44,161 nucleotides of DNA, from contig JAQBXL010000010.1 of the NCBI GenBank assembly GCA_027624135.1, positions 1-44,161 of the forward strand, given 5' to 3'. Position numbers and translations under genes: made by a program. The notes below the pieces were generated by a model. It saw only the letters and a program-made list of their open reading frames with translations, was not told the origin of the DNA and made no database searches. Below are positions 1 to 44,161 of the stretch, one piece after another. The stretch's first letter is position 1. Each line of letters starts with the position of its first letter. The stretch comes from Chloroflexota bacterium (GTDB taxonomy: Bacteria > Chloroflexota > Dehalococcoidia > Lucifugimonadales > UBA3495).

Positions 1-107
1 GTGACTATAGTTGGCGCCATCCCAGAGGGGGCTATATCTAGGAAAGTCAGTTTGATTTGGGAAATCCCGGTTAAGCTGATGCCGGTCTGCGGCGCTGATT
101 GGGTCAT
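1..107 (-). CDS. Partial CDS, N-terminus MTQSAPQTGISLTGISQIKLTFLDIAPSG...; possibly VOC/glyoxalase-like
   Basis: ATG at 107..105 overlaps the TGA of the upstream ArsR gene (ATGA); open to the window edge. Family call rests on a weak LTGISQIKLT-type start. Confidence 0.4.
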   Translation of the reverse strand, partial: MTQSAPQTGISLTGISQIKLTFLDIAPSGMAPTIV

Positions 108-493
108 GGTTTCTCTCCCTCCGAAATTTCCGTTTCTTGTTCATCTTCGCCGGGTATAAAATCTTCCAGATAACTCGCCAACATATCCAGTTTGTCTTCC
201 CAGAACCGCCGGTACTGCGCTATCCAGTCAATCGCTTCTTTCATTGGCTCCGCTTCCAACTTGCAACGGCGAACCCGCCCGTCCTTCTGCTGCACCAACA
301 ACCCGGCCCGCTCCAGAACTCTAAGCTGCTTGGAGATCGCGGGCAGCGAGACATCAAAAGGCGCGGCCAAAGCCGAGACCGACGAATCGCCGTAGGATAG
401 TCGCTCCAAGATGGCGCGCCGTGTTGGATCGGCCAGTGCCGCGAACGTGGAATTCAACGTGGAATTCAGTGTTTCTGTTTGATAGTTAACCAT
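104..493 (-). CDS. ArsR-family winged-helix transcriptional regulator
   Basis: ALADPTRRAILERLSYGDSSVSALAAPFDVSLPAISKQLRVLERAGLL is a typical ArsR HTH. The start is probably the internal ATG at 493 (MVNYQTETLN), not 595. Confidence 0.85.
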   Translation of the reverse strand: MVNYQTETLNSTLNSTFAALADPTRRAILERLSYGDSSVSALAAPFDVSLPAISKQLRVLERAGLLVQQKDGRVRRCKLEAEPMKEAIDWIAQYRRFWEDKLDMLASYLEDFIPGEDEQETEISEGEKP

Positions 494-568
494 TTGGTTA
501 AATATAAACAGCGAAAGCAGAATTGTCAATAAACCGTAGACATTCAAATCTCGGCAAATCTCTGTTGC

Positions 569-653
569 CCGCTCATGGTGAGCCCATCGAACCACTCACT
601 CCAGTTAAACCGTCATTCCCCGAAGACTTCTTCGACAAGCTCAGAATGAGCGG
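569..653. repeat. Imperfect inverted repeat of the CCGCTCATGGTGAGC.CGTCGAACC / TTCGACAAGCTCAGAATGAGCGG family
   Basis: Arms at 569-594 and 627-653 are reverse-complement related, and match the arms of the tandem repeat at 43686-44042. Confidence 0.75.
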
Positions 654-853
654 GACGTGCAAGTAGGTTACTGTCAGTCTGTCGAAAGCGGTTTCCTAGG
701 TCCTCCCGGCTGGCAGTCGATGTTTCTCAGTGTGTCCCCGTTCGATTGAAATTACCTTTGGGGCAATATCGCTGGGTTCCGGCTTGCCCGAAAGACGGGT
801 GAGTTTGAGAATAGTTTGGCCCCAGGCAAAATACGGGACAACCTATACCAGAC

Positions 854-1952
854 TTACTCGCCGACCTTGGTCATCAGGTAGGCTTCGATAAATTCGTCGA
901 TCGCGCCGTTCAGCACTGCCTCGGGGTTAGTGCTCTGGAGATTGGTTCGGTGGTCTTTCACCGACTTATAAGGGTGAAGTACGTAACTGCGTATCTGGCT
1001 GCCCCACTCAGCAGCCTTGCGCTCCCCTCGCAATCCGGCCGTATGCTTGGCCTTCTCATCGGCCTGCCTAGCCAGCAGCCTGGCCTTTAATATCCTGATG
1101 GCATACTCGCGGTTCTGATGCTGGGAACGCTCGTTCTGGCAGGAAACTACGATACCGGTCGGAATGTGGGTCAGCCGGACCGCCGACGCCACCTTCTGTA
1201 CGTTCTGCCCGCCAGGGCCGCTGGAACGGAAGGTATCCATCTTGATGTCTTCCGACCGTATCTCCACCTCTGGGTCGTCATCGGATGTGGGCAGCACTTC
1301 AACCTGAGCAAAGGAGGTTTGCCTCAGGTTATTGGGGTCGTAAGGGGATAGGCGCACCAGCCGGTGAACGCCGCGCTCGGCCGCCAGATATCCGAACGCG
1401 TGGGGGCCTCCGACTTCCAATGTGGCGCTGCGTAGACCTGCTTCTTCACCATAAGAGAGATCCATGACCTCCAATGGACGCTTCCCAGTCTCAGCCCATT
1501 GGCAGTACATCTGTAGCAGCATCTCGGCCCAATCTTGGGCGTCGGTGCCGCCAGCTCCGGCATGGATCGATACGATGGCGGACCGGTCGTCGTAGGCGCC
1601 GGACAGGGTGAGGTTGATCTCTTCCTTGGCCAGGACCTTGGCCAGGGCTTCGAATTCCGCCTCCAATTGTTCCTGGAGCGAAGAATCGTTCTCTACTAGG
1701 GCCAACTCGGTTAATTCTATGAGGTTTTGAGAGCCGGACTCAAGACCGCGCCAAAGGGTGACAGTATCCTTCAACCGGCCCAGTTGCTGCATCTTCTGCT
1801 GTGCGGATTGGTGGTCGTCCCAGTAACCTGGCTCGGCCGCCTCGCGCTCCATGACGCTTATGGCGTCTTCTTTACCAGCCAGGTCAAAGACGCTCCACCA
1901 CTGACGCAATCTTCTGATTGAGGGTCGATAGGTGTTGTTTCAGTTGCTCCAT
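854..1952 (-). CDS. prfB: Peptide chain release factor 2, expressed by programmed +1 frameshift
   Basis: Body contains GGQNVQKVASAVRLTHIPTGIVV. Upstream zero-frame ORF MEQLKQHLSTLNQKIASVVERL ends at CTT TGA C (TGA 1886-1884); the +1 frame continues DLAGKEDA. Confidence 0.95.
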
Positions 1953-2095
1953 GGTGGGGTATCTTCTCCGTCGTTGTTCCAGGGGGTATTTAAGGCCAAA
2001 CAAGGGCGTCGTTTCCGCCCTTACAGATTGATTATATCAGGCGTGCCTCGCCGCACACCTGCATAAGGTTTCCAATAGGGACTGCTTCGGGCGTG

Positions 2096-2974
2096 TCAGC
2101 CGATGCCCAGTTTGTTCGCCAACCAGGAAGTCTGTATCTGGGCATGCTCGTGGCCGCCGCCCTCCGCCGCTCCGTGGTAGACCCGTAAATCGCAATCGGG
2201 AATCTTGGCCGCCAGTTCTTCGCCAAAAGCCAGGGGGCAGGAATTGGTGTCGTTGATGCCCACGCTGAGCAGAACTGGCACGGTTATTTTTTCAGCGATC
2301 TTGAGCACGTCCAACTCTTCGGTGTTCTGGACCACTGCCTCGCGCCTCGTAGGGTAAAGACGCAAGTAGTCATTCAATTCCGCCAGCGGGTATCCCAACC
2401 CAGGCATCAAAGAAATCGGGTTGCCCAGAGCTATGGGTGTGTTGGCCGCGACGGCGTGGACCGATCTGCGGCGGGCGGCTCCGGCCAGCGCCAATGCTCC
2501 GCCGAGGCCGCTCCCGATCAGAGCAATATTCTGAAGTTGGGCCTCGGCCTGCACCGACAGAGCGTCGATGCCTCGAAGGATGTCGGCGAAGACCCGGCGC
2601 ATCACATAGGATTCGGGCGCCGCGATACCCTCGGTCAGGAGGCCGGGGTACTGAGCCTGGAAAACCTGGTCGCTGTTTCGTTGGCCCCGGTAGGTGGGGT
2701 TCATCACCACCGCCTGTTCCCGCAAGGGAGTGTAAACGATGTCATGAACGCTGCCGTAATCCGGCATCCGGACTATCGCCGGGAACGGCCCTCGGCCTTT
2801 GGGGACAGACAGCCAAGCGCACAACCTGAAACCATCAGCCGACGTGTAACGCATCTGGAATACGTCCCAGTCGGGCTGGGAATAGAAGTCGTCCCGGTTG
2901 ATGCGCACATCCACCGGAAATTCGGCCAGCGCGGCTTCGGTCTCTTGCCAGAACCGGTCGGATGATGTGGTCAC
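2096..2974 (-). CDS. Acetylxylan esterase / cephalosporin-C deacetylase-like alpha/beta hydrolase
   Basis: AXE1-like architecture (GPFPAIVRMPDYGS, RGIDALS, GSGLGGALALA). Likely GTG start at 2974 overlaps the upstream stop (GTGA). Confidence 0.7.
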   Translation of the reverse strand: MTTSSDRFWQETEAALAEFPVDVRINRDDFYSQPDWDVFQMRYTSADGFRLCAWLSVPKGRGPFPAIVRMPDYGSVHDIVYTPLREQAVVMNPTYRGQRNSDQVFQAQYPGLLTEGIAAPESYVMRRVFADILRGIDALSVQAEAQLQNIALIGSGLGGALALAGAARRRSVHAVAANTPIALGNPISLMPGLGYPLAELNDYLRLYPTRREAVVQNTEELDVLKIAEKITVPVLLSVGINDTNSCPLAFGEELAAKIPDCDLRVYHGAAEGGGHEHAQIQTSWLANKLGIG

Positions 2975-3990
2975 GAGACCGCCGTTTCCAGTCCAATCTG
3001 AACCGACAACCATTCTCTCTCCTGGGCGGGGTAGTCATGAGCGTTGCCATGTCCCGAATTGGGAAATAGCCAAAGTTCTTTATGGCCGGTCAACGCCCGG
3101 TAGGCCGCATAACTGGTTTCCGGGGGACAGACCTCATCGTCCAGCGCGATACCGACGACCATGGGACAAGTTATCTTAGGAGCGAAATTAACGGCATCGA
3201 AATACCGAAGAGTCTCCAACATCCTCTCCCCCTCCTCTGGGTAGGCCCTGGCGTAACAGGCCAGTTCATCGTAGGGATACGACCTGAACATGGTCATTGC
3301 CTCGGGGAAACAACACAAGAACGGATACCCCGCAACGCCGGCTTTGATCTCAGGGCGCAGCGCGGAGGTTATGAGTGTCAATCCACCGCCCTGACTGCTG
3401 CCGCAGGCATAGATCCGCTCCGGGTCTATCTCGGGGCGGGATCGAAGAAAATCGACGCCCCTTACGCAATCCGAGATGACCCCCCTATATCCGTAGTTCT
3501 CCTTGCTTTCCAGTCCGGAGGTGAGCAGACCGGGGTAGCCGGGGTTGAACTCGGCGCTGCTCCGCAACTTTCCGCGGACCGACACCGATAGCACCGCCAC
3601 TCCTTTCTTCGCCCAGTCTCGGCGCACGGGCGGTTCTGACTTGTAGCCTGGGAGATTGAGGATCGCCGGGAAAGGCCCATCTCCCTGGGTCGGCACGCTG
3701 TACCAGGCAGAAACTTCCAGTCCGCCCAGGCTCAGGTAAGTGACGTCAAAGACGTGGGCGTCATCGTTGCTTCGCAGCGGTTCGGCGGTGATAACCGGCT
3801 TCAGCGATATCTGGGACAGCTGCTCCAGCGTGCCGCTCCAAAAATCGTCGAAGTCGGCAGGCGGAGTCACTTGAGTCGTGAAATCTTCCAGGTCCTGTTG
3901 GGTTGCCATGACATCTCCATCCGATAGGTTGTTAACCAGTACAGGTTTTCGATACCCGTGATTATATCGGGAGTATGGCGGTCGCTGCAC
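2971..3990 (-). CDS. Acetylxylan esterase-like alpha/beta hydrolase (AXE1 family)
   Basis: DGPFPAILNLPGYKSEP, RGVDFLRSRPEIDPERIYACGSSQGGGLTL (nucleophile elbow GSSQGG), C-terminal NSGHGNAHDY. An internal start near MATQQDLEDF (about 3909) is likely. Confidence 0.8.
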   Translation of the reverse strand: MQRPPYSRYNHGYRKPVLVNNLSDGDVMATQQDLEDFTTQVTPPADFDDFWSGTLEQLSQISLKPVITAEPLRSNDDAHVFDVTYLSLGGLEVSAWYSVPTQGDGPFPAILNLPGYKSEPPVRRDWAKKGVAVLSVSVRGKLRSSAEFNPGYPGLLTSGLESKENYGYRGVISDCVRGVDFLRSRPEIDPERIYACGSSQGGGLTLITSALRPEIKAGVAGYPFLCCFPEAMTMFRSYPYDELACYARAYPEEGERMLETLRYFDAVNFAPKITCPMVVGIALDDEVCPPETSYAAYRALTGHKELWLFPNSGHGNAHDYPAQEREWLSVQIGLETAVS

Positions 3991-4062
3991 TCCCGATCTA
4001 TTTCAGAGAGACCGGCATCCAATAATCAAACATCACCTGATATTTGGAACTGTACTGTAAAT

Positions 4063-4539
4063 ATGAAAGTCAGACTGCGGGAACAATCCGTTGTCATTCG
4101 AGCGCCGCGCTCGTTGGTCTTTGAGCTGATTAGCTCCTTCGGTGAGGGCCATGCAGAGACCGACGTCAGAGACCCCACCGGCGAACAGGAAGAACGCTCG
4201 CGGTTGTTGGAAAGGGAGGGCAACCGGCTGTTGATGGAGTTCCATTCCAGGGACGGCCGCAAGACTTACCGAACCCTGGAAGAGGTGATGCTCTATCCCG
4301 AAGAGCGCATCACTTTTAGACATCTGGACGGGCCACTGCACCATTCCCAAGAGGAGTTCCTATTCACGGAAACGGACGTTGGAACCACGATGACCCACCA
4401 CGGCGAGATCGAATGCCGGATGCACTGGCTTCCCGGCGCTGGCTGGGCGGTGGCCCGTTTTTATGTCAAGCGCCACTACGAACGCCTGGTTCTCCGCCAC
4501 ATGAACGACCTTAAAGACCGGGCGGAAGGCCGGAAATAA
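4063..4539 (+). CDS. SRPBCC (START-like/polyketide cyclase) family protein
   Basis: MKVRLREQSVVIRAPRSLVFELISSF start and RHYERLVLRHMNDLKDRAE end; ATG at 4063 preferred over 3958. Confidence 0.6.
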   Translation: MKVRLREQSVVIRAPRSLVFELISSFGEGHAETDVRDPTGEQEERSRLLEREGNRLLMEFHSRDGRKTYRTLEEVMLYPEERITFRHLDGPLHHSQEEFLFTETDVGTTMTHHGEIECRMHWLPGAGWAVARFYVKRHYERLVLRHMNDLKDRAEGRK

Positions 4540-4615
4540 GCCTAAATTGGCAATCCCAATCGCTCCGGGGTTATGCTGGTTATAGACCACTTAATACAGA
4601 CATGGAGACTTAAAA

Positions 4616-5236
4616 CTGGACGTTGTAGCTGTCATATCCCTGGCTGTCGGCGCGTATGTGATGGGATCGATTCCCACCGCCTACATCCTGGTGCGGCTGG
4701 CCAACGGCGAGGACATCCGTCGATCCGGAAGTGGCAACGTAGGCGCTCTGAACACGTATCACCGACTAGGCGCGTGGGCGGGTATTACCGTATTGCTGGT
4801 GGACACGGCCAAGGGTGTCTTGGCGGTTGTTGTTCCGAGATTGGTGGGCGTTGCTGAATGGGCGTTGTTCGTCACCACGCCGTTGGTTGTTGCCGGTCAC
4901 AACTGGCCCGTTTTTTTGGGGTTCCGGGGCGGGAAGGGCGCGGCAGCCATCTTTGGAATCTCTCTGGCCGTTGTCCCGTGGCTCACCGTAATCACCGCCG
5001 GCCCAAGCATCCTGGTGATGCTAGGTCTCCGTAACGTAGTCCTGGGCGCGGCCTTCGGCTTCATGATGTTGAACGCCCTGCTCTGGCTCACCGGACAAGG
5101 CGCTCAGCAGGTTGGTCTCTGCCTATTGTTAACCTTATTAGTCACCGGAACTTACCTGATCAACGTGCGAGAGCACATCGTCAGTTCAATCAAAGCACGT
5201 AAATGGCGGGAACTGTTCTTGCGATTGGCTGGATAG
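4616..5236 (+). CDS. plsY: Acyl-phosphate glycerol-3-phosphate acyltransferase PlsY
   Basis: GSIPTAYILVRL, RRSGSGNVGALNTYRRLG-like, VVAGHNWPVFLGFRGGKGAA motifs. Start uncertain: the TM1-like reading frame extends upstream of 4658. Confidence 0.85.
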   Translation: MDVVAVISLAVGAYVMGSIPTAYILVRLANGEDIRRSGSGNVGALNTYHRLGAWAGITVLLVDTAKGVLAVVVPRLVGVAEWALFVTTPLVVAGHNWPVFLGFRGGKGAAAIFGISLAVVPWLTVITAGPSILVMLGLRNVVLGAAFGFMMLNALLWLTGQGAQQVGLCLLLTLLVTGTYLINVREHIVSSIKARKWRELFLRLAG

Positions 5237-5295
5237 CGGTCTTCTGCGAGCGGGAAATGGACTCTAATCCCATGCGCCCCCCCCACTTCGTAGGC

Positions 5296-5301
5296 TATAA
5301 T
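5296..5301 (+). promoter_or_regulatory. Possible -10 box (TATAAT) upstream of thrS
   Basis: Perfect TATAAT about 67 bp before the thrS ATG; no convincing -35 seen. Confidence 0.3.
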
Positions 5302-5367
5302 GGTGCCTGACTAGCCGTATCAGCCCCAGTTACAGTCATTAATTATTTGCCCCCATGAGTAGGTGAG

Positions 5368-7140
5368 ATGTTAGACCACGGCTCTCTCGAAACCGAGGGC
5401 GTTGACGAGGCTCAAGCCCACCGCAACGCCATGCGCCATTCTGCCGCCCACGTGATGGCCGACGCTGTCCTCAAACTTTTCCCCGAGGCCAAGATGGGTA
5501 TCGGCCCGCCCATCCAAGACGGGTTCTACTACGACTTTGAGGTTGCCCGCCCGTTCACTCCGGAAGACCTGGAAGCGATCGAAAAGCTGATGCGCGAGAC
5601 GATCAGCGGCAGTTTCCCGTTCGAGCGAGAGGAACTCACCCGCGCCGACGCCGAGGCTATGTTCGCCGATCAGCCCTACAAGCTGGAACTGATCGAGGGG
5701 CTGGCCGACGACGCCAAGATCTCCATCTACCGGCACGACAGGTTCGTGGACCTGTGCCAGGGGCCCCACGTTGGCGGCACTTCAGGCATTCCGGCCATGA
5801 AGCTGCTCAGCGTGGCCGGCGCCTATTGGCGGGGCGACGAAAAACGGCCCATGCTCCAGCGCATCTACGGCACGGCCTTCGACTCTGAAGCCGAGCTAGC
5901 GGAACACCTGGAGCGGTTGGAAGAAGCCGAGCGCCGGGACCACCGGACCCTGGGCCGCCAGTTGGGGCTATTTAGCATCCATGAAGAGATCGGCCCCGGT
6001 CTGATCGTCTGGCACCCCAAGGGGGGCCGGCTCCGCTCCTTGGTTGAAGACTATTGGAAAGACCTCCACTTCCGGCTGGGCTACGACATCGTGTATTCGC
6101 CCCACATCGGAAAGGCTCAATTGTGGGAGACCAGCGGCCACTTGGATTTCTACCAGGAAAACATGTTTGCCCCCGTGGAAGTGGACGAGCAGCAATACTA
6201 CCTGAAGCCCATGAACTGCCCCTTCCATATCTCCATCTACCGCTCGAATCTGCACAGCTACCGGGAGTTGCCGCTGCGGTTCGCTGAGTTGGGAACCGTC
6301 TACCGCTACGAGCGCAGCGGTGTTTTGCACGGCCTGATGCGCGTGCGTGGCTTCACCCAAGACGATGCGCATATCTTCTGCACTCCGGACCAGGTCGAAG
6401 ATGAGATTGGTGGCGTGTTGGAGTTGACCTTCGAATTACTGGATGCCTTCGGGTTTTCCGATTTTCCCATCGCTCTCTCGACAAGGCCCGATAAATACGT
6501 GGGCGACCCCGAGATGTGGGAACACGCCACCAATTCGCTACAGAGCGCGCTGGAAAAACGGGGACTGCCCTTCACGGTAGACGAGGGTGGCGGCGCGTTC
6601 TATGGCCCCAAGATTGACATCAACATCACTGACGCCCTGGGCCGAGCCTGGCAGTGCACTACCGTGCAGTTCGACTTCAACCTGCCCCAACGGTTCGATC
6701 TGACCTATCAAAACGCCGAGGGCGGACGGAGCCAACCCTACATGGTCCACCGGGCCATCCTTGGCTCCATGGAGCGGTTCTTGGGCGTATTGATAGAGCA
6801 TTACGGCGGCGCGTTCCCGGTATGGCTGGCGCCGGTGCAGGCAGTGCTGATACCCATCGCCGACCGGCACATCGAGTATTGCGAGTCGGTGTCGGCCACC
6901 CTTGAGGCTGGGGGATTCCGCGCCGAGGTGGACACCCGGGGCGAGCGAATGAACCAGAAGATCCGCACCGCCCAGATGCAGAAGGTGCCCTATATGCTAG
7001 TGGTGGGAGACCGGGAGCAAGAAGCCGGGGCAGTAGCCGTGCGCCACCGCGGCGGCGAAGACCTGGGGGCCATGCCCCTAGCCGACTTCATGACCCGCCT
7101 GGGAGAGGAAGCCCAGGTTCCCAAGGGCTCGGCTGGGTAG
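5368..7140 (+). CDS. thrS: Threonine--tRNA ligase (no N-terminal TGS domain)
   Basis: [35 protein letters not shown]-like second domain, [23 protein letters not shown]. Confidence 0.95.
   Translation: [590 protein letters not shown]
7041..7140 (+). repeat. Upstream copy of thrS 3'-end direct repeat (intact)
   Basis: About 90% identical by eye to 7821-7922. Confidence 0.9.
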
Positions 7141-7208
7141 AAGTCAATCAGAAGCCCATCGGTGACATCTTTGGTTGGGCTGCTATCCCTCGGAGGGAGA
7201 ATTAGAAA

Positions 7209-7439
7209 GTGAAGAACCTGACTCGCATCACATTCGACCAAAAGGTGATGGGTGGTAAGCCCTGTATTCGCGGCCTGCGTGTCACAGTGGGAACCATCGT
7301 CGGACTCGTCGCCGCAGGCTACTCAACCACAGACATCTTGCAATCCTATCCGTATCTGGAAAAAGAAGATGTCATGGAGGCTCTGGCCTACGCTGCTTGG
7401 CGCTCAGAAGAGATAGAAGTGCCCCTTAGCGAGGGGTGA
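7209..7439 (+). CDS. DUF433 family antitoxin-like protein
   Basis: ITFDQKVMGGKPCIRGLRVTVGTIVGLVAAGYSTTDILQSYPYLEKEDVMEALAYAA is a canonical DUF433 sequence; GTG start with GGAGGGAG upstream. Confidence 0.9.
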   Translation: MKNLTRITFDQKVMGGKPCIRGLRVTVGTIVGLVAAGYSTTDILQSYPYLEKEDVMEALAYAAWRSEEIEVPLSEG

Positions 7440-7448
7440 CGATTTGGT

Positions 7449-7820
7449 TTGGGTTTGAGACTGCTGATTGACATGAACCTCTCCCCTGACTGGGTTGAGG
7501 TGTTTAAGCAAGCGGGCTGGGAGGCGGTTCACTGGTCTAATACGGGAGACGTTGGTGCGCGTGACGATGTAATTATGGAATGGGCGCGTATGAACGGTTG
7601 CGTCCTCTTCACCCATGACCTTGACTTTGGAACACTGTTGGCAACTACCCGCGCTCAAGGACCCAGTGTAATTCAAGTTCGTACCCAAGATACAATGCCG
7701 AGGGGTCTGAGCGTCAGACTGATACAGCTACTTCAACTCTACGAGACGACCCTCGATAGTGGCGCACTGATTACGGTGGATGAAATCAGGTCTAGAGTGC
7801 GTATCCTTCCCTTCTACTAA
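7449..7820 (+). CDS. DUF5615 PIN-like toxin protein
   Basis: RLLIDMNLSPDWVEVFKQAGWEAVHWSNTGDVGARDDVIMEWARMNGCVLFTHDLDFG; adjacent to DUF433. Confidence 0.9.
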   Translation: MGLRLLIDMNLSPDWVEVFKQAGWEAVHWSNTGDVGARDDVIMEWARMNGCVLFTHDLDFGTLLATTRAQGPSVIQVRTQDTMPRGLSVRLIQLLQLYETTLDSGALITVDEIRSRVRILPFY

Positions 7821-7922
7821 GCGCCACCGCGAAGGCGAAGACCTGGGGGCCATGCCCCCCTAGCCGACTTTATGACCCGCCTGGGAGCGGAAGCGGAAGT
7901 TCCCAAGGGCTCGGCTAAGTAA
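7821..7922 (+). pseudogene. Degraded duplicate of thrS 3' end
   Basis: Matches 7041-7140 with a 2-nt C-tract insertion that frameshifts it (GEDLGAMPP*). Confidence 0.85.
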
Positions 7923-7971
7923 ACCAGTTAGCCGGAGCTACGGGACCTGGCGGTCCAAATTCGGAGAAATA

Positions 7972-8247
7972 TCAACGGCTCCTTTCCACCAAGCGCCCAC
8001 CAACATATTTGTGCAGAACGCTTCCCATCAGTGTTTGATAGGGGATGCCTTCTTCCAAGGCACGCGCTTGGATGGCCTCCAAATCTTTCTTCGATAGCCT
8101 AATGTTCACCCGCATATCTTTCTTGAATGTGGCGCGGGCGTACTGCCCGTAACGCTCAATATCAGAATCTTGGTTCGTTGACGACCGCCACTCGTCTCGT
8201 TCGTACGACTCCACCAAATCCTTTTCTTCTTTATTAAAACTAGTCAT
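7972..8247 (-). CDS. CopG/RHH-like antitoxin
   Basis: MRVNIRLSKKDLEAIQARALEEGIPYQTLMGSVLHKYVGGRL is typical of CopG-type antitoxins paired with small toxins. Confidence 0.8.
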   Translation of the reverse strand: MTSFNKEEKDLVESYERDEWRSSTNQDSDIERYGQYARATFKKDMRVNIRLSKKDLEAIQARALEEGIPYQTLMGSVLHKYVGGRLVERSR

Positions 8248-8395
8248 TTGACGCTCCGTGTTCCAGATATTCTTGGGTCGCTTTCCGGCTGGGAATGATC
8301 GTTTTCAAAAATACTTCATTCTCATTCTCGACAAACGGTACGAGGTGAGCATTTTGGAGACAGATCGTGAACAGTTTTGAAGCCCCGGCTGTCAT
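8240..8395 (-). pseudogene. Truncated toxin-like ORF (C-terminal part only)
   Basis: NAHLVPFVENENEVFLKTIIPSRKATQEYL resembles the C-terminus of toxins partnered with CopG antitoxins; overlaps the antitoxin start. Only about 51 codons remain before the cupin/discoidin gene. Confidence 0.5.
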
Positions 8396-9681
8396 GGGAC
8401 CGGCTCCCCGTAAACCTCGATCTCCAAAGCTCCCGTGTTGCCGCCGGTGGTGTCCAGCAACTCGAAACGCAGCCGTTTGGCCGTGAACCGGGTGTCGAAG
8501 CGGTAGATGTTTGTGGCGTCGTCCACGGAGAACGGACCGTAGGTCTCGCCCCGGTCTGTCGTCACCTGGAATGAATTCACCTGCGCCGAGTTGCCCATGG
8601 TCCGCGTCCAGAATCCCACGGAAGTCACGTTGGTCACCGACGGCAGTTCCACGTCGATCCAGGCTCCGTCCCCGTCTCCCGATGTTGACCATTCCGTGGC
8701 CGGGTCGCCATCCAGAGAGTTGGCCGCCCCGAAGGCTGAATCGTCGGTCCCTCCGCCAAAGTTGGAACTAACTCCGGCCACCGATGCCCCATTTGCCAGG
8801 AGTGCCAGGTTTGTGCCCAGGCTCGTGTCTTCGAATACTGCCGGTGAAGCAAATGGCTTCGAAGCATCAACCAGGAACCACGAGAGAAAAGCAGCATCTT
8901 CCTGGGTGGGGTTCCTCTTTTGCACGGAGGTGGCGGGGGGTATCCCTTCAATGTCGCCTGGCGTCATTTGCCGGACTCCGATGATGTCGTTCTGGTAGTC
9001 GATGCCTCCGGACAGGTGATAGATGAACTCTGGCCCTGGATGGGTGTGGACACTGGTCTCGCCGCCTGGAGGGATCGCCACCAACACGAATACCGCCAAC
9101 GGGCTGTCGGGAATGTCCTCCAGGATTGGGCTCCAAAAAATTGTCTTCACATCTGGACTGATTATTTGATAATCGGGGTAGTCGAGAACGGTCTCCCAGA
9201 AAGTGGACTGACCATTCGGCGCATGATGGCTATGCTCACCGGAGGCTCTTAAGGCATATCCTTGCCCTTCGACCAAGCTTTGACCGTCCACTACATGGTC
9301 CCCATCTACCGCATACACGAACCCCATGGGGTGTCCGTGCGTCATTTCTTCACCAGCGTCCAGATTCACAAGGGTAGTCACCCAGGCCAACTGGATGTCT
9401 GGCACTTCATCCAGCTCGAATTGGGCCAACACCGTGGTCTGCGCGCTTCCACCCAGAGCGGTGCCTCCCATGGAGATCTCACCTGACGGTGCGCCATCCA
9501 ATGTGGGAGCAACTGGGGTTATTAACGTCTGTTCACTCCCACCACCGCAAGCCACCAGAAACGCGGCGGCGGCCAGAACCATAAACATACTTTTGCTGCG
9601 GAAGTATCTAATCAAATCGATCTCCAAAAATCCTAAAATGCCCCGGAATGGTTCCATAGCTTCAGTTCCATAGCTTCCCAC
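8392..9681 (-). CDS. Lipoprotein with cupin-like domains and C-terminal F5/8 type C (discoidin) domain
   Basis: Lipobox-like MFMVLAAAAFLVACGGGS; GGETSVHTHPGPEFIYHLSGG cupin motif; C-terminal SLDGDPATEWST...AKRLRFELLDTTGGNTGALEIEVYGE. True start probably downstream of 9681. Confidence 0.7.
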   Translation of the reverse strand: MGSYGTEAMEPFRGILGFLEIDLIRYFRSKSMFMVLAAAAFLVACGGGSEQTLITPVAPTLDGAPSGEISMGGTALGGSAQTTVLAQFELDEVPDIQLAWVTTLVNLDAGEEMTHGHPMGFVYAVDGDHVVDGQSLVEGQGYALRASGEHSHHAPNGQSTFWETVLDYPDYQIISPDVKTIFWSPILEDIPDSPLAVFVLVAIPPGGETSVHTHPGPEFIYHLSGGIDYQNDIIGVRQMTPGDIEGIPPATSVQKRNPTQEDAAFLSWFLVDASKPFASPAVFEDTSLGTNLALLANGASVAGVSSNFGGGTDDSAFGAANSLDGDPATEWSTSGDGDGAWIDVELPSVTNVTSVGFWTRTMGNSAQVNSFQVTTDRGETYGPFSVDDATNIYRFDTRFTAKRLRFELLDTTGGNTGALEIEVYGEPVP

Positions 9682-9790
9682 TCCATTTACATACTACGCT
9701 CTGGCTTTCGGTTCCGATTTCACCGACAATACCTGACTCAACAACTCTCAGAATCTTACCTGCCACACGCGGGTTTTACATAGGTGCATC

Positions 9791-11836
9791 ATGCCCAATC
9801 GGCTGATTTACGAGACCAGCCCCTATCTCTTGCAGCACGCCAATAATCCCGTGGATTGGTACCCCTGGGGCGAAGAAGCCCTGCAGCGCGCCAAAGATGA
9901 AGACAAGCCCATATTCCTCAGCATCGGCTACTCTGCCTGCCACTGGTGCCACGTCATGGAGCGAGAGTCCTTTGAGGACGATGCCATTGCCCAGCTGATG
10001 AACGAGCACTTCGTGAGCATCAAGGTCGACCGCGAGGAGCGGCCTGATCTAGACGCCGTCTATATGGAAGCGGTTCAGATGCTGACCGGCAGCGGTGGTT
10101 GGCCTATGACCGTGTTCCTCACCCCTGATGGGCGCCCGTTCTACGGAGGCACCTATTTCCCGCCGGTGGACCGCTTCAACATGCCTGGATTCCCCAGGCT
10201 GCTTGAGTCGGTGGCCAACTCTTACCACAACAACCGGGGCGAGATCGACCGAGTTACCTCCCAGTTGACCGAACAGATGGGCCGAACAGGCCAGATGCCC
10301 AAGGCCGACACGCCGCTGACGGTGGACATACTCCACCGGGCTTATAACGTGCTGGCGACCAACTTTGACTACCAGAATGGAGGCACCGGTACCGCACCCA
10401 AGTTCCCCCAGGCAATGAACCTGGAGGTGCTGCTTCGGTATTACCGCCACGGCTACAACGACCGGGCCTTGGAGATGGTCGACCTCACCCTGGAGAAGAT
10501 GGCCAGGGGCGGCATCTACGATCAAATAGCTGGCGGTTTCGCCCGCTACTCCACCGATGCCTATTGGCTCGTCCCCCACTTCGAGAAGATGCTCTACGAC
10601 AACGCCCTGCTGACCCGGCTCTACCTGCACGCCCACCAAGCCACGGGCCGTGGCATGTACCGGCGCATCGCTGAGGAGACCTTGGACTACATCCTGCGGG
10701 AGATGACCGGCCCCGAGGGCGGCTTCTACTCTGCCACGGACGCCGACAGCGAAGGCGAAGAGGGTAAGTTCTTCGTCTGGACACCTGCCGAGATCGAAGC
10801 GGTGTTGGGGCCGCAGGACGCCGCTGTCTTCAGCGGGTTCTTCGGGGTTACCCAGGCCGGAAATTTCGAGGGCAAGAACATACTGAACATCTCGAAAAAG
10901 GCCTCCAAGTACGCTCAACAGCATGGACTCTCCCTCGATACGTTGGTGGACGTTGTCCAGCGGGGCAAAAAGGCGTTGTTGGACGAACGGGAGAAACGGG
11001 TTCATCCTCTGCTGGACGACAAGGTGCTGGCGTCTTGGAACGGGATGATGCTTCGCAGTTTCGCCGAAGCCGGCGCTGCGCTCGAACGCCAGGACTACCT
11101 CGACGCCGCCATCAGAAACGCCGATTTCTTGTTGAAGACGATGCGCGTTGACGGACGCCTACTGCGCAGCTACCGCAAGGGCCAGGCCAAGCTACCCGGT
11201 TACCTTGAAGACTACTCTTTCGTGGCCGACGGCCTCCTAGCTCTCTACGAGGCCACATTGGAACGAAGGTGGCTGACGGAGTCGATCAGCCTGGCTGACC
11301 GGATGATCGAACTGTTCTGGGATGACGAAGTGGGCGGGTTCTACGACACCAGCGCTGAACACGACAAGTTAGTGGTCAGGCCCAGGGACGTTCTGGACAA
11401 TGCTCAGCCTTGCGGCGGATCGGTGGCCACCGACGTGCTGCTCAAATTGGCGGTCATCACCGGCAACGAAGACTACCGTCTAAAGGCCGCCACGCCCCTG
11501 CGCACCCTGCACGACCTGATGGGCCGCGCCCCGGCTGCCACCGGTCATTGGCTGGCCGCTCTCGACTTTTATGTATCGACACCCAAAGAGGTAGTTATTA
11601 TTGGTCCCAAGAACGACCCGGCCACTGCTTCGCTGCGGCAGACTGTCTACAGCAAGTTCCATCCGAACAAAGTATTGGTGGGCGCGGACGGCGCTGGGGA
11701 TCATGGCCTACCCCTGCTGGAAGACCGAGGCATGATCGATGGGAAACCCACCGCCTACGTCTGCCAGAACTACACCTGCCAGTTGCCGGTGACCACGCCG
11801 GATGAGTTGACCGCGCAATTGGAGGCCGGGGTATGA
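9791..11836 (+). CDS. Thioredoxin domain-containing protein, DUF255/YyaL (spermatogenesis-associated protein 20-like)
   Basis: [31 protein letters not shown] and [22 protein letters not shown]. Confidence 0.93.
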
Positions 11837-11852
11837 GCGAAGCCCACGCATC

Positions 11853-12770
11853 GTGAGCAGCACCAACTTCAGCGCAGTCACCGGAGCTTTCTGGTACACG
11901 GGGCGGTACATCGCCCAGAAACTGCTGGACTCTGGGCGCGAGGTCCGTACCATTACCGGCCATCCAGGGCGCACCAGCCCCTTTGGCGACCGGGTCAATG
12001 CCTACCCATTGAACTTCGCCGACCCCGCCGAGTTGACTCGAAACCTCAGTGGGGCGGCCACCTTGTACAACACCTACTGGATCCGCTTTCCCAAGGGCGC
12101 CGTGAGCTTCGATGCAGCAGTTGAGAATACAAAGACTCTGTTGAACGCGGCGAAACGGGCCGGCGTCCAACGGATCGTTCACGTCAGCATCACCAACCCG
12201 TCGGTGGACTCGCCGCTCGGCTACTTCAATGGGAAAGCGCAGGTTGAAGAAGCCATCATTGGCTCTGGATTGGCCTACAACATCATCCGGCCCACATTGG
12301 TATTCGGCGCAGAAGACGTCCTGATCAACAACATCGCCTGGTTCCTGAGAAGATTCCCCGTCTTCGCGGTTCCCGGAAAAGGGGACTACCTAGTGCAACC
12401 GGTTCACGTCGAAGACGTTGCGGAAATGGCGGTAAGCGCTAACGGGCAAGGTGATAGCACAATCCAGGATTGCGTTGGCCCTGACACCTATACCTACGAT
12501 CAACTGGTCCGAATCATCGCCGCAACAGTCAAGAGCGGGGCGTGGATCGCGCAGGTTCCGCCAGCGGTGGCCTTTTTTCTATCCCAGTTGGCCGGTCTTG
12601 TGGCCAGGGATGTGGTACTGACTAGGGCCGAGATCGATGGCCTCATGGCCGGTCTTTTGGTGTCCGATAATCCCGAAACTGGAACCCGGGCTTTGGAGCC
12701 TTGGCTTCAAGAAAATCGAGAAACCCTGGGGCGCAAGTACGCTTCGGAGATGGACCGCCACTACCGCTGA
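11853..12770 (+). CDS. NAD(P)-binding atypical SDR / NmrA-like epimerase family protein
   Basis: Rossmann-type VTGAFWYTGRYIAQKLLDSGREVRTITG; VQRIVHVSITNPS. Confidence 0.75.
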   Translation: MSSTNFSAVTGAFWYTGRYIAQKLLDSGREVRTITGHPGRTSPFGDRVNAYPLNFADPAELTRNLSGAATLYNTYWIRFPKGAVSFDAAVENTKTLLNAAKRAGVQRIVHVSITNPSVDSPLGYFNGKAQVEEAIIGSGLAYNIIRPTLVFGAEDVLINNIAWFLRRFPVFAVPGKGDYLVQPVHVEDVAEMAVSANGQGDSTIQDCVGPDTYTYDQLVRIIAATVKSGAWIAQVPPAVAFFLSQLAGLVARDVVLTRAEIDGLMAGLLVSDNPETGTRALEPWLQENRETLGRKYASEMDRHYR

Positions 12771-12878
12771 GATAGTCTGGGTCATTCAGCGTTTTGGAAT
12801 AGCCTCGCGAACTGGTAAAATTGGTGCAATATCTCAAGCCAGAATCCAACCGGACATCGCCCGGCAGGAGACAGTGAT

Positions 12879-14006
12879 TTGACCAGCGCCAATAAAGACC
12901 CGATCTTGGTTGTAGTGCAGTTGACCGGCGGCAACGATTACATGAATACGGTGATCCCGTTCGAGGATTCGCTGTACTACGATAACCGGACCACGGTGGG
13001 AATCCCCCAGGAAGAAGTTCTTTCTATTGGTCAGGGTTTGGGGCTAAACCCGGCTTTAACGGCGGTCAAAGACCTCTTCGACGAGGGCAAGGTGGCCGTG
13101 ATCAACGGCATCGGCTACCCCGGCCCCAACCGGTCCCATTTCCGGTCAATGGACATCTGGCACACCTGTGAGCCTGAGAAAGTCGGCACCGAGGGTTGGT
13201 TGGGCCGCGCCATCCGCGACCTGGACCCCCAGGCCGAGAACGTGCTCACCGGCGTCAACTTTGGCCGCGGCCTCCCCCGGGCCATGGCCCTAACCGGCGT
13301 CCCGGTGGCCTCGGTGGCGGTATTAGAAACCTACGGAGTGCTGACCGGGATCCCCAATCAAAATGAACGGACCCAGGCGCTGGACTTATTCTCTAGGATG
13401 TACTCTCCGATCATGGGCACCGGCCCGGTGATGGACTACCTGGGCTCCACCGGCTTGGATGCCCTCAAGGGCGCCGATATCCTCAAGACCGTTCCCGGCC
13501 AGTACCAAACGAACGTCGAATATAACGACTCAATCATCGGGCGGAACTTGCAGGGCATCGCCAAAGTGCTGACGGCCAACCTGGGCACCCGCATCTTCTA
13601 TACCCAGCAACCGGGCTACGATACCCATGCCAACCAGGGCCCGGTACACAGCACATTATTGGTGCACCTCTCCCAGGCCATCAGCGACTTCTACGCCGAC
13701 CTCAGGGAACACGACGCCTCGGATAACGTGCTGATTTACCTATTCAGCGAATTCGGCCGCCGGGTGAAGGACAACGGGTCCGGCACCGATCACGGCGCTG
13801 GTGGTCTGGCCCTCGCCATCGGCGACCCGGTAAAGGGCGGTATCTACAGCGAGTTCCCTTCTTTGAGCCCCGAAGACCTAGAAGAGGGCGACCTGAAGTA
13901 CAACATCGACTTCCGAGGCGTTTACGGGACCATGGCCGAGAAATGGCTGGGCCTAGATGCCAGTTCGATTGTCGGCGGAAAATTCGAACAACTAGACTTC
14001 GTTTAG
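12879..14006 (+). CDS. DUF1501 domain-containing protein
   Basis: VVVQLTGGNDYMNTVIPFED, YDTHANQ, SEFGRRVKDNGSGTDHGAGG. TTG start with GGCAGGAG upstream. Confidence 0.9.
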   Translation: MTSANKDPILVVVQLTGGNDYMNTVIPFEDSLYYDNRTTVGIPQEEVLSIGQGLGLNPALTAVKDLFDEGKVAVINGIGYPGPNRSHFRSMDIWHTCEPEKVGTEGWLGRAIRDLDPQAENVLTGVNFGRGLPRAMALTGVPVASVAVLETYGVLTGIPNQNERTQALDLFSRMYSPIMGTGPVMDYLGSTGLDALKGADILKTVPGQYQTNVEYNDSIIGRNLQGIAKVLTANLGTRIFYTQQPGYDTHANQGPVHSTLLVHLSQAISDFYADLREHDASDNVLIYLFSEFGRRVKDNGSGTDHGAGGLALAIGDPVKGGIYSEFPSLSPEDLEEGDLKYNIDFRGVYGTMAEKWLGLDASSIVGGKFEQLDFV

Positions 14007-14042
14007 CTGGACTCACGGCCACCCCACAGGAGAATCATAAAC

Positions 14043-15500
14043 ATGCCAGAGGCTGATCGATCTCTGATGGCGCACCTGCTGCGCCGGGCCGGTTTCGGCG
14101 CAACGTTCCAAGAACTGGACCGCTACTGCCAGTTGGGGTACGGGGCCGCTGTAGAGGAGCTACTTCACCCGGAGCAGCAACCGGCCATCGAAGAGGATGT
14201 GCTGGAGCGGTATTACATCGACTGGAAGGAAAGCCGGAACATCGAAGGCGCTCTCACCGAGTCCGTCTACCGCATGAATGCCTACGCCGGCCTACGTCCG
14301 TTGCAGGAAAAGATCGCCCTGTTCTGGCACGGGGTGTTCGCCACGGGCCTGGCCAAGGTGCTCCACGAAAAGACCATGCTCAACCAGATAGATCTATTCC
14401 GGGAATCCGGTCTGGGCAACTTTCGAGACCTGCTTCTCCAGTTGGCAAAAGACCCGGCCATGATCTTCTGGCTGGACAACAATTTCAACCACAAGGACGC
14501 CCCCAACGAGAACTGGGGTCGGGAACTGCTGGAGTTGTTTTCCTTGGGCGTTGGGATGGACGGCCACGAGAATTACACCGAAGACGACGTGAAAAACGCT
14601 GCCCGGGCCTTCACTGGCTGGACCATCGACGACGACAACGTGGCCTCCCTCCCCTTCGGCAAACTGCCCTGGCGGTTCTGTTACTTGCCTGAAGACCATG
14701 ACGAAGGCGAGAAGACTTTCATGGGCCACACCGGCAATTTCAATGGCGAAGACATCATAGACATCATCGCGCAGCAGCCGGCCACCGCCCGGTTCATCTC
14801 CCGCCATCTCTACAACTTCTTCGTCGCCGACGAACCTCAGGTACCCGCCTGGCAGCACACCCCGCCGGGCGATCCGGAAGCGATCAGGATATTGGAAGAA
14901 GAATATTTCAGGTCCAATTACAACATCCGGTCGATGTTGAAGGTCCTGTTCAATTCAGATTTTTTCAAGTCCGACCAAGCCCGCTTCGCCAAGGTGAAAA
15001 GCCCTGCGGAAGTGGTCGTCGGAACCCTCCACCTGTTGGGTGACTTCACTTTCCCAAAGCGCGGTATCTTCGATGTAGCTCTCGGCTGCCGTTACATGGG
15101 CCAAGACCTGCTCAACCCGCCCTCTGTAGAAGGCTGGCACACCGGTGAGGAATGGATCGACAGCGGAAGCCTGGTGGAGCGCGTCAATTTCGTGGCCGAC
15201 CAGGTGGGCGACATCAGACAACCGGGCGTCCGTGAGATCGTCGATGCTCTCTTTGACCGGACCTCCGAGTTGGACCCGGAATCGATCATCGACGGCTGCT
15301 TGGAACTGATGGGGCACGTTCAATTACACGAGAAGAATAAGAACCATCTCGCCGGACAGATCAGGTCGATGCTGGACCGACGCAGCGGATCGGTGTCTGG
15401 CAGCCCCGGAGAACATCGCCTGGCTGAGGATACCGTGCTCCATTGCGTGCTCCATTGTATGAAGATGATCGGCTCGACTCGCGAGTATCAATTCGCTTAG
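14043..15500 (+). CDS. DUF1800 domain-containing protein
   Basis: MAHLLRRAGFGAT, FWHGVFAT, NENWGRELLELFSLGVG.YTEDDVKNAARAFTGWT. Confidence 0.93.
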   Translation: MPEADRSLMAHLLRRAGFGATFQELDRYCQLGYGAAVEELLHPEQQPAIEEDVLERYYIDWKESRNIEGALTESVYRMNAYAGLRPLQEKIALFWHGVFATGLAKVLHEKTMLNQIDLFRESGLGNFRDLLLQLAKDPAMIFWLDNNFNHKDAPNENWGRELLELFSLGVGMDGHENYTEDDVKNAARAFTGWTIDDDNVASLPFGKLPWRFCYLPEDHDEGEKTFMGHTGNFNGEDIIDIIAQQPATARFISRHLYNFFVADEPQVPAWQHTPPGDPEAIRILEEEYFRSNYNIRSMLKVLFNSDFFKSDQARFAKVKSPAEVVVGTLHLLGDFTFPKRGIFDVALGCRYMGQDLLNPPSVEGWHTGEEWIDSGSLVERVNFVADQVGDIRQPGVREIVDALFDRTSELDPESIIDGCLELMGHVQLHEKNKNHLAGQIRSMLDRRSGSVSGSPGEHRLAEDTVLHCVLHCMKMIGSTREYQFA

Positions 15501-15520
15501 CAGCAAGCTGAGATACACCT

Positions 15521-16510
15521 ATGACCACCGCGACAGAACATCCCATCTCCCAGCAGGGTTTGTACCAGTACCACGATGTTATCGGACTGCTATCTCCAGC
15601 CGGGCCTGGATTCAGCGGGCCGGTTGCCGTCACCACCGGACCCGACGGCATGCTCTATGTCGCCAGCCGGGCCAACCCCAACCAGCCCGATGGCGTGCGG
15701 GTAAGCCGGTGCACCAAGGACGGGGAATTTCTGGGCCAGTTCGGTTCTTGGGGTGAGGGACCAGGCGAATTCATCTGGGTCACTTCGCTTGCTTTCAGCC
15801 CCCAGGGTGAGGCTTATGTCGCCGACGAACACAGCCACCGGATCAGCATCTTCGATGCAGAGCGGAATTTCTCCCGGAGCTTCGGTGAGCAGGGCAGCGG
15901 CCCCGGAAAATTGGACCGGCCTTCCGGTCTGGCCTTCGGCCCCAGCGGCAACTTGCATGTGGTTGACACCATGAACCATCGTGTTCAGGTCCTCACCGCC
16001 AGTGGCGGCTTCATCGCCCAATGGGGCGGACTGGGAGACCATGAAGGCCAATTCCACATGCCCTGGGGAGTAGCCATCGACCAAACGGGCGATGTTTACG
16101 TCACCGATTGGCGCAACGACCGTGTGCAGAGATTCGACTCCGAAGGGCGGTTCCTGATGGCCTTCGGGACTTCCGGAGACGGGGAGGGACAGTTCAACCG
16201 CCCGAACGGCATCGCCGTGGATAGCGACGGCGACATCTATGTCTGCGATTGGATGAATGACCGCGTTCAAGTGTTCGACCAAGCGGGCGGCTTCAAAGAC
16301 CTACTCATTGGCCACAGCGGAATGTCAAAATGGGGCCGGACCTTCTTGAACGCCAGCCCGGATATCGAACGAAAACTGGAATTGGCCGTCCAGAATATAG
16401 AACCCAAACGGCGCTTCTACCGCCCGGTTTCAGTCCATGTGGACGATGAAGGCATGGTCTACGTAGCCGACTGCTACCGCCACAGAGTCCAGATCTACCA
16501 GAAGCTCTGA
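15521..16510 (+). CDS. NHL-repeat beta-propeller protein
   Basis: Repeated blades such as GEGPGEFIWVTSLAFSPQGEAYVADEHSHRISIFD, GQFHMPWGVAIDQTGDVYVTDWRNDRVQRFD, GQFNRPNGIAVDSDGDIYVCDWMNDRVQVFD. Confidence 0.93.
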   Translation: MTTATEHPISQQGLYQYHDVIGLLSPAGPGFSGPVAVTTGPDGMLYVASRANPNQPDGVRVSRCTKDGEFLGQFGSWGEGPGEFIWVTSLAFSPQGEAYVADEHSHRISIFDAERNFSRSFGEQGSGPGKLDRPSGLAFGPSGNLHVVDTMNHRVQVLTASGGFIAQWGGLGDHEGQFHMPWGVAIDQTGDVYVTDWRNDRVQRFDSEGRFLMAFGTSGDGEGQFNRPNGIAVDSDGDIYVCDWMNDRVQVFDQAGGFKDLLIGHSGMSKWGRTFLNASPDIERKLELAVQNIEPKRRFYRPVSVHVDDEGMVYVADCYRHRVQIYQKL

Positions 16511-16733
16511 CGTTACTCGAACCAGAGCCCTGGCATCCTCCGCACGAATCTTTTCCGATTCGATAGCGTGGCGTTCCAAAAATTGCAGCAGTTTGCTGTG
16601 AGGCCTGGACGCGGGACTAGGCATGTCAAATCAACTAACTTATAATCCGTATTGATTTCATTGGCCGGGACTGTAGCTGAGCATCTCTTTGCAACTCGTA
16701 GCAGCCCGCGAAACTCAAGTATTGGAGAAAAAT

Positions 16734-18962
16734 ATGCCAGAAACGTCCCAGATTATTTACACCAAGATTGATGAGGCTCCGGCTCTGGCCACGCATTCGT
16801 TGCTGCCGATCCTCCAGGCATTTACCAAAGGGTCCGGCATTGAACTGGAAGCCTGGGATATCTCGCTGGCTGGCCGCATTATCGCCAATTTCCCAGAAAA
16901 ATTGACAGATGAGCAGAAGATTCCCGATTATTTGACCATGTCCAGCGAGCTGTGCGAGAAGCCGTCGGCGAACATCATCAAGTTGCCAAATATCAGCGCC
17001 TCTATCCCCCAATTGAAAGGCGCGATCAAGGAATTGCAGGAAAAGGGCTATGACATTCCCGACTACCCAGATGATCCTGCCACCGACGCACAGCGCGAAC
17101 TGTTTGAGCGCTTTTCCAGGGTGTTGGGCAGCGCGGTCAACCCGGTTCTGCGGGAAGGCAACTCCGATCGCCGGTCGGCCACTGCGGTCAAGGAACACGG
17201 CAAACGCAATCCCCATCGGATGATGAAAGACTGGCCGGCAGAGTCCAAATCCCGGGTTGCCCACATGACCAGCGGGGATTTCTACGGTAGTGAACAGGCC
17301 GTGACAATCGCGGCTTCGGGACCGGCTGCGATCGAATATGTGGCCCGCGATGGGCGTACGACCGTGCTCAAAGCCGGTATCCCTCTTACAGCTGGTGAGA
17401 TTACCGATAGTTCCGTGATGAATATCCGAGAGTTGCGCGAATTTTACTCTGAAGAAATGGCCAAGGCTAAAGCTGATGGCGTGCTGCTTTCTTTGCACGT
17501 GAAGTCGACGATGATGCGCGTGTCCGATCCGATCATCTTCGGCCATTGTGTGTCGGTTTACTACCAAGACGTGTTCCAAAAACACGCTGCTGAAATGGAC
17601 GAACTTGCGGTGAACCCCGACAACGGAATGGCTGAACTCTACACCAAGATTCAATCTCTGACTGAGGAAAAACGAGCGGAGATTGAGGCCGATATCCAGG
17701 CGGTTTATAGCGTCCGTCCGGAGCTTTTCATGGTGAACTCCAATCGGGGTATCACAAATCTGCATGTGCCGAGCGATGTAATCATTGATGCCACCATGCC
17801 CGTAATGATCCGCGATGGCGGCCAAACGTGGGGTCCCGATAACGAGTTGCACGACACCGTCGCGATGATTCCGGACCGCTCCTATTCGACTCTATATCAG
17901 GCGATGATTGAAGATTGCCAAAAGAATGGAGCGTACGATCCGGCCACCATTGGCAGTGTCGCAAATGTGGGGCTGATGGCCCAAAAGGCCGAAGAGTATG
18001 GGTCTCACGACAAGACCTTTACTGCTCCCGGCAACGGGTCGATCCGGGTGGTGGACGCATCGGGCACAACTCTGATGGAACAGAGGGTCGAGGAAGGCGA
18101 TATCTTCCGGATGTGCCAGACCAAAGACGCGGCGATTCAGGACTGGGTCAAGCTGGGGGTCAATCGGGCTAGGATCACTGGCTCGCCGGCCATCTTTTGG
18201 CTGGACCCGAACCGGGCTCACGACTCTGAGTTGATCAAGAAGGTGGATCAGTATCTGCCCACGCACGACACGACCGGGTTGGACATCCGCACCATGACTA
18301 CCATCGACGCGATGGAGTTCACGATGGCACGCAGCCGAGCTGGCCAGGACACGATCTCCGTGACTGGCAACATCCTGCGTGATTACTTAACTGATCTATT
18401 CCCCATCCTGGAATTGGGCACCAGCGCCAAGATGCTCTCTGTCGTCCCGCTGCTTAAAGGTGGTGGGATGTTTGAGACGGGCGCCGGTGGGTCGGCCCCC
18501 AGGCACGTAGAGCAGTTCCTTGAGGAGGGGCATCTGCGATGGGACTCTCTGGGCGAATTCTGTGCCCTCGTCGCTTCCTTCGAGCATCTCGGCGAGGTAT
18601 TTAAGAACGACAGGGCGAAGCTCTTGGCTGAGACCCTAGACCAAGCGATCGGGAAGCATCTGGAATTCGACCGGGCGCCGTCGCGCCGAGTGAACGAACT
18701 GGACACGCGGGGCAGTCATTTCTACCTCGCTCTGTACTGGGCGGAGGCGCTGGCCAGGCAGACCCAAGACCCAGAACTGCAAGCTCGCTTTACCCCGGTA
18801 GCCGAGCAGTTGTCCGCCAACGAAGAAAAGATCGTCCAGGAATTGAACGACGCTCAGGGACAACCGGTGGATATCGGCGGTTACTTCCTTCCCAATGACA
18901 AGCTGGCCGCCAAAGCCATGCGCCCAAGCGCCACCCTGAATGCGATCGTAGACGCGATCTAG
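16734..18962 (+). CDS. icd: NADP-dependent isocitrate dehydrogenase, monomeric type
   Basis: [57 protein letters not shown] at 16734 with GGAG upstream. Confidence 0.95.
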
Positions 18963-18965
18963 TAA

Positions 18966-19038
18966 AAATCCCCCCAACCCCCTTTACGAAAGGGGGAGAT
19001 TAAAATCCCCCTTTGCAAAGCGGGATTTAAGGGGATTT
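18966..19038. repeat. Palindromic AAATCCCCC...GGGGATTT element with two internal hairpins
   Basis: Inner hairpins CCCCCTTTACGAAAGGGGG and CCCCCTTTGCAAAGCGGG inside outer arms AAATCCCC/GGGGATTT; begins 4 nt after the icd stop. Confidence 0.85.
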
Positions 19039-19083
19039 CCGCCCCCAGAAGGTTAATTTCCAAATCAAAGGAGCAAGTATCAG

Positions 19084-20025
19084 ATGCGAAGCAAGGTAAC
19101 GGTTGTCGGCGCTGGCAATGTGGGCGCCACCACCGCACAGAGGATTCACCAATTGGGCTACGCCGACGTGGTGTTGGTCGACGTGGTTGAGGACCTGCCC
19201 CAAGGCAAGTCCCTGGACATGTTGGAATCGGCCCCAATCATGGGCACCGACGCCAAGATTACCGGGAGCAACGGCTACGAAGCGACGGCCGGTTCCGAAG
19301 TGGTGGTCATCACCGCCGGCATCGCGCGCCGCCCCGGTATGAGCCGCGACGACCTGCTGTTGACCAACATGCGGATCACGTCCTCAGTCACGGAACAGGT
19401 GGTCAAGTATTCGCCCGATTGCATCATAATACCGGTGACCAATCCCCTGGACGCCATGGTGCAGAACGTCTTCGAGACCAGCGGGTTTCCCAGGAACCGC
19501 GTCTTCGGCATGGCTGGAGTGCTGGACACCGCCCGTTTCCGCACCTTCATCGCCGAAGAACTCAACGTTTCGGTGGAAGACATCCAAGCCTTCGTGCTGG
19601 GCGGCCATGGCGATGACATGGTCCCACTGACCCGTTTCACCACCGTCGGCGGCATACCGATCAACGAACTGATGGCCGAAGAGAAGATCGACCAACTAGT
19701 CCGCCGAACCCGAAGCGGTGGCGGCGAGATTGTAGAACTGCTCAAAGAGGGCAGCGCCTACTACGCGCCCTCGGCCGCCATCACCCAGATGGTTGAGGCA
19801 GTCCTGCTGGACAAGAAGCGCATTCTTCCCGCCTGCGTCTACCTAGAGGGTGAGTACGGCATCACCGGCCTCTGTGTTGGTGTCCCAGTGAAACTTGGAG
19901 CCGGGGGCATGGAGCAGGTCATGGAGATCAAGTTAACAGCAGAAGAACAGGCCGCGCTCAAGAGCTCCGCCGACAGCGTTCAAGAACTGGTGGAAGTGAT
20001 GAACAAAGCTAGGGCCGAAGGCTAA
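19084..20025 (+). CDS. mdh: Malate dehydrogenase (LDH-like type)
   Basis: [56 protein letters not shown]. Confidence 0.95.
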
Positions 20026-20073
20026 TCGTCACCGGGTAACATTTAGTAAACCAACCTGTAAGGAGGTCGGTCC

Positions 20074-21366
20074 ATGGTCCGTCGAAGCGATGCTGAGCAA
20101 CGCTTATTGGAGAAGGCGCGCCGCTACCTGCCGGGCGGCAACGGCGGCAACCTTGCCCTGCCTAACGAACTGGACTTCCTTGCCTCGCGAGGGAAGGGTT
20201 CCCGCATATTTGACGTCAGCGGCAACGAGTACGTCGACTGGCTGATGGGTTCCGGCCCCATGATTCTGGGCCACGCCCACCCAGCGGTCACAGAAGCCGT
20301 GATCAAAGCTGTCGAATGCGGCAGCACCTTCTTCGCCACCAACGATAAGGCGGTGGAACTGGCCGAGGAGTTGGTCAACGCCGTACCCTGCGCCGAGCAG
20401 GTCAGGTTCACGACCAGCGGCACCGACGCCTGTTTCCAGGCCATGCGCGCCGCCCGGGCCTTCACCGGCAAAGAAAAGATACTAAAGTTCGAAGGCGCCT
20501 TCCATGGCACCAGCGACTACGCTCTGATGAGCCTGACCCCGCCCGCATCGGTTGAGTATCCCCAGGCCCAGGCCAGCAGCGGCGGCATCCCCAAGGCCAT
20601 CCAAGACCTGATGCTGATCGCGCCGTACAACGACTTGGCCACCACCGAAACGATCATCAACGCCCACCTGGACGACATCGCAGCGGTGATCGTCGAGCCG
20701 ATCCAACGCGTTATCGCGCCCATACCCGGCTTCCTGCAGGGCTTGCGCGACCTGACCAAGCGCCACAATATCCCGCTGATCTTCGACGAAGTGGTAACCA
20801 GCTTCCGGTTGGCCTACGGCGGCGCACAGGAGTTCTACGGTGTCACCCCCGATATGTGCACCGTGGGTAAGATCATGGGCGGCGGCTACCCTCTGGCGGC
20901 GGTCCTGGGCCGGGCCGACATCCTCTCGGTCTTCGATCATGGGGTCTCCGACAACGAAACTTATGTCAATCAGATCGGCACTCTGAACGGCAACCCGGTG
21001 GCCTGCGCCGCCGGATTGGCGACCTTGGCGGTGATGCGGGAAAAGGGGACCTACGACAAGATTCACGGCGCTGGTGGGGCCATACGAGCGGCATTGGTGG
21101 ACATCTGCAATGAGAATGGTGTTCCGGTCCAGAGTTGCGGAGAGGACGCCATATTCGACATCTTCTTCTCCGAGCAACCCATCGCCAACTACCGGGACAC
21201 CCTGCCCGCCGACTCCGCCATGATGGGCCGCTTCAACGCCGGTCTACTTGAGCGGGGCATCCTGAAGGGCGCCCAGAAATACTACCCGTCAGCCGTCCAC
21301 ACCGACGAGGACATCGAGAAGACCATCCAGGCCATGCGCGAAGTAGTGCCGCTGATCCGGGAGTAA
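20074..21366 (+). CDS. Class III aminotransferase, glutamate-1-semialdehyde 2,1-aminomutase-like
   Basis: YLPGGNGGN, YVDWLMGSGPMILGHAHPAV, FTTSGTDACFQAMRAARAFTGKEKILKFEGAFHG, LIFDEVVTSFRLAYGGAQ, GKIMGGGYPLAAVLG. Confidence 0.85.
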   Translation: MVRRSDAEQRLLEKARRYLPGGNGGNLALPNELDFLASRGKGSRIFDVSGNEYVDWLMGSGPMILGHAHPAVTEAVIKAVECGSTFFATNDKAVELAEELVNAVPCAEQVRFTTSGTDACFQAMRAARAFTGKEKILKFEGAFHGTSDYALMSLTPPASVEYPQAQASSGGIPKAIQDLMLIAPYNDLATTETIINAHLDDIAAVIVEPIQRVIAPIPGFLQGLRDLTKRHNIPLIFDEVVTSFRLAYGGAQEFYGVTPDMCTVGKIMGGGYPLAAVLGRADILSVFDHGVSDNETYVNQIGTLNGNPVACAAGLATLAVMREKGTYDKIHGAGGAIRAALVDICNENGVPVQSCGEDAIFDIFFSEQPIANYRDTLPADSAMMGRFNAGLLERGILKGAQKYYPSAVHTDEDIEKTIQAMREVVPLIRE

Positions 21367-21376
21367 CCCAAACTCC

Positions 21377-22243
21377 CTAAAGAGCCTGCCAGTACCGCTT
21401 TCCGCTTTCTCTGATCACTCGGCCAAAGCCGCTGTGATGGCAGATGGCGATGGCCGCGCTCTCCGACTCCGCCCGGTCCAGCATGTTCCTGCGGGTCTGG
21501 CCTGCTTGGTCCGGGTCCATGTCGTAGTGGAAGACCCAGTCGGTCTCGGTCACCTGCGCCGGGCCGTGGAACACGTCTCCCATCATGTACGCCTTTTCCC
21601 CGCCGGAGTTGACTATCATGCTCATGGAGCCGGGGGTGTGGCCTGGAGTTGGAGTAACCGTAAGCTCGCCGGTCAATTCGGTCTCGCCTGTTATCAAGTC
21701 CAGAACGCCCAACCGTCGCAGCGGGGCAACGGTCTCGGCCCACCAATCGTAGCCGAATATCTGCGAGTCTAAAGGCGTGTCAAAGGCGGCCCAGTCGGCC
21801 TCGTGAGCCACGTAGCGGGCATTGGGGAAGGTCGGTGACTCATTGACTCCATTACGGGTGACGTTCCAGCCCACGTGATCGGGGTGCAGATGGCTCAGAA
21901 AAACCGTGTCAATGTCTGAAGCCTGAAATCCCGCGGCCTGAAGTTCGGTCAGCAACACGCCGTCGATGCCGCCACCGATGTTAGCCACCACTGCAGGATT
22001 GGAACTGGCGTTTCCTAGGCCCGTGTCGACCAGCAATGTCCGTCCTTGAGAGCGGAGCAGATAGCACTCGAAGTGAACCCGTAGGCTATCTGCTCCGCTG
22101 TAGGCATCCGGGTACCGCTCCAAATACGGCGTCCAGGACTCCAGCGGCACATCCGGGAAAGTCCGGTTGAAGGGCAGCGCCACCTCTGAATCATGGAGAA
22201 CCGTGATCTCAACGTTACCAACGGTTAGTGTGCTGTGCGGCAT
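21377..22243 (-). CDS. MBL-fold metallo-hydrolase
   Basis: VFLSHLHPDHVGWN, TPGHTPGSMSMIV, MGDVFHG; ATG at 22243 (MPHSTLTVGN) preferred. Confidence 0.88.
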   Translation of the reverse strand: MPHSTLTVGNVEITVLHDSEVALPFNRTFPDVPLESWTPYLERYPDAYSGADSLRVHFECYLLRSQGRTLLVDTGLGNASSNPAVVANIGGGIDGVLLTELQAAGFQASDIDTVFLSHLHPDHVGWNVTRNGVNESPTFPNARYVAHEADWAAFDTPLDSQIFGYDWWAETVAPLRRLGVLDLITGETELTGELTVTPTPGHTPGSMSMIVNSGGEKAYMMGDVFHGPAQVTETDWVFHYDMDPDQAGQTRRNMLDRAESESAAIAICHHSGFGRVIRESGKRYWQAL

Positions 22244-22277
22244 ATCGTTTCTCCTGCTTCTTAATATCGGGTGACTA

Positions 22278-22319
22278 CCAAAAATCAACAAGGGGCCGCT
22301 GAACATCAGCAGCCCCTTG
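22278..22319 (-). terminator. Putative Rho-independent terminator after the sdhA-sdhB-HdrB-like operon
   Basis: Minus strand CAAGGGGCTGCTGATGTTCAGCGGCCCCTTG followed by TTGATTTTTGG. Confidence 0.6.
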
Positions 22320-22354
22320 CCCATTATCAGTTTAACTGCGGCTGTGCCGCCCGC

Positions 22355-23239
22355 CTAGCTGGCTCCGGCTCCAATCTTGGTCAGCAGAGGCTTGGTATTG
22401 ACGATGTGGCGTTTCAGTCCCATCTCCTGAGCGCTGAGGCCCATCGCCAAACCGATGGCCTGGGGCATGTGGAGGATGGGCAGGTCGATGGGCCGTCCGG
22501 CCTGTGCCGCCGCCTTGGGCTGGAAACTGTCCAGGTTCAAGTGGCAGAGCGGGCACGGGGTGATCATCGCATCCGCGCCCAGGTCTTTGGCCTCGGAGGT
22601 GTGTTTGCCGACCATGGCCATCGAGTTGCGCTCGTTGATGGTTAGGATCGGGAACCCACAGCAGCGAGTCTTTCCTGCAAAGTCGACCACTGTCGCGCCG
22701 ATGGTCTCAATGATCTTTTCCAGGGATTCCAAACGCTCAGGGTGGCCTTCGAAGTCCAGAGCAGCAGCCGGCCGAACGATGTAGCAGCCATAGAAAGGCG
22801 CCAGACGCACCCCGGCCAGAGGGCGGGTGATCAAGCTCAACAGCTTGTCCATGCCCACGTCTTCGACCAACACCCACAGCAGATGCTTGGGATTGGCGTT
22901 GCCCTTGTACTCAAGGCCCTCTTCGGCCAGGAAGCCGTTGACCTTGGCCAGGTACTCGGGGTTCTTCAGCCGGTGGTTGGCCTGACTCATCACACCCTGA
23001 CAGGTGCTGCAGATGGTCAATATGGGTAGGCCCAACGCCTCGGCCATGGCGAATGTCCGGGCGTTCAAGGTGTCGCCCAATAATTCGTTCTTCTCTTGAA
23101 GGACGCCGGCGCCGGTGCAGGACGCGGCGGGCATCTCCTGAAGCTCAATGTCCAGCTTCTGGCAAATCAGTTTGGTCGCCGGATAAAGCTCCGGACAACC
23201 GCCTCGGGATACACAACCTGGGAAAAAGGCGTACTTCAA
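22355..23239 (-). CDS. CCG-domain / HdrB-like subunit associated with succinate dehydrogenase (SdhE of type-E SQR)
   Basis: FFPGCVSRGGCPELYP, ICSTCQGVM, RCCGFP.IT...ITPCPLCHLNLD; directly follows sdhAB. Confidence 0.85.
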   Translation of the reverse strand: MKYAFFPGCVSRGGCPELYPATKLICQKLDIELQEMPAASCTGAGVLQEKNELLGDTLNARTFAMAEALGLPILTICSTCQGVMSQANHRLKNPEYLAKVNGFLAEEGLEYKGNANPKHLLWVLVEDVGMDKLLSLITRPLAGVRLAPFYGCYIVRPAAALDFEGHPERLESLEKIIETIGATVVDFAGKTRCCGFPILTINERNSMAMVGKHTSEAKDLGADAMITPCPLCHLNLDSFQPKAAAQAGRPIDLPILHMPQAIGLAMGLSAQEMGLKRHIVNTKPLLTKIGAGAS

Positions 23240-23320
23240 CGCCGGCCTCCATTATCTATTGGACAGATTCGTGGACAGATTTGCTGGGTGAGTAATGGTT
23301 CAAAAGCGAACTAGCGTTTC

Positions 23321-24289
23321 CTAGCGTTTTTTCGGACCTTCCACCTTGTCAAATATCTTCCCGACATTCTTGGAATCCGGGATCTTCTTATGGATGATTG
23401 GCGGCATCTTGCCGTGGGTGATCGCCTGTATGGCGATCGGCGCATACCCGACCAGTGCGGACACGTTGGTCATGCCCAATGACTTGGGCACCAACCGTAG
23501 CTCGTCCAACCAGCCGCTATGCTGGACGGACTCGCTAAAAGCCTCAGTATGACGGGCGCCATTCGTGTTGTGGAACCCAGCTTCGATCGCCTGATCGCGC
23601 AAAGCCATGATGCGGTCCATGGGCGCAACACCCTTGGGGCAGGCCTGTACACACTCCATGCAACGGGTGCAGTCCCACATGCCCGAGGGTTTGGTTAGTT
23701 CTTCTAACCTGTCTTTTGAAACTCCGTTCTCATCGCCGTCACGCGGGTCGGCCGTGAATCGGTAGGCCTTGGCCAAGGCCGCCGGTCCCAGGAAGGACGG
23801 GTCAACCTCCAAGACGGTGCAGTCGGAAAAGCAGGCGCCGCACATGATGCAGGAGGTTACGTCAGACAGGTGCAGCATGGCCTCATTGGACGCGATGTAC
23901 TCAGCCTCTGGCTCGGGGCCTTCGGGCTTTAAGTACGGCTCCACGGCCATGATCTTATCCCAGAAGGTGTCAAAGTTGACCACCAAGTCTTTCACCACCG
24001 GCATGTTGCCCGCTGGCTCCACGGTTATGACACCGTCGATCATCATGTCCTTGGCTTGGGACTTGCAGGCCAGCCCGGCATGGCCATTTATACGCATCGC
24101 GCAGGAACCGCAGATAGAACTTCGGCAGGAACAGCGCAGGCTGAAGGTGCCGTCCGTATCTTCACGGACCTTGATCAGAGCGTCCAACACGGTGCCATTG
24201 TCTTCAATCGTTGCCGTGAAGTCCTCCCAATAGGGCTTGGGATCGGCGGCTTCGGGATCGAACCGTTGTACCCTAAGTTTGACGTCCAT
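23321..24289 (-). CDS. sdhB: Succinate dehydrogenase / fumarate reductase iron-sulfur subunit
   Basis: CRSSICGSCAMRINGHAGLACKSQ, CIMCGACFSDCTV, CTRCMECVQACPKGV. Confidence 0.95.
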   Translation of the reverse strand: MDVKLRVQRFDPEAADPKPYWEDFTATIEDNGTVLDALIKVREDTDGTFSLRCSCRSSICGSCAMRINGHAGLACKSQAKDMMIDGVITVEPAGNMPVVKDLVVNFDTFWDKIMAVEPYLKPEGPEPEAEYIASNEAMLHLSDVTSCIMCGACFSDCTVLEVDPSFLGPAALAKAYRFTADPRDGDENGVSKDRLEELTKPSGMWDCTRCMECVQACPKGVAPMDRIMALRDQAIEAGFHNTNGARHTEAFSESVQHSGWLDELRLVPKSLGMTNVSALVGYAPIAIQAITHGKMPPIIHKKIPDSKNVGKIFDKVEGPKKR

Positions 24290-24292
24290 CAG

Positions 24293-25972
24293 CTAGTATT
24301 TCCTCTCTTCAGGAGTCCACTGAGTGATGCTGACGGGAGCGTAGCTCAGTTCAGGACCTGAATCTCCCTTCTTAATCACCAGGTGCTTCATCCAATTTTC
24401 GTCGTCCCGGTTTGGATAGTCGGTGCGAGCCTGGGCTCCCCGGCTGTCCTGGCGGTCCAGGGCGCTCATGGCGATGGGGGTGGCGCAGTCGAGCATGAAG
24501 CCCAACTCTAGCCCAAAGATCAGGTCGGTGTTGAACACTTTACCCTTGTTCTCGATCGGCACCGTCTCGTAGCGCTTCTCGAGTTCTTTCAGTTCGACCA
24601 GAGTCTTTTTCATGCCCTCTTCGTTCCGGTAGACGGCCAAGTTCCGGTTCATGGACTCGCCCATGCCCAGACGAACGGATGCGATCCGGTCCCCGTTCTG
24701 CGGGCGGTCCAGGAACGCCTGGATACGCTTCTCTTCGTTGCTAACGGCTTGGTCAACGTTGAATTCAATGTAATCGACACTGCGGGAGGCTTCTGCGGCG
24801 TGGTTGCCGGAGCGCTCCCCGAACACGATAGTGTCGAGCAGGGAGTTGGCGCCCAGACGGTTGCCGCCGTGGACGCTGACACAGGCGCACTCACCAGCGG
24901 CGTAGACGCCGGGCAGGTTGGTTTGTCCATCTACGTTGGTTCTGATCCCGCCCATGGCATAGTGCATACCAGGGCGGATTGGAATCGGCTCTTTGATCAT
25001 GTCGCAGCCGACCAGATCGATTCCGATCTCACGTATCTGGCTTAGCTTCTCCATGATTAGCGCTTCGCCCAGGTGACGGCAGTCCAGGTAGACGCAACCG
25101 TCGACACCGTTGCCAGCGTTGATCTCAGTCTGTTCGGCGCGGGAGACCACATCGCGGGAGGCCAACTCCATCATATTTGGAGCGTACTTCTCCATGAAGC
25201 GGTTTCCGTCTTTGTCGAGAAGGTAAGCTCCCTCGCCCCTGGCCGCTTCGGAGATCAACACTCCGCTGCCAGCCAAGGTGGTGGGATGGTATTGGACCAT
25301 CTCCATGTCCATGAGTTCGGCCCCGGCATTGTAGGCCAATGCGGTGCCATCCCCGGTGCAGATCAGGGCGTTGGTGCTGGGTTCGAAAACACGCCCGAAC
25401 CCGCCAGTGCAGAAGATGACCGTCTTGGCCCTGATGGCGTAGACCTGGCCGGTGCGGACTTCCAGTGCCATCACCCCACATACCTGGCCGTCTTCGATGA
25501 TTAGCGAAGAAACGAACCACTCTTCATAGCGGCGAACGCCCGACTTAATGAGCTGTTCGAACATCACGTGGAGCAGGGCTTGGCCGGTGAAGTCGCCGAC
25601 GAAGAATGTCCGGGCGCGGCGTTGTCCACCGAAGGCCCGAGTGCCCAATCGGCCCTCGTCGTCACGGTTGAAGGTGACGCCGAAGTGCTCCATGTCGATG
25701 AGAGCCTGGCCCGCTGCCTTGCACATGACCTCGATGGCGTCTTGATCGCCCAGGTAGTCGCTGCCCTTCACCGTGTCATAGGCGTGGTCTTCCCATTCGT
25801 CGCCCCGGTCGGTGAGGGCCGCGTTGATGCCGCCCTGGGCTGCGTTCGAGTGGCTGCGCACCGGGTGCACTTTGCTGATGATTGCTGTGGTGGCACCTCC
25901 AGCTCGGGCCGCGATGGCCGCCCGCATCCCTGCCAGACCTGCGCCGATTACCAGGACATCATGCTCGAGCAT
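24293..25972 (-). CDS. sdhA: Succinate dehydrogenase / fumarate reductase flavoprotein subunit
   Basis: VLVIGAGLAGMRAAIAA, SHSNAAQGGINAAL, HYAMGGIRTNVDGQTNLPGVYAAGECACVSVHGGNRLGANSLLD. Confidence 0.96.
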   Translation of the reverse strand: MLEHDVLVIGAGLAGMRAAIAARAGGATTAIISKVHPVRSHSNAAQGGINAALTDRGDEWEDHAYDTVKGSDYLGDQDAIEVMCKAAGQALIDMEHFGVTFNRDDEGRLGTRAFGGQRRARTFFVGDFTGQALLHVMFEQLIKSGVRRYEEWFVSSLIIEDGQVCGVMALEVRTGQVYAIRAKTVIFCTGGFGRVFEPSTNALICTGDGTALAYNAGAELMDMEMVQYHPTTLAGSGVLISEAARGEGAYLLDKDGNRFMEKYAPNMMELASRDVVSRAEQTEINAGNGVDGCVYLDCRHLGEALIMEKLSQIREIGIDLVGCDMIKEPIPIRPGMHYAMGGIRTNVDGQTNLPGVYAAGECACVSVHGGNRLGANSLLDTIVFGERSGNHAAEASRSVDYIEFNVDQAVSNEEKRIQAFLDRPQNGDRIASVRLGMGESMNRNLAVYRNEEGMKKTLVELKELEKRYETVPIENKGKVFNTDLIFGLELGFMLDCATPIAMSALDRQDSRGAQARTDYPNRDDENWMKHLVIKKGDSGPELSYAPVSITQWTPEERKY

Positions 25973-26083
25973 GCTTGTCTACTTCCTCCAAATCCGCCTT
26001 GAACGTCGTGAATGCCCCCGACCTTGCCCACATCTGCTTCAACCGCCGGAGGCCGCCCCATAATATAACAAAAAGGGCGTCCT

Positions 26084-26665
26084 CTATCCAGCTTGGCCGA
26101 TATGGGGTAGCAAGGGCTGGGCTAGAAGCATCGAGGCGATGGTCTTGCCGTCATTGATCTCCCCGGTTTTGAACATGGCCAACGCTTCGCTAAAGGGTAT
26201 GCGAACGACCTCTATATTCTCGTCTTCGTCGCCTTCAAGCTTGGAAGGACGAAGGCCGGTGGCCAGGTAGGCATGCATGTACTCCGTGGCCCAACCGGGA
26301 GCAACCCAGAAGCTGGAAAGGTGCTGCAGGGTCTCGGCGGTATAACCGATCTCTTCCTGAAGCTCCCGCAGCACGGCCTCTTCGGACACCTCGCCTTCCT
26401 CCACACCACCGGCGGGCACCTCAAGCAGGGCTTCTTCCGCGGGCTTTCGGTATTGGCGGACCAGAAGCACGTTCCCGTCGTCATCCACCGGGACGATGCA
26501 GACGGCGTGGGAATGTTCAACGATCTCTCTAGTTGCCTCCCGCCCGCTGGGCATGCGCACCGTGTCCACCCGCACATTGATTATGTGGCCTTCGTAGATG
26601 CGCTTGGACTCTATCGTGGGTTCTGAGTGGAGATCGGCTGGCAGGCCGGACGCGTTATCAGGCAT
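26084..26665 (-). CDS. NUDIX hydrolase, ADP-ribose pyrophosphatase-like
   Basis: NUDIX box GGVEEGEVSEEAVLRELQEEIGY. Confidence 0.92.
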   Translation of the reverse strand: MPDNASGLPADLHSEPTIESKRIYEGHIINVRVDTVRMPSGREATREIVEHSHAVCIVPVDDDGNVLLVRQYRKPAEEALLEVPAGGVEEGEVSEEAVLRELQEEIGYTAETLQHLSSFWVAPGWATEYMHAYLATGLRPSKLEGDEDENIEVVRIPFSEALAMFKTGEINDGKTIASMLLAQPLLPHIGQAG

Positions 26666-26667
26666 GT

Positions 26668-27510
26668 TTACTGGCCTCGGATGCTGAAGCCCAACCGGCG
26701 GGTCAGCGTTCCGAAGAAATAGCTGGGCGGATGTGCCCGCAGGAATCGAGCCTTGTGGGGGCTCTGTTTCAACTCGACCCGGTCGCCCAGGTCCAGTGGG
26801 TAGTCCACGTAACCATCCACACTCAATATAGCGGGCTGATAACCCTCGAGGGTCAGGTTGACCTCCACTGAGGCCCTTAGCACCATCGCTGCGCTAAGAC
26901 CCATGTGCGCCGCCACGGTTTTTAGCACCAGAGCGTCAGACTCGGGATCAAGGATGGGGCCGCCAACTGCCAAGTTGTAGCTGGTGCTGCCGGTGGCCGT
27001 GGACATGATCACGCCGTCGGCCCGGAAAGTGGTCACCGGAGCGCCGTCAATGACACCCGCGACGGTTACGACTCTAGAAACTGCTCCCCTGGCCAGTACC
27101 ACGTCGTTCAGAGCGTGGTAGGGGCCCTCCGAACCGGCGGACTTGGCCTTGAACACTGTGGCCTGGAGCATGTTGCGTTCGTCTACTCTTGGGCCGCCGT
27201 TGAAATAAAACGGGAGCCGCTCCATGGCTTCGTCCACCTGAAGCTCAGTCATGAAGCCAAGACGGCCCATGTTGATGCCGACGATTGGTATCCCAGCCGG
27301 GCCGGTGAAATGCACCGCCCTGAGGATAGTGCCGTCGCCGCCCACCGTGATTACCAGGTCGGTGGATTTCGCCCTGGGCAGCAGGGTCTCCAGGTTCTCG
27401 GCGGGAGCGAGCCAGCTATCCTGCGACAGATTAAGGTCGTGGAGGATGGCCGTGCTCAGGTCCAGCGCTTCGGGCACTCTGGCGTTATATATGATTCCGA
27501 TGTTTTTCAT
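26668..27510 (-). CDS. nadK: NAD(+) kinase
   Basis: TVGGDGTILRAVH, GINMGRLGFMTE, TATGSTSYNLAVGGPI. Confidence 0.94.
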   Translation of the reverse strand: MKNIGIIYNARVPEALDLSTAILHDLNLSQDSWLAPAENLETLLPRAKSTDLVITVGGDGTILRAVHFTGPAGIPIVGINMGRLGFMTELQVDEAMERLPFYFNGGPRVDERNMLQATVFKAKSAGSEGPYHALNDVVLARGAVSRVVTVAGVIDGAPVTTFRADGVIMSTATGSTSYNLAVGGPILDPESDALVLKTVAAHMGLSAAMVLRASVEVNLTLEGYQPAILSVDGYVDYPLDLGDRVELKQSPHKARFLRAHPPSYFFGTLTRRLGFSIRGQ

Positions 27511-27579
27511 GGCACTTGAACCGGCCTTTTCATGGGCTGAGTCTTATTTCCAGACTCTTTATTATGGACTCATTTTAAC

Positions 27580-27624
27580 TAACTACCTAATTGGAAACTG
27601 CCCAATTGGTAACTTCCCAATGGG
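27580..27624. repeat. 3 x 15-bp imperfect tandem repeat
   Basis: TAACTACCTAATTGG / AAACTGCCCAATTGG / TAACTTCCCAATGGG. Confidence 0.8.
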
Positions 27625-27703
27625 CGGGCGGGCAGCGGGTCTAAGCTAGCACCGGCCCCGAATCAGTGTCCCCGAACAGGTGCCACCGACGGTCCTTGAT
27701 TGT

Positions 27704-29239
27704 CTAAACGGCCAACGCCCGCACTGCTCCTTGAGCGGCTTCCATCACGAACCCTGGCGCGATGCCCATGAACACCATCGCCGCCCCGGCCAACCCCAGG
27801 GCCAGGAACGGCGCTGGCGATGCGGTGATCTTCTCTTCGGAAGTCGCGGGCTGGGTGAACATCACCCGGATGATGCGCACATAGTAGTACGCCGAGACCG
27901 CGCTGTTGACCACGCCCAGCAGAGCCAGCCAGACCAGTCCGCTGTCGACCGCTGCGGTGAAGATATACAGCTTAGCGATGAATATGCCGGTGGGAGGCAC
28001 GCCGACAAGGGCTAGCAGAGCCAAAGCCAAGACCATGGCCAGCACCGGAGCCCTTGTGACCAAACCGGCGTAATCGCTGATCTCATCGCTGTTGATCTTC
28101 GAGCCGATGATGGTTATCGCAATGAACGCCGCCAGGTTAGCCGCGGCGTACGCGCCCAGGTAGAACAGGACCGAGTCGGGCCCGATGGCCGCAAACTCTG
28201 GGGTTTTGAAAACGCCCTCTCCAGACTTCACTCCAGCCGCAACACCGACCAGGATATAGCCGGCGTGGGCAATGGTGCTATAACCGAAAAGACGCCTGAT
28301 ATTGCTCTGGCTGATCGCCACCAGGTTGCCGATGACCATCGACGCCGCAGCCAGGCCTGCGATGAGGATTCCCCAGTCGAGGGCCACGTCGAAGAAACCG
28401 GTGAAGAGCACGCGCAGCACCACCGCGAAGGCCGCGGCCTTGCTGGCCACCGACAGGAACCCCACCACCGGAGTGGGAGCGGCTTCGTAAACGTCGGGCA
28501 CCCACATCTGGAAGGGCGCCGCCGAGAGTTTGAAGCCAAACCCGGCTATCATCAGGATGACACCAACGAATATGGCGTAGTTGCCAAAGGGCGTGTCTCC
28601 CGTTGCCTGGCCGATGGCGTTGGAGATGTCAGCCAACTGGGTGCTCCCAGTGAATCCGAACACCAGGGCCATTCCATACAACATCAAAGCCGAACTGATG
28701 CCGCCGATGATCAGGAACTTCATCCCCGCTTCGCTAGATTTCCGGTTCATCAAGAAGGCCGACAAAGCGGCCAGCGGCAACGTGGTCAATTCCAACGAGA
28801 TATAGATGGTGATCAGATCGGTGGCCGCCGCCAGAAGCATCATTCCGGTGGCCGAGAATAATATCAGGCCGAAATACTCGCCCTGGAACCGCTCCATGCT
28901 CCGCACGTAGTCGGTGGACCCCAGGACGACCAAGGCGGTAGAGCCAATGATCAGAAAATTGAAGAAGAGCGCAAACCGGTCGACGGACAACGTCCCCAAT
29001 AGGATGCTCGGGTCTTCGGTGGCAAAGGCATCCGAACCCTGCAACAGATTGACGGCGCCGCTGAGGTCGTAGAACTGAATCAGGCTCAGCACAAAGGGTC
29101 CGGCCAACGCCACAAACGCGAAGTAGGGCAGCAAACCCTTGTTCCGCATCGGCAAGGCCAGGTCGAGCAGGATCACCAGAAGTCCCGCTCCGGCCATGGC
29201 CAGGTAAGGCGATACCACATAGAAATCATGGACTGACAT
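27704..29239 (-). CDS. nuoN: NADH-quinone oxidoreductase subunit N
   Basis: Antiporter-like multi-TM protein; GFGFKLSAAPFQMWVPDVYEAAPTPVVGFLSV. Confidence 0.93.
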   Translation of the reverse strand: MSVHDFYVVSPYLAMAGAGLLVILLDLALPMRNKGLLPYFAFVALAGPFVLSLIQFYDLSGAVNLLQGSDAFATEDPSILLGTLSVDRFALFFNFLIIGSTALVVLGSTDYVRSMERFQGEYFGLILFSATGMMLLAAATDLITIYISLELTTLPLAALSAFLMNRKSSEAGMKFLIIGGISSALMLYGMALVFGFTGSTQLADISNAIGQATGDTPFGNYAIFVGVILMIAGFGFKLSAAPFQMWVPDVYEAAPTPVVGFLSVASKAAAFAVVLRVLFTGFFDVALDWGILIAGLAAASMVIGNLVAISQSNIRRLFGYSTIAHAGYILVGVAAGVKSGEGVFKTPEFAAIGPDSVLFYLGAYAAANLAAFIAITIIGSKINSDEISDYAGLVTRAPVLAMVLALALLALVGVPPTGIFIAKLYIFTAAVDSGLVWLALLGVVNSAVSAYYYVRIIRVMFTQPATSEEKITASPAPFLALGLAGAAMVFMGIAPGFVMEAAQGAVRALAV

Positions 29240-30771
29240 TACTTGTTGATCACCCCGTTAAGCACATCCACCATGGGGTTCAATCCAGACTCGAAAACGT
29301 CGGTCAACAAAGCGGGCCAGACACCAACGCCGATGATGGTCACAATCATCAAGGCCAGCGGCGCCGCCTCCACCAGCGAGGCGTCGGTCAGATGGGCGAA
29401 CCGCTCACGCTGAGGTCCGAAGAAGGTCCGCTCTATCATCCAGAGGATGTATCCGGCCGCCAGCACGATCCCCGATACCGCCAAGATCGTAGGCCAGTCG
29501 TAGGCGGTGTAAGCGCCCATGAACACCAATAGCTCGGACACAAAACCGCTGAGTCCCGGCAGCCCTAAAGACGCCAGTCCGGCGATGAGCATGGCCACGG
29601 CCACCACCGGCATCCGTCCAGCCAGTCCGCCCAGATCGGGGATGTAGCGGGTGTGAGTCTTCTCGTAGACCAATCCCACCGCCAAGAACAGCAGACCGGT
29701 CACGGTTCCGTGGGTGAATAGCTGCATCGCCGCGCCATTCAGTCCGGTAACGGTCAACGTGCCTTGGGAGATGCCCACCGAGCCGATGCCCACCAACACC
29801 AATCCCATATGACTGACGCTGGAATAGGCGATGAGCCGTTTCAGGTCAGTCTGGCGCATGGTGACCACGGCTCCGTAGAGCACGCTCACAACCCCCAAAA
29901 CGACCAACACCCAGGCGAACCGGTCGGTCTGCGAAGGGAACATGCCGACGTTGATGCGGAGCAGCCCGTACCCACCCATCTTGAGCAGCACGCCAGCCAA
30001 CATCACACTGGCTGCGGTGGGCGCATCGGTGTGGGCGTCAGGCAGCCAGGTATGCAAAGGCCAGGTTGGCAGTTTGATGGCGAATCCGGCGAAGAAGAGC
30101 CAGAACAACCCGGACAAGGGTATCAACAGCCCCGCTGAGGTCAACATGGTCGCCTCGGTGGAAAGCTCCACCATGTTGAAGGTTCCAACCCCCTCGGTCA
30201 GGAACACCGCGACGATGCCGACCAACATCAATGCGCTGCCAAAGATTGTGAAGATCAGGAATTTCATGGCCGAGTATTCTTTGCGGCCGCTACCCCACAC
30301 CGAGATGAGCATGAACATTGGAACCAGCTCCAACTCCCAGAACAGGAAGAAGAGCAGCAGGTCCATGGAGGTGAATACTCCCATCACTGCCGTCTGAAGC
30401 ACCAGCAACCAAACGAAGTATTCTTTGACCCGCAGATTGATGTGCCACGACGCCAACACCGCGCACATGCCTAACAATCCGGTCAACGCTACCAATGGAG
30501 CGCTGAGTCCGTCCACCGTCAATAGGAAGTTGGCATTCAGCCCAACATCGGGGATCCAGGTCATTTGATCAACAAACTGGAACCGGTCGGCGCCCTCGCT
30601 CCGGTCGAACAAACCGAATACCACAAGGGACAAGACCATGTCGGCCAGGGCGATCAGAACGGCGAACGTCCGCACGTTGCGGTCGCCTTTGACGAACAGC
30701 AGCAAGAACAGCGCTCCCGCCGCAGGCAGAAACACCGTCGCCGTCAATAATCCATTGAACTCTTCTACCAT
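29239..30771 (-). CDS. nuoM: NADH-quinone oxidoreductase subunit M
   Basis: FWELELVPMFMLI, KLPTWPLHTWLPDAHTDAPTAASVMLAGVLLKMGGYG. Confidence 0.95.
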   Translation of the reverse strand: MVEEFNGLLTATVFLPAAGALFLLLFVKGDRNVRTFAVLIALADMVLSLVVFGLFDRSEGADRFQFVDQMTWIPDVGLNANFLLTVDGLSAPLVALTGLLGMCAVLASWHINLRVKEYFVWLLVLQTAVMGVFTSMDLLLFFLFWELELVPMFMLISVWGSGRKEYSAMKFLIFTIFGSALMLVGIVAVFLTEGVGTFNMVELSTEATMLTSAGLLIPLSGLFWLFFAGFAIKLPTWPLHTWLPDAHTDAPTAASVMLAGVLLKMGGYGLLRINVGMFPSQTDRFAWVLVVLGVVSVLYGAVVTMRQTDLKRLIAYSSVSHMGLVLVGIGSVGISQGTLTVTGLNGAAMQLFTHGTVTGLLFLAVGLVYEKTHTRYIPDLGGLAGRMPVVAVAMLIAGLASLGLPGLSGFVSELLVFMGAYTAYDWPTILAVSGIVLAAGYILWMIERTFFGPQRERFAHLTDASLVEAAPLALMIVTIIGVGVWPALLTDVFESGLNPMVDVLNGVINK

Positions 30772-30799
30772 CTGAACCTTAGGCTGATCCTTAAGCTGG

Positions 30800-32833
30800 T
30801 CATTGAGCCAACAACAGCGCCAGAATAATCGCCAGGATGCCGAATGCTATCCCGGTGGCATAGGCCTGCACCTGGCCGGTCTGAAACTTTCCGATGGCCG
30901 AGCCGATGTTCCGGAAGAACCATCCGATCAGGTCCACGATGCCGTCGACCAGGTTCCGGTCGATCCAATCCAACGTGCCTGCAATGACTTTGAAGAACCC
31001 CTTCCGAACTATCACATCTTCGTACAGCGTGTCCACGTAATATTTCTGTGCTAACAGGGTATGTAAAGGACCCGCATGCTCGAGAGGGTCAGCCCCCTTG
31101 CCCTTGCGGCGCAGGTAAATCACCAAGGCCAGCAAAACCCCGGCAAGGGCCGCTCCGGTGGACACAAGGGCCATCCACCAACTGAATTCCAAGGCCTCGC
31201 CATGGCCCTCCAAACCTAACGCCGCGCCAAGACCGTCGGCCAAGAACCCGGTTATCCAGTGTTTGGGGATGCCCATGTCCCACTGGGGATTGGCCAGGTA
31301 ACCCAACGCCACCGCTGCGATTCCCAGAACAACCATGGGCAGAACCATGACCAAGGGGGATTCATGCAGATGCACGCCGCCGTGGTCTGCAGCTCCGGCG
31401 GGAACTGTCTGGGCCTTCTCCATCAGTTCCGTCTCGACTCCGCCCCTGAATTCCCCGTGGAATGTCAGGATAATCATCCTGATGGTGTAAAAAGCAGTCA
31501 TGATCACCCCGGCCAGCAACGCAGAGAAGGTTACTCGGTTTACCCAGGTGTCCAATACGCTTGAGCCGTCCCAAGCGCCCAGGAGGATCTCATCCTTGCT
31601 CCAGAATCCGGCGAGGGGGATGATGCCAACCAAGCTCAGGCCAGACATCAACACCAGGACATAGGTGACCGGCATTACGCGCCGCAATCCGCCCATGTAG
31701 CGCATGTCGAAGGTTCCCGTCGCATGGTTGACGCTGCCGGCTCCCAAGAAGAGCAAGGCCTTGAATGCTGCGTGGGTCACCAGGTGGAAGATCGCTGGGG
31801 CGTAAAGTCCCAGCCCCAGGGCGGCCATCATGTAACCCAGTTGGCTAATGGTCGAGTAGGCCATAACGCGCTTGATGTCGTTCATAACCAGACCCATGGT
31901 GGCAGCGAAGACAGCAGTGAAGGCGCCGACCAGGGCCACGACCATCATGGCGTCGGCGGAGTGCTCGAACACGGGGAAGAACCGGGCGACCAGAAATACG
32001 CCGGCTGCGACCATGGTTGCCGCGTGGATCAGGGCGCTGACCGGTGTCGGGCCTTCCATGGCGTCGGGGAGCCAGGCGTGCAGGGGGAATTGGCCCGACT
32101 TGCCCGCCGCCCCGGCGAAGATTCCCAGGGCTAGCCACGTGAGGGCAGTTCCTCCCAAGACTGCGCCCAGGGCTGCTTCCGGTTGGGCCGCTTGCCAGAT
32201 ATCCGGGATGTGGAAGGCGTTCAGCCCGGCGGCCGCGAATTCGTCGGCCTTGGCGAACAGATACAAGATGGCGATCAGGAATCCAACGTCACCGATGCGG
32301 GTGATGATGAAAGCCTTCTTGGCCGCCGCTGCTGCCGCAGGACGTTCGTGCCAGAACCCGATGAGCAGGTATGACGACACCCCCACCAACTCCCAGAACA
32401 CATACAGTTGGATGATGTTCGACGCCAACACCAGTCCCAGCATGGCGGCCGTGAACAGGGACATATAGGAGTAATAACGGCAGAAGCTCTTGTCTCCCTC
32501 CATATACCCAAGGGAGTAGCTCTGCACCAGGAGACTGACCCCAGTGACCACGACCAGCATGATTGCGGTTAACGGGTCGATCAGAAGCCCCATTTCGATG
32601 GTCGCTCCACCCACTTCAAGCCATTCAATAGGCTCGAAGTTAAGGTCGTGGTGCACGATGACCGATCGAAGGGTCCAGATGGAAAAGGCGAACGCCGTCC
32701 CAAGTGCGCCAATGGTGACGATCCCGCTGACCAGGGAATAGCGGTTAAAGAATGGCCGCACCACCAATGCGCTGAATGCAAAGGAACCTAGCGGCAACAG
32801 GAATATGGCCCAGATGAGAGCTTCGGTGATCAT
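30800..32833 (-). CDS. nuoL: NADH-quinone oxidoreductase subunit L
   Basis: FWELVGVSSYLLIGFWHERPAAAAAAKKAF, GKSGQFPLHAWLPDAMEGPTPVSALIHAATMVAAGVFL. Confidence 0.96.
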   Translation of the reverse strand: MITEALIWAIFLLPLGSFAFSALVVRPFFNRYSLVSGIVTIGALGTAFAFSIWTLRSVIVHHDLNFEPIEWLEVGGATIEMGLLIDPLTAIMLVVVTGVSLLVQSYSLGYMEGDKSFCRYYSYMSLFTAAMLGLVLASNIIQLYVFWELVGVSSYLLIGFWHERPAAAAAAKKAFIITRIGDVGFLIAILYLFAKADEFAAAGLNAFHIPDIWQAAQPEAALGAVLGGTALTWLALGIFAGAAGKSGQFPLHAWLPDAMEGPTPVSALIHAATMVAAGVFLVARFFPVFEHSADAMMVVALVGAFTAVFAATMGLVMNDIKRVMAYSTISQLGYMMAALGLGLYAPAIFHLVTHAAFKALLFLGAGSVNHATGTFDMRYMGGLRRVMPVTYVLVLMSGLSLVGIIPLAGFWSKDEILLGAWDGSSVLDTWVNRVTFSALLAGVIMTAFYTIRMIILTFHGEFRGGVETELMEKAQTVPAGAADHGGVHLHESPLVMVLPMVVLGIAAVALGYLANPQWDMGIPKHWITGFLADGLGAALGLEGHGEALEFSWWMALVSTGAALAGVLLALVIYLRRKGKGADPLEHAGPLHTLLAQKYYVDTLYEDVIVRKGFFKVIAGTLDWIDRNLVDGIVDLIGWFFRNIGSAIGKFQTGQVQAYATGIAFGILAIILALLLAQ

Positions 32834-32834
32834 C

Positions 32835-32872
32835 TATAGCTTCCGAAGAATCTCTTCGGCGACGTGTTCTCT
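32835..32872 (-). pseudogene. Remnant of a duplicated DUF2007 gene 3' end (REHVAEEILRKL*)
   Basis: 36/38 nt identical to 32904-32941; its stop TAG abuts the nuoL ATG. Confidence 0.8.
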
Positions 32873-32902
32873 AATTATGATGACGGGTCTCTCGCGAAAC
32901 AC

Positions 32903-33097
32903 TTATAGCTTCCTCAGAATCTCTTCGGCGACGTGTTCTCTTCCTTGGGGCACGTATATCTTGAACGGGACCTTCTCGGCCCAGTCCAAGATGTCGCCCT
33001 CCGGCAGGATCCGGGTCGGCAAGCCCTCACCTTCGAGGACTTCTTTCCACATCTCCGCCATCATCAGATTGGGCGCCTGTTTGAATTCAACCCACAT
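32903..33097 (-). CDS. DUF2007-like putative signal-transducing small protein
   Basis: 64 aa: NLMMAEMWKEVLEGEGLPTRILPEG.DWAEKVPFKIYVPQGREHVAEEILRKL; lies inside the nuo operon. Confidence 0.7.
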   Translation of the reverse strand: MWVEFKQAPNLMMAEMWKEVLEGEGLPTRILPEGDILDWAEKVPFKIYVPQGREHVAEEILRKL

Positions 33098-33118
33098 GTA
33101 TATAAATTCTCTAAGAGG

Positions 33119-33448
33119 TCAGTGCCGCAATTGGGTGGCTTCGGTCAGGTCCACCGATTCGTTGGTCCGGTACATGGCGAACACGATGCCCAATCCGAGG
33201 GCAATCTCGGCGGCGGCCACCGTGACTATGAACACTGCGAAGACCTGACCAGTCAGCACAGAGCTTATGTCGTCTTGGAGTGCTGCGGGGGCCAGGTATT
33301 TGGCCATGGCCACCAAGGTCACGTTGACCGCGTTGAACATCAACTCGATGGACATCAACACCACCAGCACGTTGCGGCGGGCCAACGCGCCAAATAGACC
33401 GATACAGAACAGGATCGCGGCGACTATGAGAAAGGCTTCAAAGGACAT
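33119..33448 (-). CDS. nuoK: NADH-quinone oxidoreductase subunit K
   Basis: GLFGALARRNVLVVLMSIELMFNAVNVTLV, FVIVTVAAAEIALGL. Confidence 0.95.
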   Translation of the reverse strand: MSFEAFLIVAAILFCIGLFGALARRNVLVVLMSIELMFNAVNVTLVAMAKYLAPAALQDDISSVLTGQVFAVFIVTVAAAEIALGLGIVFAMYRTNESVDLTEATQLRH

Positions 33449-33454
33449 CGCCGG

Positions 33455-34051
33455 TTAGCCTCTCCCCGTTCCCGGATCTGGCCGAACCAGTGCCAATGCG
33501 CCGATCAAGGCCGCCAGCAGCAACACCGATACCACCTCAAACGGCAGCACGTAGTCGCCGATCAACAGGTCAGCCAGACCGGAACCCTGCACCTCGGCTT
33601 GGTCATCCGGGCTGGTGACGCCCGAGTCGGTCAGAACATCGCCGGAAAGTGTGGTCACAGAACTGGTCTGCACCAGCTCCGCCCGCTCTTGTTGCTCGCT
33701 GGGCAGGAAGTCCCACTTTGTGTCCACGGCCACTGTGACCAAGACTGCCAGTAAGAGCGACGCAAAAACCGCCGCCGGAATCTGCAGCCGGTTGGGCAGA
33801 TTGCCGTGTTGCACGTCCCGGGTCAACATCACGGCGAAGATTATCAAGATGGCGATGGCCCCAACGTAGATCAATACCTGGACCACCGCCAAGAACTCGG
33901 CGCTGAGCAGCACGAAGAACCCGGCTACCGCCATGAAGACGACGATCAATAATAGGGCGGCTCGGAACAGGTCTTTCACCAGCACCACACCAAGCGCGGC
34001 ACAAACGGCCATCACGGACAGTATCCAGAAGACGACATCCTGAACGACCAT
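33455..34051 (-). CDS. nuoJ: NADH-quinone oxidoreductase subunit J
   Basis: LFRAALLLIVVFMAVAGFFVLLSAEFLAVVQVLIYVGAIAILIIFAVML. Confidence 0.94.
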   Translation of the reverse strand: MVVQDVVFWILSVMAVCAALGVVLVKDLFRAALLLIVVFMAVAGFFVLLSAEFLAVVQVLIYVGAIAILIIFAVMLTRDVQHGNLPNRLQIPAAVFASLLLAVLVTVAVDTKWDFLPSEQQERAELVQTSSVTTLSGDVLTDSGVTSPDDQAEVQGSGLADLLIGDYVLPFEVVSVLLLAALIGALALVRPDPGTGRG

Positions 34052-34711
34052 CTACTCGGCTTCCTCAGTCGTCGTGGATGGGGGAGGGGTAGCAACTTCG
34101 CTGTCTTCCACGAATGACGAGTCCACCTGAGGGTCGTCTGACAAAAGGTCTGAAGGCACAGGCCGGGCGATGTTCATTCCGGCCTTCTCCCGTTGGTGCC
34201 ACTGCCAAGATTCCCGGCCTACTTCCTGCCAGTGCAGCGGCCGCCCGCCCCTGGGGTCATAGCCGGAGTCCTCAAGCTGGGGCCGGAAGAAGGTACTGGG
34301 GTGCTTATCGGCCTGGCGCAGGTGATCGATGTCGATGACCATCTTCTTCCTTGAATATTGCCCCTGCTCGAACCCGCTGCCCATGAACAGGGCGTCATAC
34401 GGGCAGGCTTCGACACACAGGCCGCAGAACATGCACCGATTTATCGAGATGTCGAAGAGCTCCAGCTTGTACTTGTCACCTTGGGCCGGAGCAGTCTCGC
34501 TGGGTTTGGTCACAATCTTGATGATCCCCAGCGGACAGTACTTGGCGCAGGAGGCGCAGCCGGTGCAACGCTCTTCGTACCAAACGAACTCTTCGCCCCG
34601 GAACCGGGGATGTTGCTTGACCCGTTCTTCCGGATACTGAACGGTGAACGGTTTCTTGGTCATGTTCTTCAACGTGACCAGAAGACCCTTGGCCATTGCG
34701 ATTCCGTACAT
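34052..34711 (-). CDS. nuoI: NADH-quinone oxidoreductase subunit I
   Basis: Two ferredoxin motifs: CTGCASCAKYCPLGI and CMFCGLCVEACPYDAL. Confidence 0.95.
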   Translation of the reverse strand: MYGIAMAKGLLVTLKNMTKKPFTVQYPEERVKQHPRFRGEEFVWYEERCTGCASCAKYCPLGIIKIVTKPSETAPAQGDKYKLELFDISINRCMFCGLCVEACPYDALFMGSGFEQGQYSRKKMVIDIDHLRQADKHPSTFFRPQLEDSGYDPRGGRPLHWQEVGRESWQWHQREKAGMNIARPVPSDLLSDDPQVDSSFVEDSEVATPPPSTTTEEAE

Positions 34712-34776
34712 GCTAACTCACCTCGACAGAACAGCGAGTAGAGGCGTAATTGGATGCGTCAGGTGTTATTGGCATG

Positions 34777-35988
34777 CTAACTCACCTCTATGGAAGAAAG
34801 GGTAACTCCGGTAATTGGCCTCGCCGGGCGGACCTTCTCCTTGATCAACGTGCCGAAGATCAGCAGACTGCCGAAAGCGACCCCGAAGTTGATCCCCGCC
34901 ATGATCCACAGGTCGGTTGTATCCAACGTCCCGGCGCCATCGCGCAGAAAGTAGACTTCCAGCGCCGTGGCAAATAGATTGATGATGCTAATCGGCAGCA
35001 GGAATTTCCAGGCGAAGGCCAGCAATTGATCGATGCGCAGCCGGGGGAATGTGGCCCGGACCCAACTGAAGACGAAGGCAAGGACGCCGATCTTCATCAG
35101 GAACCAGACCCAGCCCAGATAGCTTGATAGGGGGCCGGACCAGCCGCTGAGGAACAGCGTGACCATCACCGCAGAAGAAGTCAGGACCGCACCGAATTCG
35201 GCCGCCTGGATCAGGGCGAATTTCACCCCGCTGTACTCGATGTGATAACCCGCGATGATCTCAGATTCGGCCTCGGCCAGGTCAAAGGGAGTGCGGTTCA
35301 GCTCCGCCGACGTTCCGACAAAGAAGACGAAGAAGGCCAGGGGCTGCACCAACAGGAATGGAATCGTCTGGGCCGAAACCACGTCGGCCATGGACATGGA
35401 CCCAGCCACCAGCACTACACCCAGCAGGGACATGACCACCGGGACTTCGTAGCTGATCAGGATGGCCACACCGCGAGAGGCTCCGAACATGGCATACCGG
35501 TTGTTCGAGGCCCAACCCGCCATGAAGATGGCGACGCTTGTTATCGACGTCACGGCCAGGACGTACAGGACGCCAACATTCAGGTTGGCCAGGGCGGTGT
35601 CTTTGGCGAAGGGCACCACGGCCATCATGAGCACGACCGGGGCGAGCATGGCGACCGGAACGATCATGAAGACGATTCGGTCGGCCCCTGCCGGGGTCAG
35701 GTCTTCTTTGAAGATCAGCTTTACAACATCGGCCATCGGCTGAAGCATACCGAACGGTCCCCAGCGGTTGGGGCCGATCCGGTTATGGAACCGACCGATA
35801 AGCCTCCGCTCAACCCAAGAGAAGAGGCCCGCTCCCATGAGCACGCCATTCACCAGCAGCATCATGATGACACCGCCGGCCACTATATAAGACAGCCAGC
35901 AAGGCAGTAAGTGACCGACAAAGTCGTAAATCACCCGGAACAAGAGGGTATCGTGCAGGATATTATCTGGGCCTAGGACACAGCTCAT
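34777..35988 (-). CDS. nuoH: NADH-quinone oxidoreductase subunit H
   Basis: ERRLIGRFHNRIGPNRWGPFGMLQPMADVVKLIFKED, ELNRTPFDLAEAESEIIAGYHIEYSG. Confidence 0.96.
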   Translation of the reverse strand: MSCVLGPDNILHDTLLFRVIYDFVGHLLPCWLSYIVAGGVIMMLLVNGVLMGAGLFSWVERRLIGRFHNRIGPNRWGPFGMLQPMADVVKLIFKEDLTPAGADRIVFMIVPVAMLAPVVLMMAVVPFAKDTALANLNVGVLYVLAVTSITSVAIFMAGWASNNRYAMFGASRGVAILISYEVPVVMSLLGVVLVAGSMSMADVVSAQTIPFLLVQPLAFFVFFVGTSAELNRTPFDLAEAESEIIAGYHIEYSGVKFALIQAAEFGAVLTSSAVMVTLFLSGWSGPLSSYLGWVWFLMKIGVLAFVFSWVRATFPRLRIDQLLAFAWKFLLPISIINLFATALEVYFLRDGAGTLDTTDLWIMAGINFGVAFGSLLIFGTLIKEKVRPARPITGVTLSSIEVS

Positions 35989-37097
35989 CGGTCCACTTCA
36001 CCCAGGTTGATATCCAAACTGCCCAGGGTCACGATCATGTCGGCCAGTTTCCATCCGACCAGGAGATGCTCGGTGACGGTCAAGTTCATCAGCGAAGGTG
36101 AACGTATCTTCATCCGGTAGGGGCTGATGCCGCCGTCCGACACCAGATAGAAACCCAACTCACCCTTGGAAGCCTCCACCCGCCCATAGGCCTCCGCGCC
36201 AGCCGGTGGCCTCAGGACCAACGGCACATCCGCCCGAGTCGGTCCCGGCTCGATCTGCTCGATGCACTGCTTCACGATGCGAATGCTCTGGTGTATCTCC
36301 TGGATGCGCACCCAGAACCGGTCGTAGTTATCCCCGCCGGTAGCGATCGGGACGTCAAACTCCATCCGGTCGTAGGCGTCGTAGGGGGCCATCTTGCGCC
36401 AGTCCCAGGCCAAACCACTGGCCCGGAGCGACGGCCCACTGACCGAGGCGTTGATGGCCAGATCGAGGGGTAGAAGCGCTACCCCACGGGTGCGGACCAT
36501 GACGATCTCGTTCTCCAATATCAGCTGCTGAATCTCATTGTATTCAGCCTCAAAGTCCTTCAAGAACTGGTCCAGCGCCGGCCAGAAATCGACCGGTGCG
36601 TCGAAGAACACGCCGCCCGGGCGCATATAACTCACGGTGATACGCGCTCCACAGAGCATCTCAAACAGGTCGAGTATCCGCTCCCTGGACCGGAAGGCGT
36701 ACATCAAGGGTGTGCCCAAAGTCCCCAGATCCTGCAGGAAGAAGCCGATGCCCATCAGGTGGCTTGCCACGCGCTGCAATTCGGCGGTCAGCGTTCTCAG
36801 GTATTTGGCCCGCTGGGGCACTTCAACGCCCAAAAGTTCTTCAACTGCCAAACAATAAGCCTGGTTGTTGATCATGGACGAAACGTAATCCAGGCGGTCC
36901 GTCAGGGTCACTATCTGAGTGTAATTACGTTCCTCGGCCAGCTTCTCCGTACCCCGGTGAAGATAGCCGAAGATGGGCTCAACTTCCAGTATCTCCTCGC
37001 CATCAAAGGTAACGCGCAGCCGAAACACCCCGTGGGTACTGGGGTGCTGCGGCCCAATGTTCACCGTCATCGGCTCGGTTCGGATGGTCATGGTCAA
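35985..37097 (-). CDS. nuoD: NADH-quinone oxidoreductase subunit D
   Basis: VNIGPQHPSTHGVFRL, GYLHRGTEKLAEERNYTQIVTLTDRLDYVS, SLDINLGEVDR end. Confidence 0.96.
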   Translation of the reverse strand: MTMTIRTEPMTVNIGPQHPSTHGVFRLRVTFDGEEILEVEPIFGYLHRGTEKLAEERNYTQIVTLTDRLDYVSSMINNQAYCLAVEELLGVEVPQRAKYLRTLTAELQRVASHLMGIGFFLQDLGTLGTPLMYAFRSRERILDLFEMLCGARITVSYMRPGGVFFDAPVDFWPALDQFLKDFEAEYNEIQQLILENEIVMVRTRGVALLPLDLAINASVSGPSLRASGLAWDWRKMAPYDAYDRMEFDVPIATGGDNYDRFWVRIQEIHQSIRIVKQCIEQIEPGPTRADVPLVLRPPAGAEAYGRVEASKGELGFYLVSDGGISPYRMKIRSPSLMNLTVTEHLLVGWKLADMIVTLGSLDINLGEVDR

Positions 37098-37158
37098 GCG
37101 CTCAGCGCTCAGCTATCAGTGGTCAGCTCTAGGAAGGCTGAACGCTGATGGCTGATGG
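37098..37158. repeat. Palindromic intergenic element between nuoC and nuoD
   Basis: Arms rich in TCAGC(G/T)(C/A)TCAG and CTGAACGCTGATGGCTGATGGCT are imperfect reverse complements. Confidence 0.6.
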
Positions 37159-37602
37159 CTACAAGTAATCCTTCCGCAGTGGGTGGCCTTCAAAGCCTTC
37201 CCAGAGCATGATTCTTTTCAAATTGGGGTGACCTTCGAAGCGGATACCCATCAGGTCCCAGATCTCCCGTTCTTGGAAATCGGCCCCGCGCCAGACGTGG
37301 TAGACCGAGGGCAAAGACAGCGCATCCCGGCCGTTCAAGCGGGTTTTTACGATGGCTGTGTGCTGTTTGTTCAGGGAGGTCAGGTGGTAGACGATCTCGA
37401 AGTGGTCGATGTAATCAACCGCCGAAACGGAGTTCAAGAAATTGAAATCAAGTCTTTGATCCGACTTCATGAACCCAGCGACTTCGGCCACTTTGGAGGA
37501 GTTGATCCACAGGGCATCGTCGACCGACCCTTCGACTGAGTCGGATACCCCGGCGCTAACTCGCTCTTCCAATTCACCGCCGCCCAGGCTTCGGACGACC
37601 AT
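37159..37602 (-). CDS. nuoC: NADH-quinone oxidoreductase subunit C
   Basis: YHVWRGADFQEREIWDLMGIRFEGHPNLKRIMLWEGFEGHPLRKDYL. ATG 37602-37600 overlaps the nuoB stop (TGATG); the ORF-track start at 37845 is too long. Confidence 0.94.
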   Translation of the reverse strand: MVVRSLGGGELEERVSAGVSDSVEGSVDDALWINSSKVAEVAGFMKSDQRLDFNFLNSVSAVDYIDHFEIVYHLTSLNKQHTAIVKTRLNGRDALSLPSVYHVWRGADFQEREIWDLMGIRFEGHPNLKRIMLWEGFEGHPLRKDYL

Positions 37603-38255
37603 CAAGAATTCTCTGGTTTTGAGCCGCGGCCAAACATGGACAGGTCGGGGCCGTTGGGCAGGTTGCGATACCTCTTTATCTTCTCGTGCAGCTCCATGAT
37701 CCCGTAGAGCAGGGCATCGGGCCGGGGTGGACAGCCGGGCACATAGACATCCACGGGAATGATGTGATCCACACCGGGCACCACGCTGTAGGAGCCGTAG
37801 TAGGGACCGCCGCTGGTTGCGCAGACCCCCATGGATATCACCCATTTCGGCTCGGCCATCTGGTCGTAGATACGCTTGATCGCCGGGGCCATCTTCCAGG
37901 TCACGGTGCCGGCCACGATCATCAGGTCAGCCTGCCTGGGCGAGGCCCGGAACGCCTCCATTCCGAAGCGGGCGATGTCGAAGCGGCCCATGGCGCTGGC
38001 AATCATCTCGAAGGCACAGCAAGCCAGACCGAAGGTGACTGGCCACAACGCTGATTTGCGGCTCCAGTTGACCAGGGCGTCAACGGACGTAATCATCAGG
38101 TTATTCTTCAGGTCGTCGGGAACCTCGATCATTGGCTCGGCCAACGGTTCGACAGAAGCGTCTTTCAGCTCCTGGACCAGTGAACCCTCATGCCGATCCA
38201 GATCCCAGGTCCGTGAGTGAAGAGGCCCGCCCTCGTGGGAGATATCCAATGACAT
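37602..38255 (-). CDS. nuoB: NADH-quinone oxidoreductase subunit B
   Basis: [65 protein letters not shown]. Confidence 0.96.
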
Positions 38256-38264
38256 CAGCGTTAC

Positions 38265-38648
38265 CTATGCCCAGTCCAGGTCGTTTTTGCGCCAAGCGTA
38301 GGCCAGACCCACCACCAGTATCCCCACGAACACCGCCATCTCAATCAGCGCGAATAATTCCAGTTGCAGGAACTTGGCGGCCCAGGGATAGAGGAACACC
38401 ACCTCGACATCGAAGATCACGAACAAGATGGCGAACATGTAGTAGCGGAAGTTGAATAACTCCCACTTCCCACCGATGGGCTCAACTCCGCATTCGTAGG
38501 TATCGGACTTGACTGCCGTGGGGTTATTAGGGCGAAGGCCGATCCGGCCAGCCGTCCACGACATCATCAACATGCTGATGGGGACGCCGATCGCAATCAC
38601 CATGAAGATGGCGATGAGCCCGTATTGCCTGAAATAGTCGTCTAGCAT
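38265..38648 (-). CDS. nuoA: NADH-quinone oxidoreductase subunit A
   Basis: YECGVEPIGGKWELFNFRYYMFAILFVIFDVEVVFLYPWA. Confidence 0.96.
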   Translation of the reverse strand: MLDDYFRQYGLIAIFMVIAIGVPISMLMMSWTAGRIGLRPNNPTAVKSDTYECGVEPIGGKWELFNFRYYMFAILFVIFDVEVVFLYPWAAKFLQLELFALIEMAVFVGILVVGLAYAWRKNDLDWA

Positions 38649-38868
38649 CGACTTATCTTCACTCTAGTGTTCAGTCTGGACAAATCAATACCACCGGAGA
38701 CTGGCCCCGGAATCGTTCCAGATTATATCAGAGAGCCCCTGGCCGTTACAGGCAAGAAACGGGCAGATTTGCTGCTGGGTTTTTGTGGGTTCTCCAGACA
38801 ATTCCACAGCCTTTTCCCGTCCTCGACTGACTGGTAGTATGAATCCGCGTCCAATGGACGTCCAATGA

Positions 38869-40110
38869 TTGAACACATGCACAGATATGGGGGAAGATTT
38901 GACCACAGCCCAGGGGCCTCTGGTGGGCCTAAAAGTCCTGGATCTTTCGATAATCGTTGCCGGGGGCACCTGTAGCAGCCTGATGGCCGACTTCGGCGCC
39001 GAAGTGGTCAAGGTGGAACGCCCTGGCACTGGAGACCCGCTCCGCAACTGGGGCCCCTTCGCCAACGGGGTCTCCCTGTGGTGGAAAGTCCACTCCCGCA
39101 ACAAAAAGTCCATCACGCTGAACCTGGGCACACCCGAAGGCCAGACCTTGCTGAAAAGATTGGCTGCGGAGGCCGATGTCCTGATTGAGGGATTCCGGCC
39201 CGGCGCCATGGAGGGGTGGGGGCTGGGGCCGGACGACCTGCAAGCGGTGAACCCCAAATTGGTCATGCTGCGCTACTCGGGCTTCGGCCAGACCGGCCCC
39301 TACAAGGACCGGCCCGGATTCGGCACCATCGCTGAATGCATGAGCGGCTACGTGGCCATGACCGGATTCCCGGACACGCCTCCCAATCTACCGCCGGTGC
39401 CCTTGGCCGACGAGATCGCCGGGGTGTTTGGGGCCATGGCCGGCATGATGGCCCTTTATCATCGTGATGCTACAGGTGGAGCCGACGCCAAAGGCCAGGT
39501 GGTCGATGTCAGCCTTTTCGAGCCGCTGTTCCGGCTCTGCATCCCCCACGTCACCATGTTCGACATGCTGGGCATCAACCGGCAGCGGGTGGGCAACGAC
39601 TTCCCCGACGCCGCGCCGCGAAGCCTATACAAGACAGCCGACGACCACTGGCTGGGCCTCTCCGCCACTTCCCAGAGCACTTTCGAGAGCCTGACCCAGG
39701 CCATGGGGATGCCCAATCTCATCGGCCAACCAGAGTTCAAGGACAACGCTGCCCGTTTGGATAACCGGGACGCCCTGAACGATGAACTCCAAGGGTGGCT
39801 AGGCCAGCGAGACTTGAAGGAGATCATGGACCAACTCATCCCCGCCGGAGGGGTCGTCGGCCCGGTCTACGACGCTGAACAGATCATGAACGACCCCCAC
39901 TACCAGGCCCGCGAGGACATCATCGATATTGACGACCCGCAACTGGGCCAGACCAAGATGCTGGGAGTTGTCCCCAAGTTCAGCGAAACCCCCGGCGCAG
40001 TGGACCATGCCGGCCCCACCGTCGGCGAACACAACGCCCACATCTACGGTTCGTGGCTGGGATTGAGCGAATCAGAGTTGGCCGAATTGGCTGAGCAGGG
40101 GACGATCTAG
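38869..40110 (+). CDS. CaiB/BaiF (class III) CoA-transferase family protein
   Basis: LVGLKVLDLSIIVAGGTCSSLMADFGAEVVKVERPGTGDPLRNWGP, GQTGPYKDRPGFGTIAECMSGY. ATG at 38887 also possible. Confidence 0.92.
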   Translation: MNTCTDMGEDLTTAQGPLVGLKVLDLSIIVAGGTCSSLMADFGAEVVKVERPGTGDPLRNWGPFANGVSLWWKVHSRNKKSITLNLGTPEGQTLLKRLAAEADVLIEGFRPGAMEGWGLGPDDLQAVNPKLVMLRYSGFGQTGPYKDRPGFGTIAECMSGYVAMTGFPDTPPNLPPVPLADEIAGVFGAMAGMMALYHRDATGGADAKGQVVDVSLFEPLFRLCIPHVTMFDMLGINRQRVGNDFPDAAPRSLYKTADDHWLGLSATSQSTFESLTQAMGMPNLIGQPEFKDNAARLDNRDALNDELQGWLGQRDLKEIMDQLIPAGGVVGPVYDAEQIMNDPHYQAREDIIDIDDPQLGQTKMLGVVPKFSETPGAVDHAGPTVGEHNAHIYGSWLGLSESELAELAEQGTI

Positions 40111-40111
40111 G

Positions 40112-40822
40112 ATGCCGGACCGCCTCCTCGTCGCCACCGGCAACCCCGGCAAGATGCGGGAGTATCATGACTTGCTGCGGGATATTCCCTTTGAGCTGGT
40201 TTCGCTTCGAGACTTGGGTATCACCCATGAGGTCGATGAGACCGGAGAGACCTTTGAGGAGAACGCCTGGCTCAAAGCGTCTGAGTACGCGGCCCTTTCC
40301 GGAATACTGACTCTGGCCGACGACTCGGGACTGGAGGTGGACGCCCTCTCTGGAGAGCCCGGAGTCAGATCGGCCCGGTACGGCGGCGATTCCTGCACCA
40401 GTGACGAGGAACGGGTCGCACTGCTGTTGAAGAACCTGGAGGGCGTGCCCTGGGAAGAACGGCGGGCGCAGTTCAGATGCGTGATTGCCATCGCGAAATC
40501 CCCCCCGGCCCCCCTTTACGAAATGGGGGAATCAACCTCCGCCTTTCATAAAGGGGGATTAGAGGGGGATTTTAGTAACTCGCCCTCAGACACTTCCGCT
40601 GAACCGACCTTCCTAGCCCAGACCGAGGGTTCAGTGGCCGGAATGATACAATGTATGCCTGAGGGAGAAGACGGTTTCGGCTACGATCCCGTGTTTTACC
40701 TCCCCTCGTACGGCAAAACCATCGCCCAGCTTTCCCTGGACGATAAGAATAAGATCAGCCACCGCGCCGACGCCGCCAGAAAAGCGGTGACCGTTCTGAA
40801 GAAGCTCAATTCTGATGGCTAA
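40112..40822 (+). CDS. rdgB: RdgB/HAM1 non-canonical purine NTP pyrophosphatase with internal palindromic-repeat insertion
   Basis: LLVATGNPGKMREY, LADDSGLEVDALSGEPGVRSARYGG, GEDGFGYDPVFYLPSYGKTIAQLSLDDKNKISHRADAARK. Confidence 0.93.
   Translation: MPDRLLVATGNPGKMREYHDLLRDIPFELVSLRDLGITHEVDETGETFEENAWLKASEYAALSGILTLADDSGLEVDALSGEPGVRSARYGGDSCTSDEERVALLLKNLEGVPWEERRAQFRCVIAIAKSPPAPLYEMGESTSAFHKGGLEGDFSNSPSDTSAEPTFLAQTEGSVAGMIQCMPEGEDGFGYDPVFYLPSYGKTIAQLSLDDKNKISHRADAARKAVTVLKKLNSDG
40496..40573. repeat. Palindromic AAATCCCCC...GGGGGATTTT element inside rdgB
   Basis: Same architecture and core (CCCCCTTTACGAAA) as 18966-19038; 78 nt, no stop in the rdgB frame. Confidence 0.88.
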
Positions 40823-40833
40823 TAACTCGAACC

Positions 40834-41847
40834 ATGCTTACTGATAAATTCGGCAGGCCCATGCGAGATCTGCGCATCTCCGTTACCGACCGGTGCAACT
40901 TCCGGTGCCCTTACTGCATGCCCGCCGAGATCTACGGCGAGGCTTACGAATTCCTGCCCAGGGCCGACATCCTTACATTCGAGGAACTGACCCGGCTGGT
41001 GGGTATCTTCGCCGAGTTGGGTATCGTGAAGCTGCGTGTCACCGGCGGCGAGCCGTTGATGCGGAACGAACTGCCCCAGTTGTTGAATATGCTGACCAGC
41101 GTCGACGGCATCGAAGACCTGACTCTTACCACCAACGGCTACCTGCTGAGCCAGTTCGCCCAGCAATTGAAGGACGCCGGGCTGAACCGCATCACCGTCA
41201 GTTTGGATAGCCTGGACGACGAGGTCTTCAAGACGATGAACGGCCGGGGATTCACCACCCAGAGGGTGCTCGAGGCGATTAAAACCGCCTCCGATGTCGG
41301 CCTCTCGCCCCTCAAGATAAATTGCGTGGTGCAGAAGGGCGTCAACGACCACACCGTCGTGGATCTGGCGCGCCACTTCAAAGGCACCGGCCACATCGTC
41401 CGGTATATCGAGTACATGGACGTGGGCAATCGCAACGGCTGGCAGTCGGAACACGTCGTTCCCGCGGATGAGATCATCAGCCGCATAGACGCCGAAATGC
41501 CCCTAGAACCCGCCGAAAGCAACTATCACGGAGAAGTCGCCAGCAGGTATCGTTACAAGGACGGCAGCGGCGAGATCGGCGTCATCGCCTCAGTGACGAA
41601 GCCTTTCTGCGGCGACTGCACCAGGGTGCGGCTTTCCACCGACGGCAGGCTCTTCACCTGCCTTTTCGCCAGCGAAGGCCTGAGCCTGAAGGACCCGATG
41701 CGCGCCCGAGCAACCGACGACGAGCTGAGGGCGATGATCACCCGGGTCTGGAACTTCCGCACCGACCGGTACTCGGAAGAGCGGGCTGCATCACCCGACA
41801 GTAAGGTCGCACCAAGAAAGATCGAGATGTATCAGATAGGCGGGTAG
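40834..41847 (+). CDS. moaA: GTP 3',8-cyclase MoaA
   Basis: DLRISVTDRCNFRCPYCMP radical-SAM motif, second cluster CGDCTRVRLSTDGRLFTCLF, C-terminal GG (MYQIGG). Confidence 0.95.
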   Translation: MLTDKFGRPMRDLRISVTDRCNFRCPYCMPAEIYGEAYEFLPRADILTFEELTRLVGIFAELGIVKLRVTGGEPLMRNELPQLLNMLTSVDGIEDLTLTTNGYLLSQFAQQLKDAGLNRITVSLDSLDDEVFKTMNGRGFTTQRVLEAIKTASDVGLSPLKINCVVQKGVNDHTVVDLARHFKGTGHIVRYIEYMDVGNRNGWQSEHVVPADEIISRIDAEMPLEPAESNYHGEVASRYRYKDGSGEIGVIASVTKPFCGDCTRVRLSTDGRLFTCLFASEGLSLKDPMRARATDDELRAMITRVWNFRTDRYSEERAASPDSKVAPRKIEMYQIGG

Positions 41848-41894
41848 GGAGCAGCTTCGCTTTTCTACCGGAATCAAGAGGTTAATCGTAGGAA

Positions 41895-42548
41895 ATGGCT
41901 CAGCAACCACATCATCATAGTATCAATGTCGCAGGAATAATCGTTCCTACAGCGCTTGACAGATACGCTCATTTCCTCAACCTTGAGTTCGATCTCAGTG
42001 TCGTCCCAAACAATGGGCAATACGTTTTACACCATTGCAGTGTAGCGCGGGATTCAGCCCAAAAAATCTCTGTTCGTGTCCATACAACTGGCAACATCGA
42101 CATGGCCGCATCGCCTCAATTATCTTTGACCAATTTTCAGGATACATGCGACCTAATTGAGGTGTTGGCAAGGGAGGCCGTGGATACTATTGACCCGACC
42201 GGAAATATCCCAATCAACAGAAGCACTGAACTTCTCGAATTTATCACTGGGTTGAGTCTCGCCGACGAAAATTCTCGGACTGTGATTGTAATCGTGGCCG
42301 ATACAATAAACGAAATAATATTGAGGGAATCACTCAAGAGACTTGGGGAAAACGGGCCAATATTAAGAGCATCGGTTCCAGATAAAATCGCAAAGATTCA
42401 GAGCTACCAAAAAAGGGTATATCTGAAAGACGCTATCGAATCTCTCAGAACTCTTCGTAATAACGTGCTTCACGAAGGCCAGTTACCATCGTTAGCGCAA
42501 GCTCGAACTTCGTTAGAGGCGGCAACCGATATTTTGCGACATTCCTAA
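41895..42548 (+). CDS. Uncharacterised protein with HEPN-like C-terminus
   Basis: C-terminal DAIESLRTLRNNVLHEGQLPSLAQARTSLEAATDILRHS contains an RX4H motif (RNNVLH, 42456-42473). N-terminal part not recognised. Confidence 0.6.
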   Translation: MAQQPHHHSINVAGIIVPTALDRYAHFLNLEFDLSVVPNNGQYVLHHCSVARDSAQKISVRVHTTGNIDMAASPQLSLTNFQDTCDLIEVLAREAVDTIDPTGNIPINRSTELLEFITGLSLADENSRTVIVIVADTINEIILRESLKRLGENGPILRASVPDKIAKIQSYQKRVYLKDAIESLRTLRNNVLHEGQLPSLAQARTSLEAATDILRHS

Positions 42549-42571
42549 TAGTCGGTACCTTGGGAATTACC

Positions 42572-43066
42572 ATGTCCGAAGATACTAAATTACAACTGCG
42601 ACGCGTCACAGTATTCACCGACGGCTCGGCGATCGGGAACCCCGGTCCTGGAGGGTACGGCGTTGTTCTTAAATACGCAAAACACCGCAAAGAATTATCC
42701 AGCGGATTCCGACTCACCACGAACAATCGAATGGAACTTCTTGGCGCAATTGTTGCTCTAGAATCCTTAACGGAGCGCTGCCGGATAACGTTACATAGTG
42801 ATTCCAAATATGTCATCGACGGAATCCGTCGTGGTTGGGCTAAGAAATGGAAAGCCGCTGGGTGGATGCGTAACCCGAAAGAGCCTGCGATTAACGTTGA
42901 CCTCTGGGAAAAAATGCTAGCGCTGTGCGATAAGCATGAAGTTGGTTTTCGCTGGGTCAAAGGACATTCCGGGGTCGTTGAAAATGAAAGGTGCGATGAA
43001 CTCGCGGTAACTGCGGCTCGAGGGGTTGGATTGCTCATAGACCACGGTTACGAACAACGGAGTTAA
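42572..43066 (+). CDS. rnhA: Ribonuclease HI
   Basis: [73 protein letters not shown]; catalytic D-E-D-D all present. Confidence 0.93.
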
Positions 43067-43116
43067 GGCCCTATTTTTCCAAGAAACTTTATTATTACAG
43101 AGCTTCGAGAATATTC

Positions 43117-43626
43117 ATGAAACCGTCAACTGCCGACAACAATTCCGACCTCCACCTGACCCACTTGGATGAACAGGGCCGGGCCAAGATGGTGGACGTG
43201 GGCGACAAAGACATCACCAGCCGCGAGGCCGTGGCTCGGGGTCACGTTAGCATCCAGCCAGAGACGGCGCGGCTGATCAAAGAGGGTCTGATGAAGAAGG
43301 GCGACGTTCTGACCATCGCCCAACTGGCCGGCATCATGGGCGCAAAGAAGACTTCGGAATTGATCCCTCTATGCCACCCGCTGCCGCTGGACCGGGTGGA
43401 CGTTGACCTGGAACTGGACGAAGCGGCAGGCCGGATCAACATCAGCGCCACAGCCAAGACCACTGCCCGGACCGGCGTGGAGATGGAGGCGCTGACCGCT
43501 GTGTCTGTGGCGGCGCTAACCCTCTACGACATGTGCAAGTCGGTGGACCGGGGGATGCGCATCGAGGCCATCCGCCTAGTGCAGAAACGGGGCGGCCGCA
43601 GCGGAGAGATCATCCTAGAAGCCTAG
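43117..43626 (+). CDS. moaC: Cyclic pyranopterin monophosphate synthase MoaC
   Basis: [61 protein letters not shown]. Confidence 0.95.
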
Positions 43627-43685
43627 GCGGCGTGCCGCGTTTTCATGGGACGGCGGCCTCGTCTAGAGGAGCGCCAAGTCCCCAT

Positions 43686-44042
43686 CCGCTCATGGTGAGC
43701 TCGTCGAACCAGCCTCTCGCAAGAGCCGTATCTCACAGAGTAGTCCTTCGACAAGCTCAGGATGAGCGGAGATGGTACAAACCCGTCGGTCCGCTCATGG
43801 TGAGCCCGTCGGTGTCCGCTCATGGTGAGCTCGTCGAACCACTCTCTCGCAAGAGCCGTATCTCACAGATTAGTCCTTCGACAAGCTCAGGATGAGCGGA
43901 GATGGTACAAACCCGTCGGTCCGCTCACAGTGAGCCTGTCGGTGTCCGCTCATGGTGAGCCCGTCGAACCAGCCTCTCGCAAGAGCCGTATCTCACAGAT
44001 TAGTCCTTCGACAAGCTCAGGATGACCGGAGATGGTACAAAC
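43686..44042. repeat. 130-bp tandem repeat, about 2.75 copies
   Basis: Units start at 43686, 43816 and 43946. Each carries inverted arms CCGCTCATGGTGAGCTCGTCGAACC and CCTTCGACAAGCTCAGGATGAGCGG. Confidence 0.93.
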
Positions 44043-44161
44043 TGAGGTGGTATCGGTTTTTTAGACAGCTAGTTAAGAGAGGGTCCCGCTCCTAAGATGA
44101 CAGAAATAAAGGAGCAGAACCATGAAACAATCACGTAAGAAGCATAGCCCGTCCTTCAAGG
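44043..44161 (+). mobile_element. Left end of an IS3-family-like insertion sequence (truncated by window)
   Basis: Repeat homology breaks at 44042/44043; followed by TGAGGTGGTATCGG... and a transposase start. Confidence 0.6.
44122..44161 (+). CDS. Partial IS3/IS911-type transposase orfA
   Basis: ATG preceded by AAAGGAG; MKQSRKKHSPSFK resembles HSPEFKAKVALEA-type OrfA N-termini. Confidence 0.65.
   Translation, partial: MKQSRKKHSPSFK

Follow-up and report, generated by a model that had tools for sequence, protein, structure and literature searches.

Islands that depend on an integrase and restore the 3' end of the gene into which they insert are well known: the upstream copy completes the gene, and the old end is displaced downstream. 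Restriction-modification (RM) systems reportedly insert with a long target duplication, as Nobusato and colleagues (in 2000) and Furuta and colleagues (in 2010) are said to have described. The duplications made by RM systems are long and variable, of the order of 100 bp (PMC3874152; PMC1643837). When circular molecules that carry a gene end integrate by a single crossover in E. coli, gene-end duplications of 109-950 bp result (PMC3240628); for T6SS and Rhs loci, a displacement of gene 3' parts that is anchored by homology has been proposed (PMC5361080). How chromosomal toxin-antitoxin (TA) modules move without a visible mobile element is an open question; we found no open paper describing insertion by gene-end duplication for TA pairs, which is not proof of absence, and our literature search returned none naming both DUF433 and DUF5615. 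In this study, we have explored a stretch of 44,161 nucleotides (the window), contig 64 of the 213-contig, MAG-like genome G000, in which a DUF433/DUF5615 pair stands behind thrS between two copies of the end of that gene. We consider that the best explanation, and a moderately probable one, is host homologous recombination, with no integrase, acting on DNA that carried a TA cassette attached to a thrS 3' end.

The thrS gene (5368-7140, plus strand) encodes an intact threonine--tRNA ligase of 590 aa (TIGR00418, 735 bits, E 7e-221; Pfam class II core, anticodon domain and SAD), the upstream copy of the repeat supplying its C-terminus as the preliminary description had proposed. This functional copy is the last 100 nt of the gene (7041-7140, plus strand, stop codon at 7138-7140), and it recurs, displaced and frameshifted, at 7821-7922 on the same strand. 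The identity of about 90% first estimated by eye was accurate: 90 of 100 positions agree, the downstream copy has two additional C, and the repeat search divides the match at this 2-nt insertion into 38 nt at 95% (7041-7078/7821-7858) and 65 nt at 89% (7075-7139/7857-7921). With an E-value of 1.3e-34, chance is excluded as the origin of the repeat (only 1/389 mismatched flank pairs gave one). Between the copies lie two adjacent plus-strand genes that both exceed the Pfam cut-offs, namely a DUF433 gene (7209-7439, 76 aa, GTG start; PF04255, E 2.8e-24), which is a probable antitoxin, and a DUF5615 gene (7449-7820, 123 aa; PF18480, E 1e-23; PIN_10, E 6e-5), which is a PIN-like probable toxin. The TAA of DUF5615 is the final codon of the insert and the downstream copy begins directly after it, at 7821, exactly as had been noticed; the right junction (7820/7821, plus strand) reads CTACTAA/GCGCCA. 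The pair does lie between the copies, but a leader of 68 nt (7141-7208, plus strand) runs from the thrS stop to the DUF433 start, so that the inserted unit is 7141-7820, or 680 bp instead of the 780 bp or so given before; its start is placed where both thrS tail copies cease matching. DUF433 and DUF5615 are the only genes of this insert, and a Pfam check confirmed that the 680 bp encode no recombinase or integrase; nor was there an integrase among the genes tested on either side. The unit is probably best read as a small type II TA cassette added behind thrS, a reading that we hold jointly with the recombination mechanism and no more firmly, and in which DUF5615 would be the toxin and DUF433 the antitoxin. 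The DUF433 protein is weakly similar in sequence to 2ga1, another protein of the DUF433 family and without known function.

The surroundings of the downstream copy agree with the earlier proposal that it is the displaced native end. It is decaying, and it runs into a gene for a CopG-type antitoxin (7972-8247, minus strand; PF12441, E 1.9e-6) that has the same place in G002 and G009 and marks the native downstream flank. In G009, an empty site, the single thrS end is followed directly by this reverse-strand CopG gene, and the same order after the downstream copy in the window indicates that this copy stands in its native context. Beside CopG (7972-8380, minus strand), only the C-terminal part of its toxin seems to be left, so the window seems to carry an orphan antitoxin; in G002 the corresponding toxin is a full 95-aa ORF (L031:1008-1295) similar to BrnT, with a PF04365 match below the Pfam cut-off. 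The comparison of empty sites that had been recommended gave a consistent picture: relatives without the pair (G001, G003, G005-G010) have a single thrS end, and none of the pair-less relatives compared carries both copies. In G001 (L035), an unrelated gene lies between thrS and CopG.

A filled site was found in G002 (MAG B15T1B11), which belongs to the same genus. Its contig C56 carries the DUF433/DUF5615 pair, the identical CTACTAA/GCGCCA junction, an in-frame thrS tail and then CopG; as this contig begins inside DUF433, the upstream thrS end falls outside it and the second G002 copy is presumed. The tail in G002 shares only 77-78% identity with each of the two window copies. Furthermore, dS between G002 and the window is 0.12 for DUF433 and 0.27 for DUF5615, whereas it reaches 0.57 in thrS, 0.66 in the DUF255 gene and 0.95 in the cupin gene, and this lower divergence of the module than of its flanking genes implies that the module was exchanged horizontally. 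As judged from these divergences, the module moves horizontally, and it sits at one and the same junction in both genomes, G000 and G002. The G002 DUF5615 gene (L031:218-586) contains an in-frame TGA, and this toxin is probably inactivated. A second comparison of empty and filled sites within the genus is offered by VapBC with a tail copy behind an ornithine cyclodeaminase-family gene (PF02423). This site is filled in G002, G000 and G007 (L347, L351 and L354, with tail copies of 27, 39 and 21 nt) and empty in G003, G005, G009 and G010; in G007, VapBC is more diverged than its host gene.

The arrangement is not confined to thrS. We compared by blastn (E <= 1e-3) the 800 bp upstream with the 500 bp downstream of DUF5615 genes, and this search for further modules between duplicated host-gene ends, also recommended beforehand, found flanking direct repeats at 33 of 131 loci in the class, a count that includes the same site in related genomes (L056, L088, L092, L096), and at 6/26 elsewhere in the phylum. 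Roughly one in four of these pairs in related bacteria thus has flanking repeats. VapC (PF01850), tried as a negative control, was itself positive (7/50 VapC-type PIN genes), as was ParE (3/30); both are also TA modules and so imperfect as negative controls. Because VapC was positive, we took as controls mismatched flank pairs (1/389; Fisher 1.6e-20 against the DUF5615 loci), thioredoxin loci (0/28; p 0.0014) and random positions (13/515, of which two are the thrS locus and three fall in the G023 thrS-HicBA array). The repeats are from 25 to about 290 nt long, and many of the repeat-to-repeat spacers are near 620-750 bp, about the size of a TA pair. Many repeats are host-gene 3' ends that include the stop codon or lie close to it: apparently those of elongation factor P in two genomes of different families (L164 in G161 and L170 in G364, named from the C-terminal sequence), of a response regulator, of an ABC transporter ATPase and, in four genomes of one genus, of a radical SAM gene (these three named by eye), as well as those of proC (P5CR family) and of a FemAB gene. 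Others are at gene 5' ends (L050, L165) or cannot be clearly assigned to a host gene. With so many other gene ends used, the special tie to tRNA-synthetase genes that the thrS locus had seemed to indicate is unsupported. A search with the toxin gave no match in viral contigs; in genome contigs it found seven loci, five of them from other phyla, and these five have no strong flanking repeat (one has a 19-nt match). Taken together, the survey suggests that TA pairs spread by swapping in a gene tail, without an integrase of their own.

The mechanism that we favour would start from an incoming DNA molecule, a circle or a fragment, in which the thrS 3' end is joined to the cassette. A single crossover in the gene tail would then give thrS in intact form, followed by the cassette and by the former tail, which, being useless, would decay. 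As the two tails are direct repeats, the same host recombination could later excise the unit as a circle of tail and TA pair and restore the empty site. The circle could reinsert at that gene elsewhere, in a different cell or species, or the unit could be amplified in tandem; no step would require an integrase. Both the crossover and the circle or fragment intermediate are deduced from the arrangement of the copies, and no circle or excision product was visible in the assemblies.

The main alternative is that the cassette inserted beside the stop codon and about 100 bp of target were copied in place, the copy without a gene then decaying. At thrS, this fits as well as recombination with an incoming tail. 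In a genus tree of thrS tails the two window copies are sisters (UFBoot 97) on a common stem of 0.093, and they share three changes absent from the eight other tails; the downstream tip is the longer (0.077 against 0.037), as expected of a decaying copy, and it is also the downstream copy that has the frameshift. With 3.5 synonymous and 5.5 nonsynonymous changes between the two, a dead copy is not rejected, and sliding identity revealed no distant-donor tract in the window thrS. The diverged donor invoked in the preliminary description is thus not borne out here: a thrS donor, if there was one, would have been close kin, or else the tail was copied in place. The geometry, too, is that of the RM cases, with their long and variable duplications of about 100 bp (PMC3874152, PMC1643837). 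The same clustering of the copies had been named beforehand as a possible sign of a slippage product unrelated to the TA pair. The copies do cluster, but the identical junction in G002 and the class-wide association link the duplication to the TA insertion.

Copying in place fails elsewhere. After such a duplication, the dead copy should change mostly nonsynonymously, and we therefore counted changes in the host frame. The proC copies differ by 19 synonymous changes against 1 nonsynonymous in 47 codons (P 8e-12 if one copy were dead) and the FemAB copies by 31.5 against 15.5 over 92 codons (P 4e-10); with the living copy allowed an equal synonymous share, P is 7e-8 and 7e-5, respectively. The FemAB downstream copy also resembles the sequence of another genus more than it does its upstream counterpart (82.7% identity to G549 against 78.7% to the upstream copy). 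In the tail trees, both limited by the distance of the relatives, this copy groups with G493/G549 (78), and the two copies of proC come out as sisters (UFBoot 90). A pooled pN/pS of 0.22 was obtained over 16 loci, small counts dominating outside proC and FemAB. As far as coding sequences can tell, the synonymous excess shows that the paired tails at proC and FemAB were parts of functional genes while they diverged in separate lineages, and hence that one tail at each came from another lineage; the diverged donor that thrS does not show is found there. Finally, copying alone does not explain the identical junction in G000 and G002. Based on this, we consider that duplication in place is, on the whole, unlikely.

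A second alternative would be a gene-restoring element that depends on a site-specific recombinase supplied in trans, with its core at the start of the duplicated tail. Besides the precedent of islands that restore gene 3' ends, this would agree with the junction shared by G000 and G002 and with the start of the thrS tail copy in G023. In this genome (a single contig), two HicB/HicA units stand in tandem behind thrS, and in front of the second is a copy of the thrS tail whose start lies within about 3 bp of the codon where the window copy starts. The array (L047, G023:C1:1441000-1449700) ends in a short piece of the same thrS tail, and the tandem units with their thrS tail fit amplification between direct repeats. 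The region behind thrS varies across the family in other ways as well. In G021, the displaced thrS tail is on another contig than the intact thrS and starts at a different codon from that of the window, which speaks against such an element. This tail (L147, G021:C13, about 5840-5980) has a stop and lies between an FKBP-like gene and a dehydrogenase gene, the latter being the gene downstream of thrS in relatives. In G016 and G029, a related DUF433/DUF5615 pair stands behind thrS without a detectable tail copy; a decayed relic of the tail behind DUF5615, suggested by eye in both, was rejected against shuffles (p 0.93 and 0.58). Against a dedicated recombinase also stand the 680-bp insert that encodes none, the many unrelated target genes, some of them used at their 5' ends, and repeats of such different lengths, in which an unsystematic look noticed no common core. 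This explanation is accordingly very improbable. As for an ordinary TA acquisition beside a thrS end that was tandemly duplicated in an unrelated event, or an artefact of assembly, the many contigs of the MAG-like genome and a thrS broken across contigs in G002, G003 and G004 (where strain variation at the locus is possible) might speak for it, but the same base-exact junction in an independent MAG excludes an artefact, and repeats at a quarter of the DUF5615 loci, with almost none at mismatched pairs or non-TA genes, leave hardly any probability for either.

Recombination of an incoming tail with its cassette may have a wider bearing. We tentatively propose, as a possibility and not as our expectation, that small TA pairs form a general class of integrase-free mobile cassettes for which the 3' end of a host gene serves as a portable homology address. 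Each would travel as a circle or fragment of gene tail and TA pair and enter any cell that has the gene through RecA-type recombination, leaving the gene intact and the old tail as a footprint. If the donor route were general, ordinary homologous recombination would be enough to spread selfish gene pairs between species. Repeats of host-gene ends are a readable footprint of insertion and make empty and filled sites comparable, and the balance of synonymous and nonsynonymous divergence, together with the sisterhood of the tails, is a direct test between a repeat produced in place and one introduced by a donor.

In comparison with the described systems, RM insertion comes closest. In both, an addictive gene pair stands between host direct repeats of about 100 bp and variable length, without a transposase, and relatives that lack the insert are single-copy (here at thrS and at the ornithine cyclodeaminase-family gene). 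In contrast to RM systems, the cargo here is a sub-kilobase TA pair, DUF433/DUF5615, often bracketed by gene 3' ends; the repeats come from different functional lineages at proC and FemAB, and the junction recurs in two species. In-place copying of the RM type is thus compatible with thrS and contradicted at proC and FemAB. The circular-DNA crossovers of E. coli (PMC3240628) likewise duplicate part of a gene end around the insert, but those were laboratory plasmid constructs with identical sequences and not a natural cassette. In the displacement of T6SS effector-immunity and Rhs modules (PMC5361080), a homology-anchored module similarly displaces the former 3' part, which is left downstream as a relic; in that case the cargo is the variable gene end, whereas here an equivalent end is swapped in and the cargo is a separate TA pair. 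Like the gene-restoring islands, the upstream copy restores the thrS 3' end; unlike them, the unit has no integrase, is 680 bp instead of many kb and uses many target genes. The geometry is therefore one already known from RM systems, from which the locus and its counterparts differ in their TA cargo and in the donor-derived tails at proC and FemAB.
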